42,456 nucleotides of DNA, taken from a virus. Under the pieces are notes generated by a model, which saw only the letters and a list, made by a program, of their open reading frames with translations, did not search any database and was not told the origin of the DNA. Position 1 is the stretch's first letter. Every line of letters starts with the position of its first letter. The stretch is taken from the IMG/VR virus record IMGVR_UViG_3300048672_001072, positions 1 through 42,456 of that record. One strand, written 5' to 3'. This document shows positions 1-42,456 of the stretch, one piece after another. The position numbers were made by a program, and so were the translations under genes.

Positions 1-463
1 CCCTAGCCGCCTGTTTATCAATTACACGGCTTTCAAACAAATCATCAGCCCAAATTTCCCATGCAGAAATTAAAACACGATTTGGTATTGAACGAACTAC
101 AAATATGGCCCATGCAATTAGCTCAAGCCGGGAAAATTTTGGTATCTCTAGTTCTTTCTCCAAGATCAATGACGAAACACCAATTTTGAGTAGTCCTGTG
201 TCAGGTAGACATAGACCTAATGCCTTAGCTTCAAATAACCTGCATGGATTATAACGGGCATGAATTGGATTCAAAATGATTGCCAAATCAGGATGCACGT
301 AAGCATGTAACCATCCCGAGGTACACAATTTACCCATTCCACTTACCTTTTTGGGCTCATTTAAGGTCCATTGAAATCCCTTATGAGTCTGCATGTTGAT
401 GTCTGTCAACTTATAGCAAATCATACCTTCAGGTGGAATTGGAACGATCTTATCTGATGTCAT
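1..463 (-). CDS. Hypothetical phage protein, cut by the window edge
   Basis: An open frame starts at an ATG at 463 and runs leftward off the window, giving 154 codons with no stop. The N-terminal part reads as a lysis-neutral phage protein of a kind I have seen in other phages: a GFQW motif near residue 30, then KLCTSGWLHAY and LNPIHARYNPCRLFEA. The C-terminal part contains WAIFVVRSIPNRVLISAWEIW. I cannot assign a function. It is the last visible gene of the leftward block and follows the small membrane-protein gene by about 13 bases, so co-transcription is likely. A GAGGC sequence lies about 12 bases before the start. The reading frame is continuous and codon use matches its neighbours, so it is probably real. 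Confidence 0.72.
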   Translation of the reverse strand, partial: MTSDKIVPIPPEGMICYKLTDINMQTHKGFQWTLNEPKKVSGMGKLCTSGWLHAYVHPDLAIILNPIHARYNPCRLFEAKALGLCLPDTGLLKIGVSSLILEKELEIPKFSRLELIAWAIFVVRSIPNRVLISAWEIWADDLFESRVIDKQAAR

Positions 464-476
464 TTAATCAAGTGCC

Positions 477-707
477 TCAGTGAACCCTATTTACAGGTAA
501 ATTCATCAATTCATCGTCACTAATGAAATTATCATTTTGATATTCACCTAGAATATCTGCGAGAGCTTTCATCCAATCATCAGTTATTGCCTGATTAAAT
601 TCAATCATCAACTGCTTCCCATGATCATACCTGAGAAGCACAGATAATATGTAGACAATGAATCCGAAGAATCCAGCCACATTTAAGGCGAGAATGAAGC
701 CTAACAT
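477..707 (-). CDS. Small one-helix membrane protein
   Basis: A 76-residue protein. Residues 1-25 form one hydrophobic helix (MLGFILALNVAGFFGFIVYI), followed by a short basic stretch and an acidic C-terminal tail with ADILGEYQNDN. The start ATG at 707 has a strong ribosome-binding site, AAAAGGTGA, six bases upstream. One helix with a soluble tail fits an inner-membrane anchored phage protein, but no family is recognised. It lies in a close-packed leftward run of genes. Confidence 0.7.
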   Translation of the reverse strand: MLGFILALNVAGFFGFIVYILSVLLRYDHGKQLMIEFNQAITDDWMKALADILGEYQNDNFISDDELMNLPVNRVH

Positions 708-718
708 TGATTCACCTT

Positions 719-988
719 TTAGGCGCTTGCAAAATCTTTTAAGATTATTCTAGGATTCCCAGTCGGTTCCAAGAGAGTACAAGTTGAATACTTAGCATCT
801 AGCCATGGATGCTCCGTATCTGATATTTTTCGGCCCAAAAACTCTGTGCGGTTCTCATCTCCAGCATTTTCGTCAGCTAGCTGTCGTGCTGCCACCTCTG
901 TTTCCGCACAGACTACAAAACCAAAGGCTTTATCATACCACAGATTCCACGGATCATCACCTTTAGGAAGACCCGATAACGGACGCAA
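719..988 (-). CDS. Conserved phage hypothetical protein, TTG start
   Basis: An 89-residue protein. The middle reads GDDPWNLWYDKAFGFVVCAE then AARQLADENAGDENR, and it ends IILKDFASA. This resembles a small hypothetical protein often found in phages and prophages, where a PWxPWYDKAFGFVVRA pattern is followed by an alanine-rich helix. No function is known to me. The only in-frame start is TTG at 988; an in-frame stop lies just upstream, and the nearby ATGs are in other frames. The start is therefore plausible but not certain. It lies between small genes on the same strand. Confidence 0.68.
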   Translation of the reverse strand: MRPLSGLPKGDDPWNLWYDKAFGFVVCAETEVAARQLADENAGDENRTEFLGRKISDTEHPWLDAKYSTCTLLEPTGNPRIILKDFASA

Positions 989-1038
989 GATTCATAGCTT
1001 CATTGGATAGTCCACCCCTGATCACTGATTCTAGACCT

Positions 1039-1251
1039 CTAATCAAGATAGCGATACGACGGTTTATCCATCGCCTCAGCCTTCCTGATAAGCTTGTTTG
1101 TAACCTCACTGATAGGAATCCTCTCAGCCATATCTAGATCAAATGCCGTCTTTGCAGATGGTCCTGACACGTAAGCAGCATTCCCATAACTTGTTTCGTA
1201 GATGCCACGTTTGAGTCTATTGATGGATGGTAGCAGATGGTTATGAGTCAT
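1039..1251 (-). CDS. Small hypothetical protein, paralogue of the 2209-2340 product
   Basis: A 70-residue protein starting MTHNHLLPSINRLKRGIY. I chose the ATG at 1251 over the in-frame TTG at 1266 because GAAAGAAG sits at ribosome-binding distance before the ATG. The last 45 residues (AYVSGPSAKT, then DLDMAERIPIS, then IRKAEAMDKPSYRYLD) match the short product encoded at 2209-2340 almost position for position. Two divergent copies in one small region point to gene duplication. Function is unknown. The C-terminal pattern of basic and proline/tyrosine residues is the conserved part. Confidence 0.7.
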   Translation of the reverse strand: MTHNHLLPSINRLKRGIYETSYGNAAYVSGPSAKTAFDLDMAERIPISEVTNKLIRKAEAMDKPSYRYLD

Positions 1252-1508
1252 TTTGACTTCTTTCAATTAAAATGGGGTTGGTAGGACTAATTGCCTACCT
1301 AACCCCCACCCTTGCCGGTGCCGTAGCTTTAATATACTCTATCACCCTAGGCTACGATGATCAGGTGATAGAGGGCAAGAACGAGATGCCTCAATTGATG
1401 AAATTCCTCATTAAAGGGGCAGTCTGGGAGATTTCGTCCCGTTCAGGGTAGGCGACTAACTCTACCACTAAGTCATTGTGTCGGGGGAATGTGTTGTCTA
1501 TTCTAGGC
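1252..1508. other. Gap with competing weak reading frames
   Basis: No reading here is convincing. On the plus strand an open frame at 1272-1451 gives 59 residues with a hydrophobic N-terminus (GLVGLIAYLTPTLAGAVALI), but no ribosome-binding site precedes its ATG and it opposes all neighbouring genes. On the minus strand a frame without an ATG stays open from about 1553 to a stop near 1390. It reads like coding sequence (KPRIDNTFPRHNDLVVEL, then AYPERDEIS) and overlaps the end of the 1509-1697 gene in another frame. It could be a frameshifted extension of that gene. I cannot decide between these. Confidence 0.3.
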
Positions 1509-1697
1509 TTAATCTTTCGTGAATCTAGCCATGTCAGGAGCCATTTTATTAGCTATCCAGGCTGAGTCACACCATGTAGACTTAGACTGACGTTTGTACT
1601 GAGTGTAGGTCTTTTTGCACACCAGACAAATCTTGGTGAACCAGAATCTACTTTCCTGTAAGGAATGCAGTCGTTCACCACAACAACGTGCCTTCAT
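1509..1697 (-). CDS. Small cysteine-rich protein, possible zinc finger
   Basis: A 62-residue protein. It begins MKARCCGERLHSLQESRFWF and continues TKICLVCKKTYTQYK, so a CC pair near residues 5-6 and a CxxC at about 24-27 could bind one zinc ion. The start codon overlaps the TGA of the upstream zinc-ribbon micro-gene (ATGA overlap), which supports translational coupling and this start. Function is unknown. A second minus-strand frame remains open past its stop codon toward 1390, so a frameshift near the 3' end is possible. Confidence 0.65.
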   Translation of the reverse strand: MKARCCGERLHSLQESRFWFTKICLVCKKTYTQYKRQSKSTWCDSAWIANKMAPDMARFTKD

Positions 1698-1777
1698 TTT
1701 ATCAACCTCTTACCGCAAAAAGGACAAAAAGAGTATTCGTGTGCTACTGGTCCGTTGCAGTGCGGACAAGTTTTCAT
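1694..1777 (-). CDS. 27-residue zinc-ribbon micro-protein
   Basis: A complete frame MKTCPHCNGPVAHEYSFCPF then CGKRLIK. The two CxxC pairs (C4/C7 and C18/C21) and the spacing between them make a textbook zinc ribbon. The start ATG at 1777 follows GGACGGAGAATGT, a good ribosome-binding site, and its TGA overlaps the ATG of the 1509-1697 gene. Such minimal zinc ribbons often bind nucleic acid or protein partners; the specific role here is unknown. It was found by reading the gap between larger genes. Confidence 0.72.
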   Translation of the reverse strand: MKTCPHCNGPVAHEYSFCPFCGKRLIK

Positions 1778-1804
1778 ACATTCTCCGTCCTCAAATTCAA
1801 CATA

Positions 1805-2056
1805 TCATTTTTCAACTTCACTGATACGCGCCCAATGAAGTGGTTTCATCAGACTCCCGTCGCCTCTATTGGCCGTTCCTGCAAGGGTTAGAATTGCCTG
1901 ATTCTTGGCTCTCAGATCAGCCATATGTGGAGTCTTACCCTCACCTTTGTGATCGGGATCAGGTATCCCCACACGATCATAAGAAGCAATCATCTTACCT
2001 CTGGACAGACCAATCGACCTAAGATGGGAGTGAACGTCGTAATCACTAAAGGCCAT
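1805..2056 (-). CDS. Hypothetical protein
   Basis: An 83-residue soluble protein starting MAFSDYDVHSHLRSIGLSRG, followed by MIASYDRVGIPDPDHKGEG and HMADLRAKNQAILTLAGTAN. I recognise no family. The start at 2056 lies three bases after the TAG of the upstream small membrane-protein gene, so the two are probably translated from one message. The charged helical N-terminal half with an SHLRSIG segment could be a small DNA- or protein-binding fold, but that is only a guess. Confidence 0.62.
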   Translation of the reverse strand: MAFSDYDVHSHLRSIGLSRGKMIASYDRVGIPDPDHKGEGKTPHMADLRAKNQAILTLAGTANRGDGSLMKPLHWARISEVEK

Positions 2057-2059
2057 TAT

Positions 2060-2197
2060 CTATAACCCCAATAGCATCCTTCCCACTTTCACAGTCAGCA
2101 CAATGGTTGCAATCATAATTGCCGCACTTGCCATACCAATAGCGATTGCGATGATTGCATCAGGATTGATTCGGTTGATTCGATTGTGATCTACCAT
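2060..2197 (-). CDS. 45-residue one-helix membrane protein
   Basis: The frame MVDHNRINRINPDAIIAIAI then GMASAAIMIATIVLTVKVGR ends MLLGL. Residues 13-38 form one uncharged hydrophobic helix, and the short N-terminus is polar. The ribosome-binding site TAGGAGTGTTGAAA stands just before the ATG at 2197, which strongly supports translation. It is the second one-helix membrane protein of the leftward block. Its function is unknown. Confidence 0.72.
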   Translation of the reverse strand: MVDHNRINRINPDAIIAIAIGMASAAIMIATIVLTVKVGRMLLGL

Positions 2198-2208
2198 TTT
2201 CAACACTC

Positions 2209-2340
2209 CTAATCGAGATGCCGATATCCTGGACAGTCCTGTGGTTCTGCCTTACGAATGAACTTCGTTGTTACCATTGACAACGGTATTCGCACACCCA
2301 TGTCAAGATCATAGACAGTCCTGGCCGAGGGTCCGCTCAC
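2209..2340 (-). CDS. Short paralogue of the 1039-1251 product, possibly truncated
   Basis: A minus-strand frame encodes VSGPSARTVYDLDMGVRIPL then SMVTTKFIRKAE and ends CPGYRHLD. It matches the C-terminal 43 residues of the 1039-1251 protein closely. A stop codon lies seven codons upstream, inside the end of the 2337-2639 gene, and the only available start is GTG at 2340 within an ATGTGAG overlap. An AGGAGGG sequence lies about 14 bases upstream, rather far away. It may be a genuine coupled short gene, or a duplicate that lost its N-terminal half. Confidence 0.5.
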   Translation of the reverse strand: MSGPSARTVYDLDMGVRIPLSMVTTKFIRKAEPQDCPGYRHLD

Positions 2341-2639
2341 ATATGCCTTGACACCCTCCTAACAAACTCAGTGATGTCTCGTATTACTTGCTCCTGACGC
2401 CAGTTACTACGCGCCATATCCAATCTGCCATACTTGGACTGACTAACCATCGCGTCCCGCATTGCATGGGAGCTAGGGCCAATGGGTTCACCCATGCCAA
2501 TCCACTTGGCGCTATCTCTGCCCTTGACAAATCTAGGTTCGGTCTCAATTCGTCTCATGCCTCCAAACGCGGGACGTTCGAGAACCGATTTGTTACAGAC
2601 AGCACAGCAGTAACTTGGTAGACCGTGGATGCAGGTCAT
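2337..2639 (-). CDS. Hypothetical protein with N-terminal cysteine cluster
   Basis: A 100-residue protein beginning MTCIHGLPSYCCAVCNKSV. C3, H5, C11, C12 and C15 form a compact metal-binding-like cluster. The rest is polar and arginine-rich (DMARSNWRQEQVIRDITEFV) and likely helical. The ATG at 2639 has only a weak ribosome-binding site, though no better start exists. The stop codon overlaps the GTG of the following short gene. No known family is recognised. Confidence 0.62.
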   Translation of the reverse strand: MTCIHGLPSYCCAVCNKSVLERPAFGGMRRIETEPRFVKGRDSAKWIGMGEPIGPSSHAMRDAMVSQSKYGRLDMARSNWRQEQVIRDITEFVRRVSRHM

Positions 2640-2695
2640 ATAGGACTATCTACCTTGAGAGTGAGCTAGGGTATGCTGTCCCCTAGCTCTTGACA

Positions 2696-3118
2696 CTAGC
2701 GATTGTTTGTCAGCGAGGCGAGAACGTGTGCCGCTTGTGCGATCTGTCCTACCTGTCCCATGACACTGAGAACGCCATCCCGCCCTGACTGCTCTGCCCG
2801 CTTGAGGTCACGCTCGCGTGTGGCGTCTTCCTTCGCTTGCTTCTCGTCCTTACGTGCCTTCTGCTCAGCTGCCTTAGCCTGAACCTTGGCCGATTCCACT
2901 TCGTCAATCGGTTCCCGTGTGGCGACTAGGGCAACCGTGTAGGTCACTGGCAAAGTAGCGCTATTCGGCGTAGCCTTAAACTGCACACGCACGTCCTGAA
3001 GCTTGAGCGCCTTGCCCGTAGCGTCAATTGCGGCCATTCCTGTGAACATGGACACATCGTATTCCACGTCCCCGATAGTGACCTTACCGTCTACGGGTGT
3101 TACTTGCATCGTTGGCAT
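2696..3118 (-). CDS. Hypothetical protein with beta N-terminus and coiled coil
   Basis: A 140-residue protein. Residues 1-70 look beta-rich (MPTMQVTPVDGKVTIGDVEY, then LQDVRVQFKATPNSATLPVT). Residues 78-115 are a highly charged Ala/Lys/Glu stretch, AKVQAKAAEQKARKDEKQAK and onward, typical of a coiled coil. The start ATG at 3118 has an excellent ribosome-binding site, GGAAGGAAA. It is the first gene of the leftward block, directly beside the control region, so it is probably transcribed first. No family is recognised. Its DNA is visibly richer in G and C than most of the window. Confidence 0.7.
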   Translation of the reverse strand: MPTMQVTPVDGKVTIGDVEYDVSMFTGMAAIDATGKALKLQDVRVQFKATPNSATLPVTYTVALVATREPIDEVESAKVQAKAAEQKARKDEKQAKEDATRERDLKRAEQSGRDGVLSVMGQVGQIAQAAHVLASLTNNR

Positions 3119-3782
3119 ATGTCTATTTCCTTCCTACGCTTGCCCGGTATTGGGCGATAGGTTGAGCATAGGCGGTAGCGTATACGCCCATGCTCGTGTG
3201 TTCGTGCGTTAGACCGTTTCCTAGAACCCTGACGCCATTCGTGAGAATCGCGGATTTTGCGATTTTCGGCGTTTTCGCGGTTTTTGTGGGATTCATGGAA
3301 AATTCGACCGAACCGCGAGGAAGCACTTCCAGTGCCAGCCCTAAAACCCCAATGACGCAAATCCTGTGCCAGAAAAATCGGCCGGAAGTGTTCCATTTTG
3401 GAACAACCCATTTCCGTTAAACCATTGAAACCAAACGATTTACCGGAATTGTGTCAAAATAGAGCACAGTGTCGAATAATTGAACAGGGGCGAAAGTGGC
3501 TCGACGATTCAATATGAGCCGACTTTTTCGGGGCCATAGCCCAGTATACCCCACCCTGTGGAAATTGCAACCTGGGGCAACGTGGCGCGTTTTGCGGGCA
3601 TTCTGGCGACTGACCAGAACCGCAACCGACTAGCTCCTGGCCGACCGGCAACCAACGACACCCTAGCCTATACCATAGACCATAAGCATAACCTATGCCA
3701 AGGCGAAACCAAGGCGAACCGCTGTCCCATTTAGGCTACAGCCTACCATTGCCACAGTCTACACCTAATGCAAGAATCGATC

Positions 3783-3999
3783 CGGCATGGTTGTTGCATA
3801 GGTATGTTGTACTGGCATACTTATTGCAGATACTTGACGGTTGGAGCGAACCGTGCATCGAACCATTGGCACAACAATTGCATAGGCTAGGTTGATTGAC
3901 CTAATGGCACAGTCCTTGCAACACGCGCGATGCAATTGATATGCCGGAACGATCCTTGCTTGCTGGATGGTATGGCGAAGCCTGGCATAACTCGTGCCA
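3783..3999 (+). promoter_or_regulatory. Run of six sigma-54-like (-24/-12) elements
   Basis: Sigma-54 promoters follow TGGCAC-N5-TTGCW, with GG and GC ten bases apart. The plus strand holds matches at 3783 (CGGCAT-GGTTG-TTGCAT), 3813 (TGGCAT-ACTTA-TTGCAG), 3867 (TGGCAC-AACAA-TTGCAT) and 3905 (TGGCAC-AGTCC-TTGCAA). Weaker ones start at 3945 (CGGAAC-GATCC-TTGCT) and 3983 (TGGCAT-AACTC-GTGCCA). All keep GG-N10-GC. Starts are 30, 54, 38, 40 and 38 bases apart. They may be tandem promoters, or binding repeats for a phage factor that merely resemble the consensus. No activator site or downstream gene in the next 600 bases is evident. Confidence 0.45.
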
Positions 4000-4111
4000 A
4001 ATCAACGACTTGGGAGCGGTCACTGACGGTCAATGACATGGTGTGCGTGACTGCTACCAGCCTACAATATACCTATAAGTCCCATTGAGTCAGCTACTTA
4101 GCTAGATGTAT

Positions 4112-4129
4112 ATGTACGTATACGTACAT
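4112..4129. repeat. Perfect 18-bp palindrome
   Basis: ATGTACGTATACGTACAT is identical to its reverse complement, centred between 4120 and 4121. A perfect palindrome of this length is a typical dimeric-protein operator or a replication-initiation structure. It lies in the gene-less control region, just before the 10-bp tandem repeats. Confidence 0.75.
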
Positions 4130-4131
4130 CA

Positions 4132-4161
4132 AGTACCATAGAGTACCATAGAGTACCCCAG
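4132..4161 (+). repeat. Three tandem 10-bp repeats
   Basis: Two exact copies of AGTACCATAG are followed by a third with two changes (AGTACCCCAG). The core TACCATAGA also occurs once at 3671-3679. Ten-base spacing places the copies on one face of the DNA helix, as expected for cooperative binding of one protein. They begin three bases after the 18-bp palindrome. Confidence 0.7.
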
Positions 4162-4244
4162 GGACCCCCTCTGTCGCTTAGAGTCAGTCCACCCCCAGGG
4201 GTAGTCTCGGGAGAATTTTTTAAAAAATTGGTCAATTTGGTGGG

Positions 4245-4540
4245 TGTGTCATCTTCTGTGTCAGCTATTTTCAAATGACACAAGATTTTATAACTTATTG
4301 ATTATAAAGAGTTTCTGGTTGTGTCATCTTCTGTGTCTGCTTGTGTCAACTTTAAGCTCGCATGACAAAAGGCGGCTGGAGAGAGCCCTAAAAGGCTCTC
4401 CCTAGCCTGTGTCTGTGTGTCTTTCTCTTATAAGGAGGCTTAACACAGCGACACAAAAATTGATAACTATAATGAATAGAATAGGTTATAGAAAATAGTC
4501 AATGAGTGTGTCACTAAAAACGCGACACGCCGTTGACACA
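4245..4540. repeat. Cluster of TGTGTC/GACACA boxes with an 18-bp direct repeat
   Basis: TGTGTC occurs at 4245, 4257, 4320, 4332, 4342, 4408, 4416 and 4507, and its complement GACACA at 4277, 4450 and 4535: eleven copies in about 300 bases. Two pairs sit inside an exact 18-bp direct repeat, TGTGTCATCTTCTGTGTC, at 4245-4262 and 4320-4337, 75 bases apart. Repeated boxes in mixed orientation just before two promoters suggest binding sites for a replication initiator or regulator. Confidence 0.65.
4381..4400 (+). other. Hairpin without a U tract
   Basis: GAGAGCC and GGCTCTC form a perfect 7-bp stem around a CTAAAA loop. No T run follows on either strand, so it is not a standard intrinsic terminator. 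It lies within the TGTGTC box cluster. Confidence 0.45.
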
Positions 4541-4562
4541 ATAAATAATAACTACATATAGT
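4533..4562 (+). promoter_or_regulatory. Sigma-70 promoter
   Basis: TTGACA at 4533-4538, an 18-base spacer, and TATAGT at 4557-4562. It lies directly upstream of a second, better promoter. The -35 element includes the last GACACA box of the cluster, so a protein bound there could control it. Confidence 0.55.
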
Positions 4563-4571
4563 ATATTTCAC

Positions 4572-4600
4572 TTGACAAACCACAAGAGTTGTGGTATACT
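4572..4600 (+). promoter_or_regulatory. Strong sigma-70 promoter with operator-like inverted repeat in the spacer
   Basis: TTGACA at 4572-4577 and TATACT at 4595-4600 are separated by exactly 17 bases. The spacer contains a perfect 7-bp inverted repeat, ACCACAA-GAG-TTGTGGT (4579-4595), placed where a dimeric repressor would block RNA polymerase. It should drive the membrane peptide gene at 4639 and probably the ferredoxin gene. Confidence 0.75.
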
Positions 4601-4638
4601 GCTTTTTAACTTGGTCAGTCATTCATCAGGAGGAGAAA

Positions 4639-4722
4639 ATGGCAATTATTCAGTTTATCGGTATTATGGTCTTTGTAGCGATGTTTATTAATATGTTTTT
4701 CCCTAAATTGGTGTCAAAATAG
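4639..4722 (+). CDS. 27-residue hydrophobic membrane peptide
   Basis: The frame MAIIQFIGIMVFVAMFINMF ends FPKLVSK. It is essentially one transmembrane helix with a short basic tail. The ribosome-binding site AGGAGGAG stands five bases before the ATG, and a near-consensus promoter lies about 40 bases further up, so expression should be high. It is the first gene of the rightward block. A role in altering the host membrane or early takeover is possible, but nothing in the sequence proves it. Confidence 0.7.
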   Translation: MAIIQFIGIMVFVAMFINMFFPKLVSK

Positions 4723-4744
4723 CTAAACTCATTTTTGGCTTGAC

Positions 4745-5092
4745 ATGCCGCTAATGATAACCGACGGTTGCATCTCGTGTGACGCCTGCGTGCCTGTGTG
4801 CCCGAACAAAGGCATCCGCAAGGGCAAGTCGGTGTATGTGATTGACCGGGATGCGTGCACGGAGTGCGTTGGCTTCTTCAACACGCAGCGGTGTGTCGAG
4901 GTGTGCCCGATGGACTGCTGTGTCTTCATTCCTGGTATGGTGTTGACCGAAGAGGCCTTGTTCGAGCGTGCCAAGGCACTCCACGCTAACTCTGAGCAGC
5001 AGCCGACACTCACGGCTCTTACGTCTCATTTTCGTAAACCTGTTCACCGCTTTTGGTTGCTACAATTAATACGATTAATATTTTCAAAATAA
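4745..5092 (+). CDS. YfhL-type 2[4Fe-4S] ferredoxin
   Basis: A 115-residue protein. It starts MPLMITDGCISCDACVPVCP, which aligns from the first residue with bacterial YfhL-family ferredoxins. Cluster one is C9, C12, C15 and C19; cluster two is C38, C41, C50 and C54 with the family's longer gap, each ending in CP. The segment around residues 67-82 also matches the end of normal YfhL proteins (about 86 residues). About 30 residues follow, ending in a basic, hydrophobic helix (FWLLQLIRLIFSK) absent from the family. No clear ribosome-binding site precedes the start. The first 300 bases are visibly GC-rich compared with flanking AT-rich DNA, suggesting recent gain from a host. It likely carries electrons to an unidentified partner. 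Confidence 0.85.
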   Translation: MPLMITDGCISCDACVPVCPNKGIRKGKSVYVIDRDACTECVGFFNTQRCVEVCPMDCCVFIPGMVLTEEALFERAKALHANSEQQPTLTALTSHFRKPVHRFWLLQLIRLIFSK

Positions 5093-5121
5093 AATTTTTT
5101 AAAATAATTGAAAAATAGTGC

Positions 5122-5150
5122 TTGACATTTGAGCTGAAACGTGATATACT
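5122..5150 (+). promoter_or_regulatory. Strong sigma-70 promoter before the packaging module
   Basis: TTGACA at 5122-5127, a 17-base spacer and TATACT at 5145-5150. Transcripts would begin near 5157 and carry a leader of nearly 400 bases before the small terminase gene. Confidence 0.72.
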
Positions 5151-5544
5151 TAGAGCGTACTTAATGTGTAGCTAGATTTTGTACTAATAAACCAGAATCC
5201 CCCCATTGACACTCGGTCATCAGTTCCTCCCTCCTAGTGACCTTGAGGCGTGACAAATTCGCTAGCTTAAATATCTGATCCAGGGGGAAAGCTAGCTCTT
5301 TATTTACTGGGAGGTCAGTGGACCGTCATGGCCTTTAAACAGATATTCGACTTACCCTATCTGAAACCCACTTCTTGGGCTACATGGAAGTAAACTACAG
5401 TAGCCACCATTTTCCCGCCACTTATGTCAATCCCCATTTCAAAATCCCCGCAATGTCAACCCCAGATGAAACCACTCAATGTACCGACCTCCTGCCCCAT
5501 GCGCGGTTTGACGCCGCGCTTGATGATTTCTTTTGGAGGCAAAA
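5151..5544 (+). other. Long leader with two hairpins and a possible 21-codon frame
   Basis: No full gene is seen between the promoter and the terminase small subunit. Hairpin one pairs GCTAGCTT (5261-5268) with AAGCTAGC (5289-5296) and is followed by TCTTTATTT, so it may act as a terminator or attenuator. Hairpin two pairs GCGCGG (5501-5506) with CCGCGC (5514-5519), just upstream of the terminase ribosome-binding site. Between them a 21-codon frame (5328-5393) encodes MAFKQIFDLPYLKPTSWATW plus K, preceded by GGGAGGT 12 bases earlier. The LPYLKPTSWATW segment resembles an N-terminal stretch found in some phage terminases, so it may be a remnant or a leader peptide. Confidence 0.4.
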
Positions 5545-6198
5545 ATGGAGGGTAGATTGCGTGGTAAAGGAGCCCTCACTCACAAATCAGGGTGCAAGTG
5601 CCACTTCTGTTCCGCACGCGCAAGGAAAACGAAAGCCGAATCTAAGTCAGCAGGAGATGGACGGGATGTTGAAGTATTGATTGATTCACCAGCCAAGCGT
5701 GCTCAGCGTGAAGTCAATAGGGGAAAAGAATTAGTTCTAAATGCCAACCTCCCAGCACTTGAGGCTGGTCCCTACGCTGGTCGTAAGAGGTTAACTGAAT
5801 GGCTCACCCTAAAAGCTCAGGAACCGACCCTGACTACCAAAGAGATTGCTGGTAGATTAGGGGTAGCTCCAGCCACTCTTTACACCCTAATCTCAAGAGC
5901 CACCAAAGAAGGCTGGCTTAAGTTTGATGATCCCATTGATAGGTTAGAGCATGAGATCATCCCTAAGGCTATAGATAATCTGTCAGAGTTCATGGATCAG
6001 AAGGATAAACAAGCTACTCTGGAAACCATGAAACATACAGTTTTTAAGCAGTTTCAGGAGTCTAAGGGTATCTCAGAACAGCCGACCACCGTCCTAGCCC
6101 TGAAGATTGAAACCGTTGACCCAGCAAATATGAAGGTGATTACTGGGCATGTAGTTGGTCGTCCTAGAGTATTAAATGGAGAAGTAAGTGAAGCATAA
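5545..6198 (+). CDS. terS: Terminase small subunit (probable)
   Basis: A 217-residue protein. The N-terminus has a GCKCHFC motif near residue 20 that could bind zinc. A helix-turn-helix is clear at about residues 95-125 (TLTTKEIAGRLGVAPATLYT, then LISRATKEGWL), suited to recognising packaging-site DNA. A helical C-terminal half follows (LEHEIIPKAIDNLSEFMDQK), plausible for oligomer formation. The start ATG at 5545 has TTGGAGG at the right distance; an upstream in-frame TTG overlaps that site and is unlikely. It is first in the packaging and head module, about 1.7 kb before the large subunit, which supports the call. A transcription regulator remains possible. Confidence 0.68.
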   Translation: MEGRLRGKGALTHKSGCKCHFCSARARKTKAESKSAGDGRDVEVLIDSPAKRAQREVNRGKELVLNANLPALEAGPYAGRKRLTEWLTLKAQEPTLTTKEIAGRLGVAPATLYTLISRATKEGWLKFDDPIDRLEHEIIPKAIDNLSEFMDQKDKQATLETMKHTVFKQFQESKGISEQPTTVLALKIETVDPANMKVITGHVVGRPRVLNGEVSEA

Positions 6199-6466
6199 TC
6201 ATAAATATAGCTGTGAATGTGAGCATGAGAACGTGAAGTTCTGTAAGAAGTGCCAAATTGTTCATTGTCTTGCGTGTAATCAGGAGTGGAGGACTTATCC
6301 TAATTATACTTGGATTTATAGCTCAACACTACCATATACATCATCATATACACAGCCTTATACAGTAACCTTAGATAATCTAAAGTCTTTGGGTGGCCAA
6401 CTTACTAATGATACTATAAATATTCTAGATGATGGCCACACAATTCAGTGTAACCACCAGAGCTAA
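6188..6466 (+). CDS. Small zinc-binding phage protein
   Basis: A 92-residue protein beginning at GTG 6188, overlapping the end of the preceding gene by 11 bases, with GGAGAAG as ribosome-binding site. The N-terminal half carries many cysteines: SCECEHENVKFCKKCQIVHC and LACNQEW, probably one zinc-ribbon domain. The second half is Tyr/Thr/Ser-rich. Comparable Cys-rich proteins with a KxCxxCxxxxCxxC pattern are common beside phage terminase genes. The precise role is unknown. Confidence 0.7.
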   Translation: MKHNHKYSCECEHENVKFCKKCQIVHCLACNQEWRTYPNYTWIYSSTLPYTSSYTQPYTVTLDNLKSLGGQLTNDTINILDDGHTIQCNHQS

Positions 6467-6468
6467 TC

Positions 6469-6666
6469 ATGCCTTGGGATGAAGTGCTTCACAAGTGGAA
6501 ATCTGGTACCCTAAAATCGGGAGGATCGGGTACCCCCGTTAAGTCTAAGTCCCAAGCCGTTGCAATAATGCTCTCTGAGAAGCGAGCAGCCCAAAGGGGC
6601 AAGAAAGAATATCAATCTCAAGCCTTAGATGGCTTAAAGAATGCTAAACCGAAAGGTAAAGAGTAA
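6469..6666 (+). CDS. Small basic phage protein
   Basis: A 65-residue protein: MPWDEVLHKWKSGTLKSGGS, then VKSKSQAVAIMLSEKRAAQR. The pattern of a short N-terminal helix, a Gly/Ser/Lys linker and an SKSQAVAIMLSEKR helix is common in small phage proteins encoded near terminase genes. It is strongly basic and may bind DNA, but no function is established. The stop overlaps the next ATG (TAATG). Confidence 0.68.
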   Translation: MPWDEVLHKWKSGTLKSGGSGTPVKSKSQAVAIMLSEKRAAQRGKKEYQSQALDGLKNAKPKGKE

Positions 6667-6863
6667 TGAGTTTAATTCAACGAGAAGGCCGTCCAAGCCT
6701 TGACCTCAGCCCAGATGCCACGCCTACCACAGCCGGTTGGGACGAGAAGTACATCACAAGTTCCAATGACTGCAATGATCCAGTTCCAGTACGTAAGGGT
6801 AAGGCAGAAGATAATGGCTGGACCAAGGAACTTAATCTAGTAACAATTGTAGAAGGTAAGTAG
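6666..6863 (+). CDS. Hypothetical protein
   Basis: A 65-residue polar protein (MSLIQREGRPSLDLSPDATP, then TAGWDEKYITSSNDC) with few hydrophobic residues. The start ATG overlaps the previous stop codon. No domain or family is recognised. Its tight packing with the neighbours is the main support. Confidence 0.6.
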   Translation: MSLIQREGRPSLDLSPDATPTTAGWDEKYITSSNDCNDPVPVRKGKAEDNGWTKELNLVTIVEGK

Positions 6864-6871
6864 GAGATATA

Positions 6872-6976
6872 ATGGCAACTTTTCCAGAAACCTCAAGTAA
6901 GATTGGTGCCCCAGATGGCTCCAAGATCCCAACGCCATCTAAACCACAACCACAGCCAACCACAGGACGACCTTAA
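6872..6976 (+). CDS. 34-residue proline-rich peptide
   Basis: The frame MATFPETSSKIGAPDGSKIP ends in PQPQPTTGRP. A good ribosome-binding site, TAGGAGATAT, precedes the ATG, and the next gene starts two bases after its stop. It is low-complexity and probably disordered. Function is unknown. Confidence 0.6.
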   Translation: MATFPETSSKIGAPDGSKIPTPSKPQPQPTTGRP

Positions 6977-6978
6977 TC

Positions 6979-7179
6979 ATGCCTTTCACAGCAGGCCAAG
7001 TAAGCCAGTTTCCAGAAAAACCTCGGTCCAGTCATGGTCCTGAGGGTGGAGAACCTAAGTATCATAAGAGTTCTTCAACTGTAGGCGCTGGTCACACCCA
7101 GCATGGTGGACGTATGCCTCATCCATTTAGCCAGGAAACACCTAACAGTGAATCTGGTGAAGGTAAGAACAAAGGTTAA
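6979..7179 (+). CDS. Hypothetical polar protein
   Basis: A 66-residue protein rich in Gly, His, Ser and Pro (FPEKPRSSHGPEGGEPKYHK, then GAGHTQHGGRMPHPFSQE). It has no hydrophobic core, so it is probably disordered. It sits in an unbroken rightward run with two-base gaps on each side. No family is recognised. Confidence 0.58.
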   Translation: MPFTAGQVSQFPEKPRSSHGPEGGEPKYHKSSSTVGAGHTQHGGRMPHPFSQETPNSESGEGKNKG

Positions 7180-7181
7180 TT

Positions 7182-7499
7182 ATGAATTTAGCAGGATGGC
7201 TCTCGGCAGTTGAGAAGATTGCTCCCATTGCTCTAGCATTGACACCACTAGCCCCCATTGCTCCATTCGTAGGATTGGGAATTAAACTAGCTGAGCAGAT
7301 CCAGGGTGCTGATAGTGCTACAAAGCTGGCAGTGGCAACGCAGATTGTTAATGTTGGTATTCAGGCGACGAACACTCAGGCTGGTAAAGTTATTGTAGAC
7401 CCAACAGTAGTTAATCAGGCACTACAGAGTGGTATTGGTACAGTTGTAGCTGTGGCTAATCTCATTCATAAGAATTCAGACCCAGCTCCAGTTAAGTAA
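7182..7499 (+). CDS. Small alanine-rich hydrophobic protein
   Basis: A 105-residue protein. Residues 10-35 (VEKIAPIALALTPLAPIAPF) are hydrophobic with prolines, and the rest alternates amphipathic helices (KLAVATQIVNVGIQATN). It may be membrane-associated, and a holin-like role is possible, but it is far from the lysozyme gene and lacks a clear holin topology. The stop overlaps the next ATG. Function is unknown. Confidence 0.62.
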   Translation: MNLAGWLSAVEKIAPIALALTPLAPIAPFVGLGIKLAEQIQGADSATKLAVATQIVNVGIQATNTQAGKVIVDPTVVNQALQSGIGTVVAVANLIHKNSDPAPVK

Positions 7500-7885
7500 T
7501 GGGTTATAAAGATCTCGATAAAGCAAAACAATATAATAAAGAATATTATCGTAAACACGCTAAAAAGATGCGTGCGAGATCTGATGAATGGTACAAGAAA
7601 CATCCAGAAGTAGTTAAAGATAAAGAATTAAAAAAGAAGTTTGGAATTTCTTTTAATGATTATCAGAAGTTATTAGAGAATCAATCTGGAGTTTGTGCAA
7701 TCTGTCATCGCAGTGAAACTTATACAAAAGCTGGAAAGATAAAAGCACTAAGTGTAGATCATAATCATATTACAGGAAAGATAAGAGAACTTTTATGCTC
7801 TCCTTGTAATGTAGTTTTGGGTTTAGTAGAAGAAGATCCTTCAAGACTTGAAGCCTTAATTGCCTACCTAGAAAAGCATAAGTAA
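7499..7885 (+). CDS. Recombination endonuclease VII-like homing nuclease
   Basis: A 128-residue protein. Residues 66-104 hold the family signature: CAIC (C66, C69), then DHNH (87-90), then LLCSPCN (C100, C103). The four cysteines bind zinc and the His residues of the beta-beta-alpha-metal fold form the active site. The N-terminus is a basic helix rich in Lys/Tyr. In T4 the family resolves branched DNA; free-standing copies between phage structural genes usually act as homing endonucleases. It lies just upstream of the terminase large subunit, overlapping it at TAATG, and its DNA is more AT-rich than the neighbours, both consistent with an inserted mobile gene. Confidence 0.88.
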   Translation: MGYKDLDKAKQYNKEYYRKHAKKMRARSDEWYKKHPEVVKDKELKKKFGISFNDYQKLLENQSGVCAICHRSETYTKAGKIKALSVDHNHITGKIRELLCSPCNVVLGLVEEDPSRLEALIAYLEKHK

Positions 7886-9336
7886 TGAAATGGACACAAC
7901 TTCCTATTGCTGAACCACTTAAATTTCATTATTATCAGGATGCTTTTTGGAATGCCCGTAGACAGCGGCTTTGTTTCGCTTGTAAAATTGAGTTTAAAAA
8001 TCCTCCGAATCTTGTCTGTCCAAATTGTGGTGGTAAAGGGAAAAGAACCTTTCATCGGTTTGCACTTCTAAGTGGTAGACGTGGAGGTAAAACTAGGGCC
8101 GGAGCAATTGCAGCTGTTGAAGAAGCTTGTATTCCTAATTCTGTTATTTGGTGCTGTGCTCCCACAAATCCTAAACTCCATCGGTATGTTTTGCCAGCTT
8201 TGCAAGAATTAATTCCTGAGGATTGGGTATCTTCTTGGAGTACTGAATATCTTGATCTTAGACTTAAGAATGGTACACTAATTCATTTACAAACATTAGA
8301 AGATCCAGATCAGGGTCGTGGACAAGGTTTAGATTATCTTTGGATTGATGAAGCCTGCGAACTATCAGAACAGACTTGGCATGTCATTCGTCCATCACTA
8401 ACGGAACGTCGTGGTGCAGCAGTATTCACATCATCTCCAAGGTCATTCGATTGGGTTTGGAAAAATTTTTATCTTAAGGCGGAAGAAAATACTCCAGGTT
8501 ATTGGGCATGTCGATATGCCACACAAGAAAATCCAATTATTTCGGCCGAGGAAATTGCAGATGCCAAAGCATCAATGCCTCCCACAATGTTTCAACAAGA
8601 GTATCTCGCAGACTTTGTGGTCTTTGAAGGAGCAGTATACGGCGGCGCTGTTGATCCCCAGATTCTACGAACCCTTGAGCAGATTAAACAGATCATTCCA
8701 GAATGGCCAGAGATTGCATCTTGGCGTCAAGTTCTGGTCGGTATCGATACTGGAGCGGACCACCCCTTTGGAGCGGTGAAGTTAGTATCAACTGAGCTTG
8801 GGTTGGTTGTTGTTGGAGAATATCTAGAGAGACATCGATCATTTATTCAACACGCTGGTTCGATTAAGATGTTGGCAGCTTCAAGTAATACTAGATATGC
8901 TATCAATCGTAATGAACGTCAGCCAATGATTGAGTTAGCTCAGCATCAGATTTATTGCCAACCTTCTGAGAACGATGTCGTAGCAGGTACTGAGAGAGTT
9001 AAGAGTTGGCTCCACGCTAAGCAATTATGGTTTGTTGAATCTCTTTGCCCAATGACGATTAAGCAGTGTAAGAGTTATCGATGGGCACCTGACAAAGCTA
9101 AGGATGGCCAAGTTCGTAAGGAGAAGGTTTATAAATTAGAGGATGAGCTTCCTGATTGTTTAAGATATGCAGTAATGACTTGGCCGATGCTTCCAACTGC
9201 TCCTCCTGCTTCAACTACACCAATTAGAGACTTGAGTGGATTAGATCCTGAGATTAGAGAGAGTATAAAGAGGATGAGGAAGCTTGATAGGGAGCCTGTT
9301 TTAGAAAGTAATACGGTTGGAGATTTTTGGAACTGA
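7885..9336 (+). CDS. terL: Terminase large subunit
   Basis: A 483-residue ATPase and nuclease that packs DNA into the prohead. The Walker A motif is SGRRGGKTR (63-71), Walker B with catalytic Glu is LDYLWIDEA (149-157), and the coupling motif is FTSSPR (181-186). The nuclease domain starts with GIDTG, D288, and ends with acidic residues around DELPDCLRY. A zinc-ribbon-like insertion (CxxC at 30-33 and CPNC at 45-48) sits just before Walker A, which is unusual. It overlaps the homing-nuclease gene at the 5' end. The family assignment is secure. Confidence 0.95.
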   Translation: MKWTQLPIAEPLKFHYYQDAFWNARRQRLCFACKIEFKNPPNLVCPNCGGKGKRTFHRFALLSGRRGGKTRAGAIAAVEEACIPNSVIWCCAPTNPKLHRYVLPALQELIPEDWVSSWSTEYLDLRLKNGTLIHLQTLEDPDQGRGQGLDYLWIDEACELSEQTWHVIRPSLTERRGAAVFTSSPRSFDWVWKNFYLKAEENTPGYWACRYATQENPIISAEEIADAKASMPPTMFQQEYLADFVVFEGAVYGGAVDPQILRTLEQIKQIIPEWPEIASWRQVLVGIDTGADHPFGAVKLVSTELGLVVVGEYLERHRSFIQHAGSIKMLAASSNTRYAINRNERQPMIELAQHQIYCQPSENDVVAGTERVKSWLHAKQLWFVESLCPMTIKQCKSYRWAPDKAKDGQVRKEKVYKLEDELPDCLRYAVMTWPMLPTAPPASTTPIRDLSGLDPEIRESIKRMRKLDREPVLESNTVGDFWN

Positions 9337-9349
9337 GGATATTAAAGAT

Positions 9350-9697
9350 ATGTGGTTACCGGATAAATCGTTTGATCTATTTCGTATCTCTAAAGACACA
9401 GTAGACTCCATGCGTGAGGAATTGGCATCATTAAAGGCTGAACGAGATGGTCTTAAAACCCAACTCGCCAACACCCAGGCAAACTTTGAATGGCTAAGGG
9501 TGAAAGTTAATAGCCTTGAAATGGAGCGAGCATCGTTGTTAGAGAAGGTCTATGGAATGAAGATTCCAGTTCCTGAAATTGCTAGACAGCCCGCTATTCC
9601 ACAAGGATTTAATAGTGATCTGTTCGAGGATGTCGGTGAGAAGATGGCAAAAGAATTAGGATTTCCAACATACTCTTCACCATTTCAGAATCAGTAA
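9350..9697 (+). CDS. Coiled-coil protein between terminase and portal
   Basis: A 115-residue protein. Residues 15-65 form a long heptad-rich helix (VDSMREELASLKAERDGLKT, then LANTQANFEWLRVKVN). I chose ATG 9350 over an in-frame TTG at 9317 because TGAGG lies 11 bases before the ATG and nothing suitable precedes the TTG. It may be a minor head component or packaging accessory; the sequence only shows the coiled coil. Confidence 0.68.
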   Translation: MWLPDKSFDLFRISKDTVDSMREELASLKAERDGLKTQLANTQANFEWLRVKVNSLEMERASLLEKVYGMKIPVPEIARQPAIPQGFNSDLFEDVGEKMAKELGFPTYSSPFQNQ

Positions 9698-9701
9698 CTA
9701 G

Positions 9702-12020
9702 ATGTTCCCACCTAATACCTTCTCAACTGGAGCACAACCTGGACTTCCACCAGGAGGTCAGTACTCCATTGATGATCCCTCTCAGGCTCCTCAGCAACCA
9801 GTAGCTAATCCTTGGGATGAAGCTAAGTTGCTTGATATGTTCAACACATTCAAGCGAGAGAGTACTGAATATCGATGGATTTGGGAACGTGAATGGCTTA
9901 GAGATTTATTTTATGTAATGAATCGCCAGTGGATTACCTTTCATCCAACTCGTAGGGAGTGGGTTGATAAAAGGCTTCAGAAATGGGTTCCTAGACCAGT
10001 CACCAATAAAATGGCAGAAACCCTTCAGGCTATTAGGACAAATCTAGGAGCAATCAATCTTGCTGTTAAGGTAAGACCTGTTGGAGATGATGCTGAGTCC
10101 ATAGCAGCTGCAGAAGTATCTGACCAAATGTCCCCCATGATTCATGAGGAACATATGATGGATCAGAACATGAGAGAGGCCGACTTCTGGCTCATTGTTT
10201 GTGGTAATGCCTGTCTTCAGATCTCATGGGATAAGGATGTCAGATGGAATCGGGTATTTGTTCCCCATGAACAGTGTATAACTTGTGGAAATGTAGCTCC
10301 CCCTCAGGCCATTGTAGCAGCTGGTCAGCATTGTCCAGTTTGTGGTGGAACATTTCTTCAGAAAGCAATGGGACCTCCCGGCCCTCTGGGACCAGATGGT
10401 CAACCAACCCCTTCGCAACCAATTGGTGAATGGGTGAGTTTTGGTAGGGGTAAGACTACGGCACTTAGTCCATTTGAATATGCTTTCCCACCCAATGTTA
10501 CTAGATTTGATGAGTTACCATATATCATTAGATTACGATGGCGTGATAAGCATTGGTTCGAGGCAAACCATCCAGAATTGATCCCAAAGCTCACTTGGGA
10601 GAAGTCTCCTACTGATCGATCACTTCAAATCTATAAATCTCTAGCTTTAACCAATGATGTTGGCACAGGATCACAATTCGCCTATCTAGGTGCTGCTGGA
10701 GCCCATACAGTTGAGGGTGTTACTGAATATGAACTCTGGATGCGCCCAACTCCTGAATATCCTAAAGGTCTGGTAATGAGGGTGGTTGGTGATCAGCAGC
10801 CAACACTTCTCCAAGCACCCGAAGAAGGATTACCTGGACCAATTCCCTATACTGACATTGAAGGAAATCCAATCTTCCCATTCGAGCACGCTCAATATGA
10901 ACACATTGGTGGAAGATTATATGGTCGCAGTGCGTTATCACCACTCATTCAGAAGCAGGATCAGCTTAATCAATTAGATTCATTAGTTCAGCTTTGTGTT
11001 CAACGTACTGCCAACCCAGCTTGGGTTATCCCAGAGAATGCTGGTATTGAGAATATCACTGGTGAGCCTGGACTTATTATCAAATGGAACGTCCTAGCTG
11101 CTGCCGGTCAGGGTAAACCTGAGAGGATTCCAGGTGTTCCTCTCGATGCTTCCCTCTTTGAATTCAGAGCACAGATTATAAAGGACATTGAAGATCTAAG
11201 TGGTGCCTTTGATATTATTAAAGGTCAAAAGCCATCAGGTGTTGAAGCCTTCTCAGCCCTCCAACTTCTAGTTGAAAGAAGCCAATCACGCTTCACTTCA
11301 GTCTTCCAATCTCGTGGTGAGATGTATCGTAGATGGTTTACTACTGCTCTTGAATTAGAAAGACAATTTGGTCCACAGCAACGCACTTGGGCTGTGGTTG
11401 GCCCAAATCGTGGTTATACATTTAGGCACTTTGAAAATGCTCAACTCCAAGGTCAAGTTAATGTTCAAGTTGAAGATGGAAGTAATATGCCAAAAACTGC
11501 ACTTGGTAAGCGTGCGGCTATTGAGCAAGCTAATCAATTACAACTACTCGATCCAAATGATCCTGATCAGAAATACGCACTACTTACCCAGTTTGGCCTC
11601 TCAGATTTGGTACCTTCTCTAAATTATCATGTCCAGGCTGCCCTTCAGATTCAAGACGCCTTCGAGAAGTGGGCAGAACAACCAACTGGTCCTTCCCCAC
11701 TTGTGGTGAAGCCTTGGTTTGATCCCCACATTCATTGGATTGAGCATGTAAAGTGGTTGAACACTGATAAGATGAGAGAACTTCTAGCATCTAATCCCAT
11801 GCTAGAACAAGTTATTGACATGAATCTTCAACAGCTTCAGATGGCTATTAATCCACCTCAGCCAATTGGACCAGATGGTCAACCAATTCAGCAAGCTCCA
11901 CCACAAGGTGGAGCCTTAGCTATGAAGAACAGTAACCAGAATAGTGGATCAACTAAATCAATTCCAAAAGGAAATCAACAATCACCCAACGCAGGACCGG
12001 GTGGTATGGGTCCTCACTAA
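9702..12020 (+). CDS. Portal protein
   Basis: A 772-residue protein directly downstream of the terminase genes. The N-terminal part (RREWVDKRLQKWVPRPVTNK, then MAETLQAIRTNLGAINLAVK) and a long helical stretch with DIEDLSGAFDIIKGQ match the large portals of podovirus-like phages, which are longer than the usual 450-550 residues. An inserted zinc-binding loop is visible: C192, C195, C211 and C214 (QCITC, HCPVC). The C-terminal 130 residues are Gln/Pro/Gly-rich and likely disordered. The portal ring is the DNA entry channel at one capsid vertex and docks the terminase. Confidence 0.88.
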   Translation: MFPPNTFSTGAQPGLPPGGQYSIDDPSQAPQQPVANPWDEAKLLDMFNTFKRESTEYRWIWEREWLRDLFYVMNRQWITFHPTRREWVDKRLQKWVPRPVTNKMAETLQAIRTNLGAINLAVKVRPVGDDAESIAAAEVSDQMSPMIHEEHMMDQNMREADFWLIVCGNACLQISWDKDVRWNRVFVPHEQCITCGNVAPPQAIVAAGQHCPVCGGTFLQKAMGPPGPLGPDGQPTPSQPIGEWVSFGRGKTTALSPFEYAFPPNVTRFDELPYIIRLRWRDKHWFEANHPELIPKLTWEKSPTDRSLQIYKSLALTNDVGTGSQFAYLGAAGAHTVEGVTEYELWMRPTPEYPKGLVMRVVGDQQPTLLQAPEEGLPGPIPYTDIEGNPIFPFEHAQYEHIGGRLYGRSALSPLIQKQDQLNQLDSLVQLCVQRTANPAWVIPENAGIENITGEPGLIIKWNVLAAAGQGKPERIPGVPLDASLFEFRAQIIKDIEDLSGAFDIIKGQKPSGVEAFSALQLLVERSQSRFTSVFQSRGEMYRRWFTTALELERQFGPQQRTWAVVGPNRGYTFRHFENAQLQGQVNVQVEDGSNMPKTALGKRAAIEQANQLQLLDPNDPDQKYALLTQFGLSDLVPSLNYHVQAALQIQDAFEKWAEQPTGPSPLVVKPWFDPHIHWIEHVKWLNTDKMRELLASNPMLEQVIDMNLQQLQMAINPPQPIGPDGQPIQQAPPQGGALAMKNSNQNSGSTKSIPKGNQQSPNAGPGGMGPH

Positions 12021-12041
12021 ATTAAAATAAAATGTTACTTT

Positions 12042-12260
12042 GTGAGCGCAATTTGCACACGTACATTCGCTTATCCGTTAATAGTTTATAATAAAGCTCA
12101 AATCAATGATACAGTTGCGATTTGTCAGGCAGATTTAAATAATTTTCTTGCTACAATACTACCACAGGATGTCTTATCAATAATTCCAAGCTGGAATTCT
12201 ATCGGGAAATACGGAGAAATTTCATTGTACCAAGTAGTCGTTGTTTTCTTAGCACAATAA
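12042..12260 (+). CDS. Hypothetical protein
   Basis: A 72-residue protein starting at GTG 12042: SAICTRTFAYPLIVYNKAQI, then NDTVAICQADLNNFLATILP. It shows no recognisable domain and no clear ribosome-binding site, but the frame is regular and it fits the gap between portal and the next gene. Another ATG nearby opens a short, unlikely frame. Confidence 0.5.
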   Translation: MSAICTRTFAYPLIVYNKAQINDTVAICQADLNNFLATILPQDVLSIIPSWNSIGKYGEISLYQVVVVFLAQ

Positions 12261-12276
12261 TTTAAGGAGATAAAAG

Positions 12277-12684
12277 ATGTTACTTGGACCAGCACTCAGA
12301 GATTTAACTAATTCTAGGGCGGCAGATGTAGTAATTGTTGATACAAATGGTGATCAACTTACTACATTTGATGTCAATGTAACAAACCCCTCAATTCCAA
12401 TTACTTTTGTTGCTCCTACAACAGCAACAATTACAAGTCCCGCTCTATCAACAACCGATACTGTAATTCTTGCTGCAAATGGGGCAAGAAAAAAATATTC
12501 CATTTATAATGATACAGGCAGTAAGATCTATGTTGCTTTGGGCTCAGTAACAACAACAACTAATTTTTCTTATATTCTTGCCGCCGGAACTTATTATGAA
12601 TCTTCAATGAATGACTATACTGGAGCTATTCATGCAATTAAAGCATCAGGAACCGGACCAGTCCGAGTAACAGAATTCACATAA
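12277..12684 (+). CDS. Putative virion surface or decoration protein
   Basis: A 135-residue beta-rich protein with repeated Thr/Ala strands: SPALSTTDTVILAANGARKK, then YSIYNDTGSKIYVALGS. This pattern (reset of residues after an N-A-A-N turn, then IYNDTG and VALGS) recurs in small phage virion proteins of the head region. Its ribosome-binding site is AAGGAGAT. It precedes the scaffold gene, followed by a probable terminator. Structural role is inferred from the composition and position. Confidence 0.6.
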   Translation: MLLGPALRDLTNSRAADVVIVDTNGDQLTTFDVNVTNPSIPITFVAPTTATITSPALSTTDTVILAANGARKKYSIYNDTGSKIYVALGSVTTTTNFSYILAAGTYYESSMNDYTGAIHAIKASGTGPVRVTEFT

Positions 12685-12695
12685 TCGCCTTCAGC

Positions 12696-12713
12696 CCTCT
12701 TTTAGAGGTTTTT
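12696..12713 (+). terminator. Weak intrinsic terminator
   Basis: CCTCT-TTT-AGAGG forms a 5-bp stem, followed by five T residues. It may trim transcription between the 12277 gene and the scaffold gene. A second hairpin, TCGCGG-AACTAA-CCGCGA with an A tract after it, lies at 12750-12767 upstream of the scaffold start. Confidence 0.5.
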
Positions 12714-12789
12714 AATAATCGCCACAGTCGTAGAAGGAATGGCAAACTCTCGCGGAACTAACCGCGACAAAAAAGGTAGAGTCTAAATC

Positions 12790-13608
12790 ATGGCCGACGA
12801 ATCAGTTCAGCAGACATTAACACCGCAGGTAGACGCGACACCATCTACACCAGCGCCCGCTACAGCGACACCAGTAGCACCCGCTCCGGCTGTGGCGACA
12901 CCAGCAGCCACTACGCAGGCACCCGCGACAGGGGCACTACAGGAAGGTTGGGTTCCAAGTTACCGTATCCGTGAAGCACGAGAAGCAGCAGTTCGTCAGG
13001 CAAATGAACAGTTTGCTCAACGTGAGGCGCAGATTCGTGCAGAAGCAGATCGATATCAGGCCCAAGTCCGTGCGTTAACAGGTCAGCAACCTCCTCAGAA
13101 TCCAGAAATTGAGATTGTAAAGAATCAGTTTAAAGGGCTCTATCCAGGGCTCGCTACACTTGAGGAAAAAGCAGCTCAGCTTGAAGCTCTCCTTGAGAGA
13201 GCTGGGGATTTGGAGAATCAGAATAATCATTATTGGCAGGATTATGGCCGAAGAAATGTAGATAATTTGTTCAAGCTCGCTGAGACATCTTTGGGTTCAC
13301 AGCTCACCGATGAAGCAAAGCGTCAGCTTCATTCTTCATTTACAGGCTTCGTTCAGTCTTCTCCAGAATTGACTGCTCGTTATGCTCAAGATCCTTCAAT
13401 TGTAGAGGATTTCTGGAAGGTATTCACTTCAAGCTTTATCGACCCCGCTCGTCGGGTAGCTTCGGCAACAACGGTAGCTAGAGTAGCTGGCAACATTCCA
13501 CAGGATACTCCTAGTGGTTCGGTTCCAGTCTCAGCACCAATTGCTCCGAAGAATCTAGACGAGAGGGCCGCTGCAGCTTGGCAACTATTTCAACATAAAA
13601 AAGGTTAA
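12790..13608 (+). CDS. Probable capsid scaffold protein
   Basis: A 272-residue protein. Residues 10-50 are Pro/Ala/Thr-rich and disordered; residues 58-100 are a long charged helix (REAREAAVRQANEQFAQREA), then more helices follow (LEEKAAQLEALLERAGDLEN). This helical, acidic architecture and the position immediately before the major capsid gene, with only an inserted endonuclease gene between, are typical of scaffold proteins that guide capsid assembly and are later removed. No sequence motif proves it. Confidence 0.65.
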   Translation: MADESVQQTLTPQVDATPSTPAPATATPVAPAPAVATPAATTQAPATGALQEGWVPSYRIREAREAAVRQANEQFAQREAQIRAEADRYQAQVRALTGQQPPQNPEIEIVKNQFKGLYPGLATLEEKAAQLEALLERAGDLENQNNHYWQDYGRRNVDNLFKLAETSLGSQLTDEAKRQLHSSFTGFVQSSPELTARYAQDPSIVEDFWKVFTSSFIDPARRVASATTVARVAGNIPQDTPSGSVPVSAPIAPKNLDERAAAAWQLFQHKKG

Positions 13609-14072
13609 TGGTGGCACATATCTCGTTAAAGGATAAACTCTCTGAACCAGAAAAAGCATACCTAGCTGGTATATTTGATGGAGAAGGTACGATTGGTTAT
13701 TATGACTTTCGTAACCGCCACGAATCAACAGTAATGATAACTAATGCCGATCCAAGACTTATGAACTGGATTATGGATACAATTGGTTATGGTAATGTAC
13801 ACACTGTAAAGAAAGGTTATACAAGACGGAAGCATGTTGTTCATCATTGGCGTATTTCTAATAAACCTCGTGTGAAAGAGTTTTTAGAGGCAATCTATCC
13901 ATACTTAATTGTCAAGAGAGATCAAGCAGAACTTTTATTATCGCTCTGGAATCTTGAAAATCCAGGAAAGAATAAAATTACCTCTGAGGTGAAATCTCGT
14001 CGTGATCAAGTTGTGAATAAATTAAAACTTCTAAAGACATCACACTTTGAACTAGCGGAAACGATTCAATAA
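13608..14072 (+). CDS. LAGLIDADG homing endonuclease
   Basis: A 154-residue protein. The motif LAGIFDGEG (residues 19-27) carries the catalytic acidic residues, and strands follow (TIGYYDFRNRHESTVMITNA). A single motif means that it works as a homodimer. It cleaves a long target site to copy its own gene into alleles lacking it. The gene is free-standing, starts inside the stop codon of the scaffold gene (TAATGG) and ends 10 bases before the capsid gene, so it is a mobile gene tucked between two essential structural genes. Confidence 0.85.
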   Translation: MVAHISLKDKLSEPEKAYLAGIFDGEGTIGYYDFRNRHESTVMITNADPRLMNWIMDTIGYGNVHTVKKGYTRRKHVVHHWRISNKPRVKEFLEAIYPYLIVKRDQAELLLSLWNLENPGKNKITSEVKSRRDQVVNKLKLLKTSHFELAETIQ

Positions 14073-14082
14073 GGAATCACAG

Positions 14083-15486
14083 ATGTCAACATGGATTAAT
14101 ACAAAAGTTGTCATTGATATGGCAACAGGAGATATCCTAGAAAATGAAGGTTATCTCTATTCTGGCCCAGTAGCAGAAGCTGCCGGGGCAGATAAACAGG
14201 CTCTCGATGCCATCTTCAAGGAAGTCTTTGAAGACGGCGTGGCTGAGGGCGTAAACAATAAGAATCCCCTTCGTGATCTTATCAAGACCGAACGGGTGCC
14301 CTTCCGGGGGCGAGAAATCGTTAGGCTAGCACATACTGGCCGTAACGTTTCACCAATGTTCGTTGGTGAAGATTCAGCGTTTGCTGATGCTGGAAACCAG
14401 AGTTATTCACGTATGTTCGTGGATCAGCGGAAGCTGATGTCACGGCTTAGAATGACTTGGGAAGTCATGCAGGACTCAACCTCCAATGAGGGTGCTTTCA
14501 TTAGTGCTCGTAAGTCGGAGATGCAGTACCTAATTGATGACATGTCCCGTAGAGATGAGTACGCGCTCAACTCTGATGGTCGTGGAGTTCTAGCAGTTGG
14601 TAATAGTGGTACCTATAATACAACTACCCTTACCCTAAAGAATCCAGGCGGGATTACAAATGCTAATTTCGGCAATAGATTCCTTTCAGTAGGTATGTTC
14701 ATCGGTGCAGTAGATCCTAATACAGGAAATCTTCGTACCTCAATTCGTAAGGTAACAGCTGTTTCAAATGGTGGAACAACTGTAACTCTAGATGCATCAA
14801 CTCAGACAGGTTGGGCAGATGGCGATTTCATCGTTCAGGTTGCCAACTCATCTGTAACTGATATTCTAGATACCTCCTATGAACATGCATGGTGGGGTGT
14901 AATGGCCCTTGTTGATGATGGTACATATCGTGCGAGCTACTATGGCTTGGATCGTACACAGATTCCAGCCTACTCAAGTTATGTAACTGCTTCAACAGGT
15001 GCCTTATCAACTGATCTCATTCAGCGTGTATCAGATATCGTTGATCAGAAGTTGAACGGTAAGATTAGTAATATTCTTTGCCATCACTCAACACGTCGGC
15101 TGGTAATTCAGCTTACAGATGCTGATCGTCGTTATATGGGTGCTTCGCTCAATAAGCCAGATCCGGGGACGGCTGCTTTTAAGCAGGGTGATATTCCATT
15201 CGGTGAAATTCCCGTCCGCGCTCTAAGGGATTTCCCATTAGATGTCATGATGTTCCTTGACGTGGCTAATGCTGGTTTTAGAGAGTATGTCTCTGAGCCA
15301 GGCAAGTGGGTAGATGAAGATGGTAGCGTGCTATGGCGTGTTGGTACCGGCACATCCGGTCGAGATGCGTTTGAGGCATGGTATCGTATGCGTAAGCAGT
15401 ATTTCCTAGAGTATCCAGCATTCTGTGCTAGACTTGATGGAATCACTGGCCAGTCGTTAATCGTCCAGAGAGCAGCTGGTTCATAA
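14083..15486 (+). CDS. Major capsid protein
   Basis: A 467-residue protein in the position after portal and scaffold. Segments typical of phage capsid subunits include the extended N-terminal arm (IDMATGDILENEGYLYSGPV), KSEMQYLIDDMSRRDEYALN, a beta insertion around residues 170-250, and the C-terminal KQYFLEYPAFCARLDGITGQ. I infer an HK97-like fold from length and position; no signature motif exists. Ribosome-binding site AAGGAAT precedes ATG 14083. A good terminator follows it, as expected for the most abundant virion protein. Confidence 0.82.
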   Translation: MSTWINTKVVIDMATGDILENEGYLYSGPVAEAAGADKQALDAIFKEVFEDGVAEGVNNKNPLRDLIKTERVPFRGREIVRLAHTGRNVSPMFVGEDSAFADAGNQSYSRMFVDQRKLMSRLRMTWEVMQDSTSNEGAFISARKSEMQYLIDDMSRRDEYALNSDGRGVLAVGNSGTYNTTTLTLKNPGGITNANFGNRFLSVGMFIGAVDPNTGNLRTSIRKVTAVSNGGTTVTLDASTQTGWADGDFIVQVANSSVTDILDTSYEHAWWGVMALVDDGTYRASYYGLDRTQIPAYSSYVTASTGALSTDLIQRVSDIVDQKLNGKISNILCHHSTRRLVIQLTDADRRYMGASLNKPDPGTAAFKQGDIPFGEIPVRALRDFPLDVMMFLDVANAGFREYVSEPGKWVDEDGSVLWRVGTGTSGRDAFEAWYRMRKQYFLEYPAFCARLDGITGQSLIVQRAAGS

Positions 15487-15504
15487 ATTTAATCTTGTAA
15501 TCGT

Positions 15505-15540
15505 AGTATGGAGGACTCAGAAATGGGTCCTCCTACTTTT
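15505..15540 (+). terminator. Terminator after the major capsid gene
   Basis: GGAGGAC (15510-15516) pairs with GTCCTCC (15527-15533), extended by AGTA/TACT around one bulged base, and followed by TTTT. The stem is strong, the loop has 10 bases. Confidence 0.72.
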
Positions 15541-15557
15541 CAAAGGATTCAAATCAA

Positions 15558-15929
15558 ATGGAAGTTGTTACACTCTATAATCGTACCTCACAAAACGTAG
15601 ACGGAACTTGGGACGGAAAACCCTATAGAATTAAGGCTCATGCAAAGGAAGCTTTACCTCTTACTGTAGCTGAAGCAATTAAGCGTCAGAATCCAGTAAT
15701 GGGCAGTGAAGATCCATATTCTGGATCAATGGACTATCTTGTTGCAATTCTTGAACAGGGTGATGATGACTCTCCAGTTGAACAGAATTCTAAAGCTATC
15801 ACACGTATGAATCGTGCTCCTCTAAATAAGAATGAGGAAGTGGTTAAGGGTGATAATGGAATTTATTCGGTTCGAGATGTTGCTCAGACCCTTCCCATAG
15901 CAAGCAACACTCGATATAGTGATCGTTAA
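15558..15929 (+). CDS. Hypothetical head or neck protein
   Basis: A 123-residue protein, MEVVTLYNRTSQNVDGTWDG first, then YRIKAHAKEALPLTVAEAIK and a polar C-terminal part. A short beta domain followed by a disordered tail is common in small head proteins encoded after the capsid gene. No family is recognised. It lies just past the capsid terminator, so it needs read-through or its own start of transcription. Confidence 0.6.
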   Translation: MEVVTLYNRTSQNVDGTWDGKPYRIKAHAKEALPLTVAEAIKRQNPVMGSEDPYSGSMDYLVAILEQGDDDSPVEQNSKAITRMNRAPLNKNEEVVKGDNGIYSVRDVAQTLPIASNTRYSDR

Positions 15930-15935
15930 ACTCTA

Positions 15936-16388
15936 ATGACAAATTGGATCGAAGATACCAATCGTTACCAGCTTGCCAAACCACCCCAGTGGTGGCTACA
16001 GAAGCTTCATGATTTCGATTCCTCATTAGTGGTAGTCCCATCTCGTCAGGATTGTGTTTATCGATTAACTCAGCGTAGACCATTAAATCTTCCCAATCAT
16101 ATCGTTAATGAAGCTCTTTTTAATGAATCAGATACTAAAATGTTGGCATCTTACTCATTAGTTCCGGTTACTTCTATTAAAGCTAGACCAAACTGGGATA
16201 ATCCATATATGTTTACTGAATTAGCCAATCGTGCCCCTTGGAGACTTGGTGGCGCCGAGAAGGTTATCAATGACATTGAAGGTAGAGAAGCTAGAGAAGA
16301 AATGATGAGGGATATTAAAACTGATGAGGCTCTAACTGAGACTGCTAAATCGGCTTGGCGATACTATAAAACTAGATTAATAAAATAA
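15936..16388 (+). CDS. Hypothetical structural protein
   Basis: A 150-residue protein containing QLAKPPQWWLQKLHDFDSSL and VVVPSRQDCVYRLTQRRPLN. The proline and tryptophan-rich N-terminus and strongly charged C-terminal helices (GREAREEMMRDIKTDEALTE) are visible; no domain is recognised. It is seven bases from its upstream neighbour and probably co-translated with it. It may belong to the neck, based on position only. Confidence 0.6.
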   Translation: MTNWIEDTNRYQLAKPPQWWLQKLHDFDSSLVVVPSRQDCVYRLTQRRPLNLPNHIVNEALFNESDTKMLASYSLVPVTSIKARPNWDNPYMFTELANRAPWRLGGAEKVINDIEGREAREEMMRDIKTDEALTETAKSAWRYYKTRLIK

Positions 16389-16460
16389 TCTAGCGTGATT
16401 CAGCTGCCACTTATAGTCAGCTGGCTCCTGATCTTGACCAGGGTAAATTGTCGAGACGCC

Positions 16461-16480
16461 TTCCTCTGCGATTAGAGGAA
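16461..16480 (+). other. Hairpin before the 16496 gene
   Basis: TTCCTCT-GCGATT-AGAGGAA gives a perfect 7-bp stem ending 15 bases before the start codon. No T tract follows. It may shield or expose the ribosome-binding region rather than terminate transcription. Confidence 0.4.
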
Positions 16481-16495
16481 TTATAGGTATTCAAA

Positions 16496-17002
16496 ATGTC
16501 TCTAACTACACAGTCAGCAAATCTAGTTCGTCAGAAGGCATATATCAGTGTTTATGGTAATGCTACTGGCACCTCCTCAAACACAAATAGTCCTTTTAAC
16601 TACTATGCTTTCAAGGCCCTCTTCCTTCATCTAGCAATGAATAAGGGTAATCCTGATCTATTCTACAAGAATATTGATGGAACTTATTCTGCGTCAGATG
16701 GTGGTAATAATGCTTCTCAGATCCTAGTAGATGCTGCTTGCACACTCTATGCAGTATTTTTACGTAAAGTAGGTTCAGTAGAAACCATTGTCAAAGGTAC
16801 TAACCATGCATCAACTGCAGCAACCGATGGTACTCAAGATCTGGCATTTGCTTTAACAGTTGCTGGATCTGAAACAATCGTTTATCCAGATGGTCGCGCC
16901 CTTTCAACTGGTCTAACTGTTACTGAGAATACTACCCGTACTGGCTCAACTCTTACCCTCAAGGCAAACCGTGTAGACGGCTTTGTCATTGTAGGTGCAT
17001 AA
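16496..17002 (+). CDS. Putative virion protein
   Basis: A 168-residue Thr/Ala/Asn-rich protein with likely beta strands (GSETIVYPDGRALSTGLTVT, then ENTTRTGSTLTLKANRVDGF). The composition is typical of capsid decoration or tail surface proteins. It is flanked by two hairpins, at 16461 and 17015, so it may be expressed as a separate unit. No known family is recognised. Confidence 0.6.
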   Translation: MSLTTQSANLVRQKAYISVYGNATGTSSNTNSPFNYYAFKALFLHLAMNKGNPDLFYKNIDGTYSASDGGNNASQILVDAACTLYAVFLRKVGSVETIVKGTNHASTAATDGTQDLAFALTVAGSETIVYPDGRALSTGLTVTENTTRTGSTLTLKANRVDGFVIVGA

Positions 17003-17014
17003 TAACAATTAACC

Positions 17015-17047
17015 AAGTTGGGTGATGGCAGGGGCTATCACCCACTT
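17015..17047 (+). terminator. Terminator-like hairpin
   Basis: TGGGTGAT (17019-17026) pairs with ATCACCCA (17037-17044), extended by AAG/CTT around one bulge. The tail is only TTTAAAA, so termination may be partial. Confidence 0.5.
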
Positions 17048-17065
17048 TAAAAGGTACCCCTAAAA

Positions 17066-17767
17066 ATGGCGACACATTTTCTTCATAAATTTACCCACCC
17101 TGATGGTACTATTGCATCAGCCTTAGCAAATTTTAACGTAGCATCTCCGGATAAACCTAATGCTTTTGCTTTAGGTGTTGTAAGTGGTGCTATTTATCCT
17201 GGTAAAGATAGTTCTGGAAATAACCAGAATCTAAAACTTAATACTCAGGGTGATAATAAACCAGTTTTAATCAATAGCAGAGACTATACTCAAGCAACTG
17301 GTGATTCTATTGGTCTTCAGCTAAAACCATCACAGACTGTAACCTCAACTGGTGCAGTATATGGTATTCAGGCAAGTCCTCGCGCACAGGACTCGGTTAA
17401 CGTAGCAGCTATCTCAGCTGTTCAAGGTGCCCCTATTCTAAAAGGTACCAGTACAGTTTCAGGAGACGTTAGAGCTTTTGAGGCGGCTATTGATCTCAAC
17501 GTTGCAACAGGTTCTTCGACCATTTCTGGTGTAGTATCGGCTTTATATGCATATCTGCAGGTTCCTTCAGCTGGAACATATACAGGTGGTTGTGCAGTTA
17601 TCCACGTTCCAACATCTGATCAAAAGGATTGGGACTATTTTCTAAAAACTACAGCAGCTGCACCAACATTTTTTAATGCGACAGCTCCTACAACTTTAGC
17701 AAAGAGTTTAACGGTAAAGATTGGCTCAACACTTTATTATATTGCGCTCTACTCAGGTGTTTCATAA
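17066..17767 (+). CDS. Putative virion or tail protein, beta-rich
   Basis: A 233-residue protein rich in Ser, Thr, Gly and Ala with short repeated strands (GLQLKPSQTVTSTGAVYGIQ, then SGVVSALYAYLQVPSAGTYT). It resembles beta-sandwich or beta-helical virion surface proteins by composition only. Ribosome-binding site AAAGGTA precedes ATG 17066. No enzyme motif is seen. Confidence 0.6.
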   Translation: MATHFLHKFTHPDGTIASALANFNVASPDKPNAFALGVVSGAIYPGKDSSGNNQNLKLNTQGDNKPVLINSRDYTQATGDSIGLQLKPSQTVTSTGAVYGIQASPRAQDSVNVAAISAVQGAPILKGTSTVSGDVRAFEAAIDLNVATGSSTISGVVSALYAYLQVPSAGTYTGGCAVIHVPTSDQKDWDYFLKTTAAAPTFFNATAPTTLAKSLTVKIGSTLYYIALYSGVS

Positions 17768-17791
17768 TAATTAATTTGTTGAGGTTATCAT

Positions 17792-17980
17792 ATGTGTGAA
17801 TGCGCTGCGCGACTTGAATCGACCCTGAAAATGACTATTGAAAAACGTAATGATGCTTATAAAGCATTTCAACAATGGGAAGGGGCTGTTTCAGCAATGG
17901 AACAGCTCATTCCAATACTTTTTCCACAAGATTCATCTACTACAGATAATATTGTAGAGGCTGAGGTAATAAAGGAATAA
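17792..17980 (+). CDS. Small coiled-coil protein with CxC start
   Basis: A 62-residue protein beginning MCECAARLESTLKMTIEKRN, with a long amphipathic helix through residue 45 and an acidic tail (NIVEAEVIKE). The ribosome-binding site GAGGTTATCAT lies just before the ATG. Function is unknown; a structural or chaperone role is only guesswork. Confidence 0.58.
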   Translation: MCECAARLESTLKMTIEKRNDAYKAFQQWEGAVSAMEQLIPILFPQDSSTTDNIVEAEVIKE

Positions 17981-17983
17981 CGG

Positions 17984-18092
17984 ATAGCCACAAGTTTTAA
18001 TAATCAACCAGTTCCAATTGCTGGTACTACTTAATACTGCAAAGGAACCTCTGCCTGAGGTCCTTAACCAGTTGACAGAAATAAAGGAATAA
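17984..18092 (+). pseudogene. Possible decayed small gene
   Basis: One frame from ATA at 17984 reads ATSFNNQPVPIAGTT before a TAA at 18032. Shifting by one base gives LNTAKEPLPEVLNQLTEIKE ending at TAA 18090. Neither frame has a normal start codon, but together they look like the beginning and end of one small protein that lost its ATG and acquired a frameshift. A hairpin, AAGGA-A-CCTC paired with GAGG-TCCTT, spans 18040-18063, which could be an alternative explanation for the constraint. Confidence 0.28.
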
Positions 18093-18096
18093 TAAT

Positions 18097-18474
18097 ATGC
18101 CCGGTGGCGATTATACTCGTCGTAGAATAATTTATCAAGATGTAAGTTCTACTACAAATATTGTTGTAGGAACTTCTGATTATACATTGGTTACAGGGAA
18201 AACTAATTATACTATTTATGTCCAGCGAATTATCGCCTGGATTACAACTTCAGCAGCCCAATCAGTTTCATTTGAAGATTCATCTACTGCCCTTCAGATT
18301 GCAGCAATTCCTGCAAGTCCTGGTGCTGGAACTCGGTGGGATTTTGATTTTGGTCCGGAAGGTAGGCCAATTACAACCGGTGAAAACTTAGTTTGGAATG
18401 CTTCAGGTGCTGGTAATGTTGGTCATTGTGAAGTATTAGCCTACCTAAAACCTAATAATAATGTGGCAGCTTAA
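18097..18474 (+). CDS. Putative virion protein
   Basis: A 125-residue beta-rich protein (TTNIVVGTSDYTLVTGKTNY, then TIYVQRIIAWITTSAAQSVS). Its alternation of strands and small polar residues is like that of the 12277 and 27470 products, both likely small virion proteins. The ribosome-binding site is AAAGGAATAAT before ATG 18097. No family is recognised. Confidence 0.6.
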   Translation: MPGGDYTRRRIIYQDVSSTTNIVVGTSDYTLVTGKTNYTIYVQRIIAWITTSAAQSVSFEDSSTALQIAAIPASPGAGTRWDFDFGPEGRPITTGENLVWNASGAGNVGHCEVLAYLKPNNNVAA

Positions 18475-18488
18475 TTAGAGTGTCCTGA

Positions 18489-18662
18489 ATGAATAAATAT
18501 ATAAAAACTACTTTATTGTTTCTATTAGGGGTGTTTTTAGGTTCCCTATTGTCTAGACCAGCAATTGCTCAGGGTATAAAAGTATTATTTGGTAGATCAG
18601 GAACATCATTGATTTCATTAAAGGTTACTTCGGGAGGTAATGTAAGTGCTGTCTTCAATTAA
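18489..18662 (+). CDS. 57-residue protein with signal peptide
   Basis: The frame begins MNKYIKTTLLFLLGVFLGSL, then LSRPAIAQG. Lys residues, a leucine-rich hydrophobic core and a PAIAQ site make a textbook signal peptide, leaving a mature part of about 32 residues (IKVLFGRSGTSLISLKVTSG). Its 3' end overlaps the next gene by 17 bases in another frame. The next gene also starts with an exported or membrane segment, so the two may act together outside the cytoplasm. Function is unknown. Confidence 0.62.
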   Translation: MNKYIKTTLLFLLGVFLGSLLSRPAIAQGIKVLFGRSGTSLISLKVTSGGNVSAVFN

Positions 18663-19359
18663 AAAGTTCACAGGTTTGATTGTTGGTATTGCATTACTAA
18701 TAGGTAGTTTATTTGTAAGTAAAGTTACCTCTCAAACCGCAGAAGTTATGTATGGTTTAGCCAGTGGAGTTATTACTCCAGTAGCTGTGGACTCATCAGG
18801 AAATCTAAAGCTAAGTGCATTAGCCGGTGGAGGAACACAAACTTATAAACCAGCTGGTACATTATATTGGGAAAATCCAGCGGTTGCAACTTCTAGTGGA
18901 AGTACCGTTTGGGTGACAACTACTGCTTATTCATTACCAGCCGGTACATTATCTACTAATGGCGATAGATTATATGTTGAAGTAAACGTAACATTAGGAA
19001 CAGCTGCTGCTGAGAATAAAAATTTATCGTGCAACCTAGGCTATTCAGCATTTTCCACTACTACTGGAGCATTTACAGGCGGTTTGACTTTTATTAGTGA
19101 ATCTTCTGCTTCAAATTCAGGAACTCTTTCTTGGCACGCTAGAGGATGGATTACAAGACTTTCTGCTACATCTCAAAGTTCTCATTGGTGGACTAATTGG
19201 GAAGGAGCTACAACTACTCAATCTGCTGCTTACTCTAATGCGAGTACATTAACCTGGGCTAATGCGATGAATCTTCTTTGTGCAGTGGGCAATATAACTG
19301 CTTCGAATACGCAAATATTAACCTTGCAAGAAATGCGCGTTTCCTATCAGCCACGTTAG
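18646..19359 (+). CDS. Exported beta-rich protein of the tail region
   Basis: A 237-residue protein beginning at GTG 18646, with GGGAGG eight bases upstream. Residues 6-30 (KKFTGLIVGIALLIGSLFVS) form a signal peptide or membrane anchor. The rest is Thr/Ser/Trp-rich and beta-like (SSGSTVWVTTTAYSLPAGTL, then SHWWTNWEGATTTQSAAYSN). The mature part looks like a virion surface domain, but a signal peptide is unexpected on a virion protein. It may be an exported accessory or may anchor at the membrane. Family unknown. Confidence 0.62.
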   Translation: MLSSIKKFTGLIVGIALLIGSLFVSKVTSQTAEVMYGLASGVITPVAVDSSGNLKLSALAGGGTQTYKPAGTLYWENPAVATSSGSTVWVTTTAYSLPAGTLSTNGDRLYVEVNVTLGTAAAENKNLSCNLGYSAFSTTTGAFTGGLTFISESSASNSGTLSWHARGWITRLSATSQSSHWWTNWEGATTTQSAAYSNASTLTWANAMNLLCAVGNITASNTQILTLQEMRVSYQPR

Positions 19360-19428
19360 CTTATTATTTTATTGGTCAGTAGCTAAGTCTGAATAGTTTT
19401 AGTGTATTGTAAATAAGAAAGTTGTATA

Positions 19429-20136
19429 ATGGCAACAACCTTCACTGCTCTTCTAGTTGATATCAGAAGTCGTCTCATTGAACCAGTTCCAAAATTCTGG
19501 AGCGATGCTGAGTTAACTGAGATCGCCATTAAAGGTGCTAGAGACCTTTGGAGAGATGTTGTTGACTTGAAGCAGGAACACTATCTTACCATTGATACTA
19601 CTAATGTCTCATATGTGGCCGGAGCTACAACTCTAACAGGTATCCCAGCTGATGTCCATAAGATCTTAATGATCGAGCCTAGGGATTTGAGTGTGAACGG
19701 CTCAAATCATGGCCTCCTTTTTAAACCCTTGGAGTATCAAAATAATCAGTTTCAACTAGCTAGATCAAGAGATGCTATCGATCCAACCAATGATACTCTT
19801 TATTATGCAATCATGCAACAGGGAACACCAATTGGTCCTCCTACAATTGTTGTCGCCCCTAAGGTGACATCAACTGTTCTCATTGCTTTTAGTTATGTTC
19901 CCTCCCTTGGTGCTTTAACAGGCTCGTCTTACATTCCAATCCCCGGTGAAGCAGATGCTGCAGTTGTTGCTTATACAGTGGCATTTGCTAGGGCAAAGGA
20001 ACGTGAGGATAGAAGTCCTGACCCAGCTTGGTTAGCAATTTATGCTACTGAGAAGGCCCACCTTTTACAGTCATTAGGATTGAGAGAGTATCAGGACCCA
20101 AGTTATGTTGAGGCAATTTGGACTGAGTATTGGTAG
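19429..20136 (+). CDS. Head-tail adaptor (connector) protein
   Basis: A 235-residue protein. The N-terminal helices, LLVDIRSRLIEPVPKFWSDA and ELTEIAIKGARDLWRDVVDL, followed by a beta domain with PADVHKILMIEPRD and C-terminal helices (AVVAYTVAFARAKEREDRSP), match the neck adaptor proteins that sit under the portal in podovirus-like phages. It is the first recognisable neck protein before the tail genes, consistent with gene order. The assignment rests on this pattern and on context. Confidence 0.7.
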   Translation: MATTFTALLVDIRSRLIEPVPKFWSDAELTEIAIKGARDLWRDVVDLKQEHYLTIDTTNVSYVAGATTLTGIPADVHKILMIEPRDLSVNGSNHGLLFKPLEYQNNQFQLARSRDAIDPTNDTLYYAIMQQGTPIGPPTIVVAPKVTSTVLIAFSYVPSLGALTGSSYIPIPGEADAAVVAYTVAFARAKEREDRSPDPAWLAIYATEKAHLLQSLGLREYQDPSYVEAIWTEYW

Positions 20137-20140
20137 ATAG

Positions 20141-20298
20141 ATGGCTATTGTAACTTTACCTCCAGCGTCTGGCTCAGCGTCTAATTTTGTTGACGGTAAT
20201 GTTGTTTTTGGTATTCAAGGGACTGGCTATCCCATTCTCCAACAATCACTGAAGTGACTGTAAATCCTACGTTTGGCTCAATTAATGGGGGAGATTAA
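20141..20298 (+). pseudogene. Collapsed remnant of an IPT-cassette gene
   Basis: A frame from ATG 20141 encodes MAIVTLPPASGSASNFVDGN and ends at TGA 20255 after 38 residues. A second frame then reads FWYSRDWLSHSPTITEVTVN and PTFGSINGGD, stopping at TAA 20296. These two pieces match the start (PIVNLP) and the end (WYYN...ATVNPTFGSTSGGD then TAA) of the 21355-22113 gene, and even the stop context GAT-TAA-AT is the same. The middle, about 200 codons, is missing and the parts are out of frame. I read it as an internally deleted duplicate of that cassette. A short translated peptide is possible. Confidence 0.5.
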
Positions 20299-20303
20299 AT
20301 ATT

Positions 20304-21086
20304 ATGAATAAATTACTAACATCATTTCTAATTGTAAGTTTAATTCTAATACCATTTAAATCCTTCGCAGCTGATGACAAAGCATTAGTTGAAAAGGTGA
20401 ACAAAGCTGTGGCCCTCCTCTACTCCCAAGATGAGAGCGGTTCAATGAAGATGCTCTGCACCGCTACCATCTTTGAAAAGTCTTCAAAAGGATACTTATT
20501 TGTTTCAGCTGCCCATTGTGTAGGAAATGATGATGTTCAGAAAGAACATTCTGCTAAATCCGATCATCCATTTTATATCACCTTTGATGAGATAAAGACT
20601 GCTAAGAAGTTCTATCCTGCTTCCGTTCAATGGGGTGGATATCAACACAGAGGTGAAGATTTTTCAGTATATGAGGTAGTGACGGATGAAAATTGGCCAG
20701 TCATCCCAGTGGTGAGTGAGAAGGGTCTAAAGGATGGGGCGGAGATTTTAAATATTGCCTCCCCCCTCGGTCTTGGTAAGCAAGTCTTTCATGGAACTAT
20801 TTCAAGTCTCTACCTCGATAGGCCAGTAGTGGCGGGTGATATTAACTGGAAGGGGTCGGTTGTTCTTCAGCTTCCTGGAGTGAATGGTGGATCTAGTGGA
20901 TCAGCAATTATCTCTGAGGAAAATAAAAGCATTGTGGCCTTCCTTGTAGGGACAATTGGTGGCTCTACTATCATTGCCATTCCGGCTTCTAGATTTCTCG
21001 CTGTGAAGAAGGCCATTGAGGGTAAGAAGTATAAATGGTATGCTCCTGAGATTGAACTGACTCCAGAGGGTTCTGAGTCAAACTAA
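20304..21086 (+). CDS. Secreted trypsin-like serine protease
   Basis: A 260-residue protein with a signal peptide (MNKLLTSFLIVSLILIPFKS, cleavage after FAA). The catalytic triad is visible: H71 in SAAHC, D119 in GEDFSVYEV, S198 in NGGSSGSAI. It therefore belongs to the chymotrypsin/DegP-like S1 fold without a PDZ domain. Being exported, it should act in the periplasm or outside. It is inserted between the neck gene and the tail gene, beside a decayed cassette. A second such protease is encoded at 36533. Possible roles are cleavage of envelope proteins or of virion fibres. Confidence 0.86.
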   Translation: MNKLLTSFLIVSLILIPFKSFAADDKALVEKVNKAVALLYSQDESGSMKMLCTATIFEKSSKGYLFVSAAHCVGNDDVQKEHSAKSDHPFYITFDEIKTAKKFYPASVQWGGYQHRGEDFSVYEVVTDENWPVIPVVSEKGLKDGAEILNIASPLGLGKQVFHGTISSLYLDRPVVAGDINWKGSVVLQLPGVNGGSSGSAIISEENKSIVAFLVGTIGGSTIIAIPASRFLAVKKAIEGKKYKWYAPEIELTPEGSESN

Positions 21087-21355
21087 TGGCTACGCTAAAA
21101 ATTTATAGTTTGGGATCAATGGGAATCAATGTTGATTCTGATCCCATTTCAATCAAGGACCAGGAACTTAGATTAGCTCAGAATGCTATTAGAGAGCCCC
21201 TTGGCAATGATAGTGGATTGAGGAAGCGTCCTGGACTTGGGGTATTTAATTCTTCAGTCCTAGCTGGTTCAGTGCTTGGAGGGATTGGAGTTCCTCTTCA
21301 AGATCTAAGTATCAATAGTCATCAATTTATTTATATTGGTAGGGGACCATTTTAG
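21086..21355 (+). CDS. Tail protein N-terminal fragment
   Basis: An 89-residue protein: MATLKIYSLGSMGINVDSDP, then LRKRPGLGVFNSSVLAGSVL, ending FIYIGRGPF. The LRKRPGL and YIGRGP pieces are the usual beginning of a longer phage tail protein whose remainder starts like the TDTKGWWYSDEGFGGG part of the 22869-24485 product. The stop TAG comes exactly where the two would join (PF before the stop here, PF before TDTKGWW there). Between them lie about 2 kb of IPT/TIG domains. I therefore think the ancestral tail gene was split, and this part is now separately translated. Its TAG overlaps the next start (TAGTG). Confidence 0.62.
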   Translation: MATLKIYSLGSMGINVDSDPISIKDQELRLAQNAIREPLGNDSGLRKRPGLGVFNSSVLAGSVLGGIGVPLQDLSINSHQFIYIGRGPF

Positions 21356-22113
21356 TGCCTATAGTAAATCTACCATTAAATACTACTAATGCTGTTTCAT
21401 ACGCTTGGGATCTATCATCAAATCCTGCTACTAGTTTTTGGACAGGAGGATCATCACCTGTTGGATCATTTTTAACAATTAATGGTGACAGTAGCCCTGC
21501 ATTTGGAGGAGTTGTAGCCTTTTCTGCCGCAGTACCATCAACAATAGAGTTGCCAACAAATGCAATCATATCAAGCATTAAACTTAAATATAATTGGTCA
21601 GTAACAAACTCAGCTCCTAGTGGATTTGCTGGAGCAGAGGCATATATAACAGGTGCAGGACCAGATACTTCTTATCTTGTTGCAGAAGCCTCACCATCAA
21701 TAGGCCCTGATGGAAGTTTACCATCTCCTTATTCTGCTACAAATCAATCAATAACAGCAACTTATCCAAATGGAACTATAACTTCTATACTTACTCGGGC
21801 TAGTTTTATTAGTTATTACTGTCAGACTCCATATATAGGAAGCTTAATTTTTGTTCCTACTTGGTATGGTCCATTTGTATGGACACATAATCAAACAAGT
21901 GGATTTACTTCGAGCCCAGGAAATTTAAAGCAAATAAGTTTTTCCAATATTTCTATAGATGTTACATATACTTCAGGAGATTGGTATTATAACCCGGTTA
22001 CAAACCATTATCAATTTTCTACCGATCCTGGGCCACCTTGGCAACCTTTAGCCCCATTTATATCAGCAGCCACAGTTAACCCAACCTTCGGTTCCACATC
22101 AGGTGGCGATTAA
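21355..22113 (+). CDS. IPT-cassette tail protein, first part, ended by an in-frame TAA
   Basis: A 252-residue protein starting at GTG 21355 (PIVNLPLNTTNAVSYAWDLS). Residues 1-220 form a Ser/Thr-rich beta domain I do not recognise. The C-terminus, ISAATVNPTFGSTSGGD, is the beginning of an IPT/TIG domain. TAA at 22111 then interrupts it, and ATG at 22114 resumes in the same frame with the rest of that domain. Either two polypeptides form one split domain, or ribosomes read through, or this is a nonsense mutation. Virion tail or fibre location is likely. Confidence 0.6.
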   Translation: MPIVNLPLNTTNAVSYAWDLSSNPATSFWTGGSSPVGSFLTINGDSSPAFGGVVAFSAAVPSTIELPTNAIISSIKLKYNWSVTNSAPSGFAGAEAYITGAGPDTSYLVAEASPSIGPDGSLPSPYSATNQSITATYPNGTITSILTRASFISYYCQTPYIGSLIFVPTWYGPFVWTHNQTSGFTSSPGNLKQISFSNISIDVTYTSGDWYYNPVTNHYQFSTDPGPPWQPLAPFISAATVNPTFGSTSGGD

Positions 22114-22863
22114 ATGATCATCAAAGGAACTGGTTTTGGTCAAGGAGCCACGGTTAAATTTGGGGCTGCTTCTGCCTCCTCAGTTGTAGTTGTCGATGCC
22201 TTCACAATTACCTGCCTTACTCCTGCTCATGCTGTTGGGAGTGTAAATGTCACTGTTACCAATCCTGATGGTCAATCAGCAACCTTAACTAATGGTTATA
22301 GATATTCAACTACCTGGGTAGAACCTCCTTCTCAAGAAGAAGAATTACCAACTTCTCCAGGAAGTGAGTGGAGTCTTACTGATCCACTGCCACCAACTCC
22401 TACTTCAGTAGCCCCAAATAGTGGCTCAAGTGTTGGTGGAGAGCCAATTGTAATTATTGGTACAAGCTTCGTTCAAGGTGCAACAGCTACTATTGGTGGG
22501 AATGCTCTCATTAATCCAGTAGTAGTTAATTCTAAAGGAATCTATGGTTTAACTCCTGCACATGCTATTGGTACTGTAGATGTAGTAATTACAAATCCTG
22601 ATTCTCAAACTGGAACGCTAACTAATGCTTATACCTACACTAATCCATTAGCAATTGTGACTAGTATTACTCCAATCATTGGCCCAACGGTTGGGGGAAC
22701 TACCTTAACAATTCAGGGAACAGGATTTATTGATCCAGTTATTGTAACTGTAGGTGGTCTGACAGCTACCTCTCCAACAGTAGTTAATTCTCAAACTGTC
22801 ACAGCAGTCACCCCCGCTCATGCCAAGGGTCCTGCTGAAGTAACCGTAGTAAATACAGCTTAA
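22114..22863 (+). CDS. IPT/TIG-repeat tail protein, middle part
   Basis: A 249-residue protein with about two and a half IPT/TIG immunoglobulin-like repeats. Each repeat has a SxxxGGxxVxIxGTGF start, a GATVxxGG turn and an LTPAHAxGxVxVxVTNPD end. The first is already half done, starting MIIKGTGFGQGATVKFG, because its first strand is encoded before the TAA at 22111. The third ends early at VTVVNTA, where a stop removes the expected final strand. No ribosome-binding site precedes ATG 22114. The domains probably decorate the virion and bind surface sugars, as in many phages. Confidence 0.62.
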   Translation: MIIKGTGFGQGATVKFGAASASSVVVVDAFTITCLTPAHAVGSVNVTVTNPDGQSATLTNGYRYSTTWVEPPSQEEELPTSPGSEWSLTDPLPPTPTSVAPNSGSSVGGEPIVIIGTSFVQGATATIGGNALINPVVVNSKGIYGLTPAHAIGTVDVVITNPDSQTGTLTNAYTYTNPLAIVTSITPIIGPTVGGTTLTIQGTGFIDPVIVTVGGLTATSPTVVNSQTVTAVTPAHAKGPAEVTVVNTA

Positions 22864-22868
22864 CATAA

Positions 22869-24485
22869 ATGCCTATATTTACATATGATCCTCCGGTAAC
22901 TGTTTTAGCAATTATCTCATCAACTGGTGCTACTACTGGTGGAATTCCTGTTACAATTATTGGCAGTGAGTTTGATTTTGGCGCCACGGTTACTATTGGA
23001 GGTAACCCTGCCACTTCTGTAGTAGTGGTTGATATTAATCATATCACCGCAGTTACTCCCGCTCATGCTGCTGGAGTGGTGGATGTTGTTGTTACTAATC
23101 CTGACACTACAACTGGAACACTGACAAATGGTTATACATATGCTGTAGTTGCTCCAACAGTTACTGCTATTGACTTAAATTATGGTGCAGCAGCTGGTGG
23201 AGAATCAGTCCTCATTACAGGAACTGGATTTGTAGCTACACCAACAGTTCTATTTGGTGGAACAGGAGCAACCTCAGTAGTATTTGTTGATTCCAACCAT
23301 CTCACATGTGTAACTCCTGCACATGCTCAAGCAGTGGTTGATATCACAGTTACTAATCCAGACACCCAAATTGGTGTCCTTTTCAATGGATTCACCTATA
23401 CTACAGCTTCTCCTTTTACCGATACAAAGGGTTGGTGGTATTCTGATGAAGGTTTTGGTGGAGGAACCCAATTAGCACTATCACCTAATGTGCCTAAGCA
23501 TCCTCGTCATTGGACTCAGATTGCAGGTTTCGCAACAGGTAATGCTGCTATGTTTGGTGGCTTTCCAGCCTCATCAGTAGTATTTAGGAACCATATAATC
23601 TATGCAGGAGATGACTATACCCTAGGAACTGACCAACCAACTATTCGTATTTTCGATGGTCTAGCTGATAGATTAATGGCTAGAATTCCAAACACGGCAG
23701 CGGCGGCAATCCCTAAAGCAATTATGTCGATGCTTTTAATTGATGGGATCATCTATCTAACAACATATGATTCAGGTACAACTTCAGCTGATTATGCTGG
23801 AAGGGTGTTTGCATTTGATCCACTCTCAACTACCCTAACACAACTAGGTTCAGGATTTAGTGGGGGTGAACTTCCCTATGCCCTGGCTTGGCATATGAAT
23901 CGTCTTTGGTTAGGAACAAATAAAGGTGATGGTTCAGCAGCTAAAATTTACTACTTCCGACCAAATATTGATACAGTCTGGACCCAAGATTACACCCTAG
24001 CTACATCAACTGTAGGTGGTGCTTGCTCCCTTTGCTCCTACAAGGGCAGACTATTTGTAGGTACAGACAATGCAGCAGGCTCATTTTCAAAAATACTTGT
24101 TAGAAGTGCTGCTGGAGCCTACTCCACAAGTGATACAGGTGCAGGGGGAACTGCCCGAGTTAATAATGCTTTTCTACATATGATTGTGTTTGGTGACAAT
24201 CTTTATGCAACATATTATAATCCAGACACCACAGCAGTAGCATATATTCGTAAATTTGATAACACCTCATGGTCTACAGTATACACCGGATCTGCCCTTA
24301 CATTAAGACCTTACATCATTCAATTTCAAGGCAAAGATTCTCTCTATGTAGTTGGTGGTGGCGATTCCCTTAGGGCTTCCTTGATTAGATCAACAAATGG
24401 AACTACTTGGGTAAATCTAACAGCCTATCTCTCTGGCCCAATTACTGAAACAGCCCTTCCTGCATTTGGTGTAGTGAGTTTATAA
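22869..24485 (+). CDS. Tail protein: two IPT/TIG domains plus tail body
   Basis: A 538-residue protein. Residues 1-12 are MPIFTYDPPVTV, continuing the end of the preceding repeat in a shifted frame. Two full IPT/TIG repeats follow (to about residue 175), then from PFTDTKGWWYSDEGFGGG a different tail domain of repeated beta blades (SLCSYKGRLFVGTDNAAGSF, then FGDNLYATYYNPDTTAVAYI), like a propeller. This last part probably belonged with the N-terminal fragment at 21086. It ends at TAATG, overlapping the next tail gene, so translation is probably coupled. Confidence 0.68.
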   Translation: MPIFTYDPPVTVLAIISSTGATTGGIPVTIIGSEFDFGATVTIGGNPATSVVVVDINHITAVTPAHAAGVVDVVVTNPDTTTGTLTNGYTYAVVAPTVTAIDLNYGAAAGGESVLITGTGFVATPTVLFGGTGATSVVFVDSNHLTCVTPAHAQAVVDITVTNPDTQIGVLFNGFTYTTASPFTDTKGWWYSDEGFGGGTQLALSPNVPKHPRHWTQIAGFATGNAAMFGGFPASSVVFRNHIIYAGDDYTLGTDQPTIRIFDGLADRLMARIPNTAAAAIPKAIMSMLLIDGIIYLTTYDSGTTSADYAGRVFAFDPLSTTLTQLGSGFSGGELPYALAWHMNRLWLGTNKGDGSAAKIYYFRPNIDTVWTQDYTLATSTVGGACSLCSYKGRLFVGTDNAAGSFSKILVRSAAGAYSTSDTGAGGTARVNNAFLHMIVFGDNLYATYYNPDTTAVAYIRKFDNTSWSTVYTGSALTLRPYIIQFQGKDSLYVVGGGDSLRASLIRSTNGTTWVNLTAYLSGPITETALPAFGVVSL

Positions 24486-26059
24486 TGTCTTTAGCAGTCG
24501 TTCAAGCTGGAACTAACTTACAACTAATTAATGAAAGTGGTGTTGTTTCTGCCCCTCTCACATTACCTACTGGTATAACTCTTAGATCAGATATCCCACC
24601 CAGATTTGTGGTATTTGGCCGTTATGTTGTTTTGGTTAATACTCCTAGCCAACCCCTTACTATTGATGCAACTGGAGTTGTAAGACTTCTCTGCCCAGCA
24701 CCACCAAGATTAGCACCAATTCTAGGTACAGCAGCTGGAGGTACTTTAACAGGAACTTATAATGGGGTTAGATACACGTTTATTACCACTGATTCTTTTG
24801 GTAATCTCATTACTGAGAGCGACTTTAGTCCTCCTTCAGGATCTCAGTTAGTTATTAATCAATTTCTTACTGTTTCAGGAATTGATGTCAGCCCTGACCA
24901 AATCAGTGCTCGGAGGATGTATCGACCAACCACTCTTGGTGCAGTTAATTTCCAGTGGTTTGATCTTGATGGAAATGTTTTAACCTCAGCCCAAGATGAT
25001 CTAGCTGACGCAGGATTATCATTAGTAGCTGCTCCCATTCTAGGAACTCCTCCTAATTTAACACTCATTGCCGAGTTTCGAGACCGCCTTTGGGGTGTTG
25101 ATAGAATTGATATCGACGATTTAAGACATACTGAAGTAGGTCTCATGTATGCTTGGCCTGCCGATAATGTCTTCCCAATTCCATCAGTTGGATCAGATGA
25201 TGTGGGTGTCAGAGCCCTCATGCCACGTAGAGAGTCATTAGGTATTGGTAGGCAGAATCAACTCCTAGCAATTACTGGAAGTGATGATACTAATTTTCAG
25301 GTAGTTAAACTTAGTCAGAACTGTGGTGTAACTTCTCAGGAGTCGGTAGCAGTTTACAGAGATACAGCCTACTTCCTTTGGGAAGATGGTGTTTATACTT
25401 GGAATGATGAGGGTATAAATTGTATTTCAGATGGTAAGGTAAGAAGTTGGTTTAATACTGATGATACCTTTAATAGATCAATGTTTGGTCATGCTTTTGG
25501 ACATGTTGACCCAATCAGATTAAAATATCGATTATTTCTCTATACTACTGGTTCAACTACAAATATCAATTGGATCGAATACGATTTAGCTGAAAAAACA
25601 TGGTGGGGTCCTCATGCTACAGGAGCCTTCACCCCTTCTTCAGTGTTTAATCTTTTAGATAGTAATTTAGTTCCAAGACCAACCATTGGCGGAACTGATA
25701 GTAATACTTATAGAGAGCAGGATACCAGAACTGATGGAGCCAGCACACCAATTGTTCTAGAAATTAGAACGAAACGTTATGACATGGAAGAACCAGATCT
25801 AGATAAATACTGGGGCGAGTTTTCAATTATTGGTAAAGCTCAATCAGCCGGATTTACTCAGATTGACTTAGACATTGGCGAATTAAATGCTGAAACTGAA
25901 ACCGATCCAGTTTGGGATATGACTAATAGCAGGCAGCGTATTCAAAGGGTTGGAACTGGTAAACACGTTGAATTTGAGTTTAAAAATGATGAGGTTGGGC
26001 AGGATGTTCAACTCTACGGTTTTGAAGTTGATCCTGTTAATATTCTAGGTCGCAGGTAA
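24485..26059 (+). CDS. Tail structural protein
   Basis: A 524-residue protein with a beta-rich N-terminal half (LTLPTGITLRSDIPPRFVVF, then GRYVVLVNTPSQPLTIDATG) and a mid part FRDRLWGVDRIDIDDLRHTE, ending EFKNDEVGQDVQLYGFEVDP. Length, position and the blade-like segments (SVAVYRDTAYFLWEDGVYTW) fit a podovirus tail hub or nozzle protein. This is inference from position and general similarity; no enzymatic motif is seen. It overlaps both neighbours by one to four bases. Confidence 0.68.
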   Translation: MSLAVVQAGTNLQLINESGVVSAPLTLPTGITLRSDIPPRFVVFGRYVVLVNTPSQPLTIDATGVVRLLCPAPPRLAPILGTAAGGTLTGTYNGVRYTFITTDSFGNLITESDFSPPSGSQLVINQFLTVSGIDVSPDQISARRMYRPTTLGAVNFQWFDLDGNVLTSAQDDLADAGLSLVAAPILGTPPNLTLIAEFRDRLWGVDRIDIDDLRHTEVGLMYAWPADNVFPIPSVGSDDVGVRALMPRRESLGIGRQNQLLAITGSDDTNFQVVKLSQNCGVTSQESVAVYRDTAYFLWEDGVYTWNDEGINCISDGKVRSWFNTDDTFNRSMFGHAFGHVDPIRLKYRLFLYTTGSTTNINWIEYDLAEKTWWGPHATGAFTPSSVFNLLDSNLVPRPTIGGTDSNTYREQDTRTDGASTPIVLEIRTKRYDMEEPDLDKYWGEFSIIGKAQSAGFTQIDLDIGELNAETETDPVWDMTNSRQRIQRVGTGKHVEFEFKNDEVGQDVQLYGFEVDPVNILGRR

Positions 26060-27282
26060 TGGCACCATTCTTTCAGAAGTATCGTCTAAAGTGGCCTTGG
26101 ACTCCAAGCCAAGTTTATAATGTCGATGCGATGTTCTCAGAGATTTATTCGGCGTTTATATCTCTGTTAACTCAAGTTAATGATTTACAGACTAAAGTAG
26201 ATACCTTCTTAGGAACACCTGGAGGATCAGCCTCAACATCCATTATTATTATGGGTGGAGAAGATGGAGAGGATGGAGTAATTGGTCCTCAAGGTAATAC
26301 TGGCGCAACTGGTCCTCAAGGGCTGCAAGGATTAATGGGTCCTATTGGATTTCCAGGTTTTGACGGAGAAGATGGTCTTGATGGATTACCGGGTATGGCA
26401 GGAGCTGCTGGTGCGGCTGGTGCGGCTGGGGCAATTGGCCCTACTGGTCCTCAAGGAATTCCGGGCATCGGTTTTGATGGTGATGATGGAGAGGATGGTT
26501 TGCCTGGTGTGGCTGGAGCTGCTGGTGCAACTGGTGCTACAGGGGCGACGGGAAGTACCGGGCCTGCAGGCCCGCCCGGAATGGATGGAGAAGATGGAGA
26601 CATGGGACTAATAGGACCGGCAGGGCCAGCCGGTGCGGGAGCGGCACCTAAGCTCTATACGTTTGTCACGTCCGTCTCTGCGGCGTCGGTCGATAACTCA
26701 AGCGTCACCACTGCCGGCATTGATACCACGGGGGCTGATATCCTGTTCTTGGTACTGGCCGACAATTTAGGAAAAACGATCTGTACAATTACTGACAGTA
26801 AAAGCAATTCGTGGTCAGTCGCCAAAGAGGAAGATGGGGTGTCGGCCGGACTGTCTCGTTGCACGATTTTCTACTGCATTCCTACCTCTGTCGGGGCTGC
26901 ACATACCTTCACGGCGACTGGCGTTGCGTTCTCAGTACCTGGTATCTCTGTCTTGGCGTTCTACAATGCAAAACAAACATCTCCGCTGGATGCCGTGAAT
27001 GGCGGCGAGGCCGCTGGTGTCACCACGCAAGCCACTGGAAGCGTCACGCCAGCTGCAAATAATGAAATTGTGATCGCTGGAATCTGTGATGACAACTCAA
27101 ACATTTCCAGCATTGATTCCGGGTTCAGCACTCCGGTCACGAGTGGATTTACCGCCGCAGTCGCCTTTGCCTCGGGCATTGCGTATAAAATCCAGACCAC
27201 CGCTGTTGCTGTTAATCCCACATGGACCGTTGGAGTCGCTTCTGACCTCGCAGCAGCTATTGCGACATTCAAAGTGGTGTAA
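26059..27282 (+). CDS. Collagen-like tail fibre with foreign C-terminal domain
   Basis: A 407-residue protein. Residues 1-50 form an anchoring segment with a coiled coil (LLTQVNDLQTKVDTFLGTPG). Residues 66-196 are Gly-X-Y triplets with many Glu-Asp (GEDGEDGVIGPQG, GFDGEDGLDGLPG), a trimeric collagen-like shaft. Residues 200-407 are a globular beta domain, probably the receptor-binding head (FVTSVSAASVDNSSVTTAGI). From about 26570 the DNA becomes visibly richer in G and C than the rest of the gene and stays so to the end, which suggests that the head domain was swapped in from another genome. Confidence 0.8.
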   Translation: MAPFFQKYRLKWPWTPSQVYNVDAMFSEIYSAFISLLTQVNDLQTKVDTFLGTPGGSASTSIIIMGGEDGEDGVIGPQGNTGATGPQGLQGLMGPIGFPGFDGEDGLDGLPGMAGAAGAAGAAGAIGPTGPQGIPGIGFDGDDGEDGLPGVAGAAGATGATGATGSTGPAGPPGMDGEDGDMGLIGPAGPAGAGAAPKLYTFVTSVSAASVDNSSVTTAGIDTTGADILFLVLADNLGKTICTITDSKSNSWSVAKEEDGVSAGLSRCTIFYCIPTSVGAAHTFTATGVAFSVPGISVLAFYNAKQTSPLDAVNGGEAAGVTTQATGSVTPAANNEIVIAGICDDNSNISSIDSGFSTPVTSGFTAAVAFASGIAYKIQTTAVAVNPTWTVGVASDLAAAIATFKVV

Positions 27283-27297
27283 GGACACACAAAGCTC

Positions 27298-27450
27298 ATG
27301 GATTGGTCGTTGAAGCAGAAACATAGTACAATGTCAAGTGCAAGGATTATGCCATGCCATTTTTGGTGTAGGATCTTCGGGGCCAAGCAATCACAAGCCG
27401 AAGCCGAAGCAGCTGTTAAACTACCTCTGCTTACTATTCATGACATATAA
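27298..27450 (+). CDS. 50-residue hypothetical protein
   Basis: The frame MDWSLKQKHSTMSSARIMPC continues HFWCRIFGAKQSQAEAEAAV and ends KLPLLTIHDI. AAGGA lies 12 bases before the ATG. It sits right after the fibre gene, partly in the GC-rich stretch, so it may have arrived with the fibre head, for example as a chaperone; that is speculation. It could also be chance. Apart from this frame the gap 27283-27469 shows nothing. Confidence 0.38.
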   Translation: MDWSLKQKHSTMSSARIMPCHFWCRIFGAKQSQAEAEAAVKLPLLTIHDI

Positions 27451-27469
27451 TCAATAAGGAGAATTTTCA

Positions 27470-27814
27470 ATGGCAAGTACAGCAAAGCGCATCGCAGGAC
27501 CAGCATATATTGCTAATTCAGCAACAGATATCTACACACCCCCAGCCTCAACCATCTACACAAAGATTCGGCAAATTATCGTTGCGAATAAAACTGGCGC
27601 AGCAGCCACATTTACCTTGTATGTAGGTGCAACAGGTGGATCTGCTGGCGGCACAGAACTCCTTGGACTTTCTGTAAGTGTGCCTGCCAATTCATCTATT
27701 CCTTATTACTTTACTGACTTGGTAATGAAATCAACAGATTATTTAACTGGAATTGCCTCAGCTGGAAGCACCTTAACTATCACTGTTCTTGGTACACAGG
27801 AAGTTGTTCCATAA
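27470..27814 (+). CDS. Small virion protein
   Basis: A 114-residue beta-rich protein: IYTKIRQIIVANKTGAAATF, then TLYVGATGGSAGGTELLGLS. The strand pattern with IIVANKTGxxxTFTLYVG is typical of small virion surface proteins in phages. The ribosome-binding site AAGGAG precedes ATG 27470. Exact location in the virion is not shown. Confidence 0.65.
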   Translation: MASTAKRIAGPAYIANSATDIYTPPASTIYTKIRQIIVANKTGAAATFTLYVGATGGSAGGTELLGLSVSVPANSSIPYYFTDLVMKSTDYLTGIASAGSTLTITVLGTQEVVP

Positions 27815-27891
27815 TACGAAATTTTGAATGCTTGTTCTTATCATTACTGGTATGTGTGAGTAGTACATAGGTTAAGTAAGGAAAATATAAA

Positions 27892-28791
27892 ATGGCGTTA
27901 AGTACAAGAGCTGGTCAATATAGTCCGTTTAATGAGGGACAAACAGGTCCATTACCAGCAGGATCTTCACAAAGTTTACCTTATTCTGAGGGGTATAGTT
28001 ATGATGCTAAAACAGGTCAGTGGGTTAAACAGCCAGCTGTAGATCAAACTTCTCCATTTGACAAGTCTGTTATGGCTTTAAGTAGACTTGGAATGGGTGG
28101 TGCTTTTAGTGGTGCCACAGGTTCATCCTCAATTCCTTGGGGTGCATCTGGGATGAGCCTTCCACCACAAGTTTCAGGACCGTCTGCGGGGGCAACAATT
28201 CAATCAGGAGCCACACCTCCACGAATTGCTGATACCCAAGATCCTGCTAGAATTGCGCATATTCAAACCCCAGATATGACAGCAGCTAATGCAGCTGCTT
28301 TTGCCAGAGCTAAAGATCAGGTTGGTCAAACCTCTAGGGGAGCCCTCACTGGTCTTGCTGGTGCTATGGCTGGTAGAGGTATTAGTGGTTCTGGTGTTGA
28401 GGGTAGAGGAATTACCTCCGTAATTAATCAGGGTCAGGGACAACTCGGTGATGTAAGTCGTCAGCAAGCAATTGAACAGGCTCAACTTGCAGAACAGAAT
28501 GCCCTCGCAGGTTATCAGGGTGATATCTCTCAGAGAGCTACTGATATTGGTAGTATGGATACTCGAAGGGGTCAGGATATTGGTCAGCGTGGTCAGGACA
28601 TCAGTGCTCAAGAGGCTGCTACAAATTCATTAGTAGCTCAACGGGCTCAAGATCAGGCAATGGCCGGACTTGGCTATCAGGGTGGAATTACTCAAAGAGG
28701 TCAGGATATTGGTGCCTCCCAAAATGCTCAGGAACTCGCAATGCGGAGACAGCAACAGATTATGCAAGCTCTTCAAGGACTTCAGTTCTAA
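27892..28791 (+). CDS. Gln-rich internal or tail protein
   Basis: A 299-residue protein. Residues 1-110 are Gly/Ser/Pro-rich and disordered. From about residue 130 long Ala/Gln helices follow (DMTAANAAAFARAKDQVGQT, then QGQGQLGDVSRQQAIEQAQL) with degenerate repeats of QRGQDIG (QRGQDIGQRGQDIS, later TQRGQDIGAS). Such helix-rich Gln/Ala proteins before the large ejection protein are often injected or internal virion proteins. No motif proves it. The stop overlaps the next ATG. Confidence 0.62.
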   Translation: MALSTRAGQYSPFNEGQTGPLPAGSSQSLPYSEGYSYDAKTGQWVKQPAVDQTSPFDKSVMALSRLGMGGAFSGATGSSSIPWGASGMSLPPQVSGPSAGATIQSGATPPRIADTQDPARIAHIQTPDMTAANAAAFARAKDQVGQTSRGALTGLAGAMAGRGISGSGVEGRGITSVINQGQGQLGDVSRQQAIEQAQLAEQNALAGYQGDISQRATDIGSMDTRRGQDIGQRGQDISAQEAATNSLVAQRAQDQAMAGLGYQGGITQRGQDIGASQNAQELAMRRQQQIMQALQGLQF

Positions 28792-28964
28792 TGAATCATA
28801 AGGTTAAAGAGCCATATAGTTATGGCCAAAGTCCTGCCCCTAAAAATTGGCATGAAGCTGCTGCTGCTTTAAATAGTCTTACCTCAACGAAATCCAAACG
28901 TAAGTCTGGCGGATTGCTAGATAGACTTGATAGTATTGAGAAGCAATTAAAGGATAGAAAATAA
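28791..28964 (+). CDS. 57-residue basic helical protein
   Basis: The frame MNHKVKEPYSYGQSPAPKNW continues HEAAAALNSLTSTKSKRKSG and ends in a coiled-coil helix (GLLDRLDSIEKQLKDRK). Both ends overlap neighbouring genes at TAATG, so translation is coupled on each side. Its position among internal virion genes suggests a small virion component; no family is recognised. Confidence 0.65.
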   Translation: MNHKVKEPYSYGQSPAPKNWHEAAAALNSLTSTKSKRKSGGLLDRLDSIEKQLKDRK

Positions 28965-29473
28965 TGGCGTTTATAAATTCACCTCCGCCAACTATTTCAG
29001 GGCTGAGCACCACACAGCCAAGAAAAGGTTCTTTCCAGGCTGCCCTTCAAGGATTACAGTCCAACTTTCCTTCAGGATCACCAGCTGATCCTTTAGGTGA
29101 AAACATAGCTCTAACTCAGCGGGCTCAAGGTAGAGCACATGAATATTATGATCCATTGGTGCAACAACCCGGATTAACAGGCGCAGTTGCTATGCAACAA
29201 AGATCTCAAGCTGAACAGATGGACCCTCAAGGATTTAATGCTTTAAATCAAGCTTTATATGAAAGGGGTGCTAGAGTGACATCTGCCCCTGGATTATCAC
29301 GCTCACCACTAGGTCAACCTTCCACCATGTTTGCTCCCGACCAAACAAGTGCGGTCACTGGGGGGCATTATGGTGTGACGGGTTATGGAGACGGTAAATT
29401 TCAGTTTGGGGATACGGCTGACCCACAACCCGTTCCACCAGCAATTCAAGGTTTAAAAAAGGTAAGACGATAA
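28964..29473 (+). CDS. Hypothetical virion protein
   Basis: A 169-residue Pro/Gln/Gly-rich protein (PRKGSFQAALQGLQSNFPSG, then QQRSQAEQMDPQGFNALNQA) with one predicted helical middle part. It is flanked by coupled starts (TAATG) on both sides and lies in the run leading to the large ejection-like protein. It may be internal to the virion. No family is recognised. Confidence 0.6.
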   Translation: MAFINSPPPTISGLSTTQPRKGSFQAALQGLQSNFPSGSPADPLGENIALTQRAQGRAHEYYDPLVQQPGLTGAVAMQQRSQAEQMDPQGFNALNQALYERGARVTSAPGLSRSPLGQPSTMFAPDQTSAVTGGHYGVTGYGDGKFQFGDTADPQPVPPAIQGLKKVRR

Positions 29474-30324
29474 TGCCAAATCCGTATTTTCAGCCTATTG
29501 ATGCCCTTCGTTCCCTAGCTGGTTCAGGATTTACCCCATCCAAGGTAACTACAGGTTATGGTGCTGGTGAGGAACTTGACCCATCAGCTGCCCTCCTTGC
29601 TCTACAGGATCAACGTAAGACTGAATTAGAGCGTAATATTCCTCTAGGTGGAATGAGCCCTGCCGCCCCAGCTGATTTATCTGATGTCCAGTCCGACATT
29701 GCCAAGAATCCCCTTACCCAACAGCGAGCAGGAATTGATCAGTATCTAGCAGCTAAACAGAAGGCTAATCTCCAAGGGTTTGCTGAGCCCGCTGAACAGG
29801 CTGCATTTGGTCAGCAACTTGAGAAACAAAAGATTAGTTCACCTCTTGATGTTGAGAAACTAAAAGGAATGCTTGGTCTACAGACTGAGCAGGAACGTAC
29901 TCGGGGTGTTATTGAGTCCGCCCGACTTCGAGAACAAGGTTATGCAGATAGAACAGCCGCCCAGCGTGCTAAGGTTCTTGCAGATAATACAGCTAGGATT
30001 CAAGTTGCAGCAATGCACAATCCTGCACTCTCAGGTTCAGTAGCTAGATTAGTTACTGAAATTGGTCGTGTCAAAGAAGGTATTGATAGGGGAAAACTTG
30101 AGGCTGATGATCCTAATGTTATGAGTCATCTCAATGAGCTTGAACGACAGATGAATCAGTTCTTAGCCCCAGGTGCTGGTGTGCCTCAGCCAGGAGTAGG
30201 TGGAATTGATCCTGAAGTTCAATCACTTCTAGGTGCTCCTAATGTAACTCCAGGGACACATAAGTTATCAGATGGTTCAACATGGTTCAAGGGCGCAGAC
30301 GGTAAAATTTCAAAGGTACAATAA
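29473..30324 (+). CDS. Hypothetical internal virion protein
   Basis: A 283-residue protein with long helices rich in Gln, Ala and Glu (KNPLTQQRAGIDQYLAAKQK, then LREQGYADRTAAQRAKVLAD) and a Gly/Pro-rich end that closes with GTHKLSDGSTWFKGADGKIS. The final segment looks like a small beta hairpin common at the end of phage internal proteins. Its position directly before the 981-residue protein supports a role in DNA ejection. Function is inferred from context. Confidence 0.6.
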   Translation: MPNPYFQPIDALRSLAGSGFTPSKVTTGYGAGEELDPSAALLALQDQRKTELERNIPLGGMSPAAPADLSDVQSDIAKNPLTQQRAGIDQYLAAKQKANLQGFAEPAEQAAFGQQLEKQKISSPLDVEKLKGMLGLQTEQERTRGVIESARLREQGYADRTAAQRAKVLADNTARIQVAAMHNPALSGSVARLVTEIGRVKEGIDRGKLEADDPNVMSHLNELERQMNQFLAPGAGVPQPGVGGIDPEVQSLLGAPNVTPGTHKLSDGSTWFKGADGKISKVQ

Positions 30325-33269
30325 TGCCGCTTTCTATTGTAGAATCTAAACCACTCTCGATTGTAAGTTCTGAGCCTACAGATGAGCCCTCATTTGGGGA
30401 CCTTCTTTCCAAAGGTGACGTGTGGGGCGCTGTTAATAAACCTATTACTACAGCCCCAACTGAAGTTGCCAAGTCTACAATGGAACCAGTTATTGATTGG
30501 GGTGAGAAGCATCCTGGAATGCTTGGTAATATTGCTAGGTATGGTGGAACTTTTGGAGAGTCATTAGGAAATGTTGCCAGTGGTCTTACCTCACCTCTCA
30601 ATCTAGCACTAACCCTTGGAACCTTAGGTTCAGGGACTGCAGCTAAAATGGGTGCAGCTGATTTAGCTAAAACTCTAGCTCTCCCGGGTAAGGTTGCTGC
30701 TGGTGGTCAATTGGCTCACGGTGCTTATGATGTTTATTCTGGCAAGGATTGGCAACAGAAAGCTATGGGTGGAGTTGAAGGATTACTTGGTTATCTAGGT
30801 TTAAAAGGTGGATTTGGTGGAAAAACTTCTTCAACTCCTGGAAGTGAATATGTCGTAGAACCAACCCTCCAAACTGGTCCAGGAACGAATGTTCTAACTG
30901 GTGCTGGTGGAAGACAGCCTAAGATTGCTCCGGTTCGAGCACCTAGGCCCGTTGTTCCTCAGGGTAAAATTAGTCCTGCTACACCTTCAGTGCCAACTAC
31001 CAGTAAAGTCCCGGCATTAGAGGATTTACTAAATACTGATCCCAATGCCTATTCACCTTCAACATCAGGAGGTTTTGGAGCGTCACCAGAACCTTATCGT
31101 GCTAGTGCGCGCAAAATTGTTGCTGATGAGGCTAAGGCTGCTCGACAGGCTAATATTCAAACAAGACAAACTCCTCAAGATGCTACTAGAGAGATTATGC
31201 GAGACCAAAAAAATCTCGCTGCTGTGGAGAAATGGTCTGCTGCAAAGGCAGCTGCCCAACAGAAGGCTCAATCTATCGATCAGCTCATGCAGGAGTACCA
31301 AGATCCTGAAGCTGCTGCTGCTGCTGCTGAGGAAGCTAAGCGTTTTGGTCTGGCTAAAACTGGTCAAGCTATAAATGCTAATGCGGAACTTGCTACTCAA
31401 TACACTCCAGACTTAATGGACCAGTTCCAGACAAGTCAAAGTGGTCGGCCTGCTGATTTCAATTGGCCTGAAGCTGGTGGTAGATATACTACAAATGCTG
31501 AGGGTTCTACTGTTCAAGCAACACCAGCACCAACTGTTAGAGATATCCCAGAAAATGTGGCTCCAAGTGAATTGGAGACTCAGCCCCCGGCACCTTCTTC
31601 TATTCCACCTATAACTAGTATTCCTGAGGTAAGTGATGCTGAAGCACAAGCAATTTCTCGTGCAGCTTTAGAGCATTATGGAAATCCAGAAGAAGCTGCT
31701 GCACAAGAAGCCAGAAGTAATTTTAAAGTTGTTCCTCCTTCAACTCCAGCGGAGCCAGCCCCTATAGCTCCTCGTGGTACGGGTGGTCTCTGGGATACTC
31801 AGCCAGAAGTCCAAGCTACTGCCGATCAACTTGGTGAAGCCTATCGTGGTGGGGATAAATTAGCAGGCAGACAACTAGCAGAACTCCGCGACTTCATGTC
31901 AGGCAACAAGATGCGTGAATCATGGAGAGGTGCTGAACCTCCAGCTATGGCTGATCCCCTTCCTTCTCCAGAAGCTCAAGCTCCGCCTGAAAATTGGGCA
32001 CAAGAGGAAACTGGTAAAATTGATGCTGGAGTTTATGATAGATATAAAAAAATTAAAGACAATGAATCAGGTGCTATTAATCCAGCCCTCCTGTCATTTC
32101 TAGGTAGAACAGGTGGAGGAGCCCTAACTGGTGGTCTAATTGGTGCAGGCACTGGCCACCCAATTGCTGGTGCTTTAGCTGGTGCTCTAGGTGGTGCTAT
32201 TGCTCCAGGTATGAAGACAGGATACAATAAACTTGCAGAAGTTCTGCCAAACGCCAGAGAACCTATTCTTAATACCCTAGACAAACTAAACACCATTCAT
32301 AATGCCGCACTTTTAAGCCCAGCCTCGGTGATTAAAAAGGGTGCGGGTGACGTTGGAGGATTAGCAACAGCCGCCGTAATGCATCCTGAAGCTCGTTCAG
32401 CTCTATGGCAAGCTCTAACAACACCAGCTGGTCGTGCTGAGGCTGGACAAGCATTTAAAGAAGCTTTTAATGCTCCACCTACAGAAGAAGCTACAGGACT
32501 AGAAAATTTAGTCCAAAAAGGTCCTATGAGTTGGATTGGTAGATCAATGGCAGGATTAACTGCCGGAACAAAAAATATAATGGAGCAGGGTGGATTATCA
32601 CCTGAACAACAAGCCTATTATACCTTAACGTCTAAGCCTGGGTATAAAGTAACAAAGGATCTTTTAAATGTTGCGCGAGGTACAAAATTAGGGGAACATG
32701 CTCTACCATTTGCACGAATGGGGCTAAATAGACTAGAGCGTGCATCAGAGTTCTCTCCAGTAGGGTTCTTACATGCAGCAATGGCTAAAGATCCTGAAGC
32801 AGTTAAAGAAGCTCTTAAACGTGCTGCATTGGGTTCAGCTGTTATGGGCGGTGTCTATGTAGCAACTCCTGAAGATTTCGTCAAGGAGCATCCTGCCCTC
32901 ACAAGTTTAATTGCAGCTTTTGGCGGTCCTATGGGCATTCCGGCTGCGGCTTCAATGGCAGCCAAGACCCTCTCTAAATCTCCATTAAGTCAGATTGCAA
33001 AAACTGTTACTAGAGATATTCCTGGACTTAGAACAATTGAGGATATTGGTGTTTCTCCAGAGGCACTTACTAGAAATTATTTAAGTGGTTATACTAACTT
33101 TCTTCGCCCAATTGCAACAACCCTCCAACCTGAGGAGCCAGTAGTTTCAGGAGAAGGCTCATCAGTCTTCGACAAAGCTCTATCAAACATTCCAGGTGTT
33201 AGAGAACAGCTACCTAAAAAACCATTAACCACTGCAAGACCTAGACCACGACTTAGAATCGTAGATTAA
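30324..33269 (+). CDS. Large putative ejection (internal virion) protein
   Basis: A 981-residue protein, the largest of the window. It is Ala/Gly/Pro-rich with long helices. Several glycine-rich hydrophobic segments could cross a membrane: GSGTAAKMGAADLAKTLALP, GALTGGLIGAGTGHPIAGAL (about residues 595-615) and SAVMGGVYVATPEDF. Middle residues 255-340 are Lys/Ala/Gln helices. Podovirus ejection proteins have this build: they leave the particle with the DNA and form a channel through the envelope. I see no transglycosylase or protease motif. The annotation is inference from size, composition and position just before the lysis genes. Confidence 0.62.
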   Translation: MPLSIVESKPLSIVSSEPTDEPSFGDLLSKGDVWGAVNKPITTAPTEVAKSTMEPVIDWGEKHPGMLGNIARYGGTFGESLGNVASGLTSPLNLALTLGTLGSGTAAKMGAADLAKTLALPGKVAAGGQLAHGAYDVYSGKDWQQKAMGGVEGLLGYLGLKGGFGGKTSSTPGSEYVVEPTLQTGPGTNVLTGAGGRQPKIAPVRAPRPVVPQGKISPATPSVPTTSKVPALEDLLNTDPNAYSPSTSGGFGASPEPYRASARKIVADEAKAARQANIQTRQTPQDATREIMRDQKNLAAVEKWSAAKAAAQQKAQSIDQLMQEYQDPEAAAAAAEEAKRFGLAKTGQAINANAELATQYTPDLMDQFQTSQSGRPADFNWPEAGGRYTTNAEGSTVQATPAPTVRDIPENVAPSELETQPPAPSSIPPITSIPEVSDAEAQAISRAALEHYGNPEEAAAQEARSNFKVVPPSTPAEPAPIAPRGTGGLWDTQPEVQATADQLGEAYRGGDKLAGRQLAELRDFMSGNKMRESWRGAEPPAMADPLPSPEAQAPPENWAQEETGKIDAGVYDRYKKIKDNESGAINPALLSFLGRTGGGALTGGLIGAGTGHPIAGALAGALGGAIAPGMKTGYNKLAEVLPNAREPILNTLDKLNTIHNAALLSPASVIKKGAGDVGGLATAAVMHPEARSALWQALTTPAGRAEAGQAFKEAFNAPPTEEATGLENLVQKGPMSWIGRSMAGLTAGTKNIMEQGGLSPEQQAYYTLTSKPGYKVTKDLLNVARGTKLGEHALPFARMGLNRLERASEFSPVGFLHAAMAKDPEAVKEALKRAALGSAVMGGVYVATPEDFVKEHPALTSLIAAFGGPMGIPAAASMAAKTLSKSPLSQIAKTVTRDIPGLRTIEDIGVSPEALTRNYLSGYTNFLRPIATTLQPEEPVVSGEGSSVFDKALSNIPGVREQLPKKPLTTARPRPRLRIVD

Positions 33270-33280
33270 TTGGAGATTAA

Positions 33281-33496
33281 ATGTTGACCGTCATTTTATC
33301 ATTTTTTGGTACTAGTATTGTTGGAGCACTGGGTTGGGCCTTTCATATCAACTCAAAAGTAGATGTCCAAAAAGCTCTTCAGGAACAGAAACATACTGAC
33401 CTTAAGGAACTTATCAATATTAGATTCGATTCCTCTGATAAGCGTTTGGAGAGAATTGAAAAGTCCCTTAATGGGAGGCTAAAGGATCATGTCTAA
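33281..33496 (+). CDS. Holin-like membrane protein
   Basis: A 71-residue protein: one N-terminal transmembrane helix (MLTVILSFFGTSIVGALGWA), then a charged coiled coil (DVQKALQEQKHTDLKELINI) and a basic end (GRLKDHV). Its end overlaps the start of the lysozyme gene by eight bases. Single-helix holins and pinholins with a charged tail are known beside endolysins, and an inner-membrane spanin component is the alternative. Position is the main evidence. Confidence 0.6.
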   Translation: MLTVILSFFGTSIVGALGWAFHINSKVDVQKALQEQKHTDLKELINIRFDSSDKRLERIEKSLNGRLKDHV

Positions 33497-33977
33497 AACT
33501 GACGATATCATTACTGATATTGAAAAGGCTGAAGGGAATGGTACTGTCACTAATAATCCTAATGATAAAGGTGGCAGGACTCAGTATGGTATCAGTGAAC
33601 AGTCTAATCCTCAGGCTTGGGTTGATGGTAAAGTAACTGAGGCTGAGGCTAGGGAGATTTACTATAATAAATATGTAAAGTTTCCAAAGTTTGACCAAAT
33701 CACCAACTTCAATCTGCAAGCACAACTAATTGATTTTGGTGTGACAAGTGGAAGTTTTGTAGCTATTCAGAAATTACAAAATATTCTAATGGTTCCAGTA
33801 GATGGAATCCTTGGTCCAACTACATTCACAGTTCTAGCTGCTACTGACCAAATTAAAATTAATAATGAATTAGTTAAAGCTAGAATTAGAATGATTTGTC
33901 AAATTGTTAAAAAGAACCCTTCCCAGCTGGAATTTCTTCTCGGCTGGTGTGATAGGGCATTAAGTTTCCTGAGGTAG
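33489..33977 (+). CDS. Endolysin, GH108-type lysozyme with peptidoglycan-binding domain
   Basis: A 162-residue protein. Residues 9-40 contain IEKAEGN then NNPNDKGGRTQYGIS, the signature of the GH108 (ZliS-type) N-acetylmuramidase family, in which the Glu of the EGN/EGG segment is catalytic. Residues 80-160 contain IDFGVTSGSFVAIQKLQNIL and VDGILGPTTF, a peptidoglycan-binding segment typical of the family's C-terminal domain. It has no signal peptide, so it must wait for the holin encoded just before it. It breaks glycan strands of the host wall at the end of infection. Confidence 0.87.
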   Translation: MSKTDDIITDIEKAEGNGTVTNNPNDKGGRTQYGISEQSNPQAWVDGKVTEAEAREIYYNKYVKFPKFDQITNFNLQAQLIDFGVTSGSFVAIQKLQNILMVPVDGILGPTTFTVLAATDQIKINNELVKARIRMICQIVKKNPSQLEFLLGWCDRALSFLR

Positions 33978-33983
33978 TTGAAA

Positions 33984-34520
33984 ATGCCAATAATTGCAGA
34001 CCCCACACCTTCTTGGTTAAAGTCTGAAAATGCCAGTGTTATGGATTCCCCCCTTATCCGTGGATTGAGGGCAGCAGGACACCTAATTGGGGCAGATGAC
34101 CCAAATCAGGTAATGGGGGTGGGGGGCACAGGCATTGCTGTCTCTCCAGAAGCCGAAGGAGTTCTAGGATGGCTAGGGTCCAAGCTTTTTGGAAAAGCCG
34201 CTCCTACGCCCGTTGGGGCTGCCCAGAGTGCCTTTAAACCATCGGTTACTCAACTAGGTAAATTGGCTGTTCCTTCAATTACTAGGACTACTCCGATAGC
34301 AGCCGAAACTCTTGGTGAAATGTCCCCCGATTTCACTGCAGTAGGTGGCGAAGGTATCTATAATGCTGCAAGGAGTGGACTTAGATCAACTATTCCAGAT
34401 CCCTCTGAAGCAGCCTACGCGAGGTTCCTCTCTCAAGGAGGCAGATCGGCACCTCCTGGAGCTAATAGTGGCACAGCATTACTAGATGCCATAAGAAACC
34501 TAAAACAGGGTGGTCGATAA
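33984..34520 (+). CDS. Hypothetical protein
   Basis: A 178-residue protein: MPIIADPTPSWLKSENASVM, then RGLRAAGHLIGADDPNQVMG and a Gly/Ala/Ser/Pro-rich remainder. I chose ATG 33984 over TTG 33978 because GAGG sits nine bases before the ATG. The glycine-rich segments (GVGGTGIAVSPEAEGVLGWL) resemble the ejection protein's composition, so it may be a small virion or internal protein encoded after the lysis genes. No family is recognised. Confidence 0.58.
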   Translation: MPIIADPTPSWLKSENASVMDSPLIRGLRAAGHLIGADDPNQVMGVGGTGIAVSPEAEGVLGWLGSKLFGKAAPTPVGAAQSAFKPSVTQLGKLAVPSITRTTPIAAETLGEMSPDFTAVGGEGIYNAARSGLRSTIPDPSEAAYARFLSQGGRSAPPGANSGTALLDAIRNLKQGGR

Positions 34521-34654
34521 TGGCAGCTAAATCTACACCTAAACCAACCAAGTCAAAGAAGTCCGACGATCCTATCAAGGGTCTGAAGAATGCGCTCAAG
34601 GCTGCTGAGGTAGCTAAATTAGCTCAGGAAGTCTCAATGCTTGGTGGTGGATAA
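34520..34654 (+). CDS. 44-residue basic peptide
   Basis: The frame MAAKSTPKPTKSKKSDDPIK continues GLKNALKAAEVAKLAQEVSM and ends LGGG. It has a Lys/Pro N-terminal part and one amphipathic helix. The start and stop overlap both neighbours at TAATG, supporting coupled translation. Function unknown. Confidence 0.6.
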   Translation: MAAKSTPKPTKSKKSDDPIKGLKNALKAAEVAKLAQEVSMLGGG

Positions 34655-34860
34655 TGGCTAAACCTTTAGATGGTCTAAAATCAATCAAGCTCCATGAGAA
34701 GGTATCTAAGGTATCTTCTGGCTTCATGACTGAAGACCAGGGACCATTTGAGTGTGGCCGATGTGATTGGTACCACACAAACCATAGCTGTGAATTGGTA
34801 GATGGAACCATCAATCCTAAAGATTGCTGTAACCTCTTTAAATTAAAGGACTTAACATAA
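34654..34860 (+). CDS. Cysteine-cluster protein (HiPIP-like pattern)
   Basis: A 68-residue protein. After a basic N-terminus it reads GPFECGRCDWYHTNHSCELV and DGTINPKDCCNLF. Four or five cysteines with CGxC, a middle SC and PKDCC resemble small phage proteins that share the high-potential iron-sulphur-like cysteine pattern (CGxCxxF...C...CCxxF). Whether it binds iron-sulphur or zinc cannot be told. It is coupled to both neighbours through TAATG overlaps. Confidence 0.6.
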   Translation: MAKPLDGLKSIKLHEKVSKVSSGFMTEDQGPFECGRCDWYHTNHSCELVDGTINPKDCCNLFKLKDLT

Positions 34861-35465
34861 TGCTCATCTTCGTCAGACATGGCAAGACTGACGCCAACAA
34901 TCCAGAGCATGAAACCCTTCGTGGATGGCTACCCATTCCACTAACTTTAGAGGGGATGAAGGAATCTATTGAGGTTGGGGAAGAACTTGAAGATGTTGAG
35001 AACGTAGAGTCTTTAAAATGCGGCACCCTCGTTCGAGTTGTTCAGTCTGCTACAGAAATCGCCAATGTTCTTTCAATGGAATTAGAACCAATGGAAGAAC
35101 TTAATGATTGGAATACTGGGGATTTTGCAGGTCAAGCAGTTAAAAAAACTTTAAATGACCTTCATGATCATATCAAGTATCCTCTTAAAAAGGTTCCAGG
35201 TGGTGAGACATTCCAATTCTTTCTTGATAGAATCATTCCAGTTCTCACTGAATGTGTTGAGAATGATAAAGTTGATATCGTCGTAAGTAGTGGTAGAATA
35301 AGCACCTTACTCAAGGCTCTATCAAAGTCAAAAGGGAAGGAACCTGATACTTCTATTCTTCTAGGTAAGCCTCCTATTGATCCATCAGGGGTGTTAATTA
35401 TGGACTCAAATTGGCGAATTACCTTCATGACCAAGAAGAGTGAACAATCTAAGGGTCTAAGCTAA
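34860..35465 (+). CDS. Histidine-phosphatase-fold protein with a missing second histidine
   Basis: A 201-residue protein of the phosphoglycerate-mutase-like superfamily. The first motif, VRHGKT, keeps the nucleophile H7. The arginine motif appears as LVRVVQSATEIA (expected LxRAxQTAxxIA), and the acidic stretch EELNDWNTGDFAG follows. The second histidine normally in VSHG is replaced by Ser: VVSSGRI, residues 141-147 (Ser144). So the enzyme may be weak, altered or only a binding protein. Viruses often carry such proteins without known substrate. It is in the accessory run after lysis and overlaps its neighbours by one base. Confidence 0.72.
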   Translation: MLIFVRHGKTDANNPEHETLRGWLPIPLTLEGMKESIEVGEELEDVENVESLKCGTLVRVVQSATEIANVLSMELEPMEELNDWNTGDFAGQAVKKTLNDLHDHIKYPLKKVPGGETFQFFLDRIIPVLTECVENDKVDIVVSSGRISTLLKALSKSKGKEPDTSILLGKPPIDPSGVLIMDSNWRITFMTKKSEQSKGLS

Positions 35466-35683
35466 TGGCAATGTACCCTCCTCAGAAGGTTCAACCCACC
35501 CCCCTCAATCAGCAACTCCCCTCCCAAGCTCTAGCCGAGCTTATGAAAGTTGGGGCCAAACCCCCAGTCCCCTCCGAACACCGCCTTACTGAACTCAAAG
35601 ATCCTAAGACCTCCATGACCCCCCTTCAAGGTTTGAAATCCTTTGCCATGCCAAATAGGCCCTATAAACATCTTGAAGGATAA
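35465..35683 (+). CDS. Hypothetical proline-rich protein
   Basis: A 72-residue protein, MAMYPPQKVQPTPLNQQLPS, then LAELMKVGAKPPVPSEHRLT. One short helix lies between proline-rich ends, so it is mostly disordered. Its start overlaps the preceding stop. A new promoter follows directly after it. No function is recognised. Confidence 0.55.
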   Translation: MAMYPPQKVQPTPLNQQLPSQALAELMKVGAKPPVPSEHRLTELKDPKTSMTPLQGLKSFAMPNRPYKHLEG

Positions 35684-35686
35684 GGC

Positions 35687-35715
35687 TTGACTTTTGGGAG
35701 AAGATGTGGTATGAT
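35687..35715 (+). promoter_or_regulatory. Sigma-70 promoter before the phosphoesterase gene
   Basis: TTGACT at 35687-35692, a 17-base spacer and TATGAT at 35710-35715. It would start a transcript about 35 bases before the metallophosphoesterase gene, giving the last four rightward genes their own control. Confidence 0.65.
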
Positions 35716-35756
35716 TATCCTTCGCAACTCAATATAAACAGGAGCATAGAAATCTA

Positions 35757-36527
35757 ATGGAGCGTTTTATCGCTACGTTTGACTTACACTTTGGGTCAGA
35801 AAGACGCGGTGGGCATAAGGTAAATCTTCATGATGCAAAGGCTTGGGAGGCCGTCATGAAATTTGCCCAAGACTTTAAACCTAACAAATGGATTCATGGT
35901 GGAGATATGCTTGATTGTGGAGCAGTCTCGCACCATAATCATGGTAAGCCAGGGAGAACAGAAGGTTTACGACTACTAGCAGATGCCACTGAGGGACATG
36001 AATTTTTTATTAAACCAGTTGAGGAGCTGGTCAAGGGAGCGGGGAACTTAATCTACATCGTAGGCAACCATGAGGACTGGCTGACCGACCTAGTTGATGA
36101 TATGCCTTCCCTAGAAGGTATCGTCAACGTAGAAACCATTCTAAAACTAAAGAAGTGGAAGGTCATTCCTCAGGGCGGTCAGTACGACTATGGTAAGCTT
36201 CGATTCGTTCATGGGGACACCATAAAGGGTGGAGAAAATGTGGCTAAAGCTGCTGTTATTAACCATGAACGTAATATTCGATTTGGCCATCATCATACTT
36301 TTCAAACGTTTACTAAAACCTCTCCCTCCGACGACAAACTTGGAAAAACCGGAATAGCTGTCCCATGTCTATGTGGTAAGAATCCCCGCTATAACGAGGG
36401 CAAGCCTAACAGGTGGATGCAGGGTTTCTTATATGGCTATATGCGGGAGGGTGGTTATTTTAACGATTATGTAGTTACAATTATCGATGGTAAGTTCGTT
36501 GTCAATGGTATCGAGTATAAGGGATAA
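35757..36527 (+). CDS. Metallophosphoesterase
   Basis: A 256-residue enzyme with all five calcineurin-like metal motifs: DLHFG (D9, H11), GGDMLD (near 50), GNHED (near 105), a mid FVHGD, and FGHHH (near 180). Two metal ions bound by these residues hydrolyse phosphoester bonds. The substrate is unknown; nucleic-acid ends or cyclic nucleotides are possible. CAGGAG lies 12 bases before the ATG and a sigma-70 promoter stands upstream. Confidence 0.88.
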   Translation: MERFIATFDLHFGSERRGGHKVNLHDAKAWEAVMKFAQDFKPNKWIHGGDMLDCGAVSHHNHGKPGRTEGLRLLADATEGHEFFIKPVEELVKGAGNLIYIVGNHEDWLTDLVDDMPSLEGIVNVETILKLKKWKVIPQGGQYDYGKLRFVHGDTIKGGENVAKAAVINHERNIRFGHHHTFQTFTKTSPSDDKLGKTGIAVPCLCGKNPRYNEGKPNRWMQGFLYGYMREGGYFNDYVVTIIDGKFVVNGIEYKG

Positions 36528-36532
36528 ATCAA

Positions 36533-37171
36533 ATGAAACCGGTTCTGGCCTTCCTAATAGGTGTCAGTCTCCTCTTCTTAGGTATGACTGCCTATTCAAA
36601 ACCTCCCGCCTATTTAGACGCGGTTAAGCCTCTTGTTTGGCAGGACGAGAATGATCATCAAACCTATCCTCATTGTACAACCTTTAATATCAATTCTGAG
36701 AAACATTACTGGTTAACTGCTGCTCATTGTATTGATGATTATAGTCTTGATATTGCTATGATTGAAAATCATATCACTAAGGTTGTCAAAATCGATCAGG
36801 ATAAAGATTTAGCAATTTTATTCTCTAACGTTCAATCACCTGATTTACAATTATCTTCTTATAGCCCAAAGTGGGGCCAGGAAATTCATTCTGTTGGTTT
36901 TATGAATGGTGATTCCTTTCAAACGGTTTTCTGGGGTAAAATAGCCAATCCTCTAGCTAATCCAGGTGGGTGGAGACCTTATGTAATTGTTGGGATGACG
37001 GGTGGTGGTGGATCGAGTGGAGGGCCATTTCTAACAACCGATGATAAAGTTATCAGTGTGATGGAAGCTGGATTTGGTGGGGGATTTGGAACTACTATTC
37101 ATGAGATTAGTGGTGGTGTTCCTTATGATGTAGTACGTGATTTTACAAGTGGTTTCTGGCGAGGACAATAA
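36533..37171 (+). CDS. Second secreted trypsin-like serine protease
   Basis: A 212-residue protein. Residues 1-22 are a signal peptide (MKPVLAFLIGVSLLFLGMTA). The triad reads H65 in LTAAHC, D92 in KDLAIL and S162 in GGSSGGPF. It lacks a PDZ domain and is shorter than DegP-type enzymes, so it is a bare protease domain acting outside the cytoplasm. It shares fold but little sequence with the protease encoded at 20304, so it may be an independent gain or an old duplicate. It is five bases after the phosphoesterase gene, under the same promoter. Confidence 0.86.
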   Translation: MKPVLAFLIGVSLLFLGMTAYSKPPAYLDAVKPLVWQDENDHQTYPHCTTFNINSEKHYWLTAAHCIDDYSLDIAMIENHITKVVKIDQDKDLAILFSNVQSPDLQLSSYSPKWGQEIHSVGFMNGDSFQTVFWGKIANPLANPGGWRPYVIVGMTGGGGSSGGPFLTTDDKVISVMEAGFGGGFGTTIHEISGGVPYDVVRDFTSGFWRGQ

Positions 37172-37668
37172 TGATTGGGGAACTCGTTAAAGATTTATCA
37201 AACCGCACGCACGGAAAAGCTTCTACATACGGACTAGGTTGTCGTTGTTTATTATGTAAGGAAGCCAAATCAATAGCTGCTAGGCAACATTATCTGCGTT
37301 ATAGCGAAAAGATAAAGGCTTATGAACGTGAATATAATCTAAAAAATAAAGAAAAAATTAGTATTAAAAATAAACGAGATCGAGCAGCTAATCCAAACTT
37401 AAGTAGAATAAGGCACTTAAAAACTAACTATAATCTGACACTGGATGAATATATTAAATTATTAGCTGTCCAAGATGGTGTATGTTTTTTGTGTAAAAAG
37501 TCTTGCCCAACCTATAAATGGTTAGCAGTTGATCATAATCACAAGACAAACAAAATTCGTAAACTCTTATGTATAAAATGTAATGTTGGTGTAAGCAGCT
37601 TAGAGTGGTTTAGAGAAATAAGTATTTTAGATTCTGCTTTAACCTATATAGATACTGAGGGATTATAA
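37171..37668 (+). CDS. Recombination endonuclease VII-like nuclease, second copy
   Basis: A 165-residue protein. C105/C108 (CFLC), DHNH (121-124) and LLCIKCN (C134, C137) match the endonuclease VII signature. The N-terminus, GLGCRCLLCKEAKSIAARQH, adds a CxCxxC metal motif and a Lys-rich helical linker. It differs clearly from the copy at 7499, so it is not a recent duplicate. Start and stop overlap neighbouring genes at TAATG. A homing or branched-DNA resolving role is likely. Confidence 0.85.
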   Translation: MIGELVKDLSNRTHGKASTYGLGCRCLLCKEAKSIAARQHYLRYSEKIKAYEREYNLKNKEKISIKNKRDRAANPNLSRIRHLKTNYNLTLDEYIKLLAVQDGVCFLCKKSCPTYKWLAVDHNHKTNKIRKLLCIKCNVGVSSLEWFREISILDSALTYIDTEGL

Positions 37669-37973
37669 TGGCTATTCCTGAATTATTTTCTCTTGTTAGA
37701 GTTGTTTGGAATGATGCTCATGGATCTTCGGCAAATGTCACATATGATATAGATGAGATACCCCACCTGCCTGTGGAGTGTATTAGTTACGGGCTACTTC
37801 TAAAATATGATAGTATTGGCGTCTCAATTGCAAGTGAAAAATGTGATGATTCTACCTATAGAGGGTACTCATTCGTGCCCGCTGGAATGTTAGTCAGGGT
37901 TGAACCTGTGAAGAAACCTAGGAAGAAACGTGAACCTAAAGTTGCTATTAAAGTAGAGGCCACCCAAACTTAA
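37668..37973 (+). CDS. Hypothetical protein, last rightward gene
   Basis: A 101-residue protein: LFSLVRVVWNDAHGSSANVT, then YDIDEIPHLPVECISYGLLL and a beta-rich part RGYSFVPAGMLVRVEP, ending in a Lys-rich tail (KKPRKKREPKVAIKVEATQT). Similar small phage proteins exist, but no function is known to me. Its stop codon lies in the loop of the terminator hairpin. Confidence 0.68.
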   Translation: MAIPELFSLVRVVWNDAHGSSANVTYDIDEIPHLPVECISYGLLLKYDSIGVSIASEKCDDSTYRGYSFVPAGMLVRVEPVKKPRKKREPKVAIKVEATQT

Positions 37974-37986
37974 AGGTGGCCTTTTT
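37958..37986 (+). terminator. Strong intrinsic terminator of the rightward block
   Basis: GGCCACC (37958-37964) and GGTGGCC (37975-37981) form a perfect 7-bp GC-rich stem with a 10-base loop, followed by TTTTT. It ends the rightward genes where they meet the leftward block. Confidence 0.9.
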
Positions 37987-37989
37987 CAT

Positions 37990-38622
37990 TTATAATCTCT
38001 TCGAGCCTTTTAAATGCTCATGTAAATAGCCCATCACATTGAACATCAATGCACAAAGAGCATCTTCAAGTCTATCTCCATATAAATCTCCATGTTGTTT
38101 ATCAGGACCTCTATGGAGACGCCACCATTCCATGAAGTGACGCCAACCTGATTTCATATATGCTGACTGAGGAATGCCTTTCTGCCAGTTATCTGAATCC
38201 CTAAGCTTACCATCCTTTTGAAGACGATTCTTGTGCATGAACTGCCCGTAACGTTCTAGTACTAATGGTGATAGGAATCCCTCATAATCATACTTATTGG
38301 TGTCTACATCTCTTGTGGCACCAGTTTCAAATTGTCTAATTGATGGAGGGTAGGCATCTCTAGAAATCCCTCTATAACCATCCTTAGGTGGTGATGTAGT
38401 ATTAGCATGAAGATCACCTTCCATAATACCATATAGTTGATCAGTAATGGTATCTATTGCTATATTTCGTTGTGTGTCCATATACTTATCAGCTTGGTGC
38501 TGTCTACAAACCCATCCCGCCCCCTCATCACACCCACACGGCAGTGCCGATTTAGCATTAGCTGAGGCTGCTCCCCCATCACAACATGAGGGATTGAAAG
38601 GTTCCTTCAAATTAGCAGACAT
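37990..38622 (-). CDS. dATP/dGTP diphosphohydrolase-like protein (DUF5664 type)
   Basis: A 210-residue protein. Residues 95-185 contain FETGATRDVDTNKYDYEGFL, then LERYGQFMHKNRLQK, a DSDNWQKGIPQSAYM segment, SGWRHFMEWWRLHRG and a final EDALCALMFNVMGYLHE. This is the conserved pattern of the dGTP_diPhyd_N family (formerly DUF5664), all-helical nucleotide hydrolases of phages related in role to MazG. They act on dATP/dGTP and shape the nucleotide pool for phage replication. The N-terminal 50 residues hold Cys-rich segments (CCDGG, CGCDEGAGWVC) that may bind metal. AAAGGTGA is the ribosome-binding site. Confidence 0.78.
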   Translation of the reverse strand: MSANLKEPFNPSCCDGGAASANAKSALPCGCDEGAGWVCRQHQADKYMDTQRNIAIDTITDQLYGIMEGDLHANTTSPPKDGYRGISRDAYPPSIRQFETGATRDVDTNKYDYEGFLSPLVLERYGQFMHKNRLQKDGKLRDSDNWQKGIPQSAYMKSGWRHFMEWWRLHRGPDKQHGDLYGDRLEDALCALMFNVMGYLHEHLKGSKRL

Positions 38623-38740
38623 TTCTAATCACCTTTAGATAACATTTTGTACATGTGAAGTTGCTCTTAAATAATGCCCAATTATAAAAACCATTACACT
38701 TTTTACCGCATAACCAACATAAAATATCATTGCCCATCAT
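38612..38740 (-). CDS. 42-residue zinc-finger micro-protein
   Basis: The frame MMGNDILCWLCGKKCNGFYN continues WALFKSNFTCTKCYLKVIRN and ends VC. C8/C11 and C30/C33 make two CxxC pairs of a zinc ribbon, with a further C15. GGAGG lies ten bases before ATG 38740, and the gene overlaps both neighbours by a few bases, so it is translated in the leftward run. Role unknown; found by reading the gap. Confidence 0.7.
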   Translation of the reverse strand: MMGNDILCWLCGKKCNGFYNWALFKSNFTCTKCYLKVIRNVC

Positions 38741-39306
38741 GATTTGATAACCTCCATAAACTTCATGATACTATTGATACGCTCAATTCCATAGATCTGT
38801 CTATTCCACGGTTGAGCTAGCATAAAACACTTGGTGGATGAATTCTCATCAACATCAATGCAATTCTCAATCCTATCGTCAATATAATAGTCCAGTTTCA
38901 AAGCTTTGGCACAGAGACCTTTTTCTGAAGATATAAGAACTGTCAAAGGTTGAGTACTAAATTTATCTAACCAAAGCTCTGTTTGAAGTTTTGCAGTTTT
39001 TCCAGGCCTAGAGGTAATGAAGTAAAAATCATTATTATATCTACTCAAAGCAGAAATAAAATTATAGGTATCTTTATATGGACTAAGGGTCAACCAGAAA
39101 GTTTTATCATTGGATATATCCTTCCAAACCCGCTTAATCTCCTCATTACTATATCCAAATGAATCTTGAGGATACTCCCAAGTTGTAATCATTGACTCAT
39201 TGAAGTTCGGCCCGAAGTTATCCTTCCTGGTGACTTCAATGATCTTATTGATATAACTCATGTTGAATGAGGCTAGAACTCCGTCAACGTCGATTCCTAC
39301 TACCAT
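38737..39306 (-). CDS. HAD-type 5'(3')-deoxyribonucleotidase
   Basis: A 189-residue HAD hydrolase. Motif I is GIDVDGVLASF (D6 nucleophile, D8 acid), motif II is FITSRPGK (near 97), and motif IV is YYIDDRIENC (near 140). This fits the NT5C-like cytosolic deoxyribonucleotidase family that removes phosphate from dNMPs. In a phage this tunes the nucleotide pool. It lies between the polymerase and the dATP/dGTP hydrolase, so the three probably work in one replication cassette. TGGAG stands before the ATG. Confidence 0.85.
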   Translation of the reverse strand: MVVGIDVDGVLASFNMSYINKIIEVTRKDNFGPNFNESMITTWEYPQDSFGYSNEEIKRVWKDISNDKTFWLTLSPYKDTYNFISALSRYNNDFYFITSRPGKTAKLQTELWLDKFSTQPLTVLISSEKGLCAKALKLDYYIDDRIENCIDVDENSSTKCFMLAQPWNRQIYGIERINSIMKFMEVIKS

Positions 39307-39395
39307 TTAGAACTCCATTTAAACCATAGGCATGGTGACAAATAAGTGAAATGATCTACATGTTTTCTATCTGGATGACAGCTTGGAATTTTCAA
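39300..39395 (-). CDS. 31-residue micro-protein with CHPDRKH motif
   Basis: A frame starts at TTG 39395, inside the stop codon of the polymerase gene (TCTTGA), with GGGGAG eight bases upstream. It reads MKIPSCHPDRKHVDHFTYLS, then PCLWFKWSSKW. The CHPDRKH...C...KW pattern resembles a short Cys/His motif, C-x-HPDRxHxAxGLCxxCY, seen in many small phage proteins, probably zinc-binding. Its stop overlaps the start of the nucleotidase gene. Confidence 0.5.
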   Translation of the reverse strand: MKIPSCHPDRKHVDHFTYLSPCLWFKWSSKW

Positions 39396-42193
39396 GACAT
39401 TTCTCCCCATCGAGGCCCGATTTTAGAATCCACATCAATAACTAAATGCTCACCAAGGTTGTAACTTTTAGGTAACATTAGTTCAGGAACAGGTCTAGTC
39501 ATTTCTTCTTTCATAATTGATTTTACAATATCAAGTAATCCTTTTGGTACATCACTTACAAGTGAGTCATGTACTTGAAGTCTTAGCCATTGTCCAGCCT
39601 CTTCAAATCGTTTAAAATAGAGTCTCAACATTGCTTCCTTAATTACCGCAGCTGCAGTAGATTGCGGCAAGAATGCCAAAACCTTATTAGAATCATTTCC
39701 AGGTTTTCTTTTCCATTTACCATTCTCTTTAGTAAAAGTAAAAACTTGTGAAAAACGATGAATATAATTAAATGGGTTTTTTAGATAACCATCTTTATCT
39801 GCTTGAAGCTGTGTAGATAGTTGCCACTTTTTAATGTATGGACAAACCTCAAAATAAATTCCTTGAAGTCTTTCAGCATCTTTTATTGTTGGGAAGGCAT
39901 CAGGTTCTGCAAGGTGCATCTTTTTAGGAGAACCACCATAACCACTTAAATGGGTTGTACGTTTTGAGCTATTATAAACATCTTGTACATGTTGATCCTT
40001 TGATTTTTTAATCTCACTAAAATAGGCTTTGAGATCAGCATCAGACCATTTTAAATCAGCTGGTCTACCCAACACATGCGATGCCAAAAATGAGTGAATA
40101 CCTAATTTAGCCAGCCTAATGTAATCAGCCGATCCCGCGAACCAACCTACTAGTACTGCCTCAATTGCACTAAAATCTAATTCTAGTAGTAGATTTCCTG
40201 GACTAGCAACAATCAAATTTCTAATAATGGTTTGCAGATCCTCCTGCTTTTTTGCTCTAGGAAGATTTTGCATATTAGGTTGCATTGATGCTAGGCGAAG
40301 CGTAGATGGGTTATGGCTATAAATACAATGAATCCGGCCATCTTTACCAACTGGCATACCGCCACGAATTCTACCAGCTTTCTGGGTTACACCTATATAT
40401 GTTCCAAGTAATTTACTATACTCGCGGTACGCTAAAATCTTCGGATAAAGTTTGTCGTTGGGATATTTCTTTATAAGTTTCTTGAGAGCATCTTCATCAA
40501 ATGTAACCTTTTTCTCTTTGTGGTTTAGAATGGCCTGTTGTTTCAAGGCTTTCTGGTAGTTTGATAGGCTTACTTTTGAGACCTTAAACTCTAAAGGCTT
40601 GGCCCACAAAAATAAGGTTCCTTTTGACTCGATAATCGTCGCATCTTCACATATGTTGTCGAATCCAAGTTTACGTTTCCTAGCTGATACGGGTTTGAAG
40701 TGTGCCTTTTTGGGATTCTCAATTCCACAGATTGAACACTTCTTGATAGTTCCTTCTTTCTCAATTTGCACCATCCCCTCAACATTTTTGGGAGTCTTTT
40801 TAAATATCTTAAACCTTCTAGCCTCTTGAGGAACCGAGGCTTCCATTGAAACCTCAACCTCATCAAGCAGTGTTGAGAGCTTAGTCTCAGCTTCAGCCCT
40901 CATTACCTCATCTCTTAAAACTCCCTTTCCGGACATATATCCAAGAACAGTATTAAGCTGTACAACATGCCTCTCAAAGACATGCCATTGATTATTTTTG
41001 ATGAGGTCAGCTTTAATTCCTTGGAAACACCTTAAAGTTATATCTGCGTCCATTGCATTATATCCAGCCGGATCGTTATCAGAAGTATACTTCCAAGCTG
41101 GAACGTCATGACAATAAAATGGTGCTACAAACCCTAGACCCTTTGGTAAAGCTGAATTAAGGACATGCCACATCAACATAACATCTAGCCTGTCCCCATT
41201 CACTGGGACCTTAGCTAGAATTCTTGGAAGATCGTATTGATCCGAGTTGAAACCCACTTTAGGAAAAGATGTTCCAAATAAATCTTCAAGGGAGGCCAGA
41301 TAATCACTGCGCCAAGGTACAGATATAGCGATACCAGGAAGATAGCTAAATGAGCATCGAAGAATAGTCCAACTCTCGTCATCATCATCTGCAACCTCAG
41401 ACTCATCTTTTCCTTGCTTATATGGAGTTTCGATATCAAACGATAAATGGTTTTCTTCTGGATGTTCCAAGGCATAACGTTTATAATCCGTAACCCATTG
41501 GGCGAACGTAGCAGGATCGGGATCTCGTAAATAAGTTGGTTGATGAAATTTAAGACCATTTTCAGCAATCTCAAGGGCTCTCTTGAAGCCAAATTGGAAT
41601 ATTGGTAGGAGATGACTATTGCCTCTCATTAAATATGAGGGATGATCAACTGCTACAACAAATGCCTGATACTTATCAGACCAAAATGGATAACATAAAT
41701 AATCATGTCTCATAATGAGGGACTTGTCATCAAGGCCCATCACTCTTTTGAATGCTGTTCTTCCCAGAGTGATAATAGTAAAATGCTTTCCACTCTCTTT
41801 ACAAGTCTGCTGCATTTCAGTGATAGTCGCGTCAAGAAATGGAGCACAATGACTAATAGCCTCTGCTTCATACGCCATCTTAACGAGTTTATTTTCGGGC
41901 GGGCGACAAGATAAGACATTATGAACTTTAAACCCTTCCCTTTCAATTCCAACCCTTGCTAGGTTTTGGAAGGTGTAATAACCAGCTTTACCTACTAAGG
42001 GCATCCCCTCATTAGCTTCATTTTCACCAGCTGCCTCAGCTACGATTAGGACACCATTCGCTCCAGTTCCAGAAGCTGGGACGAAGCCTTTACCGCCGCC
42101 CCATAGAGGACACGACTCACATACTTCCTTAGGTTTTGGCAGCATTATATTCTCTATCGAACGGTCCCGTTTGACTATTATGAAGGATTTCAT
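39392..42193 (-). CDS. UDG-like / 3'-5' exonuclease / DNA polymerase A fusion
   Basis: A 933-residue fusion. Residues 20-215 form a family-4-type uracil-DNA glycosylase domain: four cysteines for a [4Fe-4S] cluster (C25, C28, C96 in CRPP, C116), VAEAAGENE (51-59) and HPSYLMR (184-190). Residues 245-395 are a proofreading exonuclease: FDIE (D253, E255), FNSDQYD (315-321) and YNAMD (378-382). Residues 590-933 are a family A polymerase: motif A LDFSAIE (672-678), motif B with KRTTHLSGYGG, motif C LQVHDS (872-877; most relatives have HDE). A zinc-type insertion (C486, C489, C515) lies between. Phage SPO1 polymerase has a similar UDG-like N-terminus. It replicates the phage genome. Confidence 0.92.
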   Translation of the reverse strand: MKSFIIVKRDRSIENIMLPKPKEVCESCPLWGGGKGFVPASGTGANGVLIVAEAAGENEANEGMPLVGKAGYYTFQNLARVGIEREGFKVHNVLSCRPPENKLVKMAYEAEAISHCAPFLDATITEMQQTCKESGKHFTIITLGRTAFKRVMGLDDKSLIMRHDYLCYPFWSDKYQAFVVAVDHPSYLMRGNSHLLPIFQFGFKRALEIAENGLKFHQPTYLRDPDPATFAQWVTDYKRYALEHPEENHLSFDIETPYKQGKDESEVADDDDESWTILRCSFSYLPGIAISVPWRSDYLASLEDLFGTSFPKVGFNSDQYDLPRILAKVPVNGDRLDVMLMWHVLNSALPKGLGFVAPFYCHDVPAWKYTSDNDPAGYNAMDADITLRCFQGIKADLIKNNQWHVFERHVVQLNTVLGYMSGKGVLRDEVMRAEAETKLSTLLDEVEVSMEASVPQEARRFKIFKKTPKNVEGMVQIEKEGTIKKCSICGIENPKKAHFKPVSARKRKLGFDNICEDATIIESKGTLFLWAKPLEFKVSKVSLSNYQKALKQQAILNHKEKKVTFDEDALKKLIKKYPNDKLYPKILAYREYSKLLGTYIGVTQKAGRIRGGMPVGKDGRIHCIYSHNPSTLRLASMQPNMQNLPRAKKQEDLQTIIRNLIVASPGNLLLELDFSAIEAVLVGWFAGSADYIRLAKLGIHSFLASHVLGRPADLKWSDADLKAYFSEIKKSKDQHVQDVYNSSKRTTHLSGYGGSPKKMHLAEPDAFPTIKDAERLQGIYFEVCPYIKKWQLSTQLQADKDGYLKNPFNYIHRFSQVFTFTKENGKWKRKPGNDSNKVLAFLPQSTAAAVIKEAMLRLYFKRFEEAGQWLRLQVHDSLVSDVPKGLLDIVKSIMKEEMTRPVPELMLPKSYNLGEHLVIDVDSKIGPRWGEMS

Positions 42194-42198
42194 CTAAA

Positions 42199-42456
42199 TT
42201 AAGCATTCCAACTCCATACATCTGTTCCAGATGTAATATAAGGTGTATACAATAGGATCATAGTATCTTTAGGATAAAGGTCCTTAGCTCCTACGAACTG
42301 AACCCTACCGTTCATAAACAAGACATGACACTTGTTATGAACCCAATCCCGATACCAGTTAGAGCCAACTGAGGCCGGTAGGAGCATTGCCACCTGTGCT
42401 CCTAGCTTAGATTCCCAATAAGCCTTCTGAACCCAAGGTTCGATATCTGCATAGGG
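42199..42456 (-). CDS. dam: Phage Dam-type DNA adenine methylase, cut by the window edge
   Basis: The last 85 codons of a gene entering from the right edge. It begins PYADIEPWVQKAYWESKLGA and continues QVAMLLPASVGSNWYRDWVH, then CHVLFMNGRVQFVGAKD. This matches the second half of the phage Dam family: the catalytic (N/D)PPY motif followed by an alpha helix, a VxLLPAxxxxxWF strand and a GRxxF strand. Only PY of the catalytic motif is in the window. It would methylate adenine in phage DNA, probably against host restriction. It is six bases upstream of the polymerase gene. Confidence 0.78.
   Translation of the reverse strand, partial: PYADIEPWVQKAYWESKLGAQVAMLLPASVGSNWYRDWVHNKCHVLFMNGRVQFVGAKDLYPKDTMILLYTPYITSGTDVWSWNA

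Follow-up and report, generated by a model that had tools for sequence, protein, structure and literature searches.

The window, which is the whole 42,456-base stretch of DNA analysed here, is an IMG/VR record of class linear and represents a tailed-phage genome or a large part of one (Table 1). A divergent intergenic region holding an array of sigma-54-like elements separates leftward genes (first ATG at 3118) from a rightward operon that begins at ~4640. No plausible gene lies in the array region, and the array is thus not explained by a gene, as an earlier note on this DNA had stated. A nucleotide search of cultured phages with the whole array region gave no match. Relatives of the 140-aa leftward protein were sought and none were found, and the search for relatives of the DNA polymerase matched one fragment. 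Early in the rightward operon (4745-5092, +) is a ferredoxin with two 4Fe-4S motifs. Its best annotated match is YfhL-like, and such genes are rare in cultured phages (5 records). Likely homing endonuclease genes are located at 7499-7885, 13608-14072 and 37171-37668; these candidates comprise two related endonuclease VII-type proteins and one protein that looks LAGLIDADG-like by eye and is flanked by head genes. At 4241-4554 there are direct repeats, rich in AT, that have GACACA / TGTGTC cores (families D1-D5 and D13), and the 12-bp GTGTCAAAATAG recurs at 3451 and 4711. These repeats and the GTGTCAAAATAG copies are a possible origin or operator region.

Table 1. Genes, sigma-54-like elements and sigma-70-type promoters of the window.
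Feature	Position	Strand	Remarks
Divergent intergenic region holding the array	3119..4640	no strand	from ORF list and sequence
Element TGGCACAGGATTTGCG	3356..3371	-	1 mismatch, 10.3 bits; directed at leftward operon
Element TGGCATAGGTTATGCT	3685..3700	-	15.8 bits; upstream of array
Sigma-54 element 1, CGGCATGGTTGTTGCA	3783..3798	+	1 mismatch, 20.9 bits
Sigma-54 element 2, TGGCATACTTATTGCA	3813..3828	+	exact, 17.8 bits
Marginal element TGGAGCGAACCGTGCA	3842..3857	+	3 mismatches, only 3.4 bits
Sigma-54 element 3, TGGCACAACAATTGCA	3867..3882	+	exact, 21.9 bits; top site of the window
Sigma-54 element 4, TGGCACAGTCCTTGCA	3905..3920	+	exact, 18.4 bits
Element CGGCATATCAATTGCA	3931..3946	-	1 mismatch, 10.0 bits; convergent with element 4, absent from earlier note
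Weak element CGGAACGATCCTTGCT	3945..3960	+	3 mismatches, 7.4 bits; fifth of earlier note
Element TGGCACGAGTTATGCC	3984..3999	-	16.3 bits; replaces sixth of earlier note (3983, +, 7.5 bits)
Sigma-70-type promoter, TTGACA-18-TATAGT	4533..4562	+	11/12; before rightward operon
Sigma-70-type promoter, TTGACA-17-TATACT	4572..4600	+	11/12; TG before -10
Terminase	7885-9336
P22-like portal	9702-12020
Major head protein	14083-15486
Lone sigma-54 element	27339..27354	-	exact, 17.3 bits; in a short gap among rightward genes, opposed to them
Family A DNA polymerase, N-terminal uracil-DNA glycosylase superfamily domain	39392-42193	-

The earlier note had described six sigma-54-like promoter elements in a row on one strand. 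All six are present, at 3783 (1 mismatch), 3813, 3867 and 3905 (exact) and, in weaker form, at 3945 (3 mismatches) and 3983 (2 mismatches). Each has GG-N10-GC, and the start-to-start spacings are exactly 30, 54, 38, 40 and 38. The array is, however, not confined to one strand. The plus-strand site at 3983 is outscored by the overlapping minus-strand site (Table 1), and further minus-strand sites are found at 3931, 3685 and 3356. The array is thus made up of four strong plus-strand sites and two to four minus-strand sites, with 3945 (+) and 3842 (+) marginal; the latter, at spacings of 29 and 25 from elements 2 and 3, may be a site that has decayed. The four best elements are all directed at the rightward operon. 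The same-strand spacings of 30, 54 and 38 and the one convergent pair at 26 agree with the arrays of other phages described below, and the window sites have GG and GC ten bases apart within TGGCAYR-N4-TTGCW. The palindromic site at 3984-3999 prompted a reading of the elements as dyad operators (GCA-N7-TGC), which was dropped since the other sites keep the asymmetric TGGCAY / TTGCA.

For scoring we used a matrix derived from 730 sites in other phages, with the window excluded; the training set was gathered by the core motif, so the core columns are partly circular. Between 3700 and 4100, six sites reach at least 10 bits against 0.037 expected per dinucleotide shuffle, and 0/1000 shuffles reached six. 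The claim that the array is non-random thus holds. Eight of the nine top-scoring sites on both strands of the 42 kb fall in the intergenic region, the ninth being that at 27339 (-). Chance and simple repeats as the source of the array are ruled out by the shuffles and by the N6 control given below.

Two sigma-70 promoters close to consensus (4533 and 4572) precede the rightward operon. With these promoters in place and the array two-stranded, the description of the elements as a tandem, one-strand promoter run is not supported. The inverted repeat CCACAAGAGTTGTGG in the spacer of the second sigma-70 promoter may be an operator, and relatives have similar TGTGGT-type -10 regions in the same place. 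Two terminase relatives (L005, L006) end before the array. An alignment query led to seven more (L313-L319), of which L314 and L315 cover the region well, and counterparts of the 4572 promoter were recognised by eye in both. These relatives, with a terminase 72-74% identical, keep the sigma-70 promoters, while the sigma-54 sites go from about six in the window to one in L315 and none convincing in L314. Conservation in relatives, which the earlier note had named as a check, was not found in these two. Turnover of the array is rapid.

Arrays of this kind are widespread in uncultured phages. A search of IMG/VR contigs for exact elements 10-40 bp apart returned pairs in at least 119 viral stretches, and three elements in a row likewise in at least 119. 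The arrays, of 2 to 21 elements and often in both orientations, occur in at least 119 contigs of about 40 gene-content clusters; the contigs searched are fragments, and the gene calls follow a simple rule based on the longest ORF. Against the at least 119 stretches with the N5 spacer, an N6 control gave 12 across the whole collection, and these few matches mostly resemble repetitive sequence. In 31 longer viral records, which were selected for arrays, there are 168 exact sites (table sum) vs. 3 for the reversed pattern. The densest case is a 147-kb phage contig (L045:5660-6445) with 21 elements within 0.8 kb and others scattered over 6.5 kb. In cultured phages, a composite search with common element sequences matched four records, which have either single sites or one convergent pair; a convergent pair is present in Pseudomonas phage vB_PpS_SYP. 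The T5-like Vibrio phages KIT04 and VF16 (L310:6001, L312:6001) have single exact elements in common, followed ~255 bp further along by a minus-strand site with one mismatch; the noncoding gap concerned is close to where the pre-early region ends. The remark that sigma-54 control is rare in phages thus seems true for the cultured phages sampled, but not for the uncultured collection. We found no description of sigma-54 site arrays in phages in the open-licence literature searched; the elements themselves are already known and their arrangement in arrays is new.

Prokaryote genomes (257 Gb, 84,980 species) contain 7 triple arrays vs. at least 119 in viral contigs, and all 7 cellular genomes encode RpoN (PF04552). 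One triple (L220) is itself on a phage contig inside a Sphingobacteriales MAG. Three (L221, L224, L225) appear to be repeats within coding or repetitive DNA, and two (L223, L226) immediately precede a gene in which all three RpoN domains are present. In the latter two, both Anaerolineales MAGs, three sigma-54 elements directly precede rpoN (L223:5805-5902, L226:1980-2076), which suggests autoregulation of RpoN by an array. In the seventh case, eight sigma-54-like elements are found upstream of an uncharacterised gene (L222:341-580) on a 383-kb contig binned as Chitinophagales. In a Fibrobacter MAG (L225:90-318), a 55-bp tandem repeat has TGGCACGATTTTTGCA in each copy and lies beside apparent trp genes, with two more sigma-54-like sites nearby. 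The assembly of Nostoc linckia z4 (L224) has a Sigma54_DBD match within a 449-aa frame and may include contamination; cyanobacteria are usually said to lack sigma-54.

The elements resemble sigma-54 sites in more than the motif by which they were collected. At positions left free in the searches, Y precedes TGGCA in 91% and R occupies position 7 in 98% (187 loci, one site per locus for the first). These positions reproduce the published consensus, TGGCA(T/C)(G/A)nnnnTTGCA (PMC11704786). Departures at G2, G3, T13, G14 and C15, the positions called important by E. coli sigma-54 ChIP-seq (PMC4591121), are seen in 4/186 one-mismatch array members vs. 27/86 non-array sites (p 1e-11), and substitutions of A16 are to T in 114/121. 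Spared core positions and the change of A16 to T are the substitution pattern of real sigma-54 sites. A single consensus, free positions included, is found in about 40 gene-content clusters, whose GC ranges between 0.32 and 0.64. Host sigma-54 is the sole ligand known to us that explains one consensus across unrelated phages, and the array elements are, with high probability judging from sequence, host sigma-54 (RpoN) binding sites. The resemblance to sigma-54 sites noted earlier is accordingly genuine, and the free positions, the substitution pattern and the arrays upstream of rpoN make binding by host sigma-54 very probable. No phage-encoded RpoN or activator was found in the fetched phage DNA, which consists of partial genomes. 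A GAFTGA-type enhancer-binding protein was not found in these partial genomes either, and a host protein could serve.

The arrangement of elements follows recurrent rules. Same-strand neighbours are rarely <25 bp apart, and their spacing peaks at 25-29 and 36-38; distances of <17 bp are rare between convergent neighbours, as are those of <22 bp between divergent ones. With one count per cluster, same-strand spacing has a 10.5-bp periodicity in half-turn phase (R 0.29 vs. 0.08 for a smoothed null), a moderate signal that owes much to the 26-bp peak. Among 201 arrays of 2 to 21 elements each, 112 are uniform and 89 mixed in orientation, and 14/58 clusters have abutting convergent pairs. Arrays with callable flanks are mostly in divergent intergenic regions. 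In codirectional gaps, uniform arrays run 8 against transcription and 5 with it, as judged by the simple gene caller.

The largest clade with arrays carries genes for a terminase small subunit (terS), an M15 peptidase, terminase and portal. For an unbiased sample we fetched 80 loci by the terminase-small-subunit protein alone, not by the motif, and 65 of these had at least 700 bp upstream. In the 65 loci the N5 spacer gave 151 exact and 207 near-exact elements, and N3, N4, N6 and N7 gave no exact ones. At least one element is present in 48/65, roughly between -225 and -645 relative to the gene, and the number per locus ranges from 0 to 9. In one subclade, conservation of the core bases (0.88) is higher than that of spacers and inter-site bases (0.74), with the gene at 0.92. 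The elements have a direction in this family: 376/472 point away from terS, and 40 arrays point wholly away vs. 1 wholly toward it. A TTGACT-17-TATACT sigma-70 promoter precedes the terminase small subunit in 61/61 loci; on the opposite side, a near-consensus sigma-70 promoter is found in only about 10/61.

Unlike other sigma factors, sigma-54 gives a holoenzyme whose closed complexes are stable and stay silent until triggered by an enhancer-binding protein. Because these complexes are inert until an activator arrives, a packed array could hold polymerase silently. We propose that the phage would gather host RpoN sites, for the factor alone or for the RNA polymerase holoenzyme, in its main intergenic control region, where the packed array would hold polymerase without transcribing. 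The array would act by occupancy, sequestering or parking host sigma-54 (and core enzyme), an effect that would grow with the number of phage copies; it may also influence the neighbouring divergent promoters. We give this sequestration or parking of host sigma-54 polymerase a little under even confidence. It takes RpoN as the probable ligand, supposes selection for binding rather than initiation, and would place the benefit in titration or parking. The number of sigma-54 molecules in E. coli is of the order of one hundred. The genome of this bacterium has over 250 sigma-54 sites (PMC4591121). With these figures we estimate that an effect could be had from tens of phage copies, each carrying six sites.

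Several observations favour occupancy over initiation. Abutting convergent pairs recur, and in such pairs the start site of either element would lie within the other. The sigma-70 promoters are constant while the arrays come and go, which also argues for sequestration rather than a cluster of promoters. Orientation is mixed in 89/201 arrays, same-strand spacing is rarely <25 bp and has a half-turn phase, core bases are conserved above the spacers, and triples are virus-specific. Counting against occupancy are the terS-family arrays, which would fit promoters for the opposite operon, and the scarcity of near-consensus sigma-70 promoters on that side. The direction of the window's four best elements and the reduction of the array in the closest relatives covering the region also count against it. 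The terS bias could also come from descent and tandem duplication. Titration would call for many sites relative to the copies of the ligand, with no fixed orientation or distance to genes; the arrays have 2 to 21 elements and are often mixed in orientation, but one clade is directional.

This directional bias keeps a promoter reading open. The arrays may be clusters of functional sigma-54-dependent promoters, in which several elements better capture a scarce holoenzyme and a host enhancer-binding protein, e.g., one activated by stress, triggers them, so that phage transcription would be tied to the state of the host. We consider this a serious possibility, if a doubtful one. The elements match the promoter consensus, the arrays with callable flanks lie mostly between divergent genes, and both the terS-family arrays and the best elements of the window face an operon. 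Mixed arrays and abutting convergent pairs are not as expected of such promoters, however, nor are the uniform arrays that oppose transcription in codirectional gaps; the same operons are already preceded by sigma-70 promoters, and the motif of an enhancer-binding protein was not found in the partial genomes fetched. A local switch or insulator is improbable in comparison. Bound silent polymerase would here block or separate divergent sigma-70 promoters until displaced, with no global titration. The position of arrays between divergent operons is consistent with this, as is the apparent autoregulation by occupancy at rpoN in the two Anaerolineales MAGs, and sigma-54 can act as a repressor at a site that overlaps another promoter (as cited in PMC4591121). 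In the window and the terS family, though, hundreds of bp separate the arrays from the sigma-70 promoter recognised for the rightward or terminase operon, and roadblock repression was not seen at E. coli intragenic sites (PMC4591121).

The earlier note had offered as its alternative a repeat family bound by a phage initiator that merely resembles the sigma-54 consensus. In this case the array would be iteron-like, bound by a phage-encoded initiator or repressor, and its likeness to -24/-12 elements accidental. Mixed orientation and regular spacing are found in initiator and repressor arrays, the arrays lie in the main control region, and some appear tandem-duplicated. A recognition sequence specific to each lineage was not found, however; the consensus is common to phages unrelated by gene content and over a wide range of GC, and it recurs in bacteria directly before rpoN. 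One specificity across unrelated phages is unexpected of a phage protein, and we regard this reading as very improbable.

Phages disarm host transcription with proteins. If sequestration is true, the same end would be reached without protein, by arrays of sites for a host sigma factor. Tentatively, phages of many unrelated lineages may carry DNA sponges that immobilise host sigma-54 RNA polymerase during infection. With similar reserve we suggest that this would be a takeover of host transcription by DNA only, a selected function of packed bidirectional arrays that was previously undescribed. If the promoter reading is true, phages would depend widely on the host regulator of nitrogen, motility and envelope stress. 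Under either reading, the arrays are a recognisable signature in uncultured phages that would point to RpoN-carrying hosts.

Among known systems, the -24/-12 promoters of sigma-54 are like the arrays in sequence, in GG-N10-GC spacing, in sparing G2, G3, T13, G14 and C15, and in having A/T at 16. Such promoters have their own start site and leader, whereas the arrays have 2 to 21 elements ~26 bp apart, often in both orientations and frequently abutting. The datA locus of E. coli is a chromosomal cluster of high-affinity sites that titrates DnaA, an initiator. It resembles the arrays as a cluster of sites for a scarce host regulator, but it is chromosomal and acts on an initiator, and we know of no sigma-factor or phage equivalent of such titration loci. 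Plasmid and phage iterons and mycobacteriophage stoperators likewise consist of short asymmetric sites arrayed in a control region, but are bound by a protein of the element itself. Iterons and stoperators differ in sequence between lineages, whereas the phage sigma-54 arrays keep one consensus across unrelated phages. The intragenic sigma-54 sites of E. coli are likewise many and conserve the important bases; many are bound in silent form, and a decoy role has been mentioned as a possibility (PMC4591121). Those sites are scattered, single and chromosomal (PMC4591121), whereas the phage arrays are clustered, viral and mostly in noncoding DNA.

Follow-up and report, generated by a model that had tools for sequence, protein, structure and literature searches.

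The window analysed here, a viral record 42,456 bases long, carries genes for the head and the tail of a tailed phage. It includes a chain of co-oriented ORFs that runs from 19429-20136 through the remnant of a gene called X', a Trypsin_2 peptidase gene and the ORFs N, X, I and C to 24485-26059 (Table 1). Overlaps of 1 nt between neighbouring genes are common in this phage. No tRNA genes were found in the window, and promoter and terminator scans gave signals at chance level only.

Table 1. Features of the X-I region and its surroundings (positions in the window).
Feature	Position	Strand	Description
X' remnant (second X-type gene)	20142..20298	+	start MAIVTLP..., out-of-frame internal deletion, end TITEVTVNPTFGSINGGD-TAA
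Trypsin_2 peptidase gene	20304..21086	+	follows an X'-type ending, in the window and in L002
ORF N	21086..21355	+	89 aa; N-terminal part of a conserved phage protein, here free-standing; TAG overlaps X start by 1 nt
ORF X	21355..22113	+	252 aa, GTG start; variable beta-rich insert (low-confidence model), ends in IPT strand A
Conserved tail of X, last 18 codons (FISAATVNPTFGSTSGGD)	22057..22110	+	strand A (and A') of the split IPT domain
SD-like site CAGGTGGC	22100..22107 (approximate)	+	inside X, upstream of ATG 22114; -5.9 kcal/mol
X TAA, then in-frame I ATG, no gap	22111..22116	+	read directly from the sequence
ORF I	22114..22863	+	249 aa; IPT 1 without strand A, IPT 2, IPT 3 without last strand
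ORF C	22869..24485	+	538 aa; two IPT domains followed by a C-terminal part, in most relatives fused to N
ORF C start	22869	+	ATG right after in-frame TAA; no SD

The X-I junction

The stretch 22090-22140 reads ...GGT GGC GAT TAA ATG ATC ATC AAA GGA ACT GGT TTT.... The TAA (22111-22113) and the ATG (22114-22116) share one frame and the stop-to-start distance is 0. The initial annotation had reported an in-frame TAA inside an IPT/TIG domain with ATG as the next codon, and the sequence and the ORF coordinates agree with this. X and I form separate ORFs, and each has a start codon of its own. The start ATGs of I and C each lie directly behind an in-frame TAA. X is without any ATG, and both I and codons 1-227 of C have ATG as codon 1 only; in the other 38 ORFs counted, it makes up 141 of 8628 internal codons (1.6%). 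That so rare a codon stands directly behind a break twice suggests that accidental breaks are unlikely.

Profile searches with Pfam TIG (PF01833, cut-off 20.9 bits) gave 98.5 bits for I alone, 81.7 bits for C and 96.8 bits for the read-through chain of X and I, while X alone had no match. There are three IPT stretches in I and two in C. In the joined chain, with the TAA entered as X, the best TIG stretch covers residues 240-312 and spans the stop. A test HMM was then built solely from the four other IPT domains of the phage. With it, the tail of X, one residue and I together scored 94.8 bits and I alone 83.2 bits; replacing the stop by no residue or by two residues gave 89.2 and 90.4 bits. Controls with the same HMM reached at most 94.6 bits for 1000 shuffled tails and at most 90.6 bits for 41 C-termini from other ORFs of this phage. 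The margin over the best shuffle is narrow because the tail of X is short, contributing just ~12 bits to the joined-domain score. The domain is split in exact register, above chance. The stop occupies one variable position in an otherwise complete IPT domain, and all four other IPT domains of the phage have a sense codon there. Moreover, the DNA of 22090-22138 is 71% like that of 23184-23232 in a later IPT domain. Since this alignment runs across the stop, the coding sequence was probably once continuous.

An AlphaFold2 model of the joined domain was computed as a single chain, with the TAA entered as Q and an alignment consisting of the four other IPT domains. It has an IPT fold with a mean pLDDT of 91.0. 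Strands 5-10 and 13-15 come from X and the remainder from I, and the stop falls on residue 21, where the next strand begins. The best PDB matches of this model in Foldseek are EBF and plexin IPT/TIG domains, and several of its best viral matches are phage IPT proteins. HMM register and strand map bear out the earlier proposal that X and I together make one IPT domain cut after its first strand. We conclude that this is a split IPT domain in which X supplies strand A and I supplies the remaining strands. By strand map, HMM fit and the single-chain model, the acceptor I lacks the edge strand that the C-terminus of X carries. Tailed-phage IPT/TIG proteins such as BFVD A0A6J5L8Z0 have the same fold, with the difference that there the domain is matched within one chain. 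For X alone the predicted structure (pLDDT 43) is beta-rich only, and no function was drawn from it.

A second break inside an IPT domain is found at the boundary between I and C. At 22861-22871, the third IPT domain of I lacks its last strand and C starts with MPIFTYDPP right after an in-frame TAA. Joined to the first 15 residues of C, the third IPT domain of I scored at best 55.2 bits, with six filler residues, which is little gain; shuffled C heads with five filler residues gave 54.9 bits at the 95% level and 56.2 bits at most. Judged by these scores, C offers no convincing partner strand for the third IPT domain of I. The in-frame TAA at 22866-22868 rules out fusion of I to C by a -1 frameshift.

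The ending of X in related sequences

A scan with the capsid protein gave 42 relatives. In these, several of them short or cut, an HMM from the IPT domains of the window found no match. Scans of viral contigs with I, with g24485 and with the C-terminal part of C found no close relative of the X-I pair. Further scans of viral contigs, one with X and the X' of L002 and one with the trypsin gene, had L002 as their sole match, and a search of viral contigs for a split-IPT pattern with adjacent TAR-ATG had none. Scans of genome contigs with A1 and the capsid protein found no relative. Neither tblastn of N, C, X and I nor a search with the DNA of 19000-27300 matched anything among phages. The pair itself therefore rests on one genome. 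Among the papers returned by literature searches, none deals with a phage in which an IPT or Ig-like domain is split, judged by titles and abstract openings.

The ending of X has counterparts. In the longer aligned blocks, which reach up to 20106, L002 and the window share 95-98% identity; in the trypsin gene the figure is 89%. The L002 contig ends inside that gene, so that the X region lies outside the contig. Upstream of the trypsin gene, L002 carries an intact X' ORF of 238 aa (14320-15036) whose end, TITEVTINPTFGSTAGGD-TAA, matches the end of X. The gene end NPTFGSxxGGD-stop is thus shared by X, the window remnant (20298) and the X' of L002 (15036), and in both X' sequences the stop after this peptide is TAA. 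After both X' stops comes the peptidase gene, with no IPT domain and nothing in frame. The slot itself is hypervariable: a decayed remnant in the window (20142-20298) stands opposite an intact X' in L002 (14320-15036), with only start and end in common, and the X' versions are strongly diverged between two phages that are otherwise 95-98% identical.

Over the last 18 codons, where sites are few and values rough, pS is 0.85 between X and L002, 1.06 between X and the remnant and 0.63 between L002 and the remnant; the corresponding pN values are 0.19, 0.22 and 0.10. Amino acids and stop are kept at these endings though synonymous sites are near saturation. A search of viral contigs for the pattern NPTFGS..GG returned 9 stretches, and on inspection this ending occurs in the L002 contig only. 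The comparison of the three endings firmly indicates that NPTFGSxxGGD-TAA is an old gene end conserved at the protein level. The tail from L002 also completes the open domain of I, with 96.1 bits vs 94.8 bits for X's own tail.

These endings bear on the proposals, made in the initial annotation, that the stop is a fresh nonsense mutation or a sequencing error. A fresh mutation is at odds with a stop that is common to three sequences with near-saturated synonymous divergence. A sequencing or assembly error at 22111-22113 would need to affect just one codon, the only one that separates the two halves, and we give it almost no weight. The same stop follows the same peptide in two other sequences, one of them from another assembly, and the ORFs that could be judged against L002 are open in both assemblies. 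In that comparison of 20 ORFs, 18 aligned from the first base, with small gaps in some alignments, and had no internal stop in L002; the two not aligned from the first base were not judged. The X-I junction looks like an old, functional gene boundary and not like a fresh mutation or a sequencing error.

Read-through was a further proposal, thought to produce variable fibre lengths. Regulated read-through of the TAA or other recoding would give a minor X-I fusion product, and the frame does continue exactly, short of a single residue. Frameshifting is reported to add Ig-like extensions in phages T3 and A2 (PMC5009743). The domains described there and the X-I region have in common an Ig-like module, a phage structural protein, a recoding-like site and spread by recombination; unlike them, X-I has no frame change and no RNA structure signal, and its ending recurs without the downstream module. 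TAA ends 35 of the 41 ORFs examined (TAG 5, TGA 1) and is therefore not reassigned, which speaks against general recoding. RNA folding downstream of the stop, where read-through may but need not have a stimulatory structure, is ordinary (z -0.33 and -0.66), and there is no open frame after the stop in the homologous endings at L002 15036 and window 20298, which together make read-through unlikely. Nor would it need an ATG directly behind the stop. We consider this explanation highly improbable.

The surroundings of X were compared in the relatives as well. Most of them encode N and C within a single protein. N was followed in 21 loci, 19 by tblastn and two (L027 and L041) added by ORF position. 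Counts of N arrangements are not independent, as L033/L034 and L035/L036/L037 are apparent near-duplicates. N occurs only in a long ORF of 305-798 aa in 11 loci, three of which (L004, L021, L029) run off the locus; four have a short N plus a long N-containing ORF (L014, L035, L036, L037); in five, N is found only as a free-standing ORF of 92-104 aa (L003, L033, L034, L038, L043); and L024 is cut too early to be classed. A free-standing N ORF is hence present in 9 of the 21. Short N ORFs (76-104 aa) stand before different inserts in L003, L014, L033, L034, L035-L037, L038 and L043. Four of these short-N loci also carry a second, full-length N-C gene, and the site is an insertion site for other genes. 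In L003, N ends where the N of the window ends (GRGP..stop); a 1-nt overlap and an SD-like site mark this break, and in the ORF that follows, of 1224 aa, another insert is fused to C. In L004 (18903-21296), N, C and a g24485-like gene, which are separate genes elsewhere, form one open 798-aa ORF running off the locus. Because different inserts lie behind N across phages, the site is variable and the X-I-IPT insert is the version of the window. These gene arrangements place X among several inserts that occupy a variable site in the tail genes.

Recent decay offers another account of the breaks. An intact long IPT gene would have been hit by a nonsense mutation and frameshifts, leaving ORFs that are pseudogene fragments. 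There are indeed three successive breaks (N-X, X-I and I-C) where many relatives have one ORF, and the neighbouring X' copy of the window is decayed. We nevertheless find decay very unlikely for the X-I region, where the stop is common to old paralogous endings and start codons lie directly at the breaks despite the rarity of ATG. The free-standing N ORFs of the relatives and the SD-like site at the same break in L003 also argue against it.

Coupled translation and strand docking

The initial annotation had found no ribosome-binding site at the second start. This does not hold, as CAGGTGGC precedes the ATG. Its AGGTGG lies 7 nt upstream of ATG 22114, within the last codons of X, and its pairing with the anti-SD ranks 15th among 43 scored starts. 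As a background, 10% of 600 random positions reach -5.8 kcal/mol. The sequence is therefore suggestive of an RBS-like site of moderate strength before I. SD-like sites at other starts have -6.4 (the GTG of X), -6.1 (N) and -8.4 kcal/mol (trypsin gene). C has none (0) and, without an SD of its own, would depend on coupling.

Coupling by termination and reinitiation is reported to fall steeply with distance and to be strongest for gaps as short as this one; coupled pairs are enriched for subunits of one complex, and SD sites help coupling often, not always (PMC10666635, PMC6728339). Like the pairs described in these reports, X and I have a stop and a start that abut and an SD-like site in the upstream ORF, and their products are likely to act together; unlike known pairs, their boundary lies within one protein domain. 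Coupled translation of X and I is likely from these sequence features. A restart, which the initial annotation had also listed, fits the ATG behind the stop, the SD-like site in the end of X and the many stop/start overlaps in this genome. Ribosomes finishing X at the TAA would restart at the adjacent ATG, aided by the SD-like AGGTGG, and the amounts of X and I would thereby be coupled. An SD site within an upstream ORF is reported to restrict the C-terminus of that ORF (PMC10666635, PMC6728339). The conservation of GGD may in part reflect such a constraint on the DNA. The constraint gives no reason for the conservation of NPTFGS, because the NPTFGS codons differ.

We favour, as the probable explanation, that X and I are separate, coupled genes derived from a once-continuous IPT domain, and that the strand of X docks into I. 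The C-terminal strand of X would join the open IPT domain of I in trans, similar to donor-strand complementation. We are less sure of the docking step, which is predicted because the strand is conserved where no IPT domain follows, because a foreign tail fits I, and from the strand map. The IPT stalk I would then carry X, a variable beta-rich head, by non-covalent attachment, and X-type heads could be exchanged as units. Several points weigh against this explanation. X' has decayed in the window, so such parts can be lost; the SD site is moderate; X starts with GTG; and the tail has just 18 codons. A more specific form, a system of tail head exchange in which the heads X and X' plug a C-terminal IPT strand into the stalk and the codons of the strand carry the next RBS, is possible, and we put it forward tentatively.

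Coupling without docking is an unlikely alternative. The split IPT domain would be a relic of gene fission or of recombination of IPT modules, and the strand of X would have no partner. The site is prone to recombination, N and C being one ORF in most relatives with other inserts in several; X' is decayed in the window; and a second IPT domain is cut at the I-C boundary. A tail without use, however, would be expected to lose its amino acid sequence by the time synonymous divergence nears saturation, and the tail of L002 still fits the IPT profile.

Docking of the X strand into I would have precedents of a kind. Donor-strand complementation is known from pili. TasA is a further reported case. 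By the model, X-I resembles these systems in that an Ig-like fold without an edge strand has a neighbour whose terminus carries such a strand. It differs from pili and TasA in that the upstream gene product carries the strand, an A strand, at its C-terminus and the interaction is a predicted one. By analogy, the known kinds of arrangement behind X-I would be coupled genes and strand complementation of Ig-like folds. Should docking in trans occur, X-I would be an Ig-like domain whose two parts come from separate coupled genes, and the phage would have a simple way to swap receptor-facing heads on a constant stalk; heads would be swapped as whole genes with no need for fusion. Even if X and I are a plain coupled pair, they caution against taking an in-domain stop in a metagenomic phage for an error on that ground alone.

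Two neighbouring genes were also noted. The Trypsin_2 gene (20304-21086 in the window, 15036-15446 in L002) has, by eye, a signal-peptide-like start and lies inside the structural gene cluster. Downstream of the chain, 26059-27282 holds a collagen-repeat, tail-fibre-like gene (Pfam Collagen, 75.3 bits).
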